A stretch of 64,000 nucleotides of DNA from Clostridiales bacterium (lineage in GTDB: Bacteria; Bacillota; Clostridia; Oscillospirales; Oscillospiraceae): NCBI GenBank assembly GCA_029008095.1, contig JAQXJB010000052.1, positions 209,238 to 273,237 on the forward strand, given 5' to 3'. The notes under the pieces are model-generated. The model made no database searches. It was not told the DNA's origin and worked only from the letters and a program-made list of their open reading frames with translations. This document shows, in pieces, positions 1 through 64,000 of the stretch (positions are counted from its first letter, which is position 1; each line of letters opens with the position of its first letter). A program made the translations under genes and the position numbers.

Positions 1-1
1 G

Positions 2-418
2 CTGGAGGGCATCACCCGAACCGGCTTCTCCGATGACGCTGATATACCCGCTTGGGAGAAGGCGTATATTTCCACAGCTCTGATGGCCGGCGTGGTGCAG
101 GGCTATTCCACCGATGAAGGCAAGATAGTTTTTGCCTCTGCCGACGAAATAAGCTGCGCCGAGGCTATGGTAATGCTCAACAATTCTCTGAAGATTTCCA
201 ATGTAAGCTCCGCTTCAAGTCTTGACGCCGAAGCGCTCCCCGTATGGGCAGCTCAGGCCGCAGCTAATCTGAGCGCCTGCAGCATAATCAACCCCTCCAT
301 CGCCAATTACAACAGTCCGCTGACCCGCGGCGACGCCGCAAAGATGCTCTGCTCCTCCCTTGACCTGTTGGCGGAACGGGAGAGCAATAAAGGCTCGCTG
401 TTGAGCTGGGCATGGTAA
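2..418 (+). CDS. S-layer homology (SLH) domain protein, C-terminal part
   Basis: This is the 3' end of a gene cut by the window edge; the open frame runs in from base 2 and stops at TAA 416-418. The visible residues hold SLH-type repeats: 'FSDDADIPAWEKAYISTALMAGVVQGY' followed by 'ISCAEAMVMLNNSL', then 'LPVWAAQAAANLSACSII' with 'LTRGDAAKMLCSSL'. SLH repeats usually anchor exported proteins to pyruvylated secondary cell-wall polymers, so the full protein is probably a surface or secreted protein with an N-terminal domain that cannot be seen here. The track's ATG at 83 is internal to a repeat and is not the start. It converges with the next gene and shares a terminator with it. Confidence 0.85.
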   Translation: MEGITRTGFSDDADIPAWEKAYISTALMAGVVQGYSTDEGKIVFASADEISCAEAMVMLNNSLKISNVSSASSLDAEALPVWAAQAAANLSACSIINPSIANYNSPLTRGDAAKMLCSSLDLLAERESNKGSLLSWAW

Positions 419-470
419 TCGCGGCTCCATTCGTCGATGGTAGAAAAATATTGCGGCAGACTTTAAAATA

Positions 471-497
471 CGCCGGTGGCATTGCCACCGGCGTTGT
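471..497. terminator. bidirectional hairpin terminator
   Basis: The arms CGCCGGTGGC and GCCACCGGCG are perfectly complementary around a 3-nt loop, between the convergent SLH gene and the bPH gene. A-rich sequence precedes it and a short T-containing tail follows, which fits termination from both sides. Confidence 0.75.
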
Positions 498-505
498 GCT
501 ATGTA

Positions 506-1012
506 TCAATACTTATGCTTGCTGTGCTGCTCCAGATCGTTGGGTATATTTCGCTCGGTCTGGTACGCGGTGAGAGGCTTCTCCAAATCTTTATAGTAGT
601 CAGCGGAAAGCTTAACACCCTTGGATTCGCCCTTGACGATGAGTTCAGCGAAGGTGTTGTTGGTTCTTGCCGCGCGGGAATTGACCGCGTTTACGCCGGG
701 GAAGGTCCAGATGATAGCGCTGATCTTCTCGATGGGATATTCCTTCACGCCGAAGAGCGAATAGACAACGATAGCCGTGTCATAAAGCTCTACTCTGGCG
801 ACAGCAATGAGTCTGATAACGAGAATCAGAACAGCCACCATGAGGATAAAGGAAATAACCAGTGCCACCGAGATGATACGACCGCTCTTCAGGTTGCTGC
901 TGAGCAGCGCGCCGAAGACGACGATCAGTGCAACTTCGAGACAGACCTCTGGCATGTAGACCATAGGTACTGTACCGAACCTGCGAATTTTTTTTCCATA
1001 CTTTTCTTCCAT
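506..1012 (-). CDS. small membrane protein, PH-like (bPH) domain
   Basis: 168-residue protein. The start was placed at MEEKYGKK because TAAAAGGAGATATGTT lies directly upstream; the longer track ORF would run into rsgA. Two adjacent membrane helices are visible ('VCLEVALIVVFGALLSS' and 'IISVALVISFILMVAVLILVIRLIAV'), followed by a segment resembling bacterial PH-like domains ('VELYDTAIVVYSLFGVKEYPIEKISAI'). It is the last gene of the long minus-strand block, 19 nt after rsgA. No specific function can be assigned; the domain call is by pattern only. Confidence 0.7.
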   Translation of the reverse strand: MEEKYGKKIRRFGTVPMVYMPEVCLEVALIVVFGALLSSNLKSGRIISVALVISFILMVAVLILVIRLIAVARVELYDTAIVVYSLFGVKEYPIEKISAIIWTFPGVNAVNSRAARTNNTFAELIVKGESKGVKLSADYYKDLEKPLTAYQTERNIPNDLEQHSKHKY

Positions 1013-1031
1013 AACATATCTCCTTTTATAT

Positions 1032-1919
1032 TTAAAATTTCTTTGCATTCCATTCTCTGAGGTCTTTGAGCTGCTCATGCAGACGCACATAGCTGGCATG
1101 CCTGCTGGGACAGATATCCCCGCGTTCCACAGCTTCGATTACCGCGCAGCCCATTTCCTTCACATGCGCACAGTCGGCAAATCGGCACTTACCGCTATAT
1201 GGAGCAAATTCGCGGAACAGCTCCGGGAGCCGCTCCTTAAGCTCAAGATCCACATCATCCGCGTCAAAGGAAGAAAAGCCCGGTGTATCTATTGCCGCGG
1301 CTCCGTTGGAAAAGCGAAACATTTCCACATGGCGAGTGGTATGGCGGCCGCGTCCAAGCTTCTCGCTGACCTCGCCGGTCTCAATTCCGAAATCCGGTTC
1401 GAGGGCGTTCAGCAAACTTGACTTTCCAACGCCGGAATTACCCGTAAACGCGCATACATGTCCCTTTATGGTCTCTCCCAGTTCCGCCACACCCTCACCG
1501 GAAAAAGCGCTGGTGCGGATCGTTCTGAAACCGGAGCGGGAGTAGATATCAAAAAGCTCGTCACCGGGATCGGCATCACTTTTATTGACGCAAATTATGG
1601 GCTCACAGCCCTTCAATTCCGCTATGGCCGCTATACGATCCACCAGAAATGGGTCCGTCACCGGGATAACGGCTGAGGCAATGATGACCATCATATCAAT
1701 ATTGGCTACCGAGGGACGGATGAAGGAATTTCTCCGGGGCAGTATTTCCACCAGAGTCCCTTTGCCGTTTTCGGTTTCCTCTATCATCACCTCATCGCCC
1801 ACAAGGGGAGATACTCCGTCCTTGCGGAACCTGCCTCTTGCCCGGCACTCTATTTTCCCTTCAGGCGTATCAACGTAATAAAAACCGCTGAGCGCCTTAA
1901 AAACTATGCCTTTCTTCAT
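1032..1919 (-). CDS. rsgA: ribosome small-subunit-dependent GTPase A
   Basis: RsgA (YjeQ/YloQ) is a circularly permuted GTPase that acts in late maturation of the 30S subunit. The 295-residue protein has the family order: an N-terminal OB fold, the permuted G motifs 'VNKSD' (G4) before 'GNSGVGKSSLLN' (P-loop), 'DTPGFSSF' (G3), and a C-terminal zinc knuckle 'CRFADCAHVKEMGC'. Length is normal. The start ATG overlaps the prkC stop as ATGA, implying translational coupling. The position after prpC-prkC is the usual Firmicutes order. Confidence 0.97.
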   Translation of the reverse strand: MKKGIVFKALSGFYYVDTPEGKIECRARGRFRKDGVSPLVGDEVMIEETENGKGTLVEILPRRNSFIRPSVANIDMMVIIASAVIPVTDPFLVDRIAAIAELKGCEPIICVNKSDADPGDELFDIYSRSGFRTIRTSAFSGEGVAELGETIKGHVCAFTGNSGVGKSSLLNALEPDFGIETGEVSEKLGRGRHTTRHVEMFRFSNGAAAIDTPGFSSFDADDVDLELKERLPELFREFAPYSGKCRFADCAHVKEMGCAVIEAVERGDICPSRHASYVRLHEQLKDLREWNAKKF

Positions 1920-3799
1920 TCAATATCAGGTGCGACCGCACCGGTATCCGGCTCCGCGGAGGGCTGCTCGGGGTCGGGCTGATCCGTCCAATTTTCCTCC
2001 CCGCCGGTCTCTCCTCCCTCTGGTTCTTCGGTATCCACGGGAGGCTTCTGAGCGAGGGAGCCGTTGGAAATGCTTATATTTACCTTGGTATGCTCGGCGA
2101 TCTCGGTGCCGGCGGCAATATTCTGGAAGACGACCTCTCCCTCGGGAGCTTCGTCATCCACGGAGTTTATCGTGCCGAGAGCAAGGTTCATGCTGTCAAG
2201 TATGCCCCTTGCGGCGTCAGCGGTACGGCCCACCAGGTCTGGCATTTCAACATACTTTATCTCAGGGCCTCCGCTGACGGTAAGGTACACCTTATCGCCC
2301 TCATTGAGCTCGACGCCCGGAGCGGGCACAGTGCTGATAACATAGCCCTCTGTGACATCATCGGAGGTTACGGTAGTGACCTCCACCTGAAGCTTCAGTT
2401 TCTGAAGGGCAATATACGCCTGACGGTACTCGCTGTTTATGACAGACGGCATTATGATATAAGTGTCGCCGCTGCTCACGACCACCTTCATATCAGACTT
2501 GCGCTCGCTGTTTTTGATAACGGTTCTGCCCGAAGAAGGAGTCTGCTTAATGATATAGCCCGCCTCAACAGTGTCGCTGGACTCGTAGCTGGGAATGATG
2601 TTGTAATAATCCGTATAAGATGGGTTAATGAGCACATCCTCAAGGCGGCTGCCAACCAGTTCGGGAACAGTCATGGTTTCCGGAGATGAGAAAACATCGC
2701 CCAGCCAATAGTACCAGAGGAAAACAAACACGGCAATAATGAACACCACAACGCAGAATATACCGGACAGAGTGGAAACCCGCCTTGCTCTGCGGGCGCT
2801 CTCTATATAGTCCTCCTTTGTCATTTCGCCCTTGCGGGATACCGGCGCCACACCATCCCGATAGGTATTGCCGTTTCTCGTATACTCGTCCCCCTCTCCA
2901 TCGCCTCTTTCAGACGGGTTTACAGTCTCGATTATTTCTTTCTCACTGTAGTCAAAATCCGCATCCGGATTTTTTCTGAAGCATTCAAGGTCATCGTAGA
3001 GGTCCTCTGCGGACTGATAGCGCTGGTTAAGGTCGGGGTTCATGGCCCGCATGGTTATGGCCTCCAGCCCGGCGGGAACATCCGGATTGATTTCTCTGGG
3101 CTGCAGGGGGATGGAGCTGATATGCTGTATGGCAACGGAAACTGCGCTGTCTCCCTCAAATGGCAGACGGCCGGTAAGCATCTCATACATGACGACGCCG
3201 AGGGAATAAATGTCCGTCCTTGCGTCAATATGGCCGCCCTTTGCCTGCTCCGGAGATATATAGTGCACCGAGCCGAGAGTTTCGTTGGTGAGAGTATCCT
3301 GGAGGTTAGTCAGACGGGCTATTCCGAAGTCGGTGACTTTTACGCTGCTGTCGGCCAGTATGAGAATATTATGGGGCTTTATATCCCGATGGATTATTCC
3401 TCTGCTATGGGCATGAGCAAGCGCCTTGGATATCTGGGTGGAAAAATGCAGAACTTCCTTCCATGTAAGGGCGCCCCGGCGCTGCATATATTGCTTGAGG
3501 GTTATGCCCTCGATGAGTTCCATGATGATATACTCTGTCTCAGAGGAGCGGCTGACGTCATACACCGCGACTATATTGGGATGAGAAAGCATTGCGACAG
3601 CCTGGGATTCCGTGTGGAAACGGCGCAGAAAATCCTCATCCAGTGCCAGCTCATCCTTGAGTATCTTAACCGCTACATAGCGGTTGAGCCTGTGGCACAA
3701 AGCCTTATAAACGACGGACATTCCGCCCTCGCCTATCTTCTCAATTATTTCATATCGGTTATCCAGCAATTGCCCGATATATTTATCCTTATGATCCAT
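1916..3799 (-). CDS. prkC: Ser/Thr protein kinase with PASTA domains (PrkC/PknB type)
   Basis: Membrane eukaryotic-like kinase that senses muropeptides or lipid II and controls growth, sporulation exit and wall synthesis. Residues ~10-270 are the kinase domain: 'GEGGMSVVYKA', 'VAVKIL', catalytic 'HRDIKPHNIL', 'DFGIARL' and 'GSVHYISPEQA'. A juxtamembrane stretch leads to one helix near residue 345 ('IFCVVVFIIAVFVFLWYYW'), then three extracellular PASTA repeats beginning 'MTVPELVG', 'IIMPSVIN' and 'VEMPDLVG', and an acidic, Pro-rich tail. The gene lies directly after its phosphatase prpC and overlaps rsgA by 4 nt. The ATG is preceded by GAAAGGATATATTTACA. Confidence 0.97.
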   Translation of the reverse strand: MDHKDKYIGQLLDNRYEIIEKIGEGGMSVVYKALCHRLNRYVAVKILKDELALDEDFLRRFHTESQAVAMLSHPNIVAVYDVSRSSETEYIIMELIEGITLKQYMQRRGALTWKEVLHFSTQISKALAHAHSRGIIHRDIKPHNILILADSSVKVTDFGIARLTNLQDTLTNETLGSVHYISPEQAKGGHIDARTDIYSLGVVMYEMLTGRLPFEGDSAVSVAIQHISSIPLQPREINPDVPAGLEAITMRAMNPDLNQRYQSAEDLYDDLECFRKNPDADFDYSEKEIIETVNPSERGDGEGDEYTRNGNTYRDGVAPVSRKGEMTKEDYIESARRARRVSTLSGIFCVVVFIIAVFVFLWYYWLGDVFSSPETMTVPELVGSRLEDVLINPSYTDYYNIIPSYESSDTVEAGYIIKQTPSSGRTVIKNSERKSDMKVVVSSGDTYIIMPSVINSEYRQAYIALQKLKLQVEVTTVTSDDVTEGYVISTVPAPGVELNEGDKVYLTVSGGPEIKYVEMPDLVGRTADAARGILDSMNLALGTINSVDDEAPEGEVVFQNIAAGTEIAEHTKVNISISNGSLAQKPPVDTEEPEGGETGGEENWTDQPDPEQPSAEPDTGAVAPDIE

Positions 3800-3814
3800 T
3801 GTAAATATATCCTT

Positions 3815-4552
3815 TCACTTAGAGAGCAAGACAACGGTAACGTTGTCCGATGCGTTTCTGCCAAGAGCGATATTCATCATTCTTTCGGCAGCCGTATCAT
3901 TGCTATCCCCGTAAAGCACCTCAAAGAGCATTTCCTGAGAGTTTACTATATTGCTTAATCCATCGCTGCACAGGAGCAGATAATCTCCCTCATCCAGCTC
4001 CACCTCGAAGGTATCGCAATGAACATGCAGTTCCGTACCCACGGCTCGGGTGATAAGGTTTTTACGCGGGTGCTTCCATGCCTGCTCGCGGCTGAGCTCA
4101 CCCTTGTCTATCATATCCTCAACGAGGGAATGGTCCTTGGTTACCTGCTTTATCTCGTTATTTTTTATTATGTAGCACCGGCTATCGCCCACATTGACGA
4201 CCGTGGTTCTGTCTCCGCAGAGCAGCGCCGCGACAAGCGTAGTGCCCATTCCCCGGTAATCCGGGCTGCTCTTGGCAAGTTCCAATATATCCCGGTTGGC
4301 CCGGTCGGCTGCGTCCGCCATGATCACCCGGAAATTTCCGTTTCCGGCCGCGATATCGTTTTTTATGGCCTCTACGAACTTCTCCCGGGCGGTGGCGCTG
4401 GCAAGGTCGCCGGCCTTCGCGCCGCCCATGCCGTCGCAGACAAGGCAGAGCACTGTTTCCTTGCCGTCCAGCGTACCGACAGACCCCGCGAAGAAGGAAT
4501 CCTGATTCATCGTTCTTACCGTTCCTTTGTCGGTCAGACCCCAATATTTCAT
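3815..4552 (-). CDS. prpC: PP2C-family Ser/Thr phosphatase (Stp/PrpC)
   Basis: Metal-dependent protein phosphatase that opposes PrkC. The start was set at MKYWGLTDKG because GGAGGTCCGATCAAA precedes it; the upstream part of the track ORF is probably untranslated. The 245-residue protein shows PP2C metal-binding and core motifs: 'TDKGTVRTMNQDSF', 'CDGMGGAKAGDLAS', 'VNVGDSRCYII', 'TKDHSLVEDM', 'LLLCSDGLSNIV' and 'SDNVTVVLL'. It sits between rlmN and prkC in the conserved operon. Confidence 0.96.
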   Translation of the reverse strand: MKYWGLTDKGTVRTMNQDSFFAGSVGTLDGKETVLCLVCDGMGGAKAGDLASATAREKFVEAIKNDIAAGNGNFRVIMADAADRANRDILELAKSSPDYRGMGTTLVAALLCGDRTTVVNVGDSRCYIIKNNEIKQVTKDHSLVEDMIDKGELSREQAWKHPRKNLITRAVGTELHVHCDTFEVELDEGDYLLLCSDGLSNIVNSQEMLFEVLYGDSNDTAAERMMNIALGRNASDNVTVVLLSK

Positions 4553-4615
4553 TTTGATCGGACCTCCAATCTTTGATAATTCGGCTTTTTTCACCTTAAG
4601 GCAACGGGAGTCGCC

Positions 4616-5665
4616 TTATTTGCCGGTTTCCTTTGCGGTTTTTCGCCTGAGCTGACCGCAGGCCGCGTCTATATCCGAACCGAGCCTTCTGCGAACGGTG
4701 GCATTGACGCCCATATCGCAGAGACGGTTCATAAAGGCTTTAGCGTTGCCCGGTTTGAGTGGGCTGCCCTCGATATTATTCAGTGGTATGATATTGACAT
4801 GTCCGCCTATGGGACGCATCAGCTTCGCCAGGAGCTTCGCCTGCTCCTGAGAATCGTTCACGCCGTCTATGAGCGCATATTCAAAGGATATGCGCCTGCC
4901 CGTTTTTTCATAATATGCTCGGCAGGCAGCCATTAGCTCCGCTATGTTATGTTTTTTGTTTATGGGCATCAATTTGTTTCGGGTCTCATCATCGGGTGCA
5001 TGCAGAGAAACCGATAATGTTAATTGTAAATTATAATCGGCCAGTTTGTCAATTCTTTCTGTCAATCCGCATGTAGAAAGTGATATATGCCTCATGCCGA
5101 TATTCATTCCGTCCTTATGATTCACCAGTTGGAGGAAACGCATCACGTTATCAAAGTTCTCCAGAGGCTCTCCGATGCCCATGAGCACGATATTGGAAAT
5201 CTTCTCCCCCGAGTCCAGCTCGGTATAGCGCACCTGGTCGAGTATCTCGGAAGCTTCAAGATTGCGTACAAGTCCGCTTCCGGTGGAGGCGCAGAATATG
5301 CAGCCCTGGCGGCAGCCCACCTGAGAAGAGACGCAGGCTGTATTGCCGTGCTCATACTTCATGAGCACGCTTTCCACAGCGTTGCCGTCCCTAAGCTGCC
5401 AGAGATATTTTATCGTGCCGTCTATGGCTGACTGCTGCTTGCGGATCACCCGTGGAGGGACAATATAAAACTCGTTGTCAAGGCGCTCACGAAGAGACTT
5501 GGATAGGTCGGTCATCTCCTCAAAGCTTGCCACTCCTGCCGTGAGCCATTTGAAGATCTGTCCCGCGCGGAACTTTTTCTCCCCTATGCCGGCAAGATAT
5601 TCGCCTATCTCCTCGGGCAGCATGGACTTTATATCCCGCTTTATTTCTTTTTCCTCATTCTGCAT
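4616..5665 (-). CDS. rlmN: dual-specificity 23S rRNA A2503 / tRNA A37 methyltransferase
   Basis: Radical-SAM enzyme that makes 2-methyladenosine at 23S rRNA A2503 and in some tRNAs. It has the CxxxCxxC cluster motif 'CRQGCIFCAST', the SAM-binding stretch 'IVLMGIGEPLENFDNV', and the second-Cys region near the C-terminus ('AACGQLRR'). Length (349 aa) is typical. The start is uncertain: the listed ATG at 5665 lies inside rsmB without a clear Shine-Dalgarno. 21 nt downstream an in-frame ATA overlaps the rsmB stop (ATAA) and has GAGG 8 nt upstream, giving (M)KRDIKSMLPEE, close to the usual clostridial N-terminus. Confidence 0.96.
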   Translation of the reverse strand: MQNEEKEIKRDIKSMLPEEIGEYLAGIGEKKFRAGQIFKWLTAGVASFEEMTDLSKSLRERLDNEFYIVPPRVIRKQQSAIDGTIKYLWQLRDGNAVESVLMKYEHGNTACVSSQVGCRQGCIFCASTGSGLVRNLEASEILDQVRYTELDSGEKISNIVLMGIGEPLENFDNVMRFLQLVNHKDGMNIGMRHISLSTCGLTERIDKLADYNLQLTLSVSLHAPDDETRNKLMPINKKHNIAELMAACRAYYEKTGRRISFEYALIDGVNDSQEQAKLLAKLMRPIGGHVNIIPLNNIEGSPLKPGNAKAFMNRLCDMGVNATVRRRLGSDIDAACGQLRRKTAKETGK

Positions 5666-6954
5666 ATATAAAAACCGTCCGTTCCGTATTCAAAGGGCCA
5701 TAGAGTCTTTTCGCCGTTGGGTACATCCCCTATGGGTGCGGGCAGCCCAAAGCCTTCCCGGGTGAAATCGCCGTTTTCCGAAAGGAATTTTTCGGTGACG
5801 TCCTCGTTCTCTTCCCGGACGAGCGTGCAGGTGGAATAGACAAGCCTGCCGCCCGGCTTTACATAGCCGGCAAGATTTTTGAGAATATTATATTGTATTT
5901 CAGGCAATTGCGCAATATCTTCAAAGCTTTTATAGCGTATTTCCGGCTTTTTTCTCACCACACCCATTCCGGAGCAGGGCACATCGGCGATGACAAGGTC
6001 GAAGCGCTCCTTCAGAGTAGGGTTAAATTGCGAGCCGTCCGCGGGAGCGGTGGATATTATATCTATGTGAAGGCGCTCCGCTCCCTCATCAATGCGCTTT
6101 AATTTATTGGGATGCAAATCGCAGGACAGTATGCTTCCCTCGTTCTCCATGAGCATAGCGGCAAGGAAGCTCTTTCCGCCGGGGGCGGAGCAGGCGTCCA
6201 GCACCGTTTCTCCCCTTTTTGGCCCTGCCGCCAGCACGGCCATAGCCGCGGCGGCGTCCTGCACCATAGCAAAGCCGTTCCTGAAGGCCGTCAGCTCCGC
6301 AAGGCTTCCTGTACCGCTGACGGTAACGCAGCCATTCAGCCACGGATGAGCCTTTGCGCTTATGCCATCGGCTTCAAGGCTATTTATCAGTTCCCCGGGA
6401 GTGCAGCGCAGCGGGTTTGCCCGGAGGGTAATATCCGCGTCAGCGTTATCCGCGGCCATGAGCAGCTCTGTCTTTTCCGCTCCGATGAGAGCGGAGAAAT
6501 ATTTATGCCACTGTTCTGTGTGGCTGTACCTCACCCAGGGTTCCTTCGGTTCAGGATACTTGCCCACATTCTCTGCAACGCGGCGCAGCACGGCGTTCAC
6601 AAGGCCGGAAGCGGCCTTATTGGCCAGCTTTTTGGTGAGGGCAACACCCTCGTTCACGGCGGCGCTGTGGGGTATCTTATCCATGAACATGATCTGATAT
6701 GCCGAAACACGAAGTATATCCAGCACATTGGGCTGGAGCTTTCCAAGGCCGCCCTTGACGTAAAGGCCGAGCCGGAAGTCAATGAGTCCCATATTCTGCA
6801 GTACGCCGCAGCTAAGACGGGTGGCAAGCGCCTTATCACGCGCATCCATATTCTCTTTTTTGAAAACGCCGTTGAGATATGCGTCCGACCACGCGCCTGA
6901 GCGTCTGTAAGCTCCCAGAGCGGTCACCGCGGCTTCTCTTGCACTTATGGGCAT
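5641..6954 (-). CDS. rsmB: 16S rRNA m5C967 methyltransferase
   Basis: RsmB (Sun) methylates C967 of 16S rRNA. The 437-residue protein has an N-terminal NusB-like RNA-binding domain ('AREAAVTALGAYRRSGAWSDAYL'), then a Rossmann methyltransferase domain with SAM motif 'VLDACSAPGGKSFLA' and the two catalytic cysteines in 'DVPCSGMG' and 'YSTCTLVREENE'. The start was set at MPISAREAA after GGAGGATTATT. The track's longer ORF translates through the repeated leader element described separately and should not be used. The 3' end overlaps rlmN. Confidence 0.96.
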   Translation of the reverse strand: MPISAREAAVTALGAYRRSGAWSDAYLNGVFKKENMDARDKALATRLSCGVLQNMGLIDFRLGLYVKGGLGKLQPNVLDILRVSAYQIMFMDKIPHSAAVNEGVALTKKLANKAASGLVNAVLRRVAENVGKYPEPKEPWVRYSHTEQWHKYFSALIGAEKTELLMAADNADADITLRANPLRCTPGELINSLEADGISAKAHPWLNGCVTVSGTGSLAELTAFRNGFAMVQDAAAAMAVLAAGPKRGETVLDACSAPGGKSFLAAMLMENEGSILSCDLHPNKLKRIDEGAERLHIDIISTAPADGSQFNPTLKERFDLVIADVPCSGMGVVRKKPEIRYKSFEDIAQLPEIQYNILKNLAGYVKPGGRLVYSTCTLVREENEDVTEKFLSENGDFTREGFGLPAPIGDVPNGEKTLWPFEYGTDGFYICRMRKKK

Positions 6955-7090
6955 AATAATCCTCCATGCGGCAATACCGCACAAATCGTCATTAAAAATC
7001 TCCCCCGCATGGAGGATTTTTGCCATCATCGCCGGTTGCCCAACGGGCGAGGCGATGGGCCTTTTCATAAGATAGTGTGATTTTTCACAC
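6955..7090 (-). repeat. repeated structured leader element, copy A (rsmB leader)
   Basis: One of four related elements in this window. On the minus strand it reads: hairpin GTGTGAAAAATCACAC, an AT-rich spacer, a stem CATCGCC/GGCGATG enclosing CGCCCGTTGGGC, a second hairpin AAAAATCCTCC...GGGGGAGATTTTT, the conserved ATTTGTGC, a third hairpin GTGCGG/CCGCAT, then TGGAGGATT and the rsmB ATG. It fills the fmt-rsmB gap. Copy A has perfect pairing where copy D has a G-U wobble. I do not recognise it as a named riboswitch. Confidence 0.8.
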
Positions 7091-7107
7091 GATCCCTCAT
7101 TTTCTCC

Positions 7108-8028
7108 TCAGTCAGTTATCTTATGTCCTCTGAGATAGTCGGCGGTCTTCATGCGTTTTCCACCGGGAGCCTGAAGCTCTGTTATCACTATGGCTTTCCC
7201 GTCGCCGCAGGCTACAACAAGTCCCTGCTTGTTCTGCCCGACTATCCTGCCGGCGGGCAGGTCGGTCGTATCCTCCGCCATGACGGCGGCAAATATTTTG
7301 AAGGTCTCGCCGCCGAATTCCGCTGTGGCGGCGGGCTTGGGAGCCAGTCCGCATATGTGGTTTATTACCCGGCGGGCAGGCTTCGTCCAATCTATGGGAC
7401 AATCCTCTCTGTGGAGAGGCGGAGCGAAGCTGGCCAGAGCGGAGTTCTGGGGAGTGCGGACAGCGGTCCCGTTCTCGATGGCGCGGAGGGTATTTACAAG
7501 CAGCTCGGCGCCCATGACCTTGAGCCGGTCATACAGTTCGCCGTATGTCTCATATTCACCAACGGGGGTGGAAACCATGTCTATCATATCGCCCGCGTCC
7601 ATTTCCGGAGCAAGGTACATGGATGTCACTCCGCCAAGCTCCTCGCCGTTGAGGACTGTCCACTGAATAGGAGCAGAACCTCTGTACTTGGGCAGAAGAG
7701 AACCATGGATATTGATAAAGCCCAGCGGCATGCACTCAAGCATATCCTCCGGAATGAGCTTGCCGTAGGCCACGACCACGGCGATGTCCGCGCCGAGGGA
7801 CTTCATTTCCTCCAGCACCTCGGGCTGGTTTCTCAGTCTGGCAGGCTGGAACACGGGCAGACCATTTTTCAGCGCGTACTCCTTCACGGGACTTGCGGTA
7901 AGCTTCATGCCGCGCTTTGCGGGCTTGTCCGGCTGAGTGTAGACGCCGCAAATATCGAAGCCCGCTTCATATATGGCTTTCAGGGACTCCAGAGCAAAAT
8001 CCGGAGTACCCATAAACAACACTTTCAT
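7108..8028 (-). CDS. fmt: methionyl-tRNA formyltransferase
   Basis: Formylates initiator Met-tRNA with 10-formyl-THF. Start set at MKVLFMGTPDFAL, the usual N-terminus; the track start lies inside def. Core motifs are present: 'FMGTPDFALESL', 'HGSLLPKYRGSAPIQW' (catalytic N/H/D region), 'TSMYLAPEMDAGDM' and a C-terminal RNA-binding domain. At 306 residues it is normal. The start is one base after the def stop, and the Glu-rich tail of def (GAGGAAGAG) doubles as its ribosome-binding site, so def and fmt should be translationally coupled. Confidence 0.96.
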   Translation of the reverse strand: MKVLFMGTPDFALESLKAIYEAGFDICGVYTQPDKPAKRGMKLTASPVKEYALKNGLPVFQPARLRNQPEVLEEMKSLGADIAVVVAYGKLIPEDMLECMPLGFINIHGSLLPKYRGSAPIQWTVLNGEELGGVTSMYLAPEMDAGDMIDMVSTPVGEYETYGELYDRLKVMGAELLVNTLRAIENGTAVRTPQNSALASFAPPLHREDCPIDWTKPARRVINHICGLAPKPAATAEFGGETFKIFAAVMAEDTTDLPAGRIVGQNKQGLVVACGDGKAIVITELQAPGGKRMKTADYLRGHKITD

Positions 8029-8029
8029 T

Positions 8030-8563
8030 TTACTCTTCCTCGTATTCTTCGTATTCTTCGTATTCCTCGTCATCCTCTGCGGCGGACAGCTCTGCCATCT
8101 CCTCGGGAGTGAGTATACGCTCGGCGCGGGTATCGAAGAGTATGCCGGAAAGGTGGTCTATCTCATGACAGAAGCAGCGGGCGGTCAAGCCCTCGCCGTC
8201 CACCTCGAACCATTCGCCGTCCCGGTCCTGCGCCTTGACCTTGACGTATTCCGGGCGCTTTACGATACCCCATACGCCGGGAACGCTAAGGCAGCCCTCC
8301 GGCCCCTCCTGCTCGCCATCAGTTTCAATGATTTCCGGGTTGATGAGTTCTATAATCTCGTCATCGTTATTGGTATCCATGACCAGAACGGCTCTTCTGA
8401 GTATGCCGACCTGGGGCGCGGCGAGGCCAACCCCGTTTGACTCGATGAGCGTCTCGCGCATATCGTCCAACAGCTTATGAAGACGGGAATTGAAGTCGGT
8501 GACCTCGCGGCATTTTTTATTCAGGCATTCGTCGCCCTTCTTAACTATGTTTCTCAGCGCCAT
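8030..8563 (-). CDS. def: peptide deformylase
   Basis: Removes the N-formyl group from nascent proteins. All three signature motifs are present: 'GVGLAAPQVG', 'EGCLSVPG' (metal Cys) and 'HEIDHLSGILF' (metal His residues and catalytic Glu). The core is about 150 residues long, followed by an acidic tail 'EDDEEYEEYEEYEEE' encoded by a short tandem repeat. The tail is not part of the fold; its coding sequence supplies the fmt ribosome-binding site. Conserved order priA-def-fmt. Confidence 0.96.
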   Translation of the reverse strand: MALRNIVKKGDECLNKKCREVTDFNSRLHKLLDDMRETLIESNGVGLAAPQVGILRRAVLVMDTNNDDEIIELINPEIIETDGEQEGPEGCLSVPGVWGIVKRPEYVKVKAQDRDGEWFEVDGEGLTARCFCHEIDHLSGILFDTRAERILTPEEMAELSAAEDDEEYEEYEEYEEE

Positions 8564-8579
8564 AACATTTTCATTCCTT

Positions 8580-11033
8580 TCAGTCCATAGGGTCTATGTC
8601 TCCGAAAACGGACACGCCCTTATATCTTTTATCCGATGAATACCGCCGGATGGCGGCGGCTATAAGCGCCCGCGCCTCCTTGCTGGGCGGGCAGCGAAGA
8701 TACACTCTGTAACGGTATCTGTTGTTTACCTTCAAAATATGCGCCGATGCAGGGCCGAGTATCTGAACGCCCTCGGTGCTGATAGATTTGAGCAGAGCTT
8801 CCTTCAGCTCGCTGCAGCATCGCAGTACCTTCGCCTCGTCCATGCCGCTGACCATTATGGAATACAGCTCGGAAAAGGGCGGAAGGTTAAGTATTTTACG
8901 CAGCTCAATCTCGCCCCGATAGAAGGAATCGTAATCCTGGGCGGCAGCGCAGCGTATGACCTCGTTATCCGGGGTGAGGGTCTGGATGACCGCTCTGCCC
9001 GCCTTACTGCCCCGGCCTGAGCGTCCCACGACCTGGGTTATCAGGTTAAATGTACGTTCTCTGGCCCGGTAATCGCCGGAATACAGCATCTGATCGGGCG
9101 AAATCACGCCTACCAGCGTTACATTTTCAAGATTGAGACCCTTTGCCACCATCTGAGTACCGATGAGGATGGGTATTTTCTTTTTTACAAACTCCGCAAG
9201 AATAACCTCATGGGAGCGTGACGCGGTAACGGTATCGGTGTCCATACGCATTACCTCAACGCCGGGATAAAGGAGCTTCAGTTCCTCCTCCACTCGTTGT
9301 GTGCCCGCACCGATGAACTGCAGACTGTGTCCGCATTCCGGACATTCACTGTAAACCGGGCGGGAATAGCCGCAGTAATGGCACATGAGCCGGTTATTTG
9401 CCGAATGATAAGTCAGGTTCGCACTGCAGGAGGGGCACTGAAAGGTATTGCCGCACTCGGTACAGGTAACGGCAGAGCTGCTGCCCCGCCGGTTTATGAA
9501 GAGTATGGACTGCTCCCCGGCGCGTAAATTCTTTTCCAGCTCCGCGCATAGCACCGAGCTGAGCGAGCCGCCGTTGCCGCCCCGCAGCTCTGACTTCATA
9601 TCCGCAATGATAACTCCGGGCAGCGCCTTCTGATTATACCGCCTGTCCATGCGGAAAAGCTTATATTTCCCGCTGACCGCGCCGTACATGCTCTCCACCG
9701 AAGGTGTGGCCGAGCCAAGGAGCAGCAGAGCATTTTCCTGCACACAGATGAACTTGGCAACGTCCCGGGCATGGTAGCGGGGATTATTTTCAGATTTATA
9801 GGTGTATTCCTGCTCCTCGTCCATAATGAGCAGACCCAAGCGTGAAACGGGAGCAAATACCGCCGAGCGCGTACCGACAACAACGTCAACAAGGCCGGAC
9901 TTGATACGCTTCCATTCGTCATAGCGCTCGCCAATGGAAAGGGAGCTATGGAGAACGGCTACGCGTTCTCCGAAATGACCTCGGAACGTGGCCATAAGCT
10001 GTGGTGTGAGGGCTATTTCGGGTACCATGACTATCGCCTGGCGCCCCATTTCTATGCAGCGGCTGATAAGCTTTATATAAACAGCGGTCTTTCCGCTGCC
10101 GGTCACACCGTAAAGGAGCGCCGCTGAAGCCTTTTCCTCCTCCAGCAGTTCTTTCAAGCCAAGGTACGCCTCCGTCTGCTGCCCGTTCAGTTCCTGTATG
10201 CTTGGCGCTTCGCTCTTATCATAGTTCGGTATGCGGAAAACCTCGCGGCGCTCAAGCTCGATATAGCCCCTCTTTTCAAGGGCTCTTACAGACTGCATAG
10301 CCGCACCGGTGAAGTAGCATATCTCTTTGACATCAGCCTCGCCTATCTCCGCCAGCAGCTTCAGCACGGAAGCCTGCTGGGCGGCGGAACGGCGCTTTGC
10401 CTCGGCTATCTCCAACGCTTCTTCGGCGGAGATTATGAGGTGGGCAACGCTGACAGTCCTGTCGTTGGCCTTGCGCTTGCCGGAAAGTCCGCTTCTGACA
10501 ACTCCCGCGCTCTCCAAAGTCTTTAGCGCCTTGCTCACCTTTTCACCGAAGGACGCGCGCAGAGCATTCAGGTCGGCAGTACCGCCGGCGGCATATATAC
10601 AGTCCAGCAGCCGCTCCGCCAGTGAATCTCCACCGGCGGCGGTATAGGCTTTTTCCTTATCTACGCCCTCAGCGATGGAGCAGATATGCTCCGCCCTGAA
10701 CCAGAGTCCCGCCGGAAGCATGGCCTTGACAGCATCAAAAACCGTGCAGAAAAAGCGTACCTTCATCCATTTGGCAAGCTTTAGCTGGTTTTCAGTAAGC
10801 ACAGGAGTCTCGTCCAGCAGGGCGTCAATGGACTTCAGCTTGAGATAATCGCTGCTGTCCGTCATTTCCATGATAACGCCTTCGACATGTCTGTTTCCCT
10901 TGGAAAAGGGTACGGACACTCTCATTCCGGGAGCAGCCGCGTCACGAATGGCCTGAGGTACAACGTAATCATACAGCTTGTCTATTTGATATGCGGCGGC
11001 TGAAACAGCCACCCGAGCCACACGATTTTCCAC
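8580..11033 (-). CDS. priA: primosomal protein N' (replication restart helicase)
   Basis: PriA reloads the replisome at stalled forks. The start was set at GTG 11033 (VENRVARVAVS) because AAAGGAG lies 7 nt upstream; the track start at 11102 has no such signal. The 817-residue protein has an N-terminal DNA-binding domain, a helicase core with Walker A 'GVTGSGKTAVY' and a Walker B region that reads 'MDEEQEYTYK' instead of the common DEEH, a four-pair Cys zinc region ('CTECGNTFQCPSC', 'CHYCG', 'CPECG') and helicase motifs V/VI ('LIGTQMVAKGLNLENV', 'VVGRSGRG'). Confidence 0.95.
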   Translation of the reverse strand: MENRVARVAVSAAAYQIDKLYDYVVPQAIRDAAAPGMRVSVPFSKGNRHVEGVIMEMTDSSDYLKLKSIDALLDETPVLTENQLKLAKWMKVRFFCTVFDAVKAMLPAGLWFRAEHICSIAEGVDKEKAYTAAGGDSLAERLLDCIYAAGGTADLNALRASFGEKVSKALKTLESAGVVRSGLSGKRKANDRTVSVAHLIISAEEALEIAEAKRRSAAQQASVLKLLAEIGEADVKEICYFTGAAMQSVRALEKRGYIELERREVFRIPNYDKSEAPSIQELNGQQTEAYLGLKELLEEEKASAALLYGVTGSGKTAVYIKLISRCIEMGRQAIVMVPEIALTPQLMATFRGHFGERVAVLHSSLSIGERYDEWKRIKSGLVDVVVGTRSAVFAPVSRLGLLIMDEEQEYTYKSENNPRYHARDVAKFICVQENALLLLGSATPSVESMYGAVSGKYKLFRMDRRYNQKALPGVIIADMKSELRGGNGGSLSSVLCAELEKNLRAGEQSILFINRRGSSSAVTCTECGNTFQCPSCSANLTYHSANNRLMCHYCGYSRPVYSECPECGHSLQFIGAGTQRVEEELKLLYPGVEVMRMDTDTVTASRSHEVILAEFVKKKIPILIGTQMVAKGLNLENVTLVGVISPDQMLYSGDYRARERTFNLITQVVGRSGRGSKAGRAVIQTLTPDNEVIRCAAAQDYDSFYRGEIELRKILNLPPFSELYSIMVSGMDEAKVLRCCSELKEALLKSISTEGVQILGPASAHILKVNNRYRYRVYLRCPPSKEARALIAAAIRRYSSDKRYKGVSVFGDIDPMD

Positions 11034-11089
11034 AGCGGCGCTCCTTTCCCAATGCAGCCGGAGCTGCCTTGTTTTTGCGTATATAGCAA

Positions 11090-11116
11090 TGTTCCGCCGC
11101 ATTTTAACGGCGGAAC
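11090..11116 (-). other. hairpin between rpoZ and priA
   Basis: GTTCCGCCG and CGGCGGAAC can pair across an AT-rich loop in the ~100-nt gap between rpoZ and priA. No T-run follows on the minus strand, so this is more likely a processing or partial-termination structure than a full terminator. Many Firmicutes carry coaBC at this place; it is absent here. Confidence 0.45.
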
Positions 11117-11134
11117 CTTTATGATCTGCTCAGA

Positions 11135-11335
11135 TCAGTATTCTCCTTTGGACTCTGCTGTATACTCTCCGTTGGCAAGCTGGTTGATGGCGACTGAAAC
11201 CGGCTTCGCTCCGAGAGGCTCACCCTTCTCGAAAGCAGCCTCTGAGAGGTCGCGGGAACGCTTGGCAACAACATTTACCAGCAGGTATCTGCTGTTTATC
11301 TTTTTAAGAAGATCGGACATGGGTGGGTAAAGCAT
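11135..11335 (-). CDS. rpoZ: RNA polymerase omega subunit
   Basis: A 66-residue omega subunit, which helps assembly and stability of RNA polymerase. Recognised by 'NSRYLLVNVVAKRSRDL' and 'KPVSVAINQLANGEY' and by its place directly after gmk. The start ATG at 11335 follows the gmk stop by one base, with AAGGAGGAAAACTAAT as its ribosome-binding region; an alternative in-frame ATG (MSDLLKK) lies 15 nt further in. Confidence 0.93.
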   Translation of the reverse strand: MLYPPMSDLLKKINSRYLLVNVVAKRSRDLSEAAFEKGEPLGAKPVSVAINQLANGEYTAESKGEY

Positions 11336-11336
11336 A

Positions 11337-11936
11337 TTAGTTTTCCTCCTTAAGATAGTGAAGCCTTCCGGCGGTCTTGCATTTCTCGGCGGTTATGATG
11401 GCGATGACCTCATCGCAGGCCGTTTCCACGCGGTCATTGATGATAATATAATCGTACATCTCCGCTTTTTTGCATTCTATCTTCGCCTGGGCAAGGCGCT
11501 TCAGAATTTTTTCCTCGCTGTCGGTGCCGCGCAGACGAAGTCGCTCCTCCAGGATAGCGAAGCTGCCCGGGAAGAGGAAGATGCTGATTGCATCGGGGCG
11601 TTTTGCCATTATCTGCTCGGCCCCCTTAGTCTCGATATCGAGGATAACATCATACCCCGCTTCGAGCTTTTGGTCAACCGGTTTTGCGGGAGTTCCGTAA
11701 TAATTTCCTACAAATTCGGCGTATTCCAGCAGCTGCCCCTCGTCAATAAGCTTCTCAAACTCTTCCTTCTTCATAAAGTGGTAATCCACGCCGTCCCGCT
11801 CTCCCCTTCTCGGCTCTCTGGTGGTGGCCGAAATGGAGAAATAAACGTTATTGAGCTGCTTGAGCAGCCGGGTAATGACCGTGCTTTTACCGGCTCCTGA
11901 CGGGCCGGATATTACGAAAAGCTTTCCTTTATTCAT
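11337..11936 (-). CDS. gmk: guanylate kinase
   Basis: Converts GMP to GDP. The 199-residue protein starts at [19 protein letters not shown] (P-loop) and has the GMP-binding '[18 protein letters not shown]', 'GNYYGTP' and the '[11 protein letters not shown]' region. The track ORF extends upstream into remA; this start overlaps the remA stop by 8 nt, the normal arrangement for yicC-remA-gmk-rpoZ. Confidence 0.97.
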
Positions 11937-12207
11937 CGTCTTCTGCCTCCGCATCGCTGAATGTCTTTCCGTCCTCTTCCGCAAATCTCCCGGCCACGGT
12001 ATCCGGCTGGATAGCAGAAAGGATTATGTGGCCGCTGTCGGCGATTATCACTGATTGAGTGCGGCGGCCGTAGGTCGCGTCTATAAGGCGGCCGGTCTCC
12101 TTGCCCTCCTGTATCATGCGCTTGATAGGTGCTGAATCCGGGCTTATGATAGCCACGATGCGTCCGGCCGAGACCATATTTCCAAAGCCAATATTAATAA
12201 GCTTCAT
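11929..12207 (-). CDS. remA: RemA-like DUF370 DNA-binding regulator
   Basis: 92-residue protein of the DUF370/RemA family. In Bacillus subtilis RemA activates extracellular-matrix and osmoprotection operons. The hallmark sequence is complete: '[29 protein letters not shown]', '[35 protein letters not shown]'. A short acidic extension follows. It lies between yicC and gmk as in most clostridia. Its targets here are unknown. Confidence 0.93.
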
Positions 12208-12219
12208 CGTAAAGCCACC

Positions 12220-13098
12220 TTACTCTATGTTCTGTATCTGCTCTCTGATCTTCTCTATCTCGGACTTGATGTCTACCACCATGCGGGTTATCTCCACGTC
12301 ATTGCATTTAGAGCCTGTGGTATTGGCCTCGCGGTTGAGCTCCTGAGTGAGAAAATCAAGCTTACGGCCGATGGCTTCGTCCCTGGAGAGCATGTCCCTC
12401 ATCTGTGCGATATGGCTCTTCAGTCGGACAAGCTCCTCGTCCACGGCTACCTTATCGGCAAATATGGCGGCCTCAGTGACGATGCGGGCCTTATCAATAT
12501 CAGCGGCAGCAAGCACCTCGGACATCTTCTGCTCAAGCCTTGTCCGGTACTCCACGACTGTCTGGGGAGAACGCTCCTCCACCTTCGCCGCCAGAGTCTC
12601 GATATTGTCAAGCTTTGCGAGAATATCATTGCGGAGCTTCTCACCCTCCACCCGGCGCATGGCGTTGAAATTTTCCAGAGCCGCGGCGGTAACAGCCTCG
12701 AGGTCGGCGGTGAAAGCGTCCGCGTCAGTTTCCTTCTTTTCAACTGTGAAAATATCCGGCATACGGCCAAGCGCTACCACACTCAGGTCATTTTTCAGGC
12801 CGTACTTCTCGCTCATCTGCCGGTAAGCGGCGATATACGCCTCGGCGAGAGGTTCATTAAGACTAACGGCAACATCATCGGCCTTGGAGCTGTCCACGCT
12901 GACGAAAACATCCACCTTTCCCCGGGAAACATATTTCTGCACCAGGGACTTTATTTTTTCCTCAGCGAATATATACATTCTGGGCATACGAACGGAGCAG
13001 TCAAGGAAGCGGTTATTCACGCTTTTCAGCTCTACGGTAAGGCTGATATCGCCGCTGGCGCCGGTGGCGCTGCCGTAGCCCGTCATACTTTTTATCAT
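12220..13098 (-). CDS. yicC: YicC/YloC-family endoribonuclease
   Basis: YicC-type proteins are RNases linked to stress and stationary-phase RNA turnover. The N-terminal domain begins with the family signature 'IKSMTGYG', followed by 'VELKSVNNRFLDCSVRMP' and a coiled-coil middle; the C-terminal DUF1732 domain shows 'RLKSHIAQMRDML' and 'GRKLDFLTQELNREANTTGSK'. Length (292 aa) is normal. A TTG two codons upstream is better spaced from AGGA and may be the real start, but the ATG gives the usual MIKSMTGYG. Confidence 0.95.
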   Translation of the reverse strand: MIKSMTGYGSATGASGDISLTVELKSVNNRFLDCSVRMPRMYIFAEEKIKSLVQKYVSRGKVDVFVSVDSSKADDVAVSLNEPLAEAYIAAYRQMSEKYGLKNDLSVVALGRMPDIFTVEKKETDADAFTADLEAVTAAALENFNAMRRVEGEKLRNDILAKLDNIETLAAKVEERSPQTVVEYRTRLEQKMSEVLAAADIDKARIVTEAAIFADKVAVDEELVRLKSHIAQMRDMLSRDEAIGRKLDFLTQELNREANTTGSKCNDVEITRMVVDIKSEIEKIREQIQNIE

Positions 13099-13120
13099 AG
13101 TCAAAATCAGTCCTGTTCAA

Positions 13121-13633
13121 TCATTTCAATTTTTTATGGATGCGCTGCATATAAAAGGCAATAAGCTTGGAAAGACCCAGGTCATATATGACGAAGACCG
13201 CGTTCAAGCCCAGCCAGAGAAGGACGATAGCTATATCCGGCAGGACTATGCCCGTAACGAATCCGTAACGCAGAGCCGCCCAACAGATAATGCAGGCAAA
13301 GTTAAAGACCACAAGCTTCACTATCCATTCCAGTACACGGCTGGTAGCGCGCTCCGCAGCGCTCTTCATAAGGGGATAATAGCCGAAAAACACTATATAG
13401 AGCATTGCCAGAAGCTTCTGCGGCAGGATAATTATGCTCAGAACGCAAACGGCCACATAGCATATTATAGCCCTCGCCGCGCCGCATTCAATGAGCACGG
13501 CGGTATTGATGATGCCCGCCAGCGCGGCCATAGCCAGCTTCCAGCTTGGCATGACAGCACCCAGATACAGGAGTACAAGCTGCAGCGCCGCGAGCATTGC
13601 CGCAACTGTAAGTTTTTTTGTTCCGCTACTCAT
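13121..13633 (-). CDS. predicted integral membrane protein, unknown function
   Basis: 170 residues with about five hydrophobic segments ('LTVAAMLAALQLVLLYLGAVM', 'LAMAALAGIINTAVLIE', 'AIICYVAVCVLSIIIL', 'LVVFNFACIICWAAL', 'IAIVLLWLGLNAVFVIY'). The fold resembles small ECF-type S components or DUF2232-like proteins, but no signature is certain. It lies between the DnaJ-like gene and yicC in one transcription unit. It begins MSSGTKK with a basic end 'YMQRIHKKLK' predicted on the cytoplasmic side. Confidence 0.75.
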   Translation of the reverse strand: MSSGTKKLTVAAMLAALQLVLLYLGAVMPSWKLAMAALAGIINTAVLIECGAARAIICYVAVCVLSIIILPQKLLAMLYIVFFGYYPLMKSAAERATSRVLEWIVKLVVFNFACIICWAALRYGFVTGIVLPDIAIVLLWLGLNAVFVIYDLGLSKLIAFYMQRIHKKLK

Positions 13634-13634
13634 A

Positions 13635-14273
13635 TCAGCAGCAGGGTATCAGGTCTCCGCCCATACATTCGCAGCAGCAGTCGGCCGCGCAGAGAGTTGT
13701 GCAGCAGTCACAGCTATCCATTGAAGAGCGGGAATAATTGGTAGGCTTATAATAATTGCCTCCGCTGTTCATATATCGCAGAGCGCTGGCATATTCGGCA
13801 TTATTGGGATTCATGCTGACGGCGGTCTGATAGTATCTCCTGGCCTCGTCCAGCCAGCCCTTGCGGTAACAGATGCTGCCCATGAGGAAGTTCCACTCCG
13901 CGTCGTGAGGCACACCGGGATTATTGAGAAGCTGCTCGGCGTAGCCAAGATTTCCGCTGTTTATGGCATTTCTGACCTGATTATTCACGCTGCCGTTATT
14001 TCCGGAATTGCTGCCGCTGTAGGCGCGGCTGTAATTGTTCGCGCCCGAATAGGAATCAGTATTCCCGGTATAGCTTCCGTCCTGACTTCTCGCCTTAGTG
14101 ATCATGTCATAGGCTTCGTTGACTTCCTTCATTTTCTCCTGGGCAAGATCTGCCAGGGGATTATCGTGGTAATTGTCCGGGTGATATTTTCTCGCCAGAT
14201 CGCGATAGGCTTTCTTAACTTCCTCATCACTGGCATTGGGAGACACGCCGAGTACGCTATACGGATCGTTCAT
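13635..14273 (-). CDS. J-domain protein with TPR-like region and Cys-rich tail
   Basis: 212 residues. An N-terminal J domain ('[32 protein letters not shown]', with the HPD triad) would stimulate DnaK. An Asn/Ser/Gly/Tyr-rich linker follows, then a TPR-like pair of helices ('[41 protein letters not shown]'). The last ~25 residues hold ten cysteines (CDCC, C, CCC, C, CC), suggesting metal binding or lipid modification. It overlaps the upstream DUF5685 gene by 4 nt (ATGA). It is not DnaJ itself, since the Gly/Phe-zinc architecture is absent. Confidence 0.88.
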
Positions 14274-15169
14274 TCTTTACTCCTTGATCTATGCATTGTA
14301 TTCGTGTACTTGAGCTCTCCTCCTCTGCCCTGAAAAACCATTTCCCGGACGTTTTCAAGGCCGAGGTAGATGATATTGGACAGTATCTGGTCGTACACGT
14401 TTTTATTCTTCAATTCATACGCGGAGGATATAAGCCCCTCCGAGTGGCGGAGCGTGCTTTCAATCATTTTGCGCTGCTCCTCAGTGAGGCTCGCGCCTCC
14501 CGTCTCAAAACGGTAAATAAGCGGATTATAGCTGCCTCTTTTGGCGTCTTCGGAATAATCATCCACAGTGTCAAGGATGTATATCCAGCGGCCAAGATGA
14601 TATAGAAGCTGGCCAAGCACCCTGCGCTCGCTATCCGCTTCCGCGCCAACAGCAGCCGCCTCGAGTATTTTGGCAAACTTATCAGCCACGGCGTCAAGGG
14701 AGGCGTTTCTGCTCTTTTCAAGCTCTGCAAGCTCATGGAGCATAGCGCGCGCGGTTTCCGCAAATTCCGGCTGGGCGGCAGCCGCTTTTTTATACCTGCT
14801 CTTCAGCAGAGCCGCCCCGGGCAGGCTGACGAGTTTTTCCTTGAAGCCTCCATCCTGAGCAGAGTCCTTCAGCTTCCAATATGTGAGGATAACGCTGCAG
14901 TCCGCCGCGGTTTCAAAAGCTTTACCCGAACTGAGATACTGCTTTTTCCGACAGGGTGAGGCCGGACATCTTCCCCGGCATACCTGAGGCTCGCAGTCCC
15001 GCTCAGTGAGCAGCATGGCGAGAAAGGTAAGGTCATAATTTACGATATACCGGGCAATGCCGCCGTACTTTTCCTTAAGCGACCAGCAAAGGCCGCAATA
15101 GGCAGCGCGGAACATCTCGTATTCCTTTACCTTCAGTTCCGGCTTATATGGTCTTACATATCCAAACAT
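14270..15169 (-). CDS. DUF5685-family protein
   Basis: 299 residues starting '[36 protein letters not shown]', which matches the DUF5685 group of Firmicutes proteins. Conserved cysteines ('YCGLC', '[13 protein letters not shown]') suggest a metal site; the rest is mainly alpha-helical ('[24 protein letters not shown]'), and the Asp-rich helix is reminiscent of all-helical metal-binding folds. Function is unknown. It overlaps the J-domain gene by 4 nt and the RseC-like gene by 16 nt, so the three are probably co-translated. Confidence 0.8.
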
Positions 15170-15585
15170 ATATCTTCCATCACGGAGACGATCGTGTACT
15201 CCATAGGCTTATCCTTGCGGACATATCGGTTTATGACGTACACGCAGGCAGCGCCCAGCATAAAGGCAGCCACACTTATAACTATTCTTGCCGCTTCCGG
15301 CAGCTTTAAAAGCGCGCTTATCACATATGCGGAAAAAAAGAACAGTATCGGCACGAAATATACCAGCATCGCCGCGCCGAGAACTCCACTTGTGGCGCTC
15401 TCTATCACAACTCTGTCTCCGGGCTTGGCCCGGACAAGATTAACGGCACGGACGGAAATTATATTTTTCTCAGAACAGCTACCGCCGCAGGATGCGCAGC
15501 TTTTTCCGCAGGCGGAAATGCGCTCTACATGTACCTCGGCGCAGCCGTCGCCAAGGATTCTTTTAACAATGGCGCTTTGTGTCAC
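15154..15585 (-). CDS. RseC/MucC-family SoxR-reducing system protein
   Basis: 143 residues with the family layout: an N-terminal Cys motif 'CGKSCASCGGSCSE', a short beta domain ('VNLVRAKPGDRVVIES'), two membrane helices ('GAAMLVYFVPILFFFSAYVISAL' and 'IVISVAAFMLGAACVYVINRYV') and a short C-terminus. RseC relatives act with Rnf-type electron transport in redox control; in Firmicutes the role is not established. It lies between cdaR and the DUF5685 gene. Confidence 0.88.
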   Translation of the reverse strand: MTQSAIVKRILGDGCAEVHVERISACGKSCASCGGSCSEKNIISVRAVNLVRAKPGDRVVIESATSGVLGAAMLVYFVPILFFFSAYVISALLKLPEAARIVISVAAFMLGAACVYVINRYVRKDKPMEYTIVSVMEDICLDM

Positions 15586-15596
15586 TTTCCACGCTC

Positions 15597-16868
15597 CTAT
15601 CCTTCCTCATGGGCATCAGGCTCGCCCTCTTCCAGCGAAACAACTACCTTATAGTCGCCCACTCCTCCGGCTTCGCTGTAGCCGTCAACTATTATCTTCG
15701 CGTCAACGGCATAACGGCCAACGGCAGAGCCGAGGTCGGCCAGGTCGGCAACAATGCGGACATTATAAGCGTTCACAAGGTCGATTATTTCCTGAGGACC
15801 GCGGATCATTACCTCGAGATACTGCGTTACAGGCGTTGCGGTGTAGCCCTCGGATACGTTATCAAACTCAATATTGGAAACTATCATACGCTTGGTGGCA
15901 AGATTCTTAACGGACACCTTGACTTCTGCCTCAGTGACGCCGGAAAGATTATTGAGTTCATTGGACAAAGGAATGGCAAAGGTGGTGGTGCTGGAAACGG
16001 CAAACTTTGAAAGGTCGATGCTGCCGATGGATATTTTATTCAAAGAGGACAATATTCCCGCATCGCCCGAGAGGGCTATCGTGGGCGGACTTATCTCCAC
16101 TACGGCGTCACTGCTCTTGGCTCCGCCGCCGGGAATGATATCCACAGCCAGAACAACTTCCTTATACATTACAACAGGGATTGTGACTTCCACCTGCTCC
16201 TTGTCCACTTCTATCTCGTCGGAAACCACTTCGTTGCCGTCAGCGTCCACGAGCTTATAGTCCACGCTGTTGGTAACGGTTCTGGTAAGGTTCTCCCGCT
16301 CCACCTTTACAAAGGCATGGTCGACCCGGGATATAACTTCCTCAGGTCCGCTTATCTCCAGATACTCGGGATTATACTCCGCTGGCTCAGCCATATAGCC
16401 CTCGGCAACGGTGACGTTGATCTCGCCCCGGATATCGACCCTGCTCGTACTCATTCGGTCGATATTGACGGTAACATAAGTGGGGCTCTTATCGATATAA
16501 ACATCCTTTTCATCCACGCCGTTGGTGAAGCTCACATCATACACTCTCTCCACAACGCCGGTATTCTTGACGTCGGTAAGATCTACCGTGGCAACGATAT
16601 CGCTCTTCTTTATGGAACTTATAACGTTGCGCTTGCCGTAGAGCTTCAGAGTAACGGTCTGATCCGCCTTATCGGTTACGATAAGCTTTCTGTCTGCAAG
16701 TATATCCTCCTCGCCAATGTAGGTGATTGGAATACCTGAGATCGTGTTTTCTATATCCACGTTTTCAACGTTGGTTACATAGAGCCAAAGCAGAATTGAT
16801 ATGAGGCATGATACGGCGATAAGGAACCATTTATTTGATGTGATTTTATTTATTGTTTTCCTTGTCAT
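15597..16868 (-). CDS. cdaR: CdaA regulatory protein CdaR (YbbR repeats)
   Basis: 423 residues with one N-terminal membrane helix ('WFLIAVSCLISILLWLYVTNVEN') and tandem YbbR domains outside the membrane, recognised by repeats such as 'SGIPITYIGEEDILADRKL', 'VDIRGEINVTVAEGYMAEPAEYNPEYLEISGPEEVISRV' and 'NIEFDNVSEGYTATPVTQYLEVMIRGPQEIIDLV'. CdaR binds and modulates CdaA. The start lies inside the 3' end of cdaA (23-nt overlap), so the two are coupled. The glmM gene that usually follows is not here. Confidence 0.95.
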   Translation of the reverse strand: MTRKTINKITSNKWFLIAVSCLISILLWLYVTNVENVDIENTISGIPITYIGEEDILADRKLIVTDKADQTVTLKLYGKRNVISSIKKSDIVATVDLTDVKNTGVVERVYDVSFTNGVDEKDVYIDKSPTYVTVNIDRMSTSRVDIRGEINVTVAEGYMAEPAEYNPEYLEISGPEEVISRVDHAFVKVERENLTRTVTNSVDYKLVDADGNEVVSDEIEVDKEQVEVTIPVVMYKEVVLAVDIIPGGGAKSSDAVVEISPPTIALSGDAGILSSLNKISIGSIDLSKFAVSSTTTFAIPLSNELNNLSGVTEAEVKVSVKNLATKRMIVSNIEFDNVSEGYTATPVTQYLEVMIRGPQEIIDLVNAYNVRIVADLADLGSAVGRYAVDAKIIVDGYSEAGGVGDYKVVVSLEEGEPDAHEEG

Positions 16869-17724
16869 TTTTCTTCCCCTTGATTTTCTGCGCTATTTTG
16901 AGCCTGCTGCTTCTGCTGCCGGAGTTTTCGCCATCCTCCGGCATAAGCTCGTTTCTGAGTATCTTTTCAAAGGTGTCGTGAGCCAGATGGCGCTTGAGCA
17001 TACCGTCAACGGCTACGGAGATGGAGCCCGTTTCTTCGGAGACCACTACAACCACCGCGTCGGAGACCTCGCTCATGCCGATGCCCGCTCTGTGGCGTGT
17101 ACCCAACTCCTTGCTGATATTTGGATTGGAGGAATTGGGCAGGATGCAGCCGGCTGCGGCTATCCTGCCGTCCCGGACGATAACAGCACCGTCATGGAGC
17201 GGAGTATTTGGGAAGAAAATATTCTTAAGCAGCTCCGCGTTCAGGTCGGCGTTCACTGTCGTTCCTGTCTTTATAGTATCATCCAGCTTGATATCCCTCT
17301 CAAAGATTATGAGAGCGCCGGTGCGGGAACGGGACATATCCTCGCAGGCGGAAATGGTCTGATTGATGGCAACATCCATTTCCTTAGAAACGACCGACTT
17401 ACCGAAAAGATTTGCAAACGTGCTGCTGCCAACACGCTCCAGAAGCTTTCGCAGTTCCGGCTGGAAGAGGACGACCAGCACCAGCACGCCGAACTCCATC
17501 GTTTTTCCCAGAAGAAAATTGACCACATAGAGGTCCAGAACGGTGGAAAGGCCCATTGCTACTATCAGGATGATGATGCCCTGCATTACTCTTATGGAGC
17601 CGCTCTTCATAATAAACCGGATGCCCTTATATATCAGGAAAGCCATTACTGCGATATCCAATATGTCGGTCACGCGAATATTTCTCAGATAGTTACTCCA
17701 GATAAGATCAAATATACCGCCCAT
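16846..17724 (-). CDS. cdaA: diadenylate cyclase CdaA
   Basis: Membrane enzyme that joins two ATP into c-di-AMP, controlling potassium and osmolyte balance and wall homeostasis. Membrane helices occupy residues ~1-90, followed by the DAC domain with the catalytic 'LHDGAVIVRDGRIAAAGC' (DGA) and 'GTRHRAGIGMSEVSDA' (RHR). The start was set at MGGIFDLI because GGAGG is 8 nt upstream of that ATG; the earlier codons are too close. A strong promoter lies ~70 nt upstream. Confidence 0.96.
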   Translation of the reverse strand: MGGIFDLIWSNYLRNIRVTDILDIAVMAFLIYKGIRFIMKSGSIRVMQGIIILIVAMGLSTVLDLYVVNFLLGKTMEFGVLVLVVLFQPELRKLLERVGSSTFANLFGKSVVSKEMDVAINQTISACEDMSRSRTGALIIFERDIKLDDTIKTGTTVNADLNAELLKNIFFPNTPLHDGAVIVRDGRIAAAGCILPNSSNPNISKELGTRHRAGIGMSEVSDAVVVVVSEETGSISVAVDGMLKRHLAHDTFEKILRNELMPEDGENSGSRSSRLKIAQKIKGKKNDKENNK

Positions 17725-17792
17725 AGCCATCACCTCCGCTCCTGCTGTAATTGCATTAGGAAAGCTGCAATTCCGTTAATATGTCAACTTAT

Positions 17793-17821
17793 ATTATATA
17801 TTAAATTTTCCCTCTTGACAA
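17793..17821 (-). promoter_or_regulatory. sigma-A-type promoter of the cdaA block
   Basis: On the minus strand TTGTCA, a 17-nt spacer and TATAAT lie ~70 nt before the cdaA start. One mismatch from consensus. It probably drives cdaA-cdaR and downstream genes. The rest of the 337-nt gap (17725-18070) holds only the divergent promoter of the 77-aa gene. Confidence 0.8.
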
Positions 17822-17999
17822 CACAATTTGAAAATAATTTACATGATTGAAATATTTCCGCCGCTATGCTGTACGCGTTCAGTTTTTGCTGCCAAAACAG
17901 CTCTCAGCGAGGGTATTACATCCGTTTCGGGCCGCTTTGTCGCGTTCGTGTAAAAAATGAAAATTTTTATTATTTTGGGCTAATAATATAATGAGGCCA

Positions 18000-18028
18000 T
18001 TGTAAAATCGGTTTTTCCGTGATATGAT
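18000..18028 (+). promoter_or_regulatory. sigma-A-type promoter of the 77-aa gene
   Basis: TTGTAA, a 17-nt spacer and TATGAT, ending ~42 nt before the ATG at 18071. Close to consensus and correctly placed. Confidence 0.75.
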
Positions 18029-18070
18029 ACGCAGGCTTCTGAAAATAAAATACGTAAGGAGAGAAAAAAC

Positions 18071-18304
18071 ATGAAGAATTTTGCAAACATTTCCGACAAG
18101 AAGGAAGTTCTCGACTCTATCGCGGTTTTGGAGAAAGAGCTGTCCGCAAAGACCGGCAAGGACGTTGCAGTCGTAGCATACAGCCCTGTGCAGTATGCTT
18201 CCCTGGACAATGACGCAGCTGCCCTTGAGAAGATCAGCGAGTTGGAGAAGGATATAGCCGCAAAGACCGGCAAGGATGTAGTGCTGGTAGCATTCTCTAT
18301 CTGA
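18071..18304 (+). CDS. 77-residue protein with an internal duplication, unknown function
   Basis: Supported as a real gene by its own promoter, AAGGAGAGAAAAAAC before the ATG, and a perfect terminator after the stop. Two similar halves are visible: '(L)EKELSAKTGKDVAVVAYSPVQYASLD' and '(L)EKDIAAKTGKDVVLVAFSI', each preceded by a helix-like stretch. The pattern suggests a repeated helix-strand unit. No signal peptide or membrane segment. I do not recognise the family. It stands alone between cdaA (divergent) and livF (convergent). Confidence 0.8.
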   Translation: MKNFANISDKKEVLDSIAVLEKELSAKTGKDVAVVAYSPVQYASLDNDAAALEKISELEKDIAAKTGKDVVLVAFSI

Positions 18305-18320
18305 TTTCAATATAAATCAC

Positions 18321-18353
18321 ATTGAGCCAACGGAGTATTTCCGTTGGCTCAAT
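18321..18353. terminator. perfect 14-bp stem terminator
   Basis: ATTGAGCCAACGGA pairs with TCCGTTGGCTCAAT around a 5-nt loop and is followed by TCTGTTTCTT. It lies between the convergent 77-aa gene and livF and can serve both. Confidence 0.85.
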
Positions 18354-18372
18354 TCTGTTTCTTATCCTGCTT

Positions 18373-19077
18373 TTACGCGCCGAGGTATGCTTTCTTAACA
18401 CGCTCGTCTTCAAGAAGGTCAGCGGCAACGCCGGACATGGCGATAGAGCCGGTCTCAAGAACATAAGCGCGGTCTGCGATGGACAAGGCGGCCTTGGCGT
18501 TCTGCTCAACGAGGAGAATGGTTATACCGGCCTCGTGCAGCTCCTTAATTATGGAGAATATCTCGCCGACGAGAATGGGTGAAAGACCCATCGACGGCTC
18601 GTCCATAAGCAGCATCTTTGGATTGGTCATAAGAGCGCGTCCCGTGGCCAGCATCTGCTGCTCACCGCCGGAGAGAGTACCGGCGAGCTGCTTGGAGCGT
18701 TCCTTCAAGCGTGGAAAATGCTCAAAGACCATTTCGATATTCTCATTTATCTTAGCCTTATCCTTCATAATGAAAGCACCCATATAGAGGTTTTCCATTA
18801 CGGTCATCTGGCTGAAAACATGACGGCCTTCGGGCACATGGGCAAGGCCAAGATTGATGATAGTATTTGCCGGGGTCTTCTGCAGATCCTTGCCGTCAAG
18901 AGTGACGGTGCCGGAGGTAGCCTTGATAAGACCGGAGATGGTATGGAGCGTGGTGGTCTTTCCCGCGCCGTTGGCGCCGATGAGGGTGACCAACTCGCCA
19001 TCGCCTACCTCAAGAGAAACGTTCTTGAGGGCGTGGATAGCGCCGTAATGAACATTCAGGTTCGATATACTAAGCAT
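18373..19077 (-). CDS. livF: branched-chain amino-acid ABC transporter ATPase LivF
   Basis: 234-residue ATPase. Walker A 'GANGAGKTTTLHTISG', signature 'LSGGEQQMLATGRALM', Walker B 'LLLMDEPSMGLSP' and switch His region 'LLVEQNA'. The compact length and 'VHYGAIHALKNVSLEV' mark it as LivF rather than LivG. Start set at MLSISNL after AGGGGGAGAGAA; the track start is a GTG further upstream. Last gene of livJHMGF. Confidence 0.95.
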   Translation of the reverse strand: MLSISNLNVHYGAIHALKNVSLEVGDGELVTLIGANGAGKTTTLHTISGLIKATSGTVTLDGKDLQKTPANTIINLGLAHVPEGRHVFSQMTVMENLYMGAFIMKDKAKINENIEMVFEHFPRLKERSKQLAGTLSGGEQQMLATGRALMTNPKMLLMDEPSMGLSPILVGEIFSIIKELHEAGITILLVEQNAKAALSIADRAYVLETGSIAMSGVAADLLEDERVKKAYLGA

Positions 19078-19088
19078 TTCTCTCCCCC

Positions 19089-19859
19089 TCACTTTCCAAG
19101 ATAGGCCTCGATGACCTCGGGGTTATTGGCTATCTCCTCCGGCAGGCCTCTGGCGATTGTCTGCCCGAAGCTGATGACCTGGATGCGCTCACATATATTC
19201 ATAACGAGGCTCATATCGTGCTCAATGAGCAGGATGGCCACGCCGAAACGGTCGCGGATAATATTGATGCACTCCAGAAGCTCCGCTGTCTCGGTAGGGT
19301 TCATACCCGCGGCGGGCTCATCCAGGAGAAGGACCTTCATATCTGTTGCCAGAGCGCGGGCTATCTCCAGCTTTCTCTGCTCGCCATAGGGCAGCGCGGA
19401 AGCAAGATAGTTCGCCTTGTTTTCCAGATGGAAAATGGAAAGCAGATTCATCGCCTTTTCGGTTATCTCCTTCTCGGTCTTCCAATAGGAAGGAGTGCGG
19501 AAAAAGGCGGCTCCCATGCGGTACTTTATATCCTTGCCGAAGGCGACCTTGACGTTGTCAATGACGCTCATCTGGTGGAAAAGACGGATATTCTGGAAGG
19601 TACGGGCGATGCCGGCGGCAACGAACTGATGGGTCTTTTTGCCGTTCATTTTCTCGCCGTCCAGATATATCTCACCCTCAGTGGGCTGATACACGCCTGT
19701 GAGCAGGTTGAAAACCGTTGTCTTGCCGGCTCCGTTGGGGCCGATGAGGCCGACCAACTCGCCCTCATATATCTCGATATTGAAATCGTACACGGCGCGA
19801 AGGCCGCCGAAGGTGATACCAAGTCGCTCAGTTTTGAGCACGGGCTTTCTTTCACTCAT
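19089..19859 (-). CDS. livG: branched-chain amino-acid ABC transporter ATPase LivG
   Basis: 256-residue ATPase partner of LivF. Walker A 'GPNGAGKTTVFNLLTG', the LivG-typical 'GIARTFQNIRLFHQMSV' and long helical insert, signature-like 'LPYGEQRKLEIARAL', Walker B 'VLLLDEPAAGMNPTE' and 'LLIEHDMSLV'. The start overlaps the livM stop by 8 nt and follows GGAGGTGGCCGGTA. Confidence 0.95.
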   Translation of the reverse strand: MSERKPVLKTERLGITFGGLRAVYDFNIEIYEGELVGLIGPNGAGKTTVFNLLTGVYQPTEGEIYLDGEKMNGKKTHQFVAAGIARTFQNIRLFHQMSVIDNVKVAFGKDIKYRMGAAFFRTPSYWKTEKEITEKAMNLLSIFHLENKANYLASALPYGEQRKLEIARALATDMKVLLLDEPAAGMNPTETAELLECINIIRDRFGVAILLIEHDMSLVMNICERIQVISFGQTIARGLPEEIANNPEVIEAYLGK

Positions 19860-20994
19860 TACCGGCCACCTCCTCCGTCTTTTTCTTGCCGAATTTCTCT
19901 TTAAGGATAGCCGGCCATCTGGGAATACTTGTTACGAAATTGACCAGAGAAAATTCATATGTACCGAAAATTCCCTTGGGTCTGAATACTATTACGATAA
20001 TAAGGGCTATGGAGTAAACAAGCATGGGATAGGCAAATATCTGCTGGGCAAAATTCGGCAGAGCCTGGACCCACTTGCCGTTCTTGATGGTGTAGTTGAG
20101 CAGGAACATGCCCACCGCCGACACCGCGGAGCCGGTAAGGGAACCCATGCCGCCGACAACGACCATGACCACAATAAAGGTGGAGTTTAGAATAGAACTG
20201 CTGGTGAAGGAGAATGAGCCGGTGGTAAGAGAGCTGTTGCAGCAGGCGAAGATAGCGCCCGCAATACCGGAGAAAAATGCGCCCAGGGCGAAGGTGAGCA
20301 CCTTATAATAGGACACGTTCACGCCGGATGCTCCGGCAGCGATCTCGTTATCGCGAATGGCCTTGATAGTGCGGCCATACTTGGAGCGGATAAAGGTGAA
20401 CATAAGAGCCACACAGATAATCACAAGGAGTACCGGCAGCCAGAGATAATCGGTGAGCTGATGGAGGACAAAACCAAGTCCGTTCTGATATAGCGCAGAG
20501 GAAGCACTGCCGAGAGAAAGACCGTCCATGCCGCAGAAGGGCAGGTTATTGATAACGTTTACGATTATCATACCGAAGCCGAGGGTAATAATGGCCAGAT
20601 AGTCGCCCTTCAGTCTGAGGGCGGGAATGCCGACAATGAGGCCTACTATTGCCGAGAGTATGCCGGCGGCGACGATACAAATGACCAGCACGAGCATGAA
20701 CTCAGGGCCGCTCTTTTCCGTATAGAAGCCGGCGCGCTGGAAAGCCAGGGATATCAGGGCAGCGGAATATGCGCCGATGGCCATAAAACCGCAGTGTCCC
20801 AAAGAAAGCTGTCCCAAAAAGCCCAGCACGAGGTTGAGGGAACAGGCAAGAATGATGAAATAGCAGCACTGCCAGATCATCGTGGATACCTTGGGCTGCA
20901 TACCCAGCGAGCGGGCCATAACGGCAAAAACGACCAGAGCCACGCAGATGATAAAGTTGACGATATAGCCGGTAAGAGTTTTTTTATTTGTCAT
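19852..20994 (-). CDS. livM: branched-chain amino-acid ABC transporter permease LivM
   Basis: 380-residue multi-spanning permease. Typical LivM segments are visible: 'LVLGFLGQLSLGHCGFMAIGAYSAALIS', 'GLIVGIPALRLKGDYLAIITLGFGMI' and 'GGMGSLTGSAVSAV', with ~9 hydrophobic helices and a basic tail. The ATG overlaps the livH stop (ATGA). Confidence 0.95.
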   Translation of the reverse strand: MTNKKTLTGYIVNFIICVALVVFAVMARSLGMQPKVSTMIWQCCYFIILACSLNLVLGFLGQLSLGHCGFMAIGAYSAALISLAFQRAGFYTEKSGPEFMLVLVICIVAAGILSAIVGLIVGIPALRLKGDYLAIITLGFGMIIVNVINNLPFCGMDGLSLGSASSALYQNGLGFVLHQLTDYLWLPVLLVIICVALMFTFIRSKYGRTIKAIRDNEIAAGASGVNVSYYKVLTFALGAFFSGIAGAIFACCNSSLTTGSFSFTSSSILNSTFIVVMVVVGGMGSLTGSAVSAVGMFLLNYTIKNGKWVQALPNFAQQIFAYPMLVYSIALIIVIVFRPKGIFGTYEFSLVNFVTSIPRWPAILKEKFGKKKTEEVAGNE

Positions 20995-21887
20995 ACCTTT
21001 TCACCTACATTCTTTCCGAGTATGCCGGTGGGCTTAACGAGCAGGACGATGATAAGTATCAGGAAAACGAATGCGCTGGCCAGCGAGGAGCTGATATAGG
21101 CGGAGCTGAAGGAATAAACGATGCCTATAACGAAGCCGCCGAGCATAGCGCCGGGCAAAGAGCCGATACCGCCCAGAACCGCCGCGATGAACGCGTAAAG
21201 ACCAAGGGTGGAGCCCATAGTGTTTGTGACGGAGGGATACTGGGCAAGGTACATCAGTGCCGCCACACCTGCAAGACCCGCGCCGATTCCGAAGGTAGTG
21301 ATAATGGTACGGTTAACGTTGATGCCCATGAGGGTGGCTGCCTGTTTATCTTCCGAGACGGCGCGCATGGCGCGGCCGGTCTTAGATTTCTGAGTAAAGG
21401 TGAAGAGCAGGACCATAACAACTGCGCTGACAACTATGGTAATGATAGTGACATAGCTGAGAGAAGCGCCTGCGATGCTGATGCCCTCATTGCCGAAAAT
21501 GGAGTTGACAACTCTCGGGTTGGGGCCCATCGCCGGGATTGCCTGAGCAAGATTTTCAAGCACGAGGCTGACGGATATGGCCGTGATAAGGGCCGTCATA
21601 TTAGTGCCCTTCTTTCTTACCGGACGGTAAGCAATAAGCTCCGTAGCCATACCGATGACGGAGCAGATGACCACCGCGACAATAACAGCGAGCCAGCCTG
21701 GCATTCCCATTCTCTGAACGATGGGAACAACAAAGAAAAGGCTGTAGCCGCCAACCATGATAAAGTCGCCGTGGGCAAAGTTTATAAGCTTTATGATACC
21801 GTATACCATAGTATAGCCAAGGGCCACCAGGGCATAGATACTGCCGAGTCTTAAACCAGTAAATAAAGCGGTGAGAAATGCGCTCAC
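20991..21887 (-). CDS. livH: branched-chain amino-acid ABC transporter permease LivH
   Basis: 298-residue permease. 'GLRLGSIYALVALGYTMVYGIIKLINFAHGDFIMVGGY' and 'VLGGIGSLPGAMLGGFVIG' are characteristic of LivH. It starts with GTG at 21887 after GAGGGGGGAACCTT. It follows livJ after a ~250-nt gap that contains a strong hairpin. Confidence 0.95.
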   Translation of the reverse strand: MSAFLTALFTGLRLGSIYALVALGYTMVYGIIKLINFAHGDFIMVGGYSLFFVVPIVQRMGMPGWLAVIVAVVICSVIGMATELIAYRPVRKKGTNMTALITAISVSLVLENLAQAIPAMGPNPRVVNSIFGNEGISIAGASLSYVTIITIVVSAVVMVLLFTFTQKSKTGRAMRAVSEDKQAATLMGINVNRTIITTFGIGAGLAGVAALMYLAQYPSVTNTMGSTLGLYAFIAAVLGGIGSLPGAMLGGFVIGIVYSFSSAYISSSLASAFVFLILIIVLLVKPTGILGKNVGEKV

Positions 21888-22059
21888 AAGGTTCCCCCCT
21901 CTTGTAGTAACCGCTGATATACATCAGTGGTGCCTTGTGGTATTTGTGCGGCATATTTTTGAAACGAAATACATTATCCGCGATAAAGCGCCTTTTTCTG
22001 CCGCAAAATTACGCGCAATTCGCTCGTGACAATCTAATCAACCTAATCAACGGTATTAG

Positions 22060-22100
22060 CACATATTGGGAGGTATGGAAAAGCCCATACCTCCCATGTG
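22060..22100 (-). terminator. hairpin between livJ and livH, likely partial terminator
   Basis: GGGAGGTATGG pairs with CCATACCTCCC around AAAAGC, extended by CACAT/ATGTG. On the plus strand a T-run follows; on the minus strand (transcription direction here) the tail is less T-rich. Between a binding-protein gene and its permeases such a hairpin usually lets the first gene be made in excess. Confidence 0.6.
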
Positions 22101-22137
22101 TTTTTTATTTTGTGGGAGTTATATTGAACTCCTGTCA

Positions 22138-23361
22138 TCAACCGATGGAAACGGTATCACGGAGCTGAGTGGTAACGGAAGTACCATCGTTGGTGAACTC
22201 GATGATGGCAGCACCCTTATTGGGAGTACCGGTAGCATCGAGAGAGAAGGTGCCGGTAACACCGGTGTAAACAACAGTCTGATCATCAAGAGCAGCCTTT
22301 ACGGAAGCCGCATCAAAAGCGCCGGCCTTGGTGATAGCCTGAACCATCATGTAGGTAGCGTCATAAGCGAGAGCCGCGAAAGCAGTGGGAACTTCATTGT
22401 TGTAAGCAGCGCCATAAGCGGTAACGAAGTTCTTAACAACGTCGGAGGTATCGGCGGAGTCATAGTGATTGGTGAAGATTACATCGTAGAAGTACTCCTC
22501 AGTACCCTCGGAGATGCAGCCAAGAACGCCGTCATAACCGTCAGCGCCCATGATGATGCCGGTATAGCCTGCGCGGCGGGCGGAGGGAACAAGGTAGGGA
22601 CCTACGGTGCCGTAGTAGTAAGGAGCGAAAACGAAGTCTACGCCGGAATCAATAACAGACTGGAACTGGTTGGAGAAGTCGTTGGCCTCCATAGTATCGG
22701 TGGACTCGGCAACAACGATCTCAACGTTATTGGCTGCGCAGGCAGCGGAGAAGGAGTCATACAGACCCTTGGAATAGGTATCGGCGGCGCAGTATACAAC
22801 GCCGACCTTGGTGTAGCCCTGCTGAGCAGCGTAAGCAGCGGCGATAGCGCCCTGGTTGGAGTCAGCATAGCAGGAACGGAACACATAGTCGCTGGTGGTA
22901 GTAACAGCATCAGCGGTAGAGGTGGGGGTGATCATTACAACGCCTGCGGTGTTGGCAGGAGAAGTGATAGCACTGGAGCAGGAGGAGATAACAGAGCCGA
23001 TGATAAGCTCGATGCCGTTGCCGGTGAGTTCATTGAATGCGTTAAGGCACTCGGTGGGGTCGCCCTGGTCATCCTTCTGGGTAAGAGCAATGGTGTACTT
23101 GGTACCTGCGACGTCTATACCGCCAGCATTGTTGATCTCGTCAACGGCAAGCTTAATACCGTTTGCGACGGATACGCCGTAGGTGGATGCGGCGCCGGTA
23201 AGGCATCCGATAGCGCCGATGTTGATAACATTAGCGGTATTGGTGTTCTGCTGATTGTTTGTGCCTTTGTTGGCATTGTCATTGTTGTTACCATTAGAGC
23301 ACGCAGCAAGGGCAAAAACCATGCAAAGAGCAAGCACAAGTGCAAGAATTCTCTTTTTCAT
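22138..23361 (-). CDS. livJ: branched-chain amino-acid binding lipoprotein
   Basis: 407 residues. Lipoprotein signal 'MKKRILALVLALCMVFALAAC' with the lipobox Cys, a low-complexity Asn/Gly/Thr linker, then a type-1 periplasmic-binding domain: 'INIGAIGCLTGAASTYGVSVANGIKLAVDEINNAGGI', 'KDDQGDPTECLNAFNELTGNGIELIIG' and 'PTSTADAVTTTSDYVFRSCYADSNQG'. It is the first gene of the liv operon. RBS AAAAGGAGAGAAATTT. The ligand is inferred from the family and operon, not proved. Confidence 0.94.
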   Translation of the reverse strand: MKKRILALVLALCMVFALAACSNGNNNDNANKGTNNQQNTNTANVINIGAIGCLTGAASTYGVSVANGIKLAVDEINNAGGIDVAGTKYTIALTQKDDQGDPTECLNAFNELTGNGIELIIGSVISSCSSAITSPANTAGVVMITPTSTADAVTTTSDYVFRSCYADSNQGAIAAAYAAQQGYTKVGVVYCAADTYSKGLYDSFSAACAANNVEIVVAESTDTMEANDFSNQFQSVIDSGVDFVFAPYYYGTVGPYLVPSARRAGYTGIIMGADGYDGVLGCISEGTEEYFYDVIFTNHYDSADTSDVVKNFVTAYGAAYNNEVPTAFAALAYDATYMMVQAITKAGAFDAASVKAALDDQTVVYTGVTGTFSLDATGTPNKGAAIIEFTNDGTSVTTQLRDTVSIG

Positions 23362-23386
23362 AAATTTCTCTCCTTTTAAAATATGT

Positions 23387-23426
23387 AATCCAAATCAAAT
23401 CCGCCTACACTTCTTTGATTTAGATT
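23387..23426 (-). promoter_or_regulatory. 13-bp inverted repeat in the livJ leader
   Basis: On the minus strand AATCTAAATCAAA and TTTGATTTGGATT (12 of 13 complementary) are separated by 14 nt. It begins just downstream of the predicted livJ transcription start, so it could be an operator or a 5' mRNA hairpin. Confidence 0.55.
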
Positions 23427-23435
23427 AATGGTTGA

Positions 23436-23464
23436 ATTATAGTATTGTTGTTTTGCTGTGTCAA
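23436..23464 (-). promoter_or_regulatory. perfect-consensus sigma-A promoter of livJ
   Basis: TTGACA, a 17-nt spacer and TATAAT on the minus strand, ending ~75 nt before the livJ start. Both hexamers match consensus exactly. The rest of the 348-nt gap (23362-23709) holds two hairpins downstream of the V-ATPase operon and no convincing gene. Confidence 0.9.
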
Positions 23465-23594
23465 TGACTTTTTCCGTTCTTTTTGGTACAAAAAAACGTT
23501 TTTATCGCAATTCACAATTTTCCCTGGCTGTTTCGCCCCATGTTTCGGCGTTTTTTGTGCAATATCCTGCCCGGTAAAGCATCGCCACAACGCC

Positions 23595-23624
23595 GCAGGG
23601 AGCGCCGTCATAAGCGCTCCCTGC
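23595..23624 (-). terminator. strong 11-bp hairpin downstream of the V-ATPase operon
   Basis: GCAGGGAGCGC pairs with GCGCTCCCTGC around an 8-nt loop, ~85 nt after the ntpD stop. No clear T-run follows, so termination is likely but not certain. Confidence 0.55.
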
Positions 23625-23665
23625 GATAATATGGTAATTTCATTCACTAAAGGCTGTTTCTTATA

Positions 23666-23702
23666 TATTGCCGGCATTGGCAAATACCACATACCGGCAA
23701 TA
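23666..23702 (-). terminator. stem-loop directly after ntpD
   Basis: TATTGCCGG and CCGGCAATA pair across a 19-nt loop immediately after the ntpD stop. It could be a first 3'-end structure or an mRNA-stabilising hairpin for the V-ATPase transcript. Confidence 0.5.
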
Positions 23703-23709
23703 CATCAAT

Positions 23710-24360
23710 TTATTCGTATCCGTGCGCTTCCTGAAGAATGGTATCCTTCACCTTCATGAGGCGGGTAATATTTCCGCGCTCATTTTCCTCAAGCTTCATG
23801 GTGATATACTTTATGGTCGCCTGCATCTCCGGTATCATTACATATTCCAGAGCGTTTACGCGGCGGCGGGTCTTCTCTATCTCCTGGGCAAGAAGCTGCA
23901 TGGTCTTCTCTACCCTCGCCAGCTCCAGCATATCGCTGAACGTCTGGGAAAGACTTCCGATCGCATCGTCCAGCTCACCGGATGTCATGGCATAGCCATA
24001 AGGATATATCTCAGAGGGGTCGTCGCTTCTGGTCTTGAAGCTGTACTCAGGCACTTCGACGCTCATCACGTTTTTCAGCTTCATATCCACTTCGACGCTC
24101 TGCTTTGGATACAGGAGAGCCTGCTCCAGCATCTCCGGGGACATAACCGCAGATGCCACTGACATGGCTGCCATCGCCTCTCCCAGGCCGGCCTCGACCT
24201 TCTGGCGCAGTTCCTTGTTCTGCTTGATTATCAGCATGAACTGGCGCATCAGTTCGTCGCGCTTATCCTTAAGAAGCTTATGGCCGCGGGTAGCAGTCTT
24301 CAGACGAGCCTTGGCGCGGTTGAGCTCCATTCTTGTAGGTTTTACATTTGTGGAAGCCAT
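23710..24360 (-). CDS. ntpD: V-type ATPase subunit D
   Basis: Central-stalk subunit D, a long antiparallel coiled coil that rotates inside the A3B3 head. The 216-residue sequence has the typical start 'VKPTRMELNRAKARLKTATRGHKLLKDKRDELMRQF' and end 'RRRVNALEYVMIPEMQATIKYITMKLEENERGNITRLMKVKD'. Last gene of the operon, 20 nt after ntpB. Confidence 0.96.
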   Translation of the reverse strand: MASTNVKPTRMELNRAKARLKTATRGHKLLKDKRDELMRQFMLIIKQNKELRQKVEAGLGEAMAAMSVASAVMSPEMLEQALLYPKQSVEVDMKLKNVMSVEVPEYSFKTRSDDPSEIYPYGYAMTSGELDDAIGSLSQTFSDMLELARVEKTMQLLAQEIEKTRRRVNALEYVMIPEMQATIKYITMKLEENERGNITRLMKVKDTILQEAHGYE

Positions 24361-24380
24361 CTTTCCGCCTCCTTACTGTT

Positions 24381-25769
24381 TTATTCCGCTTCCGCGTCCT
24401 TCTTGGGCAGGTATTTTTCGATATGCTCGGTCTTGATACGCTTCAGCTCAGACTTGGGAAGGATGGACAGCAGTTCCCAGCCGATATCCAGAGTTTCCTG
24501 GATGCTGCGGTTCGTGTCCTGACCCTGTCCGATATATACCTTTTCAAACTCTTCCGCAAACTTCGCGTAGAGCTTATCGTTATCCGAGAGGGCGGCCTCG
24601 CCAAGAATGGTCATAAGCTCACGGGCGTCCTTACCGGCGGAATAAGCCGCAAACAGCTGGTTCATCGTGCCGGAATGGTCCTCTCTGGTCTTGCCCTCGC
24701 CGATACCCTTGTCCTTCAGACGGGAGAGAGACGAGGAAACATCGATGGGAGGCAGGACGTTGCGGTGATAGAGGTCGCGGGAAAGGATTATCTGTCCCTC
24801 GGTGATGTAACCGGTGAGGTCTGGGATGGGATGAGTGATATCGTCCTCGGGCATGGTAAGGATGGGTATCATGGTGATGGAGCCTTCCTTCCCTATCCGG
24901 CGGCCGGCGCGCTCATACATCGTGGCAAAGTCGGTATAGAGATATCCGGGATAGCCGCGTCTGCCGGGAACTTCCTTTCGAGCCGCGGAGATCTCACGCA
25001 GCGCCTCGGCGTAGTTGGTGATATCGGTGATGATAACAAGGACGTGCATACCCTTGTCAAATGCCAGATACTCGGCGGCGGTGAGAGCCATACGGGGAGT
25101 GGCGATACGCTCAACGGCTGGGTCGTTGGCGAGGTTGGTGAAGAGCACCGTTCTGTCGATAGCGCCCGTGCGCTTAAACTCCTGAACGAAGTATTCGGAC
25201 TCCTCGAAGGTGATACCCACGGCGGCGAAAACAACGGCGAAAGGAGAATCCGTGCCGAGAACTCTCGCCTGACGGGCTATCTGGGCAGCCAGGTTCGCGT
25301 GAGGCAGACCGGAGCCGGAGAAGATGGGCAGCTTCTGGCCTCTTACGAGGGTATTCAGACCGTCGATGGCGGAGATGCCTGTCTGGATGAACTCGGAGGG
25401 ATAGTTTCTTGCGGCAGGGTTCATGGGCAGGCCATTGATATCCATATACTTTTCAGGGAGTATATCGGGGCCGCCGTCAATGGGATTGCCCATGCCGTCA
25501 AAAACACGGCCGAGCATATCCTCGGAAACGCCCAGCTCAAGGCTGTGGCCCAGAAAGCGCACCTTGCTTTCGGCCAGGTTGATGCCGGTGGAGCTTTCAA
25601 AGAGCTGAACAACCGCCTTATCCTCGTTTACCTCGAGAACCTTGCAGCGTCTTTTTTCTCCATTGGGCAGCTCTATTTCGGCGAGCTCATCGTAAGCAAC
25701 GCCTTCTACGTTTCTGACGACCATAAGGGGGCCGTTGACTTCCTGTATGGTTTTATATTCCTTTATCAA
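24381..25769 (-). CDS. ntpB: V-type ATPase subunit B
   Basis: Non-catalytic head subunit of 462 residues. '[29 protein letters not shown]', '[23 protein letters not shown]', '[29 protein letters not shown]'-type stretch and '[19 protein letters not shown]' are typical. The normal P-loop is absent, as expected for B. It starts with TTG at 25769, overlapping the ntpA stop (TTGA), with GGAGG 9 nt upstream. Confidence 0.96.
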
Positions 25770-27538
25770 TCCTGCTCGCCTCCCTCTGTTATCTTACTGA
25801 TCTGGTCGATCATATCCATGCCTATCTTATCGTATTCATCAAGATAGCACTCTATGGGCACGGTCTTGGCGCGGGCAATGCGCTCCTTGGCCTCGATTCT
25901 TATAAGCTTATTGAAATCGGCTCCGTCCTCAATAGCCTTGCGGCAGAGCGAGTCATATGTGAGGATGAGCTCCAGCATACGAGCCTGTCTGACATACTCG
26001 GAATAGTTATCCACATCCACGAAAGCGTTCTGCTGGAGGAAGTCCTCGCGGATCATCTTGGCTGTCTCAAGGGTAAGACGGTCGCCCGCGGACAGAGAAT
26101 CCTGACCGACCAGCTTGACTATCTCCTGCAGCTCAGACTCCTCGGTGAGCATGGTCATGGCCTTTTCGCGGTTCTCCATAAAGGTTTTTCCGAAATGCTT
26201 ATCATACCACGGACGGAGATTATCCAGATACAGAGAATAGCTGTTGAGCCAGTTTATGGCCGGGAAGTGGCGGGCATGGGCAAGGCTGGAATCGAGACCC
26301 CAGAACACCTTGACTATACGCATGGTAGCCTGGGAAACAGGCTCGGAGGTATCGCCGCCGGGAGGGGAAACGGCGCCGATGGCGGTAAGAGTACCGCGGC
26401 GCTCCTCATTGCTGCTCATGCACTCCACGCAGCCGGCTCTTTCATAGAACTGAGCCAGACGGGAACCAAGGTAAGCCGGATAACCGTCCTCACCGGGCAT
26501 CTCTTCAAGACGGCCGGACATCTCACGCAGAGCCTCGGCCCAGCGGGAAGTGGAGTCGGCTATGATGGCTACATCGTAGCCCATGTCGCGGTAATACTCC
26601 GCGATGGTGATTCCGGTATATATGGACGCCTCGCGAGCCGCAACGGGCATATCGGAGGTATTCGCTATAAGCACGGTTCTCTTCATCAGGGACTCGCCGG
26701 AGCGGGGGTCCTGCAGTTCCGGGAACTCCATGAGAACATCGGTCATCTCGTTGCCGCGCTCACCGCAGCCGATATATACCACAACGTCCACATCGGACCA
26801 CTTTGCAAGAGCATGCTGAACGACGGTCTTACCGCTTCCGAAGGGACCGGGTACTGCGGCTGTTCCGCCCTTGGCGATGGGGAACATGGTATCGATAACG
26901 CGCTGTCCGCTGCAAAGAGGCACATCGGGCAGGGTCTTGCTCTTATAGGGTCTGTTCTTACGAACCGGCCACTTCTGCATAAGAGTAAGCTCCTTGACCT
27001 CACCGGCAGCAGTTCTTATCTTAGCCACGGTATCGGTAACTGTATAGTTACCGCTATGGATCTCGATAAGCTCACCGGCTATGCCGTGGGGCACCATGAT
27101 GCGGTGCAGCAGAGCGCTGGTCTCCTGTACGGTGCCGATAACGTCACCGCCGGAGAGCATGCTGCCGACGGCTGCAGTGGCCTTGAACTCCCAGAGCTTC
27201 TTTCTGTCGAGAGCAGGCACATCCACGCCTCTGGCCAAGGTCTCGCCCACCAGAGCTCTTATGCTCTCAAGAGGGCGCTGAATACCGTCATATATATTTT
27301 CCAGAATACCGGGTCCAAGCTCAACGGAAAGAGGCGCGCCTGTGGTGACGACCTCCGCTCCGGGGCCAAGTCCCGAGGTTTCCTCGTAAACCTGTATGGA
27401 AGCGCTGTCTCCGGTCATGTTGAGTATTTCACCCTTGAGCCTCTGTTCGCCGACCAGGACGACGTCCGCCATATTGGCGTCAGCCATGCCCTCGGCAACA
27501 ACAAGCGGGCCGGAAACCTTGACAATTCTTCCGCTCAT
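25766..27538 (-). CDS. ntpA: V-type ATPase catalytic subunit A
   Basis: Catalytic subunit of 590 residues. It has the P-loop '[12 protein letters not shown]', '[13 protein letters not shown]', the arginine-finger partner region '[30 protein letters not shown]' and the A-type nonhomologous insert between residues ~110 and 190. The start [17 protein letters not shown] follows AAAGGATTGGTCAATTT. Together with B it forms the hexameric head. Confidence 0.97.
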
Positions 27539-27619
27539 AAATTGACCAATCCTTTCTTTGCGGCAGCGGGAGACGAACCGATGCCTGTTTTTGCGGGCGT
27601 CAATACGCCGCAGGTTCTG

Positions 27620-27940
27620 TCACAGCACGCCTGAGCCGACCGCTCGCTCAACAGCCGACGTGAGCGCCGACATGCCGAGACCGAGAGTGCCGTTTTTAGA
27701 CGGGATGAGTATAATGGCGGGAGTGACCTCGTCCTTATGCTTGTTTATCTCGTCCATAATACCGCCTGCAAGCTCCTCCGTGATATATATTATCGCGTAT
27801 GTCTCCTTATCCTTTGCAAGGCGGCGAAGCAATGGTTTTGCTTCTTCACAGCTGTCTGCCGGAAACACGTCCAGCCCAAGGGCTTTGAAGCCGACGCTGC
27901 TGTCCTTATCGCCTATTACGGCGATCTTAAAGCCGTTCAT
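27620..27940 (-). CDS. ntpG: V-type ATPase subunit F
   Basis: 106-residue small rotor subunit (NtpG in Enterococcus hirae, subunit F elsewhere). 'KIAVIGDKDSSVGFKALGLDVFPADSCEEAKPLLRRLA', 'YAIIYITEELAG' and the C-terminal 'IILIPSKNGTLGLGMSAL' match the family. It is separated from ntpC by a repeated leader element, which supplies its GGAGGATTTGA ribosome-binding site. Confidence 0.94.
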   Translation of the reverse strand: MNGFKIAVIGDKDSSVGFKALGLDVFPADSCEEAKPLLRRLAKDKETYAIIYITEELAGGIMDEINKHKDEVTPAIILIPSKNGTLGLGMSALTSAVERAVGSGVL

Positions 27941-28130
27941 TCAAATCCTCCATTCCACCGCGTGACAGCTCATATTGATCCCCCGTTCCTCCGCTATGAG
28001 CGGCACAAATCAGAAACGAAATGCTCTCACGGCAAAAAGGGTGTGGATCATAGCCATCCTCTGCGGCTGCCGCGAAGCGGCGAGCAAATGGGCTTTTAAT
28101 AAATACTATAGTGTGATTTTTTACACTATA
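27941..28130 (-). repeat. repeated structured leader element, copy B (inside the V-ATPase operon)
   Basis: Minus-strand order: hairpin TATAGTGTAAAAAATCACACTATA (overlapping the ntpC stop), AT-rich spacer, AGCCCAT...ATGGCT stem enclosing GCCGC/GCGGC, a weaker middle hairpin (CAC/GTG), ATTTGTGC, CCGCTCATAGCGG hairpin, a ~45-nt insertion unique to this copy, then TGGAGGATTTGA and the ntpG ATG. It divides an operon that is tightly packed elsewhere. Confidence 0.75.
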
Positions 28131-29127
28131 TTCCCTCTCTAAGGCGCTGGCGGGTAAGCTCCGCCGGGATCCCGGCATACTGACCCGTCATGACAATGCG
28201 AATGGAATTTATCTCCGCCTCCACGGCACAGAGATATCCAATAAGAGGTTTCTCTCCGAAGGGCGCGAGCTTTGCGTCAGACATATAGGCGTTGAGAACC
28301 TCGTCACAGGTTTTCTCAAAGGAGGTTATCCTGCCGCCAGCGGCCGCGCTCTTTGCCTGCTCCACGGCAGGTGCAAGAGGCGTATTGCCGAAAAGCTCCA
28401 GTGTGGACTCAGGATTCGTAAGCGCGCTGAGGATGTATATGAGCTTGACGCTGCCTCCCTCTATCAGGGTGCGCTCTATGAAATCATCATCCTTTTTCAT
28501 TCTGAAGGCTCGCACAAGGCTCTTAAGATTGGCACAATCCACAGACAGAGCCGCGTAGCCCTCGAAAAACGGACTGCCCGACGCCTTCGCCTCGGCGACA
28601 AACTCAGCGTAGTAGGCCTTATCAAGGACAAAGTCGGCCAGCTGCGGGTCGCCTGTTCTCGCCAGAACGTCCGCCGCCTGAGCTATTCCGTCGCCAAGAG
28701 CCTTCGGCAGGCTTCCCAGCTTATTTTCAAGGAAGCACTCGCTGATAACAGCAGCCGGAACGCGGCCCGCGCCGGAAAGCATTTTCTCCGCGTCCGCTCC
28801 CACCGCCGCGGCCTTTACCAGCGCCTTGGCGTTGTGATAATCGTATTTGATTCTGAATGCATCAACAAGCGCGGCGTTGGGCGCAAGCGAGCCCATATCG
28901 CCAAACGCTTCGTCCCGCCGGGCTGAAAGCAGAGCCTCCAATTGTTCCGCTCCGCAGTTATCAGGTATCTTCCAGCCGGCGTCCTCAAGGACCTTCAGAG
29001 CTTCCTCGGGGGAACGCGCCTCGAGCATTCGCTCAATGCGGTCTTTGCCTATGATATTGCTTTCCCTGGCGTGTATATAAGCGGAAAGGTAGAGATAATC
29101 CGTATCCTTGATTTTCTTTGCCGCCAA
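28126..29127 (-). CDS. ntpC: V-type ATPase subunit C
   Basis: Socket subunit joining the central stalk to the K ring. The start was placed at TTG 29127 (LAAKKIKDTDYLYLSAYIHARE) because AAGGGGG lies 8 nt upstream and this avoids a 70-nt overlap with ntpE; the track ORF is longer. The 333-residue, largely helical protein has the family pattern 'RARE/HARESNIIGKDRIERML', 'FRIKYDYHNAKALVKAA' and 'KPLIGYLCAVEAEINSIRIVMTGQ'. Confidence 0.93.
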   Translation of the reverse strand: MAAKKIKDTDYLYLSAYIHARESNIIGKDRIERMLEARSPEEALKVLEDAGWKIPDNCGAEQLEALLSARRDEAFGDMGSLAPNAALVDAFRIKYDYHNAKALVKAAAVGADAEKMLSGAGRVPAAVISECFLENKLGSLPKALGDGIAQAADVLARTGDPQLADFVLDKAYYAEFVAEAKASGSPFFEGYAALSVDCANLKSLVRAFRMKKDDDFIERTLIEGGSVKLIYILSALTNPESTLELFGNTPLAPAVEQAKSAAAGGRITSFEKTCDEVLNAYMSDAKLAPFGEKPLIGYLCAVEAEINSIRIVMTGQYAGIPAELTRQRLREGI

Positions 29128-29146
29128 AATACATACCCCCTTTTTC

Positions 29147-29746
29147 TCATTCAAAAAGCAGCTTTGCCACCTCGGCGGCAAGCTCGTTTTTGCGAAGCTC
29201 CATGAGCGTTTTAACACTGCAATTGGTTTCTATCCTGCCGTCTGAAAGGATGAGACCGGCCTCGATGCTCCTGCTTTCATCGGCGAGAGTAAGCTTAGCC
29301 TTTCTTCCCTCCGATGCGAGTATTTCATTGGCCTCAGAGACTACCTTCGCACCGTACTTCTCCCGGTCGGCAGCGGAAAAGACCAGCTTTTCCTCGCCGC
29401 TGCCCGAAGCGCGGACGGCAAGAGAAACGAGAAATTTTTCATATTCAGCATCGGGAAGGGAAAGCAGCTTCTTCTCCGCCCCGGCAAAAGCTTCAGCCAC
29501 CATTTCCTGTTTCAGCTGCAGCATACGCTTTTTGGACTCGGTCTGGGCTGAGCCCTTGCGGAGCTCCACCCGGCGCTCAGCCTCCTGCTTTCCCTCGGCA
29601 ACTATCTTCCAATAAGCGGCGTCGGCCTGCTCCTTATAGCCGGCGAGTATCTCCTCGCACTTTGCCTTGGTCTCCTCGGCAGCGGCGGCTATCTCAAGTT
29701 GGGCGTCGCTTTTGATGCGCTCGGTAATTTTTTCGATTCCGTTCAT
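29147..29746 (-). CDS. ntpE: V-type ATPase subunit E
   Basis: Peripheral-stalk subunit. Start set at MNGIEKITERIKSDAQ, the usual beginning; the track ORF extends into unrelated sequence. An N-terminal coiled coil (residues ~5-100, rich in Ala, Glu and Lys) leads to a C-terminal globular domain ending 'GRIETNCSVKTLMELRKNELAAEVAKLLF'. The 199-residue length is normal. It forms stalks with the NtpF-like subunit. Confidence 0.93.
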   Translation of the reverse strand: MNGIEKITERIKSDAQLEIAAAAEETKAKCEEILAGYKEQADAAYWKIVAEGKQEAERRVELRKGSAQTESKKRMLQLKQEMVAEAFAGAEKKLLSLPDAEYEKFLVSLAVRASGSGEEKLVFSAADREKYGAKVVSEANEILASEGRKAKLTLADESRSIEAGLILSDGRIETNCSVKTLMELRKNELAAEVAKLLFE

Positions 29747-29760
29747 AAAATCATTCCCAA

Positions 29761-32217
<2,457 letters not shown>

Positions 32218-32218
<1 letters not shown>

Positions 32219-32532
32219 CAGCCGTTCACTATCCTTCCGACAATGTAATCAACAGCTTTGTCCAGCCGTTTTTCAACGCCGGTTCTGGTAACGGCGCGCT
32301 TATTCTCTGTGGAGCTCGCCAGTTCCGAAGCGGCGCGTTCGCCGGTTCTGTCAGCATCGGCAAGCATTTTTTCCACCTCTGCCTCCGCCTCCTTTTCGGC
32401 TTTGGCTATCAGCTCCAGACCTTCGGCTTCCGCATTGGCAAGCATCTTCCTGGCAATAGCCGCAGCCTCGGCCTTGGCGGCACGCATTGCTTCCTCAGTC
32501 CGGTTGATATCTCCAAAAATATCCAGAGACAT
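32218..32532 (-). CDS. ntpF: V-type ATPase subunit H/G-like peripheral-stalk coiled coil
   Basis: 104 residues, almost entirely an Ala/Glu/Arg-rich coiled coil ('EAMRAAKAEAAAIARKMLANAEAEGLELIAKAEKEAEAEVEKML') with a short C-terminal helix 'KRLDKAVDYIVGRIV'. Start set at MSLDIFGD, which follows GAGGAGGTACTTT. First gene of the operon in the same order as E. hirae ntpFIKECGABD; partner of subunit E. Confidence 0.9.
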
Positions 32533-32669
32533 AAAGTACCTCCTCTCCGAGCGTATTTTTGAAAATCGCCCTTTCACTGGAGCAGAACATGTTCAAAATC
32601 GAAAGTTCCACCTTCATTTTTTGCATTTTCAGCCCGCTAAAGCCCATTTTCACACGTGATTATGAAAGA

Positions 32670-32698
32670 AATATAAACCAAAATCGCAAAAATTGCAA
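32670..32698 (-). promoter_or_regulatory. promoter of the V-ATPase operon
   Basis: TTGCAA, 17 nt, TATATT on the minus strand, giving a leader of ~130 nt before ntpF. The rest of the 314-nt gap (32533-32846) holds the divergent promoter below; I see no gene in it. Confidence 0.65.
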
Positions 32699-32770
32699 GG
32701 GTATTATCATTAATCGTTTGTTTTTTCGTTACTTTATATATATTTGGACACAGTAAAATTCCGTTCTTGA

Positions 32771-32800
32771 TTATTGTTGAATAAAGCTTTATACTATACT
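32771..32800 (+). promoter_or_regulatory. candidate promoter of the E2-like gene
   Basis: TATACT at 32795 with TTATTG 18 nt upstream (or TTGTTG at 15 nt). The -35 choice is ambiguous; the position, ~47 nt before the ATG, is suitable. Confidence 0.45.
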
Positions 32801-32846
32801 CTGGGAATAGAAATAAACTAAGCACGTTCACTTTAGGGAGGATAAT

Positions 32847-33734
32847 ATGAATAATACCAACGCCAAACCTCGCAAGCGCCGCGGCGACCGCCCGGACGGC
32901 CGCAGGCTGCGCTCTCTCGCGCCTTTCTACACCTTCATCCCATTCATCATGAAGGACCGCAACGATGCCAGCAATTATTTTACCGACAGCATCGACGTTT
33001 CCGCCGCAGACGCCTATCTCCGCAAAAAGCGAGAAGAGGGTCTGAAGGGCGTGGGCATGCTCCATCTTTTTCTCGCCGCATATGTCCGCTGCGTGGCGCA
33101 GTTTCCCGGCATCAACCGCTTCATTTCCGGCCAGCGCATATATGCCCGCAATAACATTGAGGTATCCATGGCCGTAAAGCGCAAGCTTTCTCTCGACGCT
33201 GCTGAAACCACCATTAAGGTGGTTTTCGAGCCCACCGACAGAATAGAGGATATTTTCAACAAAATGACCGCCGCGATAAACGAGATAAAGGACAACGACG
33301 AAGAAAACGGCACCGACAAGTTTGCCGCCGCCTGCGGCAAGCTTCCCCGCCCAATCTTCCGCTGGGCGATTCGCCTGTTCTATTGGCTGGATTACCACGG
33401 CTGGCTGCCCAAGTCCCTGCTGGACATCAGCCCCTTCCACGCCTCTTTCTTCATAACCGACCTTGGTTCCATCGGCATCCCGCCTATATACCATCATCTC
33501 TATAATTTCGGCAATGTGCCCATCTTCCTGGCTTTCGGCGCAAAACACCGTCAGAGCTACACCAAGTCGGATGGTACCACAGAGGACCGGCGCTACATAG
33601 ACTACAAGGTGGTAACTGACGAGCGCATCTGTGACGGCCACTATTACGCCACCGCTTTCAAGCACATGAAGCACTACATGCGTAATCCCAACCTGCTTGA
33701 CGAGCCTGTCACCGTTGTTCAGGACGTGGATTGA
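32847..33734 (+). CDS. E2-type acyltransferase-fold protein without catalytic His
   Basis: 295 residues resembling the catalytic domain of 2-oxoacid dehydrogenase E2 / chloramphenicol acetyltransferase. It has no lipoyl or E1-binding domain and no pdh genes nearby. Family features include 'MLHLFLAAYVRCVAQFPGINRFISGQRIYARNNIEVSMAVKR', 'FHASFFITDLGSIGIPPIYHHLYNFGNVPIFLAFG' and a C-terminal 'TDERICDGHYYATAF'. That motif is normally DHRxxDG; here Glu replaces the catalytic His. RBS AGGGAGGATAAT. The role is unknown; a binding or scaffolding role, or altered chemistry, is possible. Confidence 0.85.
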   Translation: MNNTNAKPRKRRGDRPDGRRLRSLAPFYTFIPFIMKDRNDASNYFTDSIDVSAADAYLRKKREEGLKGVGMLHLFLAAYVRCVAQFPGINRFISGQRIYARNNIEVSMAVKRKLSLDAAETTIKVVFEPTDRIEDIFNKMTAAINEIKDNDEENGTDKFAAACGKLPRPIFRWAIRLFYWLDYHGWLPKSLLDISPFHASFFITDLGSIGIPPIYHHLYNFGNVPIFLAFGAKHRQSYTKSDGTTEDRRYIDYKVVTDERICDGHYYATAFKHMKHYMRNPNLLDEPVTVVQDVD

Positions 33735-33763
33735 TTTTATTTTTAGTTTTAGACTAATTAAGG

Positions 33764-33792
33764 TTGAAAATTCACATATAATATGGTAGAAT
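33764..33792 (+). promoter_or_regulatory. promoter of tRNA-Gly
   Basis: TTGAAA, 17 nt, TAGAAT, ending 11 nt before the tRNA 5' end, as expected for a stable-RNA promoter. Confidence 0.75.
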
Positions 33793-33803
33793 AAATCAGC
33801 CTC

Positions 33804-33877
33804 GCGGGTATAGTTCATCGGTAGAACGCGAGCTTCCCAAGCTCGACAGGAGGGTTCGACTCCCTTTACCCGCTCCA
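33804..33877 (+). tRNA. tRNA-Gly (anticodon CCC), CCA encoded
   Basis: Acceptor arms GCGGGTA/TACCCGC, anticodon arm CGAGC-TTCCCAA-GCTCG giving anticodon CCC, T arm with GGTTCGACTCC, discriminator T and encoded CCA. It reads GGG codons. Single tRNA with its own promoter and terminator. Confidence 0.95.
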
Positions 33878-33878
33878 A

Positions 33879-33905
33879 AAAAGCACGCTCCGGCGTGCTT
33901 TTTTT
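33879..33905 (+). terminator. terminator of tRNA-Gly
   Basis: GCACGC-TCCG-GCGTGC flanked by A6 and T7, a textbook intrinsic terminator directly after the CCA end. Confidence 0.92.
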
Positions 33906-33986
33906 CAATACAATAAAAAATATATCCCTCAGAATCAAAAGGAGGTCGCCGCCACGGAATTCATAAACAACATCGACTCGGCTGTA

Positions 33987-34511
33987 ATGCTGTTTTTCCA
34001 GCAGCTAAGGAATCCCGTAACAGACCCAATAATGGCCATTTTCTCCATTTCATGCAATATAGGCTTCATATGGATAGTCCTCGCGCTGGTGCTGCTGGTC
34101 AGAAAGAAAACCCGCCGTCACGGCATACAGCTTGCTCTGTGCCTTATAGCTTCACTCATTGTAAATAATCTTATTCTGAAAAATCTTGTGGCACGTCCCC
34201 GCCCCTTCACAGAGGTGGAGGGACTGACTGTCATGCTCAGCCGTTTTGCCGACGCGGGTTCCTGGTCATTTCCTTCCGGCCACGCGGGCAGCAGCTTTGC
34301 CGCCGCCTATTCTCTGAGCAAAAGCTTCGGCAAGAAAGGATATCCGGCATGGATAGCCGCCGCGCTGATAGCCATTTCCCGCTGCTATATCGGCGTGCAT
34401 TATCCTTCGGACGTTATCTGCGGCGCGCTTTTCGGAACGCTTGGTGCTGTCGCCGCAGTGTATCTTTGGTCACGGTGCCTGCCGCTTTTGGAAAGAAAAA
34501 AACTCATATGA
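33987..34511 (+). CDS. PAP2-family membrane phosphatase
   Basis: Likely acts on undecaprenyl diphosphate or phosphatidate. The three PAP2 motifs are present: 'KNLVARPRP' (KX6RP), 'PSGHAGSS' and 'SRCYIGVHYPSDV' (SRX5HX3D). About five hydrophobic helices. The listed ATG has no ribosome-binding site. An in-frame ACG at 33954 sits 8 nt after AAAAGGAGG and would give a protein starting (M)EFINNIDSAVMLFFQQL, the normal beginning for this family; no ATG, GTG or TTG lies between. The true start may therefore be ACG 33954. Confidence 0.93.
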   Translation: MLFFQQLRNPVTDPIMAIFSISCNIGFIWIVLALVLLVRKKTRRHGIQLALCLIASLIVNNLILKNLVARPRPFTEVEGLTVMLSRFADAGSWSFPSGHAGSSFAAAYSLSKSFGKKGYPAWIAAALIAISRCYIGVHYPSDVICGALFGTLGAVAAVYLWSRCLPLLERKKLI

Positions 34512-34517
34512 TAATAA

Positions 34518-34550
34518 AAGGCCGCTGCGGTTCAAAAGCGCAGCGGCCTT
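34518..34550. terminator. bidirectional terminator
   Basis: AAGGCCGCTGCG pairs with CGCAGCGGCCTT around a 9-nt loop, with A-rich sequence before and T-containing sequence after, between the convergent PAP2 gene and the lipoprotein gene. Confidence 0.85.
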
Positions 34551-34554
34551 ATTG

Positions 34555-35703
34555 TCATTCTTCCATATTTTCTTCCGATTCGCTTACGCTCTCTTTCTCT
34601 GCCGGCTTTTCACAGACCGGACAGCATTCCGCGTCCCAGGAATAAGCATCGAGCATGTCCTCGTCCGACAGAAATGTGGGCTCGCCTCTTCCTGCGGCGT
34701 CATCCACATACACATCCACGTGGCAGTATCCGCTGTCAACGTTCACAACATTCCAGAAGTGCTTTTCATTATTCATGCGCCCTTCCACCACATAGCACTC
34801 TACTCCGCCGAGGTTGCAGAGCAGCTTAACCGCCATGGCATATCCCTCGGAGTCGGCCTGTCCGCTGCCGATAAGCGCGTCATAGGCGGTACAGCCGGTT
34901 TCCGTTTGCAGCGGCACGCAGCGCTCCATCACATTGCGGCAGATATAGCCGATATCGGCGCGATAGGAGCTTTCGAGGACATCTTGAGCATAGCTGCTCA
35001 GGCTCTCCGTCCTCCTCTGGAGTTCATTGACGCCAAGCCCATAGTGAAACTCCACTTCCGTTATTCTCTTGACCACGCTGTCGAATGCTGCATAATCATT
35101 GACAGAAACACCGGGCTTCTGTGGGATAAGCTGAGGGAAGCTGCGGTAAAAAGCATCTATGAAAGCTTCAACATCCTCGGTCTTTATCTCCGTGGATACC
35201 TGCATAACCGCCAAGGAGCTTTCAAAGTTCTCAAGAGCCTCATTGATCAGCACCTGCATATCCTTGCCGGAGAGGATCGTGACCACGCTGTCTATTTCCT
35301 CCGCGCTGCGCTTATAGGTTATATATATCTCCATCTCGTAGTAAGAAACTATCCGGTTTATGCTGTGGGTTATATAGTCCACGGCGTAGATGCCCATTGG
35401 TTCTTCCCGGGTGACCTCAAAGCAGGCTCTGGAGATATCGTCCTCCACATCCCCCTTATACTTCTCGGTCTTGATTATTCCGTATTCCGCCGCGCTGTTG
35501 ATGAGGTTCATCAGCGCGTTTTTCATACCCTGATAGCTTTTGACTTCCTGAACGGAGGAGTCGTCCTTTATCTCGAAGTATTCGTCGACATAAGGCTCCT
35601 CCTCCCGGTATTCCTTATCGAACATACCGCTGCAGCCGGAAAGGAGCAGGGCAAGAACGCAGAGAACGGCTGTAAGCTTTATTCTGTTTTTCATTCGCTT
35701 CAC
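34555..35703 (-). CDS. lipoprotein with transglutaminase-like domain, catalytic Cys replaced by Ser
   Basis: 382 residues. Lipoprotein signal 'IKLTAVLCVLALLLSGC'. The middle is unassigned; residues ~270-350 resemble a transglutaminase-like fold: 'CTAYDALIGSGQADSEGYAMAVKLLCNLGGVECYVVEGRMNNEKHFWNVVNVDSGYCHVDVYVDD'. In active members the first motif is usually G-x-C-x-GYA; here Ser (or Asp-Ser) occupies that place, while the His (KHFWN) and Asp (HVDV) positions remain. It lies 17 nt downstream of parC. A Glu-rich tail ends the protein. Function unknown; probably an envelope binding or structural role. Confidence 0.82.
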   Translation of the reverse strand: MKRMKNRIKLTAVLCVLALLLSGCSGMFDKEYREEEPYVDEYFEIKDDSSVQEVKSYQGMKNALMNLINSAAEYGIIKTEKYKGDVEDDISRACFEVTREEPMGIYAVDYITHSINRIVSYYEMEIYITYKRSAEEIDSVVTILSGKDMQVLINEALENFESSLAVMQVSTEIKTEDVEAFIDAFYRSFPQLIPQKPGVSVNDYAAFDSVVKRITEVEFHYGLGVNELQRRTESLSSYAQDVLESSYRADIGYICRNVMERCVPLQTETGCTAYDALIGSGQADSEGYAMAVKLLCNLGGVECYVVEGRMNNEKHFWNVVNVDSGYCHVDVYVDDAAGRGEPTFLSDEDMLDAYSWDAECCPVCEKPAEKESVSESEENMEE

Positions 35704-35719
35704 CCTGTCTTAATCCTTT

Positions 35720-37966
35720 TTAAAAAATACTTATCTGCTCCTCGCCGGAATCCTCGGGCTTGAGCAGAGCTCCAGCCGCGGGCAGGCTTCTCACCCGGTA
35801 ACGGGCGACATTCCGGATGGAGGTCTCGTCCAGCCACATGGCGCCGCGGAGCTTATACTTTGTCTTGAGGGTCATCACCGCCACGCCCTGAGTGCTTCTG
35901 GATGACTTGGGCGCAAGCTGGGCGGAATTAAAGACGAGGGCACGTCCCTCGGTGGAGAACGTGGCTATTTCCTTTTCCTCTGTGACCGGTATTATTGCCT
36001 TAAGGGGCGATTTATCCGAATAAGCGCCGGTGAGCTTTTTGCGGTTGGTCTTGGTGGCATAAGCTTCCGCGGCAACGCGGGCCACCTTACCGTTTTCAAA
36101 GAAAAAGAGGATGTTTCCGGTATAGTCTCCGGGCTGCATGAGGTAAACCACATTCTCCCCCTCGTCCATCTGAAGCTTGGCGGGCAGGAACGCGCCCAGA
36201 GCCGAAGCCTTGGTGTCCTCAAACTCGGAAACGCGGGTCTTATAGACCTGGCATTTATCGGTAAATACCAGCAGTTCGGCATTGTTTGTGGTCTCAAAGC
36301 TTATGAAGGGGCTGTCCTCTTCCTTATACTTCTGCTCGCTGTTCATGCGCAGGGACTGCGGCGTTATCTTCTTGAAGTAACCGTGGCGTGACATGAACAC
36401 CGTTACCGGATAGTCCGCGACCTCCTCCACTACCTGCATCTCCTCCGCGACCTCATGCTCAAAGACGATATCGGTCTTACGGGGTTGCCCATATTTCTTG
36501 ATAACGTTCTGCAGTTCTTCGATGATTATCTTCTTTATTCTGCTCTTATTCCTGGTGATATCCTCCAGGTCGGCTATCTCCTTTTCAAGGCTCTCTGTCT
36601 CCTCCACGCGCTTGAGTATATACTCACGGTTGATATTGCGCAGCTTTATCTCGGCCACATACTCCGCCTGCAGCTCGTCGATACCAAAACCTATCATCAG
36701 GTTGGGGATAACGTCGTCCTCCAGCTCAGTCTCGCGGATTATGCGTATGGCCTTATCTATATCAAGGAGTATCTTCGCAAGACCCTTGAGCAGGTGCAGC
36801 TTTTCCTTTTTGCGGGAAAGCTCAAAATACACTCTCCTGCGTACGGCTTCGATGCGCCATGCGCTCCACTCGTCCAATATCTCGCGTACGCCCATTACCC
36901 TGGGCATACCGGCGATAAGTATATTGAAATTGCAGGAGAAGGTGTCCATGAGCGGAGTCATTTTGAAGAGCCTCTGCATGAGCTTTTCCGGGTCCGTTCC
37001 CCGCTTGAGGTCTATGGCAAGCTTAAGGCCGCTCAGGTCGGTCTCGTCACGCATATCGGTTATTTCCTTGACCTTGCCGGTTTTTATCAGCTCCGCCACC
37101 TTGTCGATTATGGCCTCGGCTGTGGTGGTATAAGGTATCTGGCGTATCTCAATAAGGTTCTGCTCCTTGATGTATTCCCACTTGGCGCGTACCTTGAAGC
37201 TGCCGCGTCCGGTCTCGTAGATCTGCTCCATCGCGCCGCGGTTGAAGATAAGCTCGCCTCCGGTGGGAAAATCGGGAGCTTTGAGGGTCTCAAAGAGGTC
37301 GCACTGAGGGTTCTTCATAAACTCAATCGTAGTTCGGCAGACCTCCTCCAGATTGAAGCCGCATATCATGCTGGCCATGCCGACGGCTATGCCCTGATTG
37401 GAGGAAACAAGAATATTAGGAAAGGTTGTCGGCAGAAGCGCCGGCTCCTTCATACTGCCATCGTAGTTATCCACGAAATCCACAGTATCCCGGTCTATAT
37501 CCTTGAATATTTCCGCGCAGACCGGCGAAAGCTTCGCCTCCGTATAACGGGAGGCGGCATAGGCCATATCCCGGGAATAAACCTTGCCGAAGTTGCCCTT
37601 TGAGTCTACAAAAGGCACCAGCAAGGCCTCGTGGCCTTTTGAAAGGCGAACCATCGTCTCGTAAATCGCCGCGTCACCATGAGGGTTAAGGCGCATGGTC
37701 TGGCCGACGATGTTGGCGGACTTTGTACGGCTGCCGGTTATCAGTCCCATTTTATACATGGTGTAAAGCAGCTTACGGTGGGAGGGCTTGAAGCCGTCTA
37801 TCTCCGGGATAGCCCGGGAGACGATAGCCGACATGGCATAGGGCATAAAATTTATCTCCAGCGTCTCGGTGATGGGCTGCTCCAGCACTTCCGGGCGCAG
37901 CCCCATGACGTTGGGATTATCTACTCGTTTGGCTCCGTTCTTTTCGGGCGCTTTTTTCTTTGCCAT
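35720..37966 (-). CDS. parC: type IIA topoisomerase subunit A (ParC/GyrA-like)
   Basis: 748 residues. Breakage-reunion domain with 'SRAIPEIDGFKPSHRKLLYTMYKMGL', 'HGDAAIYETMVRL' and the active-site Tyr in 'AASRYTEAKLS'; C-terminal beta-pinwheel strands ('KCQVYKTRVSEFEDTKASALGAFLPA'). The canonical GyrA box is not evident, which favours a topoisomerase IV-like role. It follows parE by 15 nt. The usual clostridial gyrB-gyrA pair lies elsewhere, so this is probably the second type IIA enzyme. Confidence 0.93.
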   Translation of the reverse strand: MAKKKAPEKNGAKRVDNPNVMGLRPEVLEQPITETLEINFMPYAMSAIVSRAIPEIDGFKPSHRKLLYTMYKMGLITGSRTKSANIVGQTMRLNPHGDAAIYETMVRLSKGHEALLVPFVDSKGNFGKVYSRDMAYAASRYTEAKLSPVCAEIFKDIDRDTVDFVDNYDGSMKEPALLPTTFPNILVSSNQGIAVGMASMICGFNLEEVCRTTIEFMKNPQCDLFETLKAPDFPTGGELIFNRGAMEQIYETGRGSFKVRAKWEYIKEQNLIEIRQIPYTTTAEAIIDKVAELIKTGKVKEITDMRDETDLSGLKLAIDLKRGTDPEKLMQRLFKMTPLMDTFSCNFNILIAGMPRVMGVREILDEWSAWRIEAVRRRVYFELSRKKEKLHLLKGLAKILLDIDKAIRIIRETELEDDVIPNLMIGFGIDELQAEYVAEIKLRNINREYILKRVEETESLEKEIADLEDITRNKSRIKKIIIEELQNVIKKYGQPRKTDIVFEHEVAEEMQVVEEVADYPVTVFMSRHGYFKKITPQSLRMNSEQKYKEEDSPFISFETTNNAELLVFTDKCQVYKTRVSEFEDTKASALGAFLPAKLQMDEGENVVYLMQPGDYTGNILFFFENGKVARVAAEAYATKTNRKKLTGAYSDKSPLKAIIPVTEEKEIATFSTEGRALVFNSAQLAPKSSRSTQGVAVMTLKTKYKLRGAMWLDETSIRNVARYRVRSLPAAGALLKPEDSGEEQISIF

Positions 37967-37981
37967 TGGAATCCATCCTTA

Positions 37982-39967
37982 TCACGAAATATCTGCCAGA
38001 TCCAGATACTTGTATCCGTTGTCCGCAATATGATCCTTGCGTCCCTGCAGGTTGTCACCTAACAGCAGGTCGAAGGCCGCGGCGGTACGCTCCACATCCT
38101 CCGGCATGACCTTAATGAGACGGCGGGTCTCGGGATTCATGGTCGTCAGCCACATCATCTCCGGGTCGTTTTCGCCAAGTCCCTTGGAGCGGTTGATGGT
38201 ACATTTCTTGCCGGCCAGCTCACCGCTGAGGATGTCGTTCTTCTCCTTGTCGGAGTATGCAAACCAGGTCTTTTCCTTATACACGATCTCGTACAACGGA
38301 GACTCCGCGATATACACATAGCCCTCCCTGATCAGCGTGGGCGCCAACCGGTAGATCATGGTGAGGATCAGGGTGCGAATGTGAAATCCGTCCTCGTCGG
38401 CATCGGTACAGATTATTACCTTGTTCCAGCGGAGGTTTTCAAGGCTGAAGGCGCTCATGTCCTTGGTATGCTTATTCTGTATCTCAACGCCGCAGCCCAG
38501 CACCTTGACAAGGTCGGTGATGATCTCGCTTTTGAATATCTTGTCGTAATCCGCCTTCAGGCAGTTGAGTATCTTGCCGCGGACGGGCATTATGCCCTGA
38601 AACTCCGCGTCGCGGCTTGTCTTACAGGAGCCAAGAGCTGAGTCGCCCTCGACGATGTATATCTCGCGGCGGGAAACATCCTTGGTGCGGCAGTCCACGA
38701 ATTTCTGGATGCGGCTGGTTATATCCACACTGCCGGAAAGCTTCTTCTTGATATTCAGCCTTGCCTTTTCCGCGGTCTCGCGGCTGCGCTTGTTCACAAG
38801 CACCTGCTCGGCTATCTTCTCGGCGTCCATATGGTTTTCGATAAAATATACCTCAAGACGCTCCTTGAAGAACTCGGTCATTGCGTCCTGAATGAATTTA
38901 TTGGTGATGGACTTTTTCGTCTGGTTCTCATAGGAAGTGCGGTTTGAGAAGCAGTTGGTGACAAGTATCAGACAGTCCTGGATATCGGCGAAGGTTATCT
39001 TGCTCTCGTTCTTCTGATACTTGTTCTGCGCCTTCAGATATGCGTCGATAGCGGAAACAAAGGCGCTCTTCACGGCCTTGTCCGGCGCGCCGCCATGCTC
39101 CAGCCAGGAGGAGTTGTGATAATACTCTATCTTATTTACGCGGTTGGAGAAGCACATGGCGGCGGATATCTTCAGTTTATACTCCGCCTTGTCCTCCCTG
39201 TCCCGTCCCTTGCGCTCTGCTTCCATGTAGAACGGCAGCGTCATGGAATCCTCACCGCCTATCTCGGTGACGTAATCAAGGATACCGTTCTCATAGAGGT
39301 AATCCGTGGTCTCGAACCTTCCGTTCACCTGGCGGCGGAATCGGAAGGTGACGCCGCGGTTGACCACAGCCTGGCGCTTGAGAATGTCCATATAATACTC
39401 ATCGGGGATGTTTATATCGGTAAAAACCTCGATATCGGGCTTCCAGCGTGTGAGCGTACCGGTGCGCTTTCCCTTTTCCTCAACGAAGCTGAGGCCGCCC
39501 ACGTTCTCTCCCTTTTCAAAATGGAGGCTGTACTTCTTCTGGTCGCGCCAAACGGTAACGTCCATATACTCCGAGGAATACTGGGTGGCGCAGGCGCCGA
39601 GGCCGTTAAGGCCGAGGGAGTACTCATAGTTCTCCCCCTCCTTATTGTCATACTTGCCGCCGGCATAAAGCTCGCAGTAGACGAGTTCCCAATTATAGCG
39701 CTCCTCAACGGGGTTATAGTCCAGCGGGCAGCCGCGTCCGAAGTCCTCGACCTCGATGGAATTATCCTCGTAGGCCGTGAGAACTATCAGCTTGCCGTGG
39801 CCCTCTCTTGCCTCGTCAATGGAGTTGGAAAGGATTTCAAATACCGCATGCTCGCAGCCCTCAAGGCCGTCAGAGCCGAATATGACGCCCGGGCGCAGAC
39901 GGACTCTGTCCGCGCCCTTGAGCATGGATATACTGTCGTTACCGTAATTTACGGAACCCTTTTTCAT
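37982..39967 (-). CDS. parE: type IIA topoisomerase subunit B (ParE/GyrB-like)
   Basis: 661 residues, ATPase and TOPRIM subunit. GHKL motifs 'EILSNSIDEAREGHG', 'EVEDFGRGCPLD' and 'YSLGLNGLGACATQ'; TOPRIM motifs 'IVEGDSALGSC' and 'ICTDADEDGFHIRTLILT'. It ends 'NGYKYLDLADIS'. RBS CGGAGGAAGCTC. First gene of parE-parC; its leader contains a perfect 14-bp palindrome. Confidence 0.94.
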   Translation of the reverse strand: MKKGSVNYGNDSISMLKGADRVRLRPGVIFGSDGLEGCEHAVFEILSNSIDEAREGHGKLIVLTAYEDNSIEVEDFGRGCPLDYNPVEERYNWELVYCELYAGGKYDNKEGENYEYSLGLNGLGACATQYSSEYMDVTVWRDQKKYSLHFEKGENVGGLSFVEEKGKRTGTLTRWKPDIEVFTDINIPDEYYMDILKRQAVVNRGVTFRFRRQVNGRFETTDYLYENGILDYVTEIGGEDSMTLPFYMEAERKGRDREDKAEYKLKISAAMCFSNRVNKIEYYHNSSWLEHGGAPDKAVKSAFVSAIDAYLKAQNKYQKNESKITFADIQDCLILVTNCFSNRTSYENQTKKSITNKFIQDAMTEFFKERLEVYFIENHMDAEKIAEQVLVNKRSRETAEKARLNIKKKLSGSVDITSRIQKFVDCRTKDVSRREIYIVEGDSALGSCKTSRDAEFQGIMPVRGKILNCLKADYDKIFKSEIITDLVKVLGCGVEIQNKHTKDMSAFSLENLRWNKVIICTDADEDGFHIRTLILTMIYRLAPTLIREGYVYIAESPLYEIVYKEKTWFAYSDKEKNDILSGELAGKKCTINRSKGLGENDPEMMWLTTMNPETRRLIKVMPEDVERTAAAFDLLLGDNLQGRKDHIADNGYKYLDLADIS

Positions 39968-40074
39968 GAGCTTCCTCCGTTTGTTATGGTTATTTCTGTT
40001 CTTTCATCTGCCCGACAAGCCGTCCGCCCTCCCCGGCGCTCAGCCGGCTCACAACGCGGCACGTTTCGCCATCA

Positions 40075-40167
40075 GGAGCGTACGCTCCATCCCTACTGTC
40101 ACTTTATACAAAATATAGTATGCCACTATCAGGGCAGCGTACATCATAGGCATTTAATGCCACTTTC
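40075..40167 (-). promoter_or_regulatory. parE upstream region: palindrome and direct repeats
   Basis: GGAGCGTACGCTCC at 40075-40088 is a perfect 14-bp palindrome. Further upstream GATAGTGGCAT and GAAAGTGGCAT (minus strand) are repeated 37 bp apart at 40120-40130 and 40157-40167, the second next to GGCATTTAATGCC. AT-rich hexamers such as TATATT and TATAAA lie between. The promoter itself cannot be fixed. Confidence 0.4.
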
Positions 40168-40199
40168 AAATTTATCATAACATTTCCCATAAATCAAGC

Positions 40200-40231
40200 A
40201 AAAATGGCCGCCGGAAACTCCAACGGCCATT
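40200..40231 (-). terminator. terminator of the CarD-like gene
   Basis: On the minus strand AATGGCCG pairs with CGGCCATT and is followed by TTTTGCTTG, 24 nt after the stop. Confidence 0.8.
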
Positions 40232-40254
40232 ATTTATCATTACGTTTCTTCGCT

Positions 40255-40755
40255 TTAGCCTATACGCTCCATAATATAGCTCTGCACCTCATGCCTCTCT
40301 ATACCGAGAGCCACGGCCAGCTCGCCGAAAAGCATATCCTCGGCGCGCTTCATATATCGCTCATCCATAGCGCCGAACTTGCGTTTCTCTTCCTCGCAGG
40401 TACGCTTTTTGGCATAAATAGACATGGTCAGCTCAATGAGTTCCCCGCAATCATAGTGCTTTATGATAGTCTCATAATGCTCTGAAAGCCGCCGCAGGAC
40501 ACTATTATTATAAGCCTCGGCGTGAATGGCTGGTATGGTATCAATGAGGCGCTCCGCCTCCTCCCTGCTTATGACAGGACGCATGAACACCTTATCGTTA
40601 TCCACGGGAGTGGAGACAGAACAGGTCTGATAGATTGGCTTGAGCACATAAAAGGATTGCTCCTCCGCGCTTTTCGGCAGCCGGCGCAGCTCGATATTTT
40701 CAACGCGGCAAACGCCCATACTGCCGTAAATAATCATATCTCCTATCGCGAACAT
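40255..40755 (-). CDS. CarD-like transcriptional regulator
   Basis: 166 residues. Start set at MFAIGDMIIYG after GGGAGGTGTGAAT; the track start lies in the upstream terminator. The N-terminal CarD/TRCF RNA-polymerase interaction domain is recognised by 'FAIGDMIIYGSMGVCRVENIE' and 'FYVLKPIYQ', followed by a helical DNA-binding part ('FGAMDERYMKRAEDMLFGELAVALGI'). CarD-type proteins modulate open-complex stability. Single-gene unit with its own terminator. Confidence 0.92.
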   Translation of the reverse strand: MFAIGDMIIYGSMGVCRVENIELRRLPKSAEEQSFYVLKPIYQTCSVSTPVDNDKVFMRPVISREEAERLIDTIPAIHAEAYNNSVLRRLSEHYETIIKHYDCGELIELTMSIYAKKRTCEEEKRKFGAMDERYMKRAEDMLFGELAVALGIERHEVQSYIMERIG

Positions 40756-40788
40756 ATTCACACCTCCCGCTCTGTGCAAGGCACTAAA

Positions 40789-40837
40789 TAAAAAAAGCTG
40801 CAGTTCTGACAACCGGACTTACATTCGTCAGAACTGC
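40789..40837 (-). terminator. terminator of the CBS-domain gene
   Basis: GCAGTTCTGAC pairs with GTCAGAACTGC across 16 nt and is followed on the minus strand by AGCTTTTTTT. It lies between the CBS gene and the CarD-like gene. Confidence 0.88.
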
Positions 40838-40892
40838 ACGCTGTATGTTTATTTTACCACTTTTTCGCGTAATTTTCAAGCTTTTTGAATTA

Positions 40893-41324
40893 TTATTCTT
40901 TTCCGGTATATTTTTTAAAGAGGATCTTAAGGATATCGCGGCGGGTTATGATACCGATGAAGGAATCCATATCGTCGATTACAGGAACATAATTCTGGTT
41001 GAGCGCGCGCTCAAAGAGCTGCTCCACCGGCTCGGTTATTCTAACCGGCGGGTTTCGGTTTTCCTCGATAATGTCTCGGATATAAACATCCTCAAGAGAG
41101 CGGATATCTATCTTCTCCATTGCGCTCTCGGTATTCTCGCCGTCGACTATGTACCAGAGAAGATCGCCCTCTCTGATCGTGCTGTAATATTTTCCGCTGC
41201 GTGTAATGACGGGTATAGCTGTATATCCATGGTGGCACATCTTTTCAAGAGCCTGCCGCACCGTAAAATCATCATAAAGGTACTCGACCTCTACCTTGGG
41301 CTTCAAAAACATGGCAATGTTCAT
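40893..41324 (-). CDS. tandem CBS-domain protein
   Basis: 143 residues consisting of two CBS motifs: 'VRQALEKMCHHGYTAIPVITRSGKYYSTIREGDLLWYI' and 'VEQLFERALNQNYVPVIDDMDSFIGIITRRDILKIL'. Such stand-alone pairs usually bind adenine nucleotides (AMP, ATP or c-di-AMP) and regulate a partner. Its translation start (MNIAMFLKPK) is preceded by a repeated structured leader element ending TGGAGGAATACA. c-di-AMP binding is possible because cdaA is present, but this is speculation. Confidence 0.9.
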   Translation of the reverse strand: MNIAMFLKPKVEVEYLYDDFTVRQALEKMCHHGYTAIPVITRSGKYYSTIREGDLLWYIVDGENTESAMEKIDIRSLEDVYIRDIIEENRNPPVRITEPVEQLFERALNQNYVPVIDDMDSFIGIITRRDILKILFKKYTGKE

Positions 41325-41460
41325 TGTATTCCTCCATTTCGACGTGCAGACAGCACAAATTAGAAACGAATGCTCCCCCGGAGAAATGGGGGATTATAGC
41401 CATCATCTGCGGTTGCCGCAAAGCGTCAGGCAAATGAGCCTATTAATAATATATGTATAG
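41325..41460 (-). repeat. repeated structured leader element, copy C (CBS-gene leader)
   Basis: Minus-strand order: AT-rich start (the GTGTGA hairpin seen in the other copies is lost or replaced), GGCTCATTTGCC, GCGG-CAA-CCGC, GATGATGGCTATAAT, hairpin CCCCC/GGGGG, GCATTCGTTTCTAATTTGTGC, hairpin GTGC-TGTCT-GCAC, then AATGGAGGAATACA and ATG. The last hairpin uses different bases from the other copies but still pairs. Confidence 0.78.
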
Positions 41461-41890
41461 CGCTTTTCTTCCCGCTGTGCTTCTTATCCCGCGGCTGCCT
41501 GCGGTTTATAATTTATGATACCACATTTTTTCCGGCAAATCATTAACAAAATGAAAAACATCCCTCCGACAGGTTCAAAACGTTCATTATATCCGTTGAT
41601 ATCATACCAGCGTATATATTTCGGTTTGAAAATGTCAAAGGGACGTTTTTCCTAAAGTTGACAGTATTTACACCTGTCCCCTTATCGGACGCTTTTTTGA
41701 ATCTTCTCGCATCTTCCACACTAACACGGGGTCTGATCCCGCCGCGCCGTGGCCTTTCTCCCACAGCGTATGCCGTGAAAACCGGCCTGATATCGGCGCG
41801 TACTCTCCTGCGTCCGAGCTTATTATGTCTCGCTCCGGAAAGAATACTCAGGAAATTTTTCTCATTCAAGTTTAAACCGGACATGTAGTG
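41461..41890. other. gene-poor stretch with a possible decayed mobile-element flank
   Basis: No convincing gene. The minus-strand sequence contains GGGATCAGACCCCGTG, GGGGACAGGTGTAAATACTGTC and GTCCCTTTGACATTTTC; the GGGAC...GTCCC ends can pair. This style is often seen around REP-associated (Y1) transposase elements in clostridia. The overlapping ORFs at 41543-41884 (-) and 41658-41888 (+) are Arg- or Ser-rich and lack ribosome-binding sites, so I treat them as spurious or remnants. Confidence 0.3.
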
Positions 41891-41949
41891 AATACAATAT
41901 TATATACCAATGAAAACGAAACGGAAGTGATCTTATCAACACCAAACGT

Positions 41950-42213
41950 ATGTCACGTTTATCGGCAAAGGAGCTTGCAAAGCTGACAAGGGAGCTGAGA
42001 GAGGTAAGCTGCGATCTGCACTGCGCTTACGACGCCTTCAACACCGCCGTTGAGGACGACCTCATATTTTCCAGCATATATGAGATCAACATGCTTCGCT
42101 CCCGGCACACCTATCTGCTGCGGCGGATAAAGCAGCTGCATGCCTCCCTGCCTGATGAAAGGAACGAGAAATGGATCTCATCATCTACGCAGGCGCAGCC
42201 ATCGCCGGAATAA
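41950..42213 (+). CDS. DUF2508 (YaaL-like) family protein
   Basis: 87 residues, mostly helical: 'AKELAKLTRELREVSCDLHCAYDAFNTAVEDDLIFSSIYEINMLRSRHTYLLRRIKQ' matches the DUF2508 pattern of small proteins encoded just before bofA in Firmicutes. The listed ATG is 22 nt from the nearest Shine-Dalgarno. An in-frame ATC at 41935 is 7 nt after GGAAG and would give (M)NTKRMSRLSAKEL. It overlaps the bofA gene. Confidence 0.85.
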   Translation: MSRLSAKELAKLTRELREVSCDLHCAYDAFNTAVEDDLIFSSIYEINMLRSRHTYLLRRIKQLHASLPDERNEKWISSSTQAQPSPE

Positions 42214-42440
42214 TTCTCCTCATTGCCGTAGTGCGCGTATTCATAGCGCCGATAAAGCTCATATTGAAACTCGCCTTCAACACGGTTCTGGGCTTCGCCG
42301 GGCTGATCGTCCTCGACCACTTCGGCGCTTACATAGGCATTTCTTTGGGAGTAAATTTAATAAACGCCGCGGTAGTCGGCATATTCGGGCTGCCCGGGCT
42401 GGCGCTGCTGCTTCTGCTGAAATGGTTTTGCGGTATATAA
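42171..42440 (+). CDS. bofA: BofA-family pro-sigmaK-processing inhibitor-like protein
   Basis: 89 residues with two to three hydrophobic helices and the family core 'FIAPIKLILKLAFNTVLGFAGLIVLDHFGAYIGISLGVNLINAAVVGIFGLPGLALLLLLK'. In Bacillus BofA holds the SpoIVFB protease inactive in the forespore membrane. Here it suggests a spore-forming ancestry. It starts within the 3' end of the DUF2508 gene, with AAAGGAACGAGAA as its ribosome-binding region. Confidence 0.92.
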   Translation: MDLIIYAGAAIAGIILLIAVVRVFIAPIKLILKLAFNTVLGFAGLIVLDHFGAYIGISLGVNLINAAVVGIFGLPGLALLLLLKWFCGI

Positions 42441-42448
42441 CAGTCGCA

Positions 42449-43081
42449 TTACCCCAGCAGCTTATCCGCGAGAGCAGGCAGCTCGGTAATGGCGTTTATC
42501 CTGTACTTCGCCCCGTCCGCTTCACCGAAGCCGTAAGCGGCGTGGACAAAGGGCAGGCCGGCGAGAACCGCGCCCTCGAAGTCGCCGCAGGTATCCCCGA
42601 CATATATGGCCCTTTCAAAGCCTCCGCGCTTTACGACAGCGGCTATGTTCTCGCCCTTGCAGCGGCCGGTATTTCCGAAGCACTCATAGTCGTCAAAATA
42701 TTTTTGCAGACCGTGAGCTGTGAAAAAGGTCTCGATATACCCGCACTGGCAATTACTGATGATTCCGAGGCTGTATTTTTCGCGGAGAGCCGTCAGTGTT
42801 TCCTCAAGACCCGGATAGAGCGTGCCTCCGGTTTCGGCAAGCATTTCATGCTCCGCCTCACAGCACTCCGCCATGAAGGCGGCCTGTTCCTTTTCCGGAC
42901 AGCCGGGCAGCAGTATAGCGGCTATCTCGTCCATCTGCTTTCCCATCACGCCATGCACTCTGTCCACATCCATGAACGGCTCAAGGCCGCGGCGCTCCAA
43001 AACCATATTCCATGCCCTGCTCACTCCGGGAGCAGAATCCCAGAGCGTTCCGTCAAGGTCAAATAAAACCGCGTTTTTCAC
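42449..43081 (-). CDS. HAD-superfamily phosphatase (phosphoglycolate phosphatase-like)
   Basis: 210 residues. HAD motif I 'VLFDLDGTLWDSAPG', motif II 'GIISN', motif III Lys in 'GRCKGENIAAV' and motif IV 'IYVGDTCGDFEGA', with an alpha-helical cap between I and II, as in Gph/PpaX types. It starts with GTG at 43081, 6 nt after GGAGG, so the track ORF is too long. Substrate unknown. Its 5' leader is copy D of the repeated structured element. Convergent with bofA. Confidence 0.93.
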   Translation of the reverse strand: MKNAVLFDLDGTLWDSAPGVSRAWNMVLERRGLEPFMDVDRVHGVMGKQMDEIAAILLPGCPEKEQAAFMAECCEAEHEMLAETGGTLYPGLEETLTALREKYSLGIISNCQCGYIETFFTAHGLQKYFDDYECFGNTGRCKGENIAAVVKRGGFERAIYVGDTCGDFEGAVLAGLPFVHAAYGFGEADGAKYRINAITELPALADKLLG

Positions 43082-43228
43082 ATAAATCCTCCATTCCGCC
43101 GCTATAAGCAGCACAAATAGAAATGAAATGCTTCCCCGGCGAAATAGGGGGATTATTGCCGTCATCGCCGGTTGCCCAACGGGCGAGGCAATGGGCTTTT
43201 TATAATATAGTGTGATTTTTCACACTAT
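43082..43228 (-). repeat. repeated structured leader element, copy D (HAD-gene leader)
   Basis: The clearest copy. Minus strand: hairpin ATAGTGTG-AAAAAT-CACACTAT, AT-rich spacer, GCCCATTGCC/GGCGATGACGGC stem enclosing CGCCCGTTGGGC, ATAATCCCC/GGGG hairpin, AAGCATTTCATTTCTATTTGTGC, GCTGCTTATAGCGGC hairpin, GGAATGGAGGATTTAT and the GTG start. Confidence 0.8.
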
Positions 43229-43249
43229 TCCTCATCTTATCCGAAGTAA

Positions 43250-43287
43250 ATTAAAACAGGGTCTTGCCGCCGGGCAAAACCCTGTTT
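43250..43287 (-). terminator. terminator after the hydroxyacid dehydrogenase
   Basis: Minus strand AAACAGGG...CCCTGTTT with an inner TGCC/GGCA pairing and a following TTAATTT tract. It separates the dehydrogenase unit from the HAD leader. Confidence 0.82.
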
Positions 43288-43375
43288 CGCTTGTCAAAAG
43301 GTAATATCCGTGCCGCGGATATTGTAGCACATATATTATCAAACTGAAAGAAAAATGTTTCTGCCGCAAAAGAGC

Positions 43376-44347
43376 CTATATTCCGTTTACGATGTTTCGT
43401 GGTCTCTCCCCTGCTTCTATCCACCTAACGTTTTCCCAGATAACGTCATAGTATCTGCGGAAGCTGCCGCTGGTAATACCGCCTATGTGCGGCGATAGCA
43501 CCAGCCTGTAACGAAGCTCGCCGCCAAGCTGAAGCAACGGATTATCAGCGGTGACGGGCTCGGGAGATAGGGTATCGAAACCGGCTCCGCCCAGCCGTCC
43601 GTCCGCAATGGCACGGGCTACCGCCGCCTGATCCACCAGCTCGCCGCGCGCCGTGTTGATAAGCAGGGCGCCGGGGCGCATTTTCGCCAGTGTCTCATCG
43701 TTTATCATGCCCTCGGTCTCGGGCAGGGCGGGAAGATGGAGCGATATGATATCACAGGAGGCGTAAAGCTCATCCAGAGGAAGATACTGCGCACCGCAGT
43801 CCTGAACCTGAAATTTATCATAATAGCTGACGCGCGCGCCGAAGGCAAGAAGGCGCTTGCAGAGCTCGCGTCCGATAGCGCCCATGCCGACGATGCCGAC
43901 GCGGCATTCTCCCAGCTCCGTGAGGCCGTTTTTGAAGCATCGGGTCTTGGCCTCCATCTGCCGCGCCGCGAACACCATCTCGTCAAATTCCTTGAGGTTT
44001 CGCAAAAGCGCCAGCATGAGCAGCAGCGCCTGTTCGGCCACGGCTGCGGCATTGGCTCCGGCGGAGTTCGCCACAAATACGCCTCGCCCGGCGGCTGTCT
44101 CAAGGTCGATGAGATTATAGCCCACGCCCTGAGACTGTACCAGCTTCAAGTTGTCCATCCTGCGCAGCAGCGCGCCGGATATGGCGGTCATAGGATCGGT
44201 CACTATCACGTCCGCGCCGGAGGCGGCAACAGCGTCCTCATCGCAGACGCCGTTGCCAAAGTGGAGAAGCTCCCATTCCTTCGGCAGCGAAGCGGTATCG
44301 GCATAACGGTCAAAATTGGCTCTGTCGAGTAAAATCGCTATTTTCAT
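43376..44347 (-). CDS. D-2-hydroxyacid dehydrogenase, NAD-binding
   Basis: 323 residues. Substrate-binding N-terminal domain, then a Rossmann domain with 'VGIVGMGAIGRELCKRLLAFGARVSYYDK' (GxGxxG), catalytic Arg in 'INTARGELVDQAAVARAI', Glu in 'GFDTLSPEP' and His in 'LSPHIGGIT'. The set Arg-Glu-His is complete. It reduces a 2-keto acid or oxidises a D-2-hydroxy acid; the substrate cannot be told. It follows the FAD oxidoreductase by 39 nt and is likely co-transcribed with it. Confidence 0.93.
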   Translation of the reverse strand: MKIAILLDRANFDRYADTASLPKEWELLHFGNGVCDEDAVAASGADVIVTDPMTAISGALLRRMDNLKLVQSQGVGYNLIDLETAAGRGVFVANSAGANAAAVAEQALLLMLALLRNLKEFDEMVFAARQMEAKTRCFKNGLTELGECRVGIVGMGAIGRELCKRLLAFGARVSYYDKFQVQDCGAQYLPLDELYASCDIISLHLPALPETEGMINDETLAKMRPGALLINTARGELVDQAAVARAIADGRLGGAGFDTLSPEPVTADNPLLQLGGELRYRLVLSPHIGGITSGSFRRYYDVIWENVRWIEAGERPRNIVNGI

Positions 44348-44386
44348 GTTTGCTTTTCCTTTCGCATGGGGGGCTCTCGGACTGTG

Positions 44387-45853
44387 TTACCACTGTCTGT
44401 AATCCGCTATGCCTTCGGTCTTAGCCTTTTTCGCCAAATCGGTGTAAAGGCCGTATTCATGCGCCTCGCAGCACTCGGTATACGAGGGGTCAACCTTGGG
44501 ATTTCTCGGCAGCGGAACATTCTGCTCAATGAGAATATCCTGCACCCGGCGTATGTCAACATCACGGACACTTACGCCCTGCTGCGCCGCTACCGCTGCG
44601 GCCACGCCTGCCGCCTGACCGGTTCCGACGCACTGCGGGATAAGCGTTACCCAGTCTATGGCTACGTCATCCGCGGATATGTGGCGGCCGGGGCACAGAA
44701 GATTTTCCACGCCCTTGGGCAGTATGGCACGGTACGGAATTTCAACAGGGCCGCAGTCGTTGATGCGGCAGATGGTGGAGTGCCAGGCTATAACATCGTC
44801 AAAGCGGTTGGCAAATGCGAAGTCGGAGGGCGTCATGATATACTCGCCCTGCAGACGGTAGCTGCATCTGGAGCCGAGCTGGGGCGCAATGTCGTACAGA
44901 TAGGCGTTGCGGAAGGCGATGGGGCAAACCTCACGCAGATATTCCACTACCTCGCGCATGGTGCTGCGGGTGCGAAGCTCTGTCTCGGTTATGTCCTTGA
45001 TCTTGGAGCAGTCCATACCGCTCTGCCAGTTATTGATCCAGCAGACAGAATTATCGCTGGAGGGGAGCGGAGCGCAGCGGAAGCCGGTTATCTTGCTCAG
45101 GCCTGCGTACATCGGGCCGACGACTTCAGGATTCGTTTTCTGCCACTGCACAAAAGCATCCCAGTTTATTCCGCCGATACGCCAAACCAGCGCCGTGCAG
45201 TTGGAACGGGTGTTGCTGTCAGAGAGGGCGCGGAATGGAGTGCCGGTCTGGCGGAAAATATCGCCGTCGCCGGTGGCGTCTATGACGGACTTTGCGAGGA
45301 CGGCCTGACGGCCCTCCTTGCTTTCAAAAATGACGCCCTTTACGGCATTGCCTTCCATGATGGGCTTGGTGCCAAGGCAGTGGTAGAGTATATGTATGCG
45401 GTCGCGCTCCTCAAGCAGCATTTTGTCCATTTCGATCTTGAGCTGGTTGGGCTCAAAATATACCGCGCGCACGAGGCGATGGGGCTCGCTTTCGCTTACG
45501 CTGCCGTGAACAGACCGCCACCGGTTTATGCGCGCAGGATCGGTGCAGCCGATATCCTCCGGCTCAGGCCCAAGAACGGCATTGGGGATATTCTTCATTC
45601 GTTCGAACCATTCCTCCTGGATGCCGCGTACGAACATTTTGTCATACCAGGACAGCTTGGGAACCATAATAACATAACCGCCGGTCACGTCGCCGCCCAT
45701 ATAGCCGTAGCGTTCCATGATGATGACCTTTTTCGCGCCTGCGCGAGCGGCGGCGAGAGCCGCGCTGTGCCCGGCGCTTCCACCGCCGACCACAAGAACG
45801 TCACATTCATCGATAACAGGAATGTTGTTGGATTCAGTAATAAAATTACTCAT
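44387..45853 (-). CDS. FAD-dependent oxidoreductase (FAD_oxidored type)
   Basis: 488 residues. N-terminal dinucleotide-binding motif 'DVLVVGGGSAGHSAALAAARAGAKKVIIMERYGYMGGDVTGGYV', a central 'SVIDATGDGDIFRQTG' and a C-terminal FAD motif 'GVENLLCPGRHISADDVAIDWVTLIPQCVGTGQAAGVAAAVAA'. This layout matches PF12831. The second flavoprotein at 51156 is of the same family. It is divergent from a LysR gene, with a T-N11-A palindrome between them. Substrate unknown. RBS GAGGTGCAAAT. Confidence 0.92.
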   Translation of the reverse strand: MSNFITESNNIPVIDECDVLVVGGGSAGHSAALAAARAGAKKVIIMERYGYMGGDVTGGYVIMVPKLSWYDKMFVRGIQEEWFERMKNIPNAVLGPEPEDIGCTDPARINRWRSVHGSVSESEPHRLVRAVYFEPNQLKIEMDKMLLEERDRIHILYHCLGTKPIMEGNAVKGVIFESKEGRQAVLAKSVIDATGDGDIFRQTGTPFRALSDSNTRSNCTALVWRIGGINWDAFVQWQKTNPEVVGPMYAGLSKITGFRCAPLPSSDNSVCWINNWQSGMDCSKIKDITETELRTRSTMREVVEYLREVCPIAFRNAYLYDIAPQLGSRCSYRLQGEYIMTPSDFAFANRFDDVIAWHSTICRINDCGPVEIPYRAILPKGVENLLCPGRHISADDVAIDWVTLIPQCVGTGQAAGVAAAVAAQQGVSVRDVDIRRVQDILIEQNVPLPRNPKVDPSYTECCEAHEYGLYTDLAKKAKTEGIADYRQW

Positions 45854-45923
45854 ATTTGCACCTCACATTATCATTTTTATTCTACACATTGGAATTGTAA
45901 AATCGTCAGAAAATTAAAGTTTT

Positions 45924-45939
45924 ATTTCATTGATGAAAT
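45924..45939. promoter_or_regulatory. candidate LysR operator
   Basis: ATTTCAT-TG-ATGAAAT is a 7-bp inverted repeat containing T-N11-A, the usual LysR-binding pattern, in the 111-nt gap between the divergent FAD oxidoreductase and LysR genes. An AT-rich dyad follows immediately. Confidence 0.55.
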
Positions 45940-46027
45940 ATATTTTTAAAAAATATTTGAACACATGATAAAAACATGCTATCATATATACAAATACAGG
46001 GGGGTGGTTGATATCTTTTACTTTACC

Positions 46028-46921
46028 ATGCAGCAGCTTGAGACGTTCTTTTCCATCGTGGAATGCAGCTCTTTGTCAAACGCGGCAAAGGAGCGCTTTG
46101 TGTCTCAGCCGTCCCTGAGCAAAACCCTCAGCCGCTTTGAGGAAAGCATAGGCATAACGCTTTTTAACCGCGGATCCGGCGCCCTTGTGCTGACAAAGGA
46201 GGGGGAATTCCTCTATTCCCGGCTGAAGTCGGGATACAAAATTATGGTACAGGCGATAGAGGAAGCGAAGGAACTGGAAAACGATAAGCGCAAAACCCTC
46301 AGGATCGGTATACATCCCTCCTGCGAGCGTTCTGTTGAATTCAGCTCCATATGGGGCGTTATCGATTCCTACGAGCGTGCTCACCCGGAGGTTGCTATGG
46401 TCGAGGAATTTCTTGAGTATCAGGAGCTTTACAGCGCCTTCCGCAGCGGAGAGCTTGACGCGATCATCTCATACGGCTTTGAGCTTGACGATATGGCTGA
46501 CATAGAGACACGAAGCCTGCAGAAGCTCAATTTTTATATTGCGATGTCAGCCGAGGATCCGCTTGCAAAAAATGAGAAGCTTGATTTAAAGGAATTGACT
46601 GATAAACCGTTTTTCTTCGTTGCTCCCGACAAAACGAAGGTGGACAGGGAAAGATGCGTACAGCGGCTGAGGAATATACATATTGAGTCAAATAACATTA
46701 TAATCATGCCGAATTCCCGCTCCGCCGCGCGGTCGGTAGTGCGCGGAAAGGGATATCTTTTCACCTGCCACCGCCACGGTTATTCTCAGGACGAGATGAA
46801 GCTTTTCCCGGCGCAGGGGCAGAACGGCACGTCGTATCTTGTTTGCGCCTGGCATAAGAACGACAGCCGCCGCGAACTGAAAGAATTTATAAACAGCTTC
46901 CCTGAATGCGGTGAAGGCTGA
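46028..46921 (+). CDS. LysR-family transcriptional regulator
   Basis: Winged-helix domain at the N-terminus ('QQLETFFSIVECSSLSNAAKERFVSQPSLSKTLSRFEESIGITLFNR') and a LysR substrate-binding domain ('KTLRIGIHPSCERSVEF', 'YSAFRSGELDAIISYGFEL'). Divergent from the FAD oxidoreductase/dehydrogenase pair, which it probably controls. The ATG is 20 nt from AGGGGGGTGG; an in-frame ATC at 46013 is well spaced from it and would give (M)FYFTMQQLETFF. The ATG at 45965 lacks any ribosome-binding site. Confidence 0.93.
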   Translation: MQQLETFFSIVECSSLSNAAKERFVSQPSLSKTLSRFEESIGITLFNRGSGALVLTKEGEFLYSRLKSGYKIMVQAIEEAKELENDKRKTLRIGIHPSCERSVEFSSIWGVIDSYERAHPEVAMVEEFLEYQELYSAFRSGELDAIISYGFELDDMADIETRSLQKLNFYIAMSAEDPLAKNEKLDLKELTDKPFFFVAPDKTKVDRERCVQRLRNIHIESNNIIIMPNSRSAARSVVRGKGYLFTCHRHGYSQDEMKLFPAQGQNGTSYLVCAWHKNDSRRELKEFINSFPECGEG

Positions 46922-46937
46922 AAACCAATATCGGTGT

Positions 46938-46973
46938 AATTCTGCGCAATACCATATGGTATTGCGCAGAATT
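46938..46973. terminator. perfect 36-bp palindromic terminator
   Basis: AATTCTGCGCAATACCAT and its exact reverse complement ATGGTATTGCGCAGAATT abut, followed by ATCTTTTGC. It lies between the convergent LysR and solute-binding-protein genes and can act in both directions. Confidence 0.88.
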
Positions 46974-46992
46974 ATCTTTTGCTTTAAGGAAC

Positions 46993-48744
46993 TCAGCTTG
47001 CCAGATATCTTTCGTAGCTTGCCTGATAGATATCAAGGATATCCTGCATACCCATTTTGTATGCGCCTGCTACATAAGAATCCCACTCGCTCATGGGTCT
47101 GGAGCCGTCGACAAAGCTGGTCCAGGTCTCTCCTATGTAGGTAACGAGGTCATTGCTCAGTGAATTCAGCTGTTCGTTCTCCTCATCGGTAAACTTGCAG
47201 CTTGCAGGCCAGTCATAGGCAACAGCGCCGGTGGGCTCCGTCCACAGAGTCAGCATGTCTACAAGCCGGTCGCCGCCCTCAACAGCATAGCTGCGAAGGT
47301 TGTGCATCATACCGTGCTCGGCAAGGCCGTTGAGCGCGAAGTTTGCCATCATCCAGGATACGCCAACATGATAGGAGTCATTGGTGACAAATTCGGTCAG
47401 GCGGATATCACCGTTTTCATTGTAATCCCAAGTGAGGCCCTGAGGTCCGTAGCTGGCCTTGAAGGCTCCGGTCTCACTGTAAAACCAGTCGCACCAGCTG
47501 ACAGCGAGCTTAATGTTTTCGCATTTTGCGGAAACAGCAGTGCCGCCATAGCTGAACTTCGTGATCTTGGTGCCTATCTTGAGAGCTTCGCCTGCAACCT
47601 TGCGTGGGCGAACAAGAGCGTCCCAGCGGCAATCGGGATCCGAGTTCTTTGCCTCGCTGGAGGCAATGCCGGAGGGCTGGAAGAAGCAGTACGCGGACTC
47701 ATTGGAGCCAAGACGATCCTCAATGGCGGTACTGTCGGCTACGCTGCCCCAGTTGGGATTTATGAGGCCGTCTGCATACCAGGAGGAAAGAAGATTCATT
47801 GCATAGCGGTCATCCTCTTCGGTGAGGGTGAACTGTACGGTGCCGTCCACTACTCTTGCATTGGGCAGAGAAGTACCGTTGCAGTAAAGATATGTATCAA
47901 GGCCGGAGGACCAGATACCGGTATCCATTTCAACGGTTTTGGTGATATCCATAGGATACTTGCTGATTCCCGCGTTTTTGATGGCTACCAGGGCATCATG
48001 AACCTGATCATAGGTCAGAAGCTCCTCGCCTTTTATTCCCAACTTGTCCAGGAAGTCGCCTCTTATGCAGTAGCCCATTTTAGGCGTGGGATCATGAACC
48101 ATACCGTAGAAGCAGGCGATAGTCTCGGGGTCGAAGAATATCTTGTTGTAAACATCCTTGTCATAATCGTATTGCACGACCTGATGGGTGTAATTAGGCA
48201 TGTAGTCGAGATAATCATGAAGATTTACGAAATATCCGTCCTCTACGGAATTCTTTGGCGTTCCGGGATAGAAGCTCATGGCGCAGCCCATCATATCGAA
48301 AAGCGAGTCCGAGGCGAGAAGCGTGGCGAACTGTTCGCGTCTGGAGGTCGCGGGTGCAATGACCCATTCCACATGTACGCCGGTCTCTTCCTGAAGCATC
48401 TGCGGGAAGGGCATTGAGGTAAAGCCGTCTTCGCTGATGACCTGAGGCGTCCAGTTCGTGGTCCAGTAGGTCAGCACTTCATCCGTGGTGCAGAAGGGAA
48501 CGTCGTACTCATAAAAATCCAGAGCGCAGCCAAGGCTGTCTTTTTCAAATTTCCCTGCCGCATACTTGTACCCGGGCTCATCCTCTATCTGAGGAGGCGC
48601 GGAGTCTGCCGGCGGAGTGCTTTCAGTGCCTTTGTCCGTGGAAACCGGAGGAGTCGGCGACGCCGCGTCAGGAGACTTTGCACATCCTGCAAATATCCCT
48701 AACACCATCAGCAATGCCAAAAGAAGTGATAAGCTTTTTTTCAT
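46993..48744 (-). CDS. extracellular solute-binding lipoprotein (ABC importer, family 1-like)
   Basis: 583 residues. Start at MKKSLSLLLALL after GAAAGGAGAAACGTC. Lipoprotein signal ending 'LGIFAGC', then a Pro/Thr/Ser-rich linker and a large two-lobed binding domain ('EVLTYWTTNWTPQVISEDGFTSMPFPQMLQEETGVHVEW', 'LTYDQVHDALVAIKNAGISKYPMDIT', 'IKLAVSWCDWFYSETGAFKASYGPQGLTWDYNENGDI'). This resembles the large LipO/oligosaccharide-type binding proteins. No permease or ATPase is nearby, so it is an orphan in this window. Ligand unknown. Confidence 0.9.
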   Translation of the reverse strand: MKKSLSLLLALLMVLGIFAGCAKSPDAASPTPPVSTDKGTESTPPADSAPPQIEDEPGYKYAAGKFEKDSLGCALDFYEYDVPFCTTDEVLTYWTTNWTPQVISEDGFTSMPFPQMLQEETGVHVEWVIAPATSRREQFATLLASDSLFDMMGCAMSFYPGTPKNSVEDGYFVNLHDYLDYMPNYTHQVVQYDYDKDVYNKIFFDPETIACFYGMVHDPTPKMGYCIRGDFLDKLGIKGEELLTYDQVHDALVAIKNAGISKYPMDITKTVEMDTGIWSSGLDTYLYCNGTSLPNARVVDGTVQFTLTEEDDRYAMNLLSSWYADGLINPNWGSVADSTAIEDRLGSNESAYCFFQPSGIASSEAKNSDPDCRWDALVRPRKVAGEALKIGTKITKFSYGGTAVSAKCENIKLAVSWCDWFYSETGAFKASYGPQGLTWDYNENGDIRLTEFVTNDSYHVGVSWMMANFALNGLAEHGMMHNLRSYAVEGGDRLVDMLTLWTEPTGAVAYDWPASCKFTDEENEQLNSLSNDLVTYIGETWTSFVDGSRPMSEWDSYVAGAYKMGMQDILDIYQASYERYLAS

Positions 48745-48795
48745 GACGTTTCTCCTTTCATAATACAACTTTCTGCGCGCAAGTCAAACGCTTTC

Positions 48796-48836
48796 CATCA
48801 GGCAAAAGGCGGAAAGCATACCGCCCTTGTCTGATG
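48796..48836 (-). promoter_or_regulatory. hairpin at the 5' end of the solute-binding-protein mRNA
   Basis: CATCAG(A)CAA..GGCGG and CCGCC..TTG(C)CTGATG can pair in a long interrupted stem. It begins ~5 nt after the predicted transcription start, so it may protect the mRNA 5' end. Read on the plus strand it is followed by a T-rich tract. Confidence 0.5.
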
Positions 48837-48847
48837 TTTACATTTTT

Positions 48848-48876
48848 ATTTTATTCCATGCAGAATTATTGTTCAA
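48848..48876 (-). promoter_or_regulatory. promoter of the solute-binding-protein gene
   Basis: Minus strand TTGAAC, 17 nt, TAAAAT, giving a ~95-nt leader. The remaining part of the 339-nt gap (48745-49083) holds the divergent UroD-like promoter region. Confidence 0.7.
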
Positions 48877-49004
48877 ATACACGAATAGTCCACCCCCATA
48901 AACGCACGTTTATAGCAGGCCGCCACGCATGCACAAATCAGGCAGGAAAAAGAGAAATGCAAGGCATTCTTTTCCAATATGTAAAACAATGTCTGAAGTT
49001 TGAT

Positions 49005-49045
49005 TTGCATTCTCAGATAATGTCATATATCATCATGTCATATAT
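49005..49045 (+). promoter_or_regulatory. UroD-like gene promoter region with direct repeats
   Basis: TTGCAT, 17 nt, TATCAT is a candidate promoter. The 11-mer ATGTCATATAT is repeated at 49020 and 49035, overlapping the -10 region, and could be a regulator site. Confidence 0.4.
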
Positions 49046-49083
49046 ATTATATGGTTACCAATATAAGCCAAGGGGGAACTAAC

Positions 49084-50160
49084 ATGATCGATCTGAATAA
49101 AATACCGCCTTCCCGACAGCGGGAGGGAACATTCCCATACATGGTGCAGCAGCCTCCCCGCCCGCTTTATCCGGAGGAAAGACCCGTTACGGCGAGAGAA
49201 AACTATCTTATGGTACTGCGCGGAGAGCTTCCCTATTGGATGCCGGTATGGCTTACTGACACGCAGTACTGCTGGCCAGACGTAATGCAGGAGCATTCCC
49301 TTTGGGAATCGGATGGTCTTGATTGGTGGGGACAGCAATGGGTATGGGAGCCCACGAGCCACGGTCTTATGCCTAAGCCCGGCAGCAAGGTCATCACCGA
49401 TATGGCGCACTGGCGTGAGCAGGTTCGTATTCCCGATTTCGCCGAGGTGGACTGGGAAAGCGACGCCGCCCTGCAAACCGCTCGCTATGACCCGGACCGC
49501 TGCCACCTTTTCCACTGTGCCACGGGCGTTTTTGAGCGCCTGCATGAACTGATGGGCATGAGCGACGCGATGTTAGCCATGTACGAGGAGCCGGAGGCGG
49601 TACACGAATTCAATGAAATGATGGTGGACTACAAAAAGCGTCTGCTCGGCAACATATTCAAATATTATGACCCCATCGATTACATCATCTACGGTGATGA
49701 CTGGGGAACTCAGCGGTCAGGCTTTTTCTCCAACGAAATGTACCGCGAATTTTTGATGCCGTATACCAAGCGCATCTGGGATTACGTTCACAGCTGCGGC
49801 AAATACGTTGAGCTCCATTCCTGCGGTCTTACACAGCAGTACATAGAGGAAATGATCGAAATGGGTCTTGACGCATGGACGCCTCAGCCTATCAACGATC
49901 TGGATAAGCTCACTGCAAAATACGGCGACAAGCTGTCGCTCACCGTGAATGTTCCCGGACTTGCGGGCGCGTCAAACGAGGCGGAGGTGCGCAGCTGTAT
50001 ACGTTCCTTTGTGGACGATTACGCACCACGCGGACACAGGGTAGTCGCCAACGGACTGACGGCTCTGAGAGACCCCAAGCTGCTCCGCACGGCATACGAG
50101 GAGCTCTACTACGCCTCGTCCGAATATTACGCGAAAGTGCGCGCGGGAAAAGAAAAGTAA
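49084..50160 (+). CDS. uroporphyrinogen decarboxylase (UroD)-like family protein
   Basis: 358 residues. Start at MIDLNKIPPS after AAGGGGGAACTAAC. The fold family is recognised by 'YIIYGDDWGTQRSGFFSNEMYREFLMPYTKRIWDYVHSCGKYVELHSCGLTQQYIEEMIEMGLDAWTPQP'. The sequence belongs with the anaerobic UroD-like group that includes corrinoid methyltransferases (MtaA/CmuA) rather than haem enzymes; the His and Cys in 'HSCG' fit a zinc site. No corrinoid protein is adjacent. First gene of a plus-strand cluster with LysR and flavoproteins. Substrate unknown. Confidence 0.88.
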   Translation: MIDLNKIPPSRQREGTFPYMVQQPPRPLYPEERPVTARENYLMVLRGELPYWMPVWLTDTQYCWPDVMQEHSLWESDGLDWWGQQWVWEPTSHGLMPKPGSKVITDMAHWREQVRIPDFAEVDWESDAALQTARYDPDRCHLFHCATGVFERLHELMGMSDAMLAMYEEPEAVHEFNEMMVDYKKRLLGNIFKYYDPIDYIIYGDDWGTQRSGFFSNEMYREFLMPYTKRIWDYVHSCGKYVELHSCGLTQQYIEEMIEMGLDAWTPQPINDLDKLTAKYGDKLSLTVNVPGLAGASNEAEVRSCIRSFVDDYAPRGHRVVANGLTALRDPKLLRTAYEELYYASSEYYAKVRAGKEK

Positions 50161-50185
50161 CACTGGTAAAGGAGGCGCAAGCATA

Positions 50186-51151
50186 ATGGAAATACGGGAT
50201 ATCGAGTCTGTCTGCGCGGTGGATATTTACCGCAACTATTCAAACGCGGCGTACAATACGGCAACCTCGACGGCGGTCATATCCAAGCACGTGGCAAAGG
50301 CTGAAAAGGAATTGGGTATCCGTATATTCGAGCGCGCTTCCAAGACCCGTCCGGTGGAGCTTACGGAGGCGGGCGCGCAAATCATCGACTATATGCACGC
50401 CATCGTAAGGATGTACCGCTGCGCAGTAAAAACAGCGGAGAGCGTGCGTGTAAAGCAGAACGACGTTCTCACGGTTGGTTATATGCCGAGGGTAGGCAAC
50501 TTCCGGGAAAACGAGATACTTGCCCGTTTTGCCTTCGAGAACCCCAATATCATGCTCTACCGGAAAACTGACTGCACCGAAGGGCTTGTTAATATGCTGC
50601 TCAGCGGTGTGGCGGATATGGTGCTGGTACCGTTTCTGGAATCGCCTGATGAAAGCTCGCTGCTGCACAATCAGATTGCCAGCGATGATATCGAGATATT
50701 TGAGGTGCTGCACAATGACGTGCTCACGGTAGGCGTGCCTGACGGACATCCGCTTGCAAACGCAGAAATGATAACGAAGGATATGTACAAGCTGCTTCAC
50801 GGTGACACCTTTCTTCTTTCCAACGACCAGAAAACTCTGAAGCATGAGGCTTCGGACGGATATCTATACGAGCTTTTCGGCTTTACAGGGAATATGAAAA
50901 TACGCTATATCGATGTAACTGAGCCGACCATCAGTCTGGAGCTGGTGAAGCGCGGAGCGGGTGTGCTCGTACAGTCCGGCATAACGCAGCGCCATATGGG
51001 CGGCATCAATTTCATCCCGGTGGAGGGATGGGATAAGAGGGCAACGCTTTATTGCATATACCGAAAAAGTGCCGTTTCTCCCGGATTGAAGAAGCTGGCG
51101 GACTGCGTTAAACGATTTTCTGAGGAATACAATAAGCGAAAGGACGGTTAA
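50186..51151 (+). CDS. LysR-family transcriptional regulator
   Basis: 321 residues. Helix-turn-helix region 'VDIYRNYSNAAYNTATSTAVISKHVAKAEKELGIRIFERASKTRPVELTEAGAQI' and a LysR effector domain ('VLTVGYMPRVGNFRENEILARF', 'GLVNMLLSGVADMVLVPF'). RBS TAAAGGAGGCGCAAGCATA. Embedded between the UroD-like gene (25 nt) and an FAD oxidoreductase (4 nt), so it is likely a pathway-specific, autoregulated activator. Confidence 0.93.
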   Translation: MEIRDIESVCAVDIYRNYSNAAYNTATSTAVISKHVAKAEKELGIRIFERASKTRPVELTEAGAQIIDYMHAIVRMYRCAVKTAESVRVKQNDVLTVGYMPRVGNFRENEILARFAFENPNIMLYRKTDCTEGLVNMLLSGVADMVLVPFLESPDESSLLHNQIASDDIEIFEVLHNDVLTVGVPDGHPLANAEMITKDMYKLLHGDTFLLSNDQKTLKHEASDGYLYELFGFTGNMKIRYIDVTEPTISLELVKRGAGVLVQSGITQRHMGGINFIPVEGWDKRATLYCIYRKSAVSPGLKKLADCVKRFSEEYNKRKDG

Positions 51152-51155
51152 TACA

Positions 51156-52697
51156 ATGCGAACAACGAGAAAAGAATTTTTTTGTGACCTGGCCATCATC
51201 GGCGGCGGCGTTGGCGGCTGCGCGGCAGCCATCGCGGCCGCTCGCCGCGGACTTCGGGTAATACTTTTTGAAAAGGGCGTATCCCTCGGCGGCCTTGCCA
51301 CAAACGGTTATGTTCCGCAGGTAGCCGGTAATATAGAGGGTGTCTGCCTTGAATTTGTAAAAAAACTGGACGAGATCGGACAGCTCAAGCAGTCAGGAAG
51401 CGGCGAATATTACCGCAATCCGTCCTTTGAGCCGGAATACGGCAAATTTGTTCTGGAAAACATGGTCACGGGAGCCGGAGCGCGCGTGATCTATGACGCG
51501 GTCTGCGTTGACGCGGACGTGGAGGACGCGCAGATCAAGCGCTGCTATTTCCATACCAAGCAAGGCAGAGTAAGCGTTGCCGCAAAGCTTTTCATAGACG
51601 CTACCGGAGACGCCGATCTCGCAGAGATGGCGGGCGTGCCGTACCAGACAGGCGGCGTGGATTTCGCCGGCCTGAATATGTCCACAACGCTTGGCTCCCG
51701 CTGGGCAGGCGTGAATCTGGTCAAGTATCAGGCGGCGGAAAACCGTTTCCGCCAGGAGCAGCTTGACAAGGGCGTGAAGCTGCCGCTTTCGTTGATATAC
51801 GTTCTGGAGGATAAGTGGATCGAAGAGGGCAAGCTTATCCGCCATATCGCCAACCGCTATACCGGCTTTTTCCGCGTTCTCATTCCCAACACGCCTATGG
51901 ATAACGCGGAGTTCGTGACCTTCGCCTTTCATAGCTTCTTCTGCCAGAACAATGACTGCGAAAATATCAGCCGTCAGGTGCTGGAGCAGCATCAGCTCAT
52001 GCAGAATTTCCACACCTTCCTGCGTGAGTGCGTACCCGGCTTTGAAAACGTGCGCATCGTCGGCACCGGCTCTCTGCCCGGCGTGCGGGACAGCCGCAGA
52101 ATATTCGGCGAATACATGCTCAAGGCGGCGGATGTCTGCTGCGGCGTTAAGTTTGAAGACGGCATCGCGCGCTTCCCCGAGGTGCTTGACTGCCACCATC
52201 CCACCAGTGCCAGAATGACCTTCCAGAGACATTACCATATGCGCAAGCCGGAGGGCAGCGCCGTAACCATTCAGGCGGGCTGTCCCGCCGAAATGCACCC
52301 CTTCGGCGAGCCGGAGGGCATGGAGGTGCGTCCCAATCCCAGGGATTACTGCGAGATACCGTACAGAAGCCTGATACCGGAGAAGATCGACAATCTGCTG
52401 GCTGTGGGCCGCTGCTGTTCGGCGGAGTTCCATGCCAACGGAGCCATGCGCATTATCGCCCCCGCAATGGGAACCGGCCACGCGGCCGCTGTTGCGGCGG
52501 ATATGGCCATTCGCCGCGGCGTGCGCCCCCGTGACCTGGACGGCCGTGAGGTGCGCAAGGCTCTTATTGAGGAGGAGGGCGTTCCGCTGGATAAGCCCTG
52601 CGACGGTCACTGGGCTAAGCTCCGTGAGGCGGAGGGCAAGATCATTGTAACGCCGGTGGGCGATTTCGCCGCTATTGAAAACTTCCGCATGTTCTGA
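51156..52697 (+). CDS. FAD-dependent oxidoreductase (FAD_oxidored type)
   Basis: 513 residues, same family as the flavoprotein at 44387. 'CDLAIIGGGVGGCAAAIAAARRGLRVILFEKGVSLGGLATNGYVPQVAG', 'LFIDATGDADLAEMAGVPYQTGG', 'GSLPGVRDSRRIFGEYML' and C-terminal 'NLLAVGRCCSAEFHANGAMRIIAPAMGTGHAAAVAADMA'. The 'PGVRDSRRI' motif is typical of PF12831 enzymes. It directly follows the LysR gene. Substrate unknown. Confidence 0.92.
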   Translation: MRTTRKEFFCDLAIIGGGVGGCAAAIAAARRGLRVILFEKGVSLGGLATNGYVPQVAGNIEGVCLEFVKKLDEIGQLKQSGSGEYYRNPSFEPEYGKFVLENMVTGAGARVIYDAVCVDADVEDAQIKRCYFHTKQGRVSVAAKLFIDATGDADLAEMAGVPYQTGGVDFAGLNMSTTLGSRWAGVNLVKYQAAENRFRQEQLDKGVKLPLSLIYVLEDKWIEEGKLIRHIANRYTGFFRVLIPNTPMDNAEFVTFAFHSFFCQNNDCENISRQVLEQHQLMQNFHTFLRECVPGFENVRIVGTGSLPGVRDSRRIFGEYMLKAADVCCGVKFEDGIARFPEVLDCHHPTSARMTFQRHYHMRKPEGSAVTIQAGCPAEMHPFGEPEGMEVRPNPRDYCEIPYRSLIPEKIDNLLAVGRCCSAEFHANGAMRIIAPAMGTGHAAAVAADMAIRRGVRPRDLDGREVRKALIEEEGVPLDKPCDGHWAKLREAEGKIIVTPVGDFAAIENFRMF

Positions 52698-52708
52698 TAC
52701 TATGTAAA

Positions 52709-52736
52709 GAGTGGGCGTGCTTTCGCGCGCCCACTC
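52709..52736 (+). terminator. hairpin between the two flavoprotein genes
   Basis: GAGTGGGCG pairs with CGCCCACTC, with further GC pairs inside. No T-run follows, so it may only reduce read-through. It lies 12 nt after the oxidoreductase stop. Confidence 0.55.
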
Positions 52737-52818
52737 AGATTATCAGAGAATATAAGCAATTTTATATTGCACTAAATATATATAATTTCAACCATATTTG
52801 CCAAAGGAGCTGATAGGC

Positions 52819-54354
52819 GTGAAACGTGAATACGGTGCGTGGGCACGTCCGCCCGAGCCGGTGGCCGAGGCGGATATTTGCAGAACTATAAAAACGGATG
52901 TACTCGTTATCGGAGCGGGCATTGCGGGCGTAAGCTGCGCCCTGCGCGCTGCCGAGAGCGGCGCGCGTGTGACGGTTTTGGAAAAAAGCGCGTCATGGTC
53001 GGCGCGCGGAGGAAATATCGGCGTACCCAACTCATCCTTTATGAAGGCGCAGGGCTACGAAAACGACATCGACGTTCTTACCCGCGAATGGATAAAGCGC
53101 TGCGGCAACCGCTGCGATGAGCGAATCGTGCGCAGATACATGCGGGAAGCACCAAGAGCAATGGACTGGCTTATCGATATCGTGACGCGGCCTGAATATA
53201 ACGCCCGGCCTGTACTGCAGGGCAGCCGATACAAGGGAGAAACATACTGGGAGGTATACGGCTCCCACCGCTTTTTCGACGGCCCGATGGCCAGGAAGGG
53301 ACTGCGCGCCGGAGCGCCGGACGCGGTAAACGCCATGTACGGCGAAGCACTCAAACTGGGCGTCGAATTTCTCTTTAACACCCCTGCCAGACAGCTCGTC
53401 AGGGAAAACGGCAGAGTGGTCGCCGCAATAGCCGAGGCCGGAGACGGGCTCATCCGCGTGGAGGCCGGGAGTGGCGTGGTGCTGGCCACGGGTGACATCG
53501 GCGGCAACGAGGAAATGTGCGCCGACCTTTGCCCGATGGCGAACGCCTGCGAGAAAAAGCTCTATTGGCCCAAGAACGGAAACACCGGCGATGGACACAG
53601 AATGGGTCTTTGGGTCGGTGGTACTCTTGAGGACGGCCCCTTCCCCACCATTCTCCATCCTCAGGCCTTTCATTACAGGACCTATTGCTTCCTCTTTGTC
53701 AAGCCGGACGGCAAGCGCTTTATGAACGAGGACAATTATGTCCAGGGCAAGACCGTCGCGGTACTCCGTGAACGGGAAAACTTTGTATGGTCCGTTATGG
53801 ACGGGAACTGGAAGGAGCAGGTCGCTGATTCTATACAATACGGCGGCGGCCTATTCTGGGGCGACGACTGCATAGCCGGCGAGAGCGAATTCGTAGCGGA
53901 AAACGAGGAAAAAATGCTTCAATTCGGTTTGGAGCGCGGACTTGTTGTAAGCGCGGACACGCCGGAGCAGCTCGCGCGGAAGATGGGCGTTCCTGAGGAT
54001 GTTTTCACGGCGACGCTGGCGCGTTATAACGAACTCGCCGCCAAAGGTCATGATGAGGACTTTGGAAAAAGGGCGGAGCTTCTGCATCCCCTCGATACCC
54101 CGCCGTATTACGCGATGAAATTCGGCCCCGCGCTGCTTGCCGTTGTTGGCGGACTTCGGGTTGACGAGGAAATGCATGTACTGGACGCCGAAAGCCGCGC
54201 CGTTGCCGGACTGTACGCAATCGGAAACGCCGCCGGAGGACGTTACGGCGTGGACTACCCCGTGCTGATACCCGGAAACAGCCACGGTACGGCGCTCACC
54301 TTCGGCTTTCTCCTTGGAGAGACGCTCGGAAAACAGACGCAGCATATACATTAA
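52819..54354 (+). CDS. fumarate-reductase-type FAD-dependent oxidoreductase
   Basis: 511 residues. Start at GTG 52819 (VKREYGAWARP), 9 nt after GGAG. FAD_binding_2 layout: 'DVLVIGAGIAGVSCALRAAESGARVTVLEKS', a capping domain in the middle, and 'GLYAIGNAAGGRYGVDYPVLIPGNSHGTALTFGFLLGETL' at the end. It lacks a haem or FMN domain and any signal peptide, so it is cytoplasmic and needs an external electron donor. Relatives reduce enoates or act as succinate/APS-reductase-like subunits. Substrate unknown. Confidence 0.92.
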   Translation: MKREYGAWARPPEPVAEADICRTIKTDVLVIGAGIAGVSCALRAAESGARVTVLEKSASWSARGGNIGVPNSSFMKAQGYENDIDVLTREWIKRCGNRCDERIVRRYMREAPRAMDWLIDIVTRPEYNARPVLQGSRYKGETYWEVYGSHRFFDGPMARKGLRAGAPDAVNAMYGEALKLGVEFLFNTPARQLVRENGRVVAAIAEAGDGLIRVEAGSGVVLATGDIGGNEEMCADLCPMANACEKKLYWPKNGNTGDGHRMGLWVGGTLEDGPFPTILHPQAFHYRTYCFLFVKPDGKRFMNEDNYVQGKTVAVLRERENFVWSVMDGNWKEQVADSIQYGGGLFWGDDCIAGESEFVAENEEKMLQFGLERGLVVSADTPEQLARKMGVPEDVFTATLARYNELAAKGHDEDFGKRAELLHPLDTPPYYAMKFGPALLAVVGGLRVDEEMHVLDAESRAVAGLYAIGNAAGGRYGVDYPVLIPGNSHGTALTFGFLLGETLGKQTQHIH

Positions 54355-54372
54355 AATATAAGGAGATAAATT

Positions 54373-55332
54373 ATGAATACTCAGACCTTTTACCTCAACG
54401 AGGAAAAAACAGCGAAGCTCATAGTTACTGTGTCCAATGTAGTCCCATATTTCCAGCTTACCCCGGCGCTTATCCATGTGCCAGGCGGCGGCTTCATGTT
54501 CTGCAGCGAGTCAGACACTGTTGCCATCGCCGCGCGCTGCACCGGCAAGGGCTTCGGCGTCACCTGCACCTATCTCTACCCGGTGGCGCAGGAATACCGC
54601 TTCCCCCAGGTCGTGATATGGCTGATGAAGGGCATTAAGCTTCTGCGCGAGCATGCGGCCGAGTGGGGTATCGACCCCAATAAGATCGTCATTTCCGGCC
54701 ATTCCGCGGGAGCGTTTATCTGCATGAGCACCGGAAACCTCTGGAACCGTCCTGATTTCATGGACAAGGCCGGCTGCACCGGCGAGGAGGGCAAGCCCAA
54801 CGCCATGCTGCTGGGCTTCGGTCCGATGTTCTGCGGCCAGCAGACGGACGACGGCATTGTTTATGTGAAGAACGGTGATCTGGTCGGCCCACAGACGCCG
54901 CCCGCATTTTTCCACCACGCGAGGGGCGACGAACTGGTGTCGGTCTATCAGACCATCGCTATGCTGGATGCTATGGAGCGGGCGAAGCGTCCCTTTGCCG
55001 CGTATATCTCCTGCGCTGGCGGACACGGCGCCACCTCGTATACAAGCCATATGCTTGACGCGGACGGAAAGGTAGCGCCCGATATGGACGACTGGTTTGA
55101 GCAGGCGTGGCACTTCCTTGCCAACCAGCTTGATCTGCCCCAGATACCCGGCCCGATCCCGAACCCATTTGCCGCTCCGGAGGGTGGCGAGCCTATGATG
55201 CCGCCCATGCCGATGATAACGGCGGACGGCGACCCGGTCAAGCCCGAGGAAATGCCGCTGGGTCAGGCCACGGAGCTGCATATGCCCTTCAACGCCGGTT
55301 TCCATGATAAGGACTTCACCGTTTTTGAATAA
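54373..55332 (+). CDS. alpha/beta-hydrolase (esterase/lipase-like)
   Basis: 319 residues. Oxyanion motif 'HVPGGGFMFCSE' (like HGGG), nucleophile 'ISGHSAGAFICM' and a C-terminal His in 'CAGGHGATSY'. The region resembles BD-FAE/hormone-sensitive-lipase-type esterases. After residue ~250 the chain becomes Pro/Met-rich ('PGPIPNPFAAPEGGEPMMPPMPMI'), which is unusual. RBS AAGGAGATAAATT; 18 nt after the flavoprotein, so co-transcribed. No signal peptide. It may cleave an ester to release the substrate for the flavoproteins, which is inference. Confidence 0.88.
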   Translation: MNTQTFYLNEEKTAKLIVTVSNVVPYFQLTPALIHVPGGGFMFCSESDTVAIAARCTGKGFGVTCTYLYPVAQEYRFPQVVIWLMKGIKLLREHAAEWGIDPNKIVISGHSAGAFICMSTGNLWNRPDFMDKAGCTGEEGKPNAMLLGFGPMFCGQQTDDGIVYVKNGDLVGPQTPPAFFHHARGDELVSVYQTIAMLDAMERAKRPFAAYISCAGGHGATSYTSHMLDADGKVAPDMDDWFEQAWHFLANQLDLPQIPGPIPNPFAAPEGGEPMMPPMPMITADGDPVKPEEMPLGQATELHMPFNAGFHDKDFTVFE

Positions 55333-55474
55333 CAGCCCCCCGCTCACGGCAAAAGCCGCAGGCTAAAATATAATGTCCCCAAATACACTGGCAAACAGAA
55401 TTTGAAGAAATTCTCCGTTTATGGGGAAGAATTCTCACAGCAACTGATGTACCCTATTCCCGGAGGTGGGCATT

Positions 55475-55969
55475 ATGGATCAGGTAAAAATCGGCAAATT
55501 CATTGCCGTGCTTCGCAGGCAGGCCGGACTCACCCAGGAGGCGCTCGGCGAAAAAATCGGTGTTACCAACAAAACCATATCGCGCTGGGAAAACGGCAAC
55601 TATATGCCGGACATTGAAATGCTGCAATCGCTCGCCAATGAGTTCAATATCAGCATCAATGAATTATTGGCCGGAGAAAAGCTGTCCGACACGGACTTCC
55701 GGCGTAAGGCGGACGAAGCCATAGTTGCGGCATCCAAAGGAAGCATATTCTCGTCAGAAGAAAGGAAGGCATATTTCAAAAGGAAATGGCGCAAAGAGCA
55801 CATACCGCTTTTCGTTATTCTCGCGGCAATTCTGATTGCCTCTTTTGTGCTGCCAATAGTGCTCCATAAACCCTGGTTTATCGGATTTGCTCCTTTGACA
55901 GCATTTGTTGAATACGCCTATCAGAACAATAAAATGATGAGTTATGTTGAAAACAATCTCTATGATTGA
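55475..55969 (+). CDS. XRE-family regulator with C-terminal membrane helix
   Basis: 164 residues. Start at MDQVKIGKF after GGAGGTGGGCATT. N-terminal Cro/CI helix-turn-helix 'KFIAVLRRQAGLTQEALGEKIGVTNKTISRWENGNYMPDIEMLQSLANEFNISINELLAGE'. Later one or two hydrophobic segments ('HIPLFVILAAILIASFVLPIVLH', 'WFIGFAPLTAFVEYAYQ') tether it to the membrane. This architecture is common in clostridia; targets are unknown. Confidence 0.9.
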   Translation: MDQVKIGKFIAVLRRQAGLTQEALGEKIGVTNKTISRWENGNYMPDIEMLQSLANEFNISINELLAGEKLSDTDFRRKADEAIVAASKGSIFSSEERKAYFKRKWRKEHIPLFVILAAILIASFVLPIVLHKPWFIGFAPLTAFVEYAYQNNKMMSYVENNLYD

Positions 55970-55989
55970 AAAGGGATGAATATGATGCA

Positions 55990-56036
55990 AATTACCCTCC
56001 GAAGAGCGCAGAAGAAGCCGCTCCCGGAGGGTAATT
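55990..56036. terminator. bidirectional terminator between XRE gene and mnmA
   Basis: AATTACCCTCCG pairs with CGGAGGGTAATT across a 23-nt loop. Convergent genes on both sides. Confidence 0.7.
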
Positions 56037-56066
56037 CTTATGCCCGCTACCGGGCACATCATTTCA

Positions 56067-57083
56067 TTATGCGATAGTGCCGCCGCCCAGCAGGATATTG
56101 CCGTCATAGAACACAGCGGCCTGCCCCGCGGATGGGGATTTTATTTCTTCATCAAAAATTATATGCAGCCCGCCGTCCACGGGTATAAGCTCTGCGGCAT
56201 AGCTGAGCTTTGAGTACCGCACCTTTACGGCAGCCCGGAAGGGTGTTTCCGCCGGTGGCATGGAGACCCAGTTCACATCCCGTACCCATATATCCTTGAC
56301 GAACATTTTATCCAGATTGGAGAGGACTATTTCATTCTTCTCCGAGTCAATACGTGAAACGAATATTCTATGCCCCGCCGCGACCCCGAGACCACGGCGC
56401 TGGCCAACGGTATAATACTGTATCCCCTTATGGACGCCCAGCACATTGCCCGCTTCGTCCACAAAATTTCCGGGTCTGGAAACATAGCCCCGGGACTCGA
56501 TATACTTGCCGTGGTCGTTGCCGGGGATGAAGCATATCTCCATACTGTCGGACTTTTCCGCGACTGATATGCCCGCCGAGGCGGCCATTTTGCGGACAGT
56601 CTCCTTCTCCAAGCTTCCAAGGGGGAATATCACCCGCGCCAGAACATCCTGGCTCAGGCCGCAGAGCATATAGCTCTGGTCCTTCTGACTGTCGGCGGAG
56701 ATCAGGCGGTATCTCCCGCTCGCTTCGTCATATTCCACTCGGGCATAATGCCCGGTGGCAATATATTCAGCGCCTATTCTCTCAGCGACGCGGATAAGAG
56801 CCGGAAATTTCACATTTGGGTTGCAGAGAACGCAAGGGTTGGGCGTTACGCCATGAAGATATGCCTCCGCGAAGGGGGCGCAGACCTTTTCCTCCAGTTC
56901 CCTGCGGATATCCACTACCTCGAAGCCAATGCCAAGCTGCTCCGCCACAGTACGGGCATCATTGGGCGGGGTAACGCCTATATCGAGGAAAACCCCATGC
57001 ACCTCATAGCCCTCATCCCGCAGTATATTGGCAGAAAGGGCGGAATCCACACCGCCGGAAAGGCCGAGAACCACCTTACTCAT
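56067..57083 (-). CDS. mnmA: tRNA-specific 2-thiouridylase
   Basis: Thiolates wobble U34 of tRNA-Lys, -Glu and -Gln. The 338-residue protein has the PP-loop '[12 protein letters not shown]', catalytic Cys in '[12 protein letters not shown]' and the second Cys in '[16 protein letters not shown]', with '[13 protein letters not shown]' downstream. Slightly short for the family but all motifs are present. The start overlaps the mnmG stop by 8 nt, joining the two enzymes that modify the same base. Confidence 0.96.
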
Positions 57084-58953
57084 TGCGTCCTCCCTTTTCC
57101 AGATAAACCATCAGAGCCGCTATATCCGCCGGACTTACGCCGGATATGCGGGAAGCCTGACCGAAATTGGCCGGGCGCACCTTAGTCAGCTTCTGCCGTG
57201 CCTCGGTGCGAAGGCCGTGTATATTCATAAAGTCGATATTATCGGGTATGCGTCGGTTTTCAAGGCGTTTGAATTCCTCCGCCTGCTTGAGCTGACGCTT
57301 TATATAGCCCGCGTATTTAACCGTTATCTCAACCTGCTCGCGAACGTCCCGGGGCAGCTCCGGGCGGTTTTTATCAAACTGCGCCAGATCCTCATAACCC
57401 AGCTCCGGGCGGCGGATAAGCTCCGCAATACATACGCCGGAGGGCGGCACGGAGCTGTTTTTTGATTCCAGAAACGCCCGCAGCTCGGGAGTTGTTGCAA
57501 TATGGGCATGCTCCACGCGCTCGACTTCCTTTTCCACGGCGGCGTACTTGGCAAGCACCCGCTCATAGCGCTCGTCCGAAACAAGGCCGATGCGGTGGCC
57601 GATGCCGCAAAGGCGTATATCCGCGTTATCCTGACGGTGGAGAAGGCGGTATTCACTGCGGGAGGTCATCATTCTGTATGGCTCATTTGTACCCTTGGTT
57701 ACAAGGTCGTCTATGAGCGTGCCGATATAGGCCTGGCTGCGGTCAAGTATCATTGGCTCCTCGCCCTTTATCTTCAGAGCGGCGTTCACGCCGGCAACAA
57801 AGCCCTGAACGGCGGCCTCCTCATAACCGGAGCTGCCGTTGAACTGTCCCGCACCGTAAAGGCCGGATATCTTCTTGGTCTCCAGAGTGGGCAGCAGCTC
57901 CAGCGGGTCTACGCAGTCGTACTCGATGGCGTAGGCGGAGCGCATTATCTCCGCATTCTCCAGGCCGGGCAGGGTTCGGAGCATTTTTATCTGCACATCC
58001 TCGGGCATGGATGAGGAGAAGCCCTGAATATACATTTCCTCTGTATCCGTGCCCATTGGCTCGATAAATATCTGATGACGCTTCTTCTCGGAAAAGCGCA
58101 CCACCTTATCCTCTATGGATGGGCAGTAGCGGGGACCGACGCCCTCGATAACGCCGGAAAACAGCGGGCTTCTATGAAGGTTCTCGCGGATGATATCGTG
58201 GGTCGTCTCGTTGGTATAGGTGAGATAGCAGACCGCGCGGTTCTCCGGTATCTCCGCGGTTTCAAAGGAGAAGGGCACTGGCTCCGCGTCGCCGGGCTGC
58301 ACCTCCATCTTTGAGTAGTCAATGCTGCGGGAATTTACACGGGGCGGCGTACCGGTCTTAAAGCGGCGAAGCTCCAGTCCCAGCGTGCGCAGACTATCGG
58401 CAAGCCTGACCGCCGCGAACATTCCGTCCGGCCCTCCCTCCTGCGTGACGTCACCGATAATGGTGCGTCCGGCAAGATATGTTCCGGTGCAGATTATCGC
58501 GGCTTTGGTATTATATATCGCGCCTGTACGGGTCTTTACATAGGCAACACGGCCGTTCTCCGCACCTATTTCAACGATCTCAGCCTGCTTCAGGCTGAGC
58601 CGTTCCTGCTTCTCAAGGGTATGCTTCATCACGTTCTGATACACTCTACGGTCCGCCTGAGCGCGGAGAGAATGTACAGCAGGACCCTTGCCCCGGTTGA
58701 GCATGCGGTACTGTATGCAGGCTTTATCCGCCGCCCTGGCCATTTCGCCGCCCAACGCGTCAAGCTCACGGACAAGGTGGCCCTTGCCCGTTCCGCCTAT
58801 GGCGGGGTTGCAGGGCATATTACCCACAGCGTCAAGATTTATTGTAAAGCAGATGGTTTCAAGGCCCATTCTTGCCGCCGCCAGAGCGGCCTCTATTCCG
58901 GCGTGACCCGCGCCGATAACGGCAACGTCACAGCTTCCGGCCTGGTAATCCAT
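57076..58953 (-). CDS. mnmG: tRNA uridine-5-carboxymethylaminomethyl modification enzyme MnmG
   Basis: FAD enzyme that with MnmE makes (c)mnm5U34. Start set at [19 protein letters not shown] after GAAGGGAGTTTTGATC. 625 residues with '[17 protein letters not shown]', '[26 protein letters not shown]', '[17 protein letters not shown]' and the C-terminal helical domain. The C-terminus '[29 protein letters not shown]' is typical. Confidence 0.97.
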
Positions 58954-58998
58954 GATCAAAACTCCCTTCCGGAGATATTCATCCAAAAATCAAAGTAT

Positions 58999-59027
58999 AT
59001 TTTAGTTTACCTGACTGTAAAATGCAA
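58999..59027 (-). promoter_or_regulatory. promoter of mnmG-mnmA
   Basis: Minus strand TTGCAT, 17 nt, TAAAAT, ending ~45 nt before the mnmG start. The 303-nt gap 58954-59256 otherwise holds the divergent glyS promoter and leader. Confidence 0.65.
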
Positions 59028-59054
59028 CAAAAAACGTTGTTTTTGCTTTGAAAT

Positions 59055-59082
59055 GTTGACATTAGCGGGTAAAAGTATATAA
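59055..59082 (+). promoter_or_regulatory. promoter of glyS
   Basis: TTGACA, 16 nt, TATAAT; both hexamers are consensus. Predicted transcription start near 59089. Confidence 0.85.
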
Positions 59083-59088
59083 TTCCAA

Positions 59089-59256
59089 TAATAAGGGAAT
59101 TTGAATCTGTGCCGGTTTTATTGGGCGGATCTCCGTCCATACCTCGGCTGCCTCAAAGCAGGGACGCCAAGGCAAAAAGAGGCGAATTATACCGCTGTAA
59201 TGCGGTACAGATTTGAGTTCTGTTGAATGACCAAAAATGATTGAGATGGTGAAAAG
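59089..59256 (+). promoter_or_regulatory. long glyS 5' leader, no T-box seen
   Basis: About 168 nt lie between the predicted transcription start and the glyS ATG. It contains small hairpins, for example ACCGC-TGTAAT-GCGGT at 59191-59206. I looked for the T-box sequence (AGGGTGGTACCGCG) and for a terminator and found neither, although glycyl-tRNA synthetase genes of Firmicutes are often T-box controlled. Confidence 0.45.
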
Positions 59257-60678
59257 ATGCTTAAGAACACAGAAAAGACTATGGACAAAATCGTAGCTCT
59301 CTGCAAGAACAGAGGCTTTGTATTCTCCGGCAGCGAGATCTACGGCGGTCTCGCAAATACCTGGGACTACGGCCCTCTCGGCGTTGAGCTGAAGAACAAC
59401 GTTAAGAAGGCATGGTGGAAGAAGTTTGTTCAGGAAAATCCCTATAACGTGGGTCTTGACGCCGCTATCCTCATGAACCCGCAGGTATGGGTAGCCTCCG
59501 GCCACGTTGCCACCTTTAACGATCCCCTGATCGACTGCAAGTCCTGCAAGTCCCGCCACAGAGCCGACAAGCTCGTTGAGGAATGGAACAAGGAAAACGG
59601 CGTAACCGACGTTACCGTCGAAGCAATGAACAACGACGAACTCATGGACTACATCCGCGAGAAGGGCATCACCTGCCCTGAATGCGGCAAGTCCGACTTC
59701 ACCGATATCCGTAAGTTCAACCTTATGTTCAAGACCTTCCAGGGCGTTACCGAAGACTCCGCATCCACCGTTTATCTGCGCCCCGAGACTGCTCAGGGTA
59801 TCTTCGTCAACTTCCAGAACATCCAGCGCACCACCCGCCGCAAGCTCCCCTTCGGCGTTTGCCAGATCGGTAAGAGCTTCAGAAACGAGATCACTCCCGG
59901 TAACTTCACCTTCCGTACCAGAGAGTTTGAGCAGATGGAGCTTGAGTTCTTCTGCAAGCCCGGTACCGAGCTTGAGTGGTTCGACTATTGGCGCGCTTAC
60001 TGCCACGAGTGGCTCAAGAGCCTGAACATGCAGGACGAGAACATCCGTATGCGTGACCACGAGCAGGCCGAACTGAGCCATTATTCCAACGCCACCACCG
60101 ACTTTGAGTTTATGTTCCCCTTCGGCTGGGGCGAGCTCTGGGGCGTTGCTTCCCGCACCAACTATGACCTTAACGCTCACCAGACCACCTCCGGCAAGGA
60201 TCAGACCTATTACGACCAGGAGACCAATGAGCACTATATCCCCTACGTTGTCGAGCCCTCTCTGGGCGCCGACCGCGTAACTCTGGCTTTCCTCATCGAC
60301 GCATATGACGAAGAGGTTGTCGACGCCGAGAAAAATGATACCCGCGTTGTCCTTCACCTCCACCCTGCCCTTGCCCCCTTCAAGGCTGCTGTTCTTCCCT
60401 TGTCCAAGAAGCTCAGCGGTAAGGCAGAGGAGATTTACCACATGCTGCAGAAGCACTTCATGGTGGACTACGACGAGTCCGGCTCCATCGGCAAGCGTTA
60501 CCGCCGTCAGGATGAGATCGGCACTCCCCTCTGCATCACCGTTGACTTCGACACCGTCGGCGATGAAAACACCCCTGCTGATAACTGCGTGACCATCCGC
60601 GACCGCGACACCATGCAGCAGGAAAGAGTCAGCATTGACGAGCTGGTTGATTATATTTCCAAGAAAATCGCGTTTTAA
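59257..60678 (+). CDS. glyS: glycyl-tRNA synthetase, homodimeric type
   Basis: 473 residues, the single-chain alpha2-type class II enzyme rather than the glyQ/glyS pair. '[38 protein letters not shown]', motif 2 '[17 protein letters not shown]', '[36 protein letters not shown]' and motif 3 '[16 protein letters not shown]', then an anticodon-binding domain. Codon use is strongly biased to C-ending codons, consistent with high expression. RBS is weak (GAGATGGTGAAAAG). Confidence 0.97.
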
Positions 60679-60690
60679 GGAGGTTTTTTC

Positions 60691-61539
60691 GTGGAAAAAG
60701 AGCTGAAGATGAAGGAACTGAGAGTTTACGCTGAGGAGATCCGCGTAAAGACTCTCGAGGTCTTTTCGCATCTCGGCTTCGGCCATGTCGGCGGCGCGAT
60801 GTCCGTTGTCGAGACCGTTGCAGTGCTCTACGGAAGCATGATGCGCTATGACCCCAAGAACCCCGCATGGCCTGACAGAGACAAGCTTGTAATGTCCAAG
60901 GGACATGCAGGCCCTACCCTTTACGCCACTCTCGCGATGAAGGGCTTCTTCCCCGAGGCAATGCTCCGCGAGCTCAATCAGGGCGGCGGCAGACTGCCCA
61001 GCCACTGCGACAGAAACAAGACTCCCGGCATTGACATGACCACCGGCTCCCTCGGTCAGGGCATCTCCGCAGCCATCGGTATCGCCCTTGGCGACCGGAT
61101 GGACGGACGTGACAGCATGACCTATGCCATTCTCGGCGACGGCGAGCTGGACGAGGGTCAGAACTGGGAAGGCTTCATGTTCGCCAACCACTATAAGCTG
61201 TCCAACCTCGTTGTTTTCGTGGACGCCAACGGCCAGCAGCTTGACGGCTACACCAAGGACGTTATGGACACCGACAGCATCAGCGAGAAGATAAAGGCCT
61301 TCGGCTGGCTCACGTATGACATTGACGGCCACGATATCGCCCAGATATATGACGCCGTAGCCGCAGCAAAGGCCCAGAACGAGAAGCCCACCGCCATCGT
61401 TCTGCGCACCAAAAAGGGCCACGGCTGCACCTTTGCCGAGGGCATACTTTCCAACCACCATATCAACTTCACCGCCGAGCAGATGGAAGAGGCTCTCTCT
61501 CACGCAAGAGCCGTCCTCGCTGAAGCGAAAAATATGTAA
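60691..61539 (+). CDS. transketolase, N-terminal (TPP-binding) subunit
   Basis: 282 residues, starting with GTG 7 nt after GGAGG. Split transketolase first half: 'GFGHVGGAMSVVETVAVLYGSMMRYDP', 'KLVMSKGHAGPTLYA', TPP-Mg motif 'ILGDGELDEGQNWEGFMFANHYKLSNLVVFVDANGQQ' and 'KKGHGC'. It pairs with the next gene, 12 nt downstream, to form the active pentose-phosphate enzyme. Confidence 0.95.
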   Translation: MEKELKMKELRVYAEEIRVKTLEVFSHLGFGHVGGAMSVVETVAVLYGSMMRYDPKNPAWPDRDKLVMSKGHAGPTLYATLAMKGFFPEAMLRELNQGGGRLPSHCDRNKTPGIDMTTGSLGQGISAAIGIALGDRMDGRDSMTYAILGDGELDEGQNWEGFMFANHYKLSNLVVFVDANGQQLDGYTKDVMDTDSISEKIKAFGWLTYDIDGHDIAQIYDAVAAAKAQNEKPTAIVLRTKKGHGCTFAEGILSNHHINFTAEQMEEALSHARAVLAEAKNM

Positions 61540-61551
61540 GGAGGGGTAGAA

Positions 61552-62514
61552 ATGTTTAAGGTTCTCAACACTATCGAAAAGAGCCCCGTCCTTATGCGCG
61601 ACGCTTACTGCAACACCCTAATGGACATGGCCAAGACCAACAAGAACATCGTAGCTCTTGACGCCGACCTTGTAAGCTCCTCCGGCATGAAGAATTTCTT
61701 CAAGGCCTATCCCGACCGCGCTATTCAGTGCGGTATTGCCGAGGCCAACATGATCGGCATCGCAGCCGGTCTCTCCCTCACCGGCAAGGTGCCCTTTGCC
61801 CACAGCTTCGGCACTTTCGCCTCCCGCCGCGTGGCTGACCAGATATTCATCTCCGCCTCCTACGCAAAGGCAAACGTGAGAATAATCGGCTCTGATCCCG
61901 GCGTTACAGCCGCCTACAACGGCGGTACCCACATGCCCTTTGAGGACATGGCTATGCTCCGCGCCATCCCCGAGATAACCCTCCTTGAACCCGCTGACCC
62001 TGTTGCTCTGGAGGACATCGTCCGCCAGCTCGCAGACGTCTGGGGCGTATATTATATCCGCATGGCCCGCAAGAACGTTATGGGCATTTATGAGCAGGGC
62101 AGCACCTTTGAGATAGGCAAGGGCAACATGCTCAGAAACGGCACTGACGTCACCATCATCGCCAGCGGCATCATGGTAGCCGAGGCTCTCAAGGCCGCTG
62201 ACATACTGGCTGAGCTTGGCGTATCCGCGAGAGTTGTGGATATGTTCACCTGGAAGCCTCTGGACGAAGAGCTTGTCGCCAGATGCGCTGAGGATACCGG
62301 CGCCATTGTGACCGCTGAGAACCACAACACTGTGGGCGGTCTCGGCGGCGCAGTAGCCGAGGCGGTCGTCAAGTCCGTCCCCTGCCCCATCGAAATGATC
62401 GGATCTCAGGACCAGTTCGGCCAGGTCGGCACAGAGGCTTATCTGCGTCAGGCGTACAACCTTACCGCTGATGCCATCGTAGAGGCCGCCAAGAAGGCCA
62501 TTGAGAGAAAGTAA
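61552..62514 (+). CDS. transketolase, C-terminal subunit
   Basis: 320 residues. Pyrimidine-binding domain 'IVALDADLVSSSGMKNFFKAYPDRAIQCGIAEANMIGIAAGLSLTGKVPFAHSFGTFASRRVADQI' and C-terminal transketolase domain 'VARCAEDTGAIVTAENHNTVGGLGGAVAEAV'. RBS AAGGAGGGGTAGAA. Split transketolases are usual in clostridia. glyS and this pair are closely spaced and may be one transcript. Confidence 0.95.
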   Translation: MFKVLNTIEKSPVLMRDAYCNTLMDMAKTNKNIVALDADLVSSSGMKNFFKAYPDRAIQCGIAEANMIGIAAGLSLTGKVPFAHSFGTFASRRVADQIFISASYAKANVRIIGSDPGVTAAYNGGTHMPFEDMAMLRAIPEITLLEPADPVALEDIVRQLADVWGVYYIRMARKNVMGIYEQGSTFEIGKGNMLRNGTDVTIIASGIMVAEALKAADILAELGVSARVVDMFTWKPLDEELVARCAEDTGAIVTAENHNTVGGLGGAVAEAVVKSVPCPIEMIGSQDQFGQVGTEAYLRQAYNLTADAIVEAAKKAIERK

Positions 62515-62530
62515 TTTTGGTTTTATATTT

Positions 62531-62569
62531 GCAAAACACCTCCGGAACAATGTTCCGGAGGTGTTTTGC
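62531..62569 (+). terminator. terminator of the transketolase unit
   Basis: GCAAAACACCTCCGGAACA and TGTTCCGGAGGTGTTTTGC are perfect 19-bp arms around a single base, with the T4 tract inside the right arm. Confidence 0.9.
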
Positions 62570-62571
62570 AT

Positions 62572-62604
62572 ACAAAAAACCGGCGCTGCGAAAGCAACGC
62601 CGGT
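62572..62604 (-). terminator. terminator of the 180-aa membrane-protein gene
   Basis: Minus strand ACCGGCG...CGCCGGT with inner pairing, followed by TTTTTTG, 17 nt after the stop. Confidence 0.85.
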
Positions 62605-62620
62605 ATGTATATTCAGTTGA

Positions 62621-63163
62621 TCACTCACCAACAGCAGAAAGGAAAGCATCTGCGGGTCTGCTCTTGAGCTCCAAAATGCCATAAACAATGCTGGCAATGG
62701 TAGCAACAAAAGTGAGGGCAATAAGAATGATTTGGATGATGCGGGTACCGGGATGGTTGCAGTAAACGCTCATAAAATCATTGGTGAAATAGCCAACGAG
62801 ACCATAAACGCTGAATATAAGGGGCATAAGGCAGGTGGCGATACCGCGCTTATTGGCACAGGTGATAATACCGATGATACCAACGATAGCCATAATAACA
62901 ACTACATTCAGCTGCTTGAGGCTCATAAACTTAATACCCATAACCTTTTCCATCTGAAGGAAATTGGTGGGAAGAAGCATAACGCCCCACAGACTCTTGG
63001 TTTCCTTATAGCCCTTACTGAGACCATAATCAGCCTCGGGATAAGTAAAATAAGGAAGCAGCCAGCTAATGAAAACAAGAATGATTCCGCCCATCATAGC
63101 ATAGCGCAGAATGGTTATCATCTTCAACTGCTTTTCTCTTTTGCTGTCAACAATCATATCCAT
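62621..63163 (-). CDS. predicted integral membrane protein, unknown function
   Basis: 180 residues with four hydrophobic helices ('YAMMGGIILVFISWLLPYF', 'LNVVVIMAIVGIIGIITC', 'GIATCLMPLIFSVYGLVGYF', 'IIQIILIALTFVATIASIVYGIL') and a polar loop between the first two. RBS GGAGGTCTTGCATAC; an alternative ATG lies two codons in. Own promoter and terminator. Family not recognised. Confidence 0.82.
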   Translation of the reverse strand: MDMIVDSKREKQLKMITILRYAMMGGIILVFISWLLPYFTYPEADYGLSKGYKETKSLWGVMLLPTNFLQMEKVMGIKFMSLKQLNVVVIMAIVGIIGIITCANKRGIATCLMPLIFSVYGLVGYFTNDFMSVYCNHPGTRIIQIILIALTFVATIASIVYGILELKSRPADAFLSAVGE

Positions 63164-63220
63164 GTATGCAAGACCTCCAACTCAACCTCAAAATTAGTGG
63201 GATTCGCGATTGCTAAAAGA

Positions 63221-63249
63221 AGTTTAGCATAAAACTTGATGAATTTCAA
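63221..63249 (-). promoter_or_regulatory. promoter of the 180-aa membrane-protein gene
   Basis: Minus strand TTGAAA, 17 nt, TAAACT, ~58 nt before the start codon. Confidence 0.6.
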
Positions 63250-63334
63250 GCACAATTTTTAATATTTTGCATAAAAAAGCATGCTTTTCCCATTTGTCAT
63301 GTTATGTTCACTGCAAAAAGCCGAAAACTGTGCG

Positions 63335-63369
63335 AAAAAAGGACTCCACCGTAACTCTGCGGAGTCCTT
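63335..63369 (-). terminator. terminator of the YegP-like gene
   Basis: Minus strand AAGGACTCC...GGAGTCCTT followed by TTTTCGC, ~19 nt after the stop. Confidence 0.88.
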
Positions 63370-63387
63370 CTCTGGCTTCTGGTGAAA

Positions 63388-63756
63388 TTATTCCTCGATG
63401 ATCTCGGCATCGGGAGCGTTCTTCTTAACAGACTCGATACCATTGAGGCAGCTTGCCTCGGCCTTATAGCCCTCGCTGACGGCGATTATCTGGCCGTTGG
63501 TGGCCTTCAGGCGGAAGCGGTACTCGCCAGCCTTATCGGTATATACCTCGAACTTGGGGTGCTTCTCAACCGCATATCCTTCTACAGTCTGGTTCTCAAC
63601 TGCGGCTTCAACCGCATTCTTCTGAACGCTGGCAATGCCGTTGCGGCAGGCGCTCTCGGTGGTATAGACCTCGGAAGTGGCGATAACCTGGCCGTTGGTG
63701 GCCTTCAGGTCAAACTTAATACCAGAGTTGACCTTGCGAATAACAAATTTGCCCAT
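63388..63756 (-). CDS. YegP-like DUF1508 protein, two domains
   Basis: 122 residues made of two DUF1508 units: 'GKFVIRKVNSGIKFDLKATNGQVIATSEVYTTESACRNGIASVQKNA' and 'PKFEVYTDKAGEYRFRLKATNGQIIAVSEGYKAEASCLNGIESVKKNAPDAEI'. Start set at MGKFVIRK after CAGGAGGACTGTATT. YegP-type proteins are small, tandem beta-rich proteins of unclear role. Own promoter and terminator. Confidence 0.93.
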   Translation of the reverse strand: MGKFVIRKVNSGIKFDLKATNGQVIATSEVYTTESACRNGIASVQKNAVEAAVENQTVEGYAVEKHPKFEVYTDKAGEYRFRLKATNGQIIAVSEGYKAEASCLNGIESVKKNAPDAEIIEE

Positions 63757-63801
63757 AATACAGTCCTCCTGAAAAATTTTTTTGTAAAACTTCATGAAAA
63801 T

Positions 63802-63830
63802 AGAATACAATAGAAAACCACTTAATTCAA
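63802..63830 (-). promoter_or_regulatory. promoter of the YegP-like gene
   Basis: Minus strand TTGAAT, 17 nt, TATTCT, ~45 nt upstream of the start. Confidence 0.65.
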
Positions 63831-63900
63831 GAGTAAATTTCATTTTCTTTCACAATATGTGTAGGTATTACAATGATGAGTGACAAGAGGTAAAAAAAGA

Positions 63901-64000
63901 ATAGCGAATAGAGAGAGCCTGTGTTAAGGTTGAGTTGTCCAGACAAAACCGAAAGGCAGGTGTACCTCTATTCGCTATGAATAAGATAACACAAACGATG
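63901..64000 (+). mobile_element. probable left end of an insertion sequence
   Basis: ATAGCGAATAGAG at 63901-63913 is repeated inverted as CTCTATTCGCTAT at 63966-63978, overlapping a start codon that opens a reading frame running out of the window. TGTGTTAAGGTTGAGTTGTCCAGAC between them resembles an IS end. The call rests on this arrangement and on the peptide start; the rest lies outside the window. Confidence 0.45.
63977..64000 (+). CDS. start of a probable transposase (HTH/DDE type), truncated by window
   Basis: Only MNKITQTM is visible. This beginning resembles helix-turn-helix DDE transposases of clostridial insertion sequences, from memory. The ribosome-binding region would be GGCAGGTGT, partly inside the inverted repeat. 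Confidence 0.4.

Follow-up and report, generated by a model that had tools for sequence, protein, structure and literature searches.

A PAP2 phosphatase gene with an apparent ACG start codon in a Clostridiales genome

Standard gene callers take only ATG, GTG and TTG as start codons, and a gene that begins otherwise is easily misread. Within the 64,000-nt stretch of DNA from an uncultured Clostridiales bacterium that we analyzed (the window), a gene for a PAP2-superfamily membrane phosphatase poses this problem, since a strong Shine-Dalgarno (SD) sequence leads to ACG and the first canonical codon in frame lies well inside the apparent coding sequence; because of the callers' restriction, the gene would be annotated 11 residues short or judged truncated. 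The questions raised by this locus are where its translation begins and, if at the ACG, whether that codon is genuine and used.

The PAP2 reading frame and its surroundings

The SD sequence AAAAGGAGG occupies positions 33937–33945 of the forward strand and, with the next T, gives AAAGGAGGT, which matches the usual anti-SD complement over 9 nt. A spacer of 8 nt (TCGCCGCC) separates it from ACG at 33954–33956 (+), the inferred translation start, from which the frame reads TEFINNIDSAVMLFFQQL... to a stop codon at 34509–34511, giving a coding sequence of 185 codons including the ACG (33954–34511, +, stop inside these coordinates). The frame is also open for 42 codons upstream of the ACG, back to the preceding stop, and between that stop and the ATG at 33987–33989 (+), which lies 33 nt past the ACG and is the first canonical codon of the whole open frame, we found no in-frame ATG, GTG or TTG. 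No SD match of at least 4 nt was found at a usable distance before this ATG. The sequence-only reading had described the same arrangement, namely an ACG 8 nt past an SD, a first in-frame ATG 33 nt further on without one, and no canonical codon between them or upstream, and each of these points held on re-examination. If the ACG initiates, the predicted N-terminus is (M)EFINNIDSAVMLFF. Two other codons, ATA (codon 4) and ATC (codon 7), were rejected as starts because their distances to the SD, 17 and 26 nt, are too great. RNA folding over the start revealed nothing unusual (z 0.79). The stretch 33940–33962 (AGGAGGTCGCCGCCACGGAATTC) looks like a Kozak context of eukaryotes with an EcoRI site after it; we took this as coincidence, since the surrounding contig spans 273 kb and synteny is kept in the genus.

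The encoded protein matched Pfam PF01569 (E 2.6e-24; 85.9 bits vs. a gathering threshold of 27.2), bearing out its initial identification as a PAP2 phosphatase, and the catalytic motifs KX6RP (KNLVARPRP), PSGH and SRX5HX3D (SRCYIGVHYPSD) were intact in the translation. The nearest solved structures by sequence were LpxE (6ebu) and Bacillus subtilis PgpB/YodM (5jki), which, like the SepP undecaprenyl-diphosphatases, have the sequence family and catalytic motifs in common with this protein. However, its score against the NCBIfam SepP model NF047884 was far under the equivalog cut-off (84.3 vs. 250 bits), and the other NCBIfam equivalog cut-offs were likewise far above its scores, so we left the substrate unassigned. 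The gene stands alone, with a tRNA-Gly (CCC) gene (33804–33877, +; ARAGORN) and an apparent terminator upstream and a terminator-like hairpin downstream. Judging from the sequence, the upstream hairpin, AAAGCACGC TCCG GCGTGCTTTTTTT at 33879–33909 (+), probably terminates the tRNA gene intrinsically; a consensus terminator scan did not report it. A scan of viral contigs found no relative. The gene would be an ordinary, vertically inherited phosphatase of the lipid/undecaprenyl-phosphate type, and we treat it as such in the explanation that we favor below.

Position of the start among homologues

The neighborhood, consisting of an acyltransferase-like gene, tRNA-Gly-CCC and the PAP2 gene, is kept in two genomes of the same genus, G001 and G002. 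In the syntenic G001 orthologue (69% identity), a GTG preceded by AAGAGGTGATACC occupies the very codon that is ACG here, and in the G002 orthologue (70% identity) an ATG preceded by AAAGGAG lies two codons further on. DNA similarity to the two begins at the ACG, with ungapped identity in 30-nt blocks of 53–83% downstream of it and 23–40% upstream.

We extended the comparison to 111 homologues, including the gene studied here, drawn from about 300 family-level genomes (one per species) and GTDB contigs; some of the distant members may be paralogues. A canonical start was present before residue 12 in 110 of the 111, the sole exception being the gene under study. The best-scored starts of the other homologues fell at residue 0 or 1 in 60 of 110, with a further cluster at residues 3 to 7, although the residue numbers of distant homologues come from ungapped extension of tblastn matches and single positions may shift by 1–2. 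Residue 8 was Asp or Glu in 104 of the 111, which places the stretch ahead of M12 within the protein, and residue 12, Met in the protein studied, was Leu in 95.

These results bear directly on the reading in which translation starts at ATG 33987 and yields a protein of 174 aa. Although this ATG is the only canonical codon available and the likely choice of an automatic gene caller, it is without an SD, and no homologue is confined to so late a start. Initiation there would drop the acidic residue 8 and leave idle the strong SD 41 nt upstream. The early canonical starts of the other homologues, the acidic residue 8, and the placing of M12 at a family Leu position identify the ATG as an internal Met codon, and we regard initiation from it as very improbable. 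The sequence-only reading had favored the ACG over this position (MLFFQQ) and named alignment with orthologues as one way to decide; the identical placing of the G001 GTG, and the finding that all the other 110 homologues have a canonical start ahead of residue 12, came down on the side of the ACG position. By these comparisons the start position at 33954, as distinct from the identity of its codon, appears secure: what is odd is the codon, and the position is very probably genuine.

A homologue in a different neighborhood of a third same-genus genome, G003 (L006, G003:C214:4911-5426, positions 1482–1510), has as its sole early canonical codon a TTG abutting AGGAG (spacing 0), while an ATA lies 9 nt from AGGAG; this is possibly another near-cognate start.

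Origin and possible use of the ACG codon

ACG was conserved in none of the 110 other homologues, which start at GTG, ATG or TTG, and there is therefore no sign of selection for it. We also assessed how unusual the combination of SD and ACG is in this genome, using 353 kb of genome stretches for counts together with whole-genome pattern searches. Ten copies of AAAAGGAGG occurred in the 353 kb, seven of them followed by a canonical ORF start at 4–11 nt and two inside genes, leaving the PAP2 site as the only copy otherwise unexplained. Another perfect SD lacking a start, at L062:9327, turned out to be an arm of a terminator-like stem near tyrS. Across the whole genome, AAGGAGG N5–9 ACG was found at 33 sites vs. 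80 for a reversed-pattern control. Thirty of these sites were examined, and only the PAP2 site combined an ORF of at least 100 codons with the absence both of canonical starts upstream in frame and of canonical codons at SD distance in any frame. As the combination is no commoner than the control and fits a gene start once, we rejected general ACG initiation in this genome; one gene has it. Five more weak cases of near-cognate codons coupled to an SD came out of an initial background scan; none of them has an 8-nt SD.

The ACG stands alone among 111 homologues, differs by a single base from the most frequent start codon and comes from a fragmented draft assembly of 55 contigs, all of which would fit if the C at 33955 were an assembly or consensus error, or a minority strain variant in a population that has ATG. 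The sequence-only reading had offered this possibility, an assembly or strain variant of ATG, beside that of a near-cognate start with low expression. Against it, errors in a consensus are infrequent at any given base and start codons make up only a small target, the site itself is ordinary, non-repetitive and inside a 273-kb contig, and infC of genome G012 (see below) offers another ACG start, this one two substitutions from the codons of its congeners. We consider an error or variant unlikely, if the most credible of the alternatives to a genuine, used ACG.

A real ACG might instead mark a recent true start-loss, leaving the gene effectively silent in this strain and bound to decay. This would fit with the lack of ACG conservation, and the gene may be dispensable, given that the same-genus genome G004 (85% complete) has no detectable copy and that a second, distant PAP2 protein is encoded in the genome studied. 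On the other hand, there is no frameshift or premature stop, the catalytic motifs are intact and the SD is kept. Pairwise dN/dS among this gene and its G001 and G002 orthologues was about 0.13–0.15 in all three comparisons and about 0.13–0.14 in the two that involve this gene, values that are rough since dS is high, and dN (0.22, 0.24 and 0.21 in the three pairs) indicated no excess change on the branch of the gene studied. The gene is thus under purifying selection, which together with its intact motifs rules out a pseudogene of long standing; a null allele of very recent origin would still fit these data. Silencing by start-loss is, in our estimation, improbable, and marginally more so than an error or variant.

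The explanation that we favor, with confidence only a little above even, is that the ACG is a lineage-specific change at the true start and is used weakly, driven by the SD and probably limited by IF3. The analysis shows where the start lies, that its canonical codon has been lost, that the SD is retained and that the protein is under purifying selection; that the ACG is present in the living population and supports low-yield, IF3-limited initiation is what we infer. Most simply, the codon would have arisen by a recent single-base change, one T-to-C transition from ATG to ACG, with the strong SD and the reading frame retained. The extended 9-nt SD would then hold the 30S subunit in such a way that the initiator tRNA sits on the ACG, mispaired at the second base of the codon. 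Most such complexes would be rejected by IF3, the gene for which is present in this genome, and a small yield of full-length enzyme with the N-terminus (formyl)Met-Glu-Phe would result. Kinetic work on IF3 in vitro has employed ACG as a non-canonical triplet (PMC8266586), and in an Escherichia coli reporter ACG supported 0.1–1.5% of the expression from ATG (PMC6925171). A yield this low might be functionally nil, which counts against a used ACG.

infC and other non-canonical starts

Among bacterial genes, infC, sigR and ccpN have conserved non-canonical starts. We used infC, which encodes IF3, as a control for near-cognate initiation in this family and found it without a canonical SD-linked start in all 112 genomes surveyed, the SD-linked codon being ATC in 69, ATA in 22, ATT in 20 and ACG in one (G012). 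In the genome of the PAP2 gene, infC has ATC behind AGGAGGTG (L106/L142, G000:C26:51429-51914, minus strand) and no canonical in-frame start nearby. This uniform use of near-cognate codons implies that the ribosomes of the family routinely start at them when given a good SD, and ACG may be among the codons that they initiate. It also suggests that regulatory near-cognate starts are conserved, as in infC, whereas the PAP2 ACG is not. The infC start of G012 reads GGGGGTGTTTTT ACG AGT AAC (L162, G012:C27:15334-15540, minus strand, reverse complement near 1727–1729). Its ACG aligns with ATA, ATT or ATC in 17 congeners and, being two substitutions from each, is unlikely to be one base-calling error; from sequence, G012 infC thus looks the better candidate of the two for a natural ACG start. 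We advance only tentatively the broader proposal that ACG is naturally used in this clostridial family, weakly in PAP2 and under IF3 autoregulation in G012 infC, in both cases driven by the SD and checked by IF3.

The literature searched contained no account of a bacterial gene naturally starting at ACG, which is not proof of absence. Were the PAP2 ACG used, a codon outside the NCBI table 11 start list would join those of natural bacterial genes, and the locus would show cleanly how a single base of the start codon can lower expression. The infC survey, for its part, lends itself directly to testing, by comparison, which near-cognate codons are tolerated in an essential, IF3-controlled gene.

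Three known systems invite comparison. Elsewhere, infC starts at ATT (E. coli), ATC (Streptomyces) or AUA (Staphylococcus aureus) and is autoregulated by IF3 (PMC5472188, PMC13009471). Like the PAP2 gene, it has a strong SD at 8–10 nt followed by a codon other than ATG, GTG or TTG, at which discrimination by IF3 would be expected; its non-canonical start, however, is conserved, whereas the PAP2 ACG is confined to a single genome, and no feedback on it is known. Streptomyces sigR resembles the PAP2 gene in being a non-IF3 gene with a rare start codon, a GTC that is repressed by IF3 and lowers translation (PMC5472188), but this GTC has been demonstrated by experiment and is conserved within Streptomyces, while the PAP2 ACG is known from sequence in a single genome. 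The third system is citZ of S. aureus, a metabolic gene with an extended SD in which loss of the canonical start is likewise restricted to a lineage, its AUA being specific to NCTC 8325 (PMC13009471). By analogy with citZ, conservation of the start codon would not be strictly required for a genuine non-canonical start. The codon there is AUA rather than ACG, and its use was established by ribosome profiling and reporters, with near-cognate starts behind extended SDs in S. aureus giving about 10% of AUG (PMC13009471).
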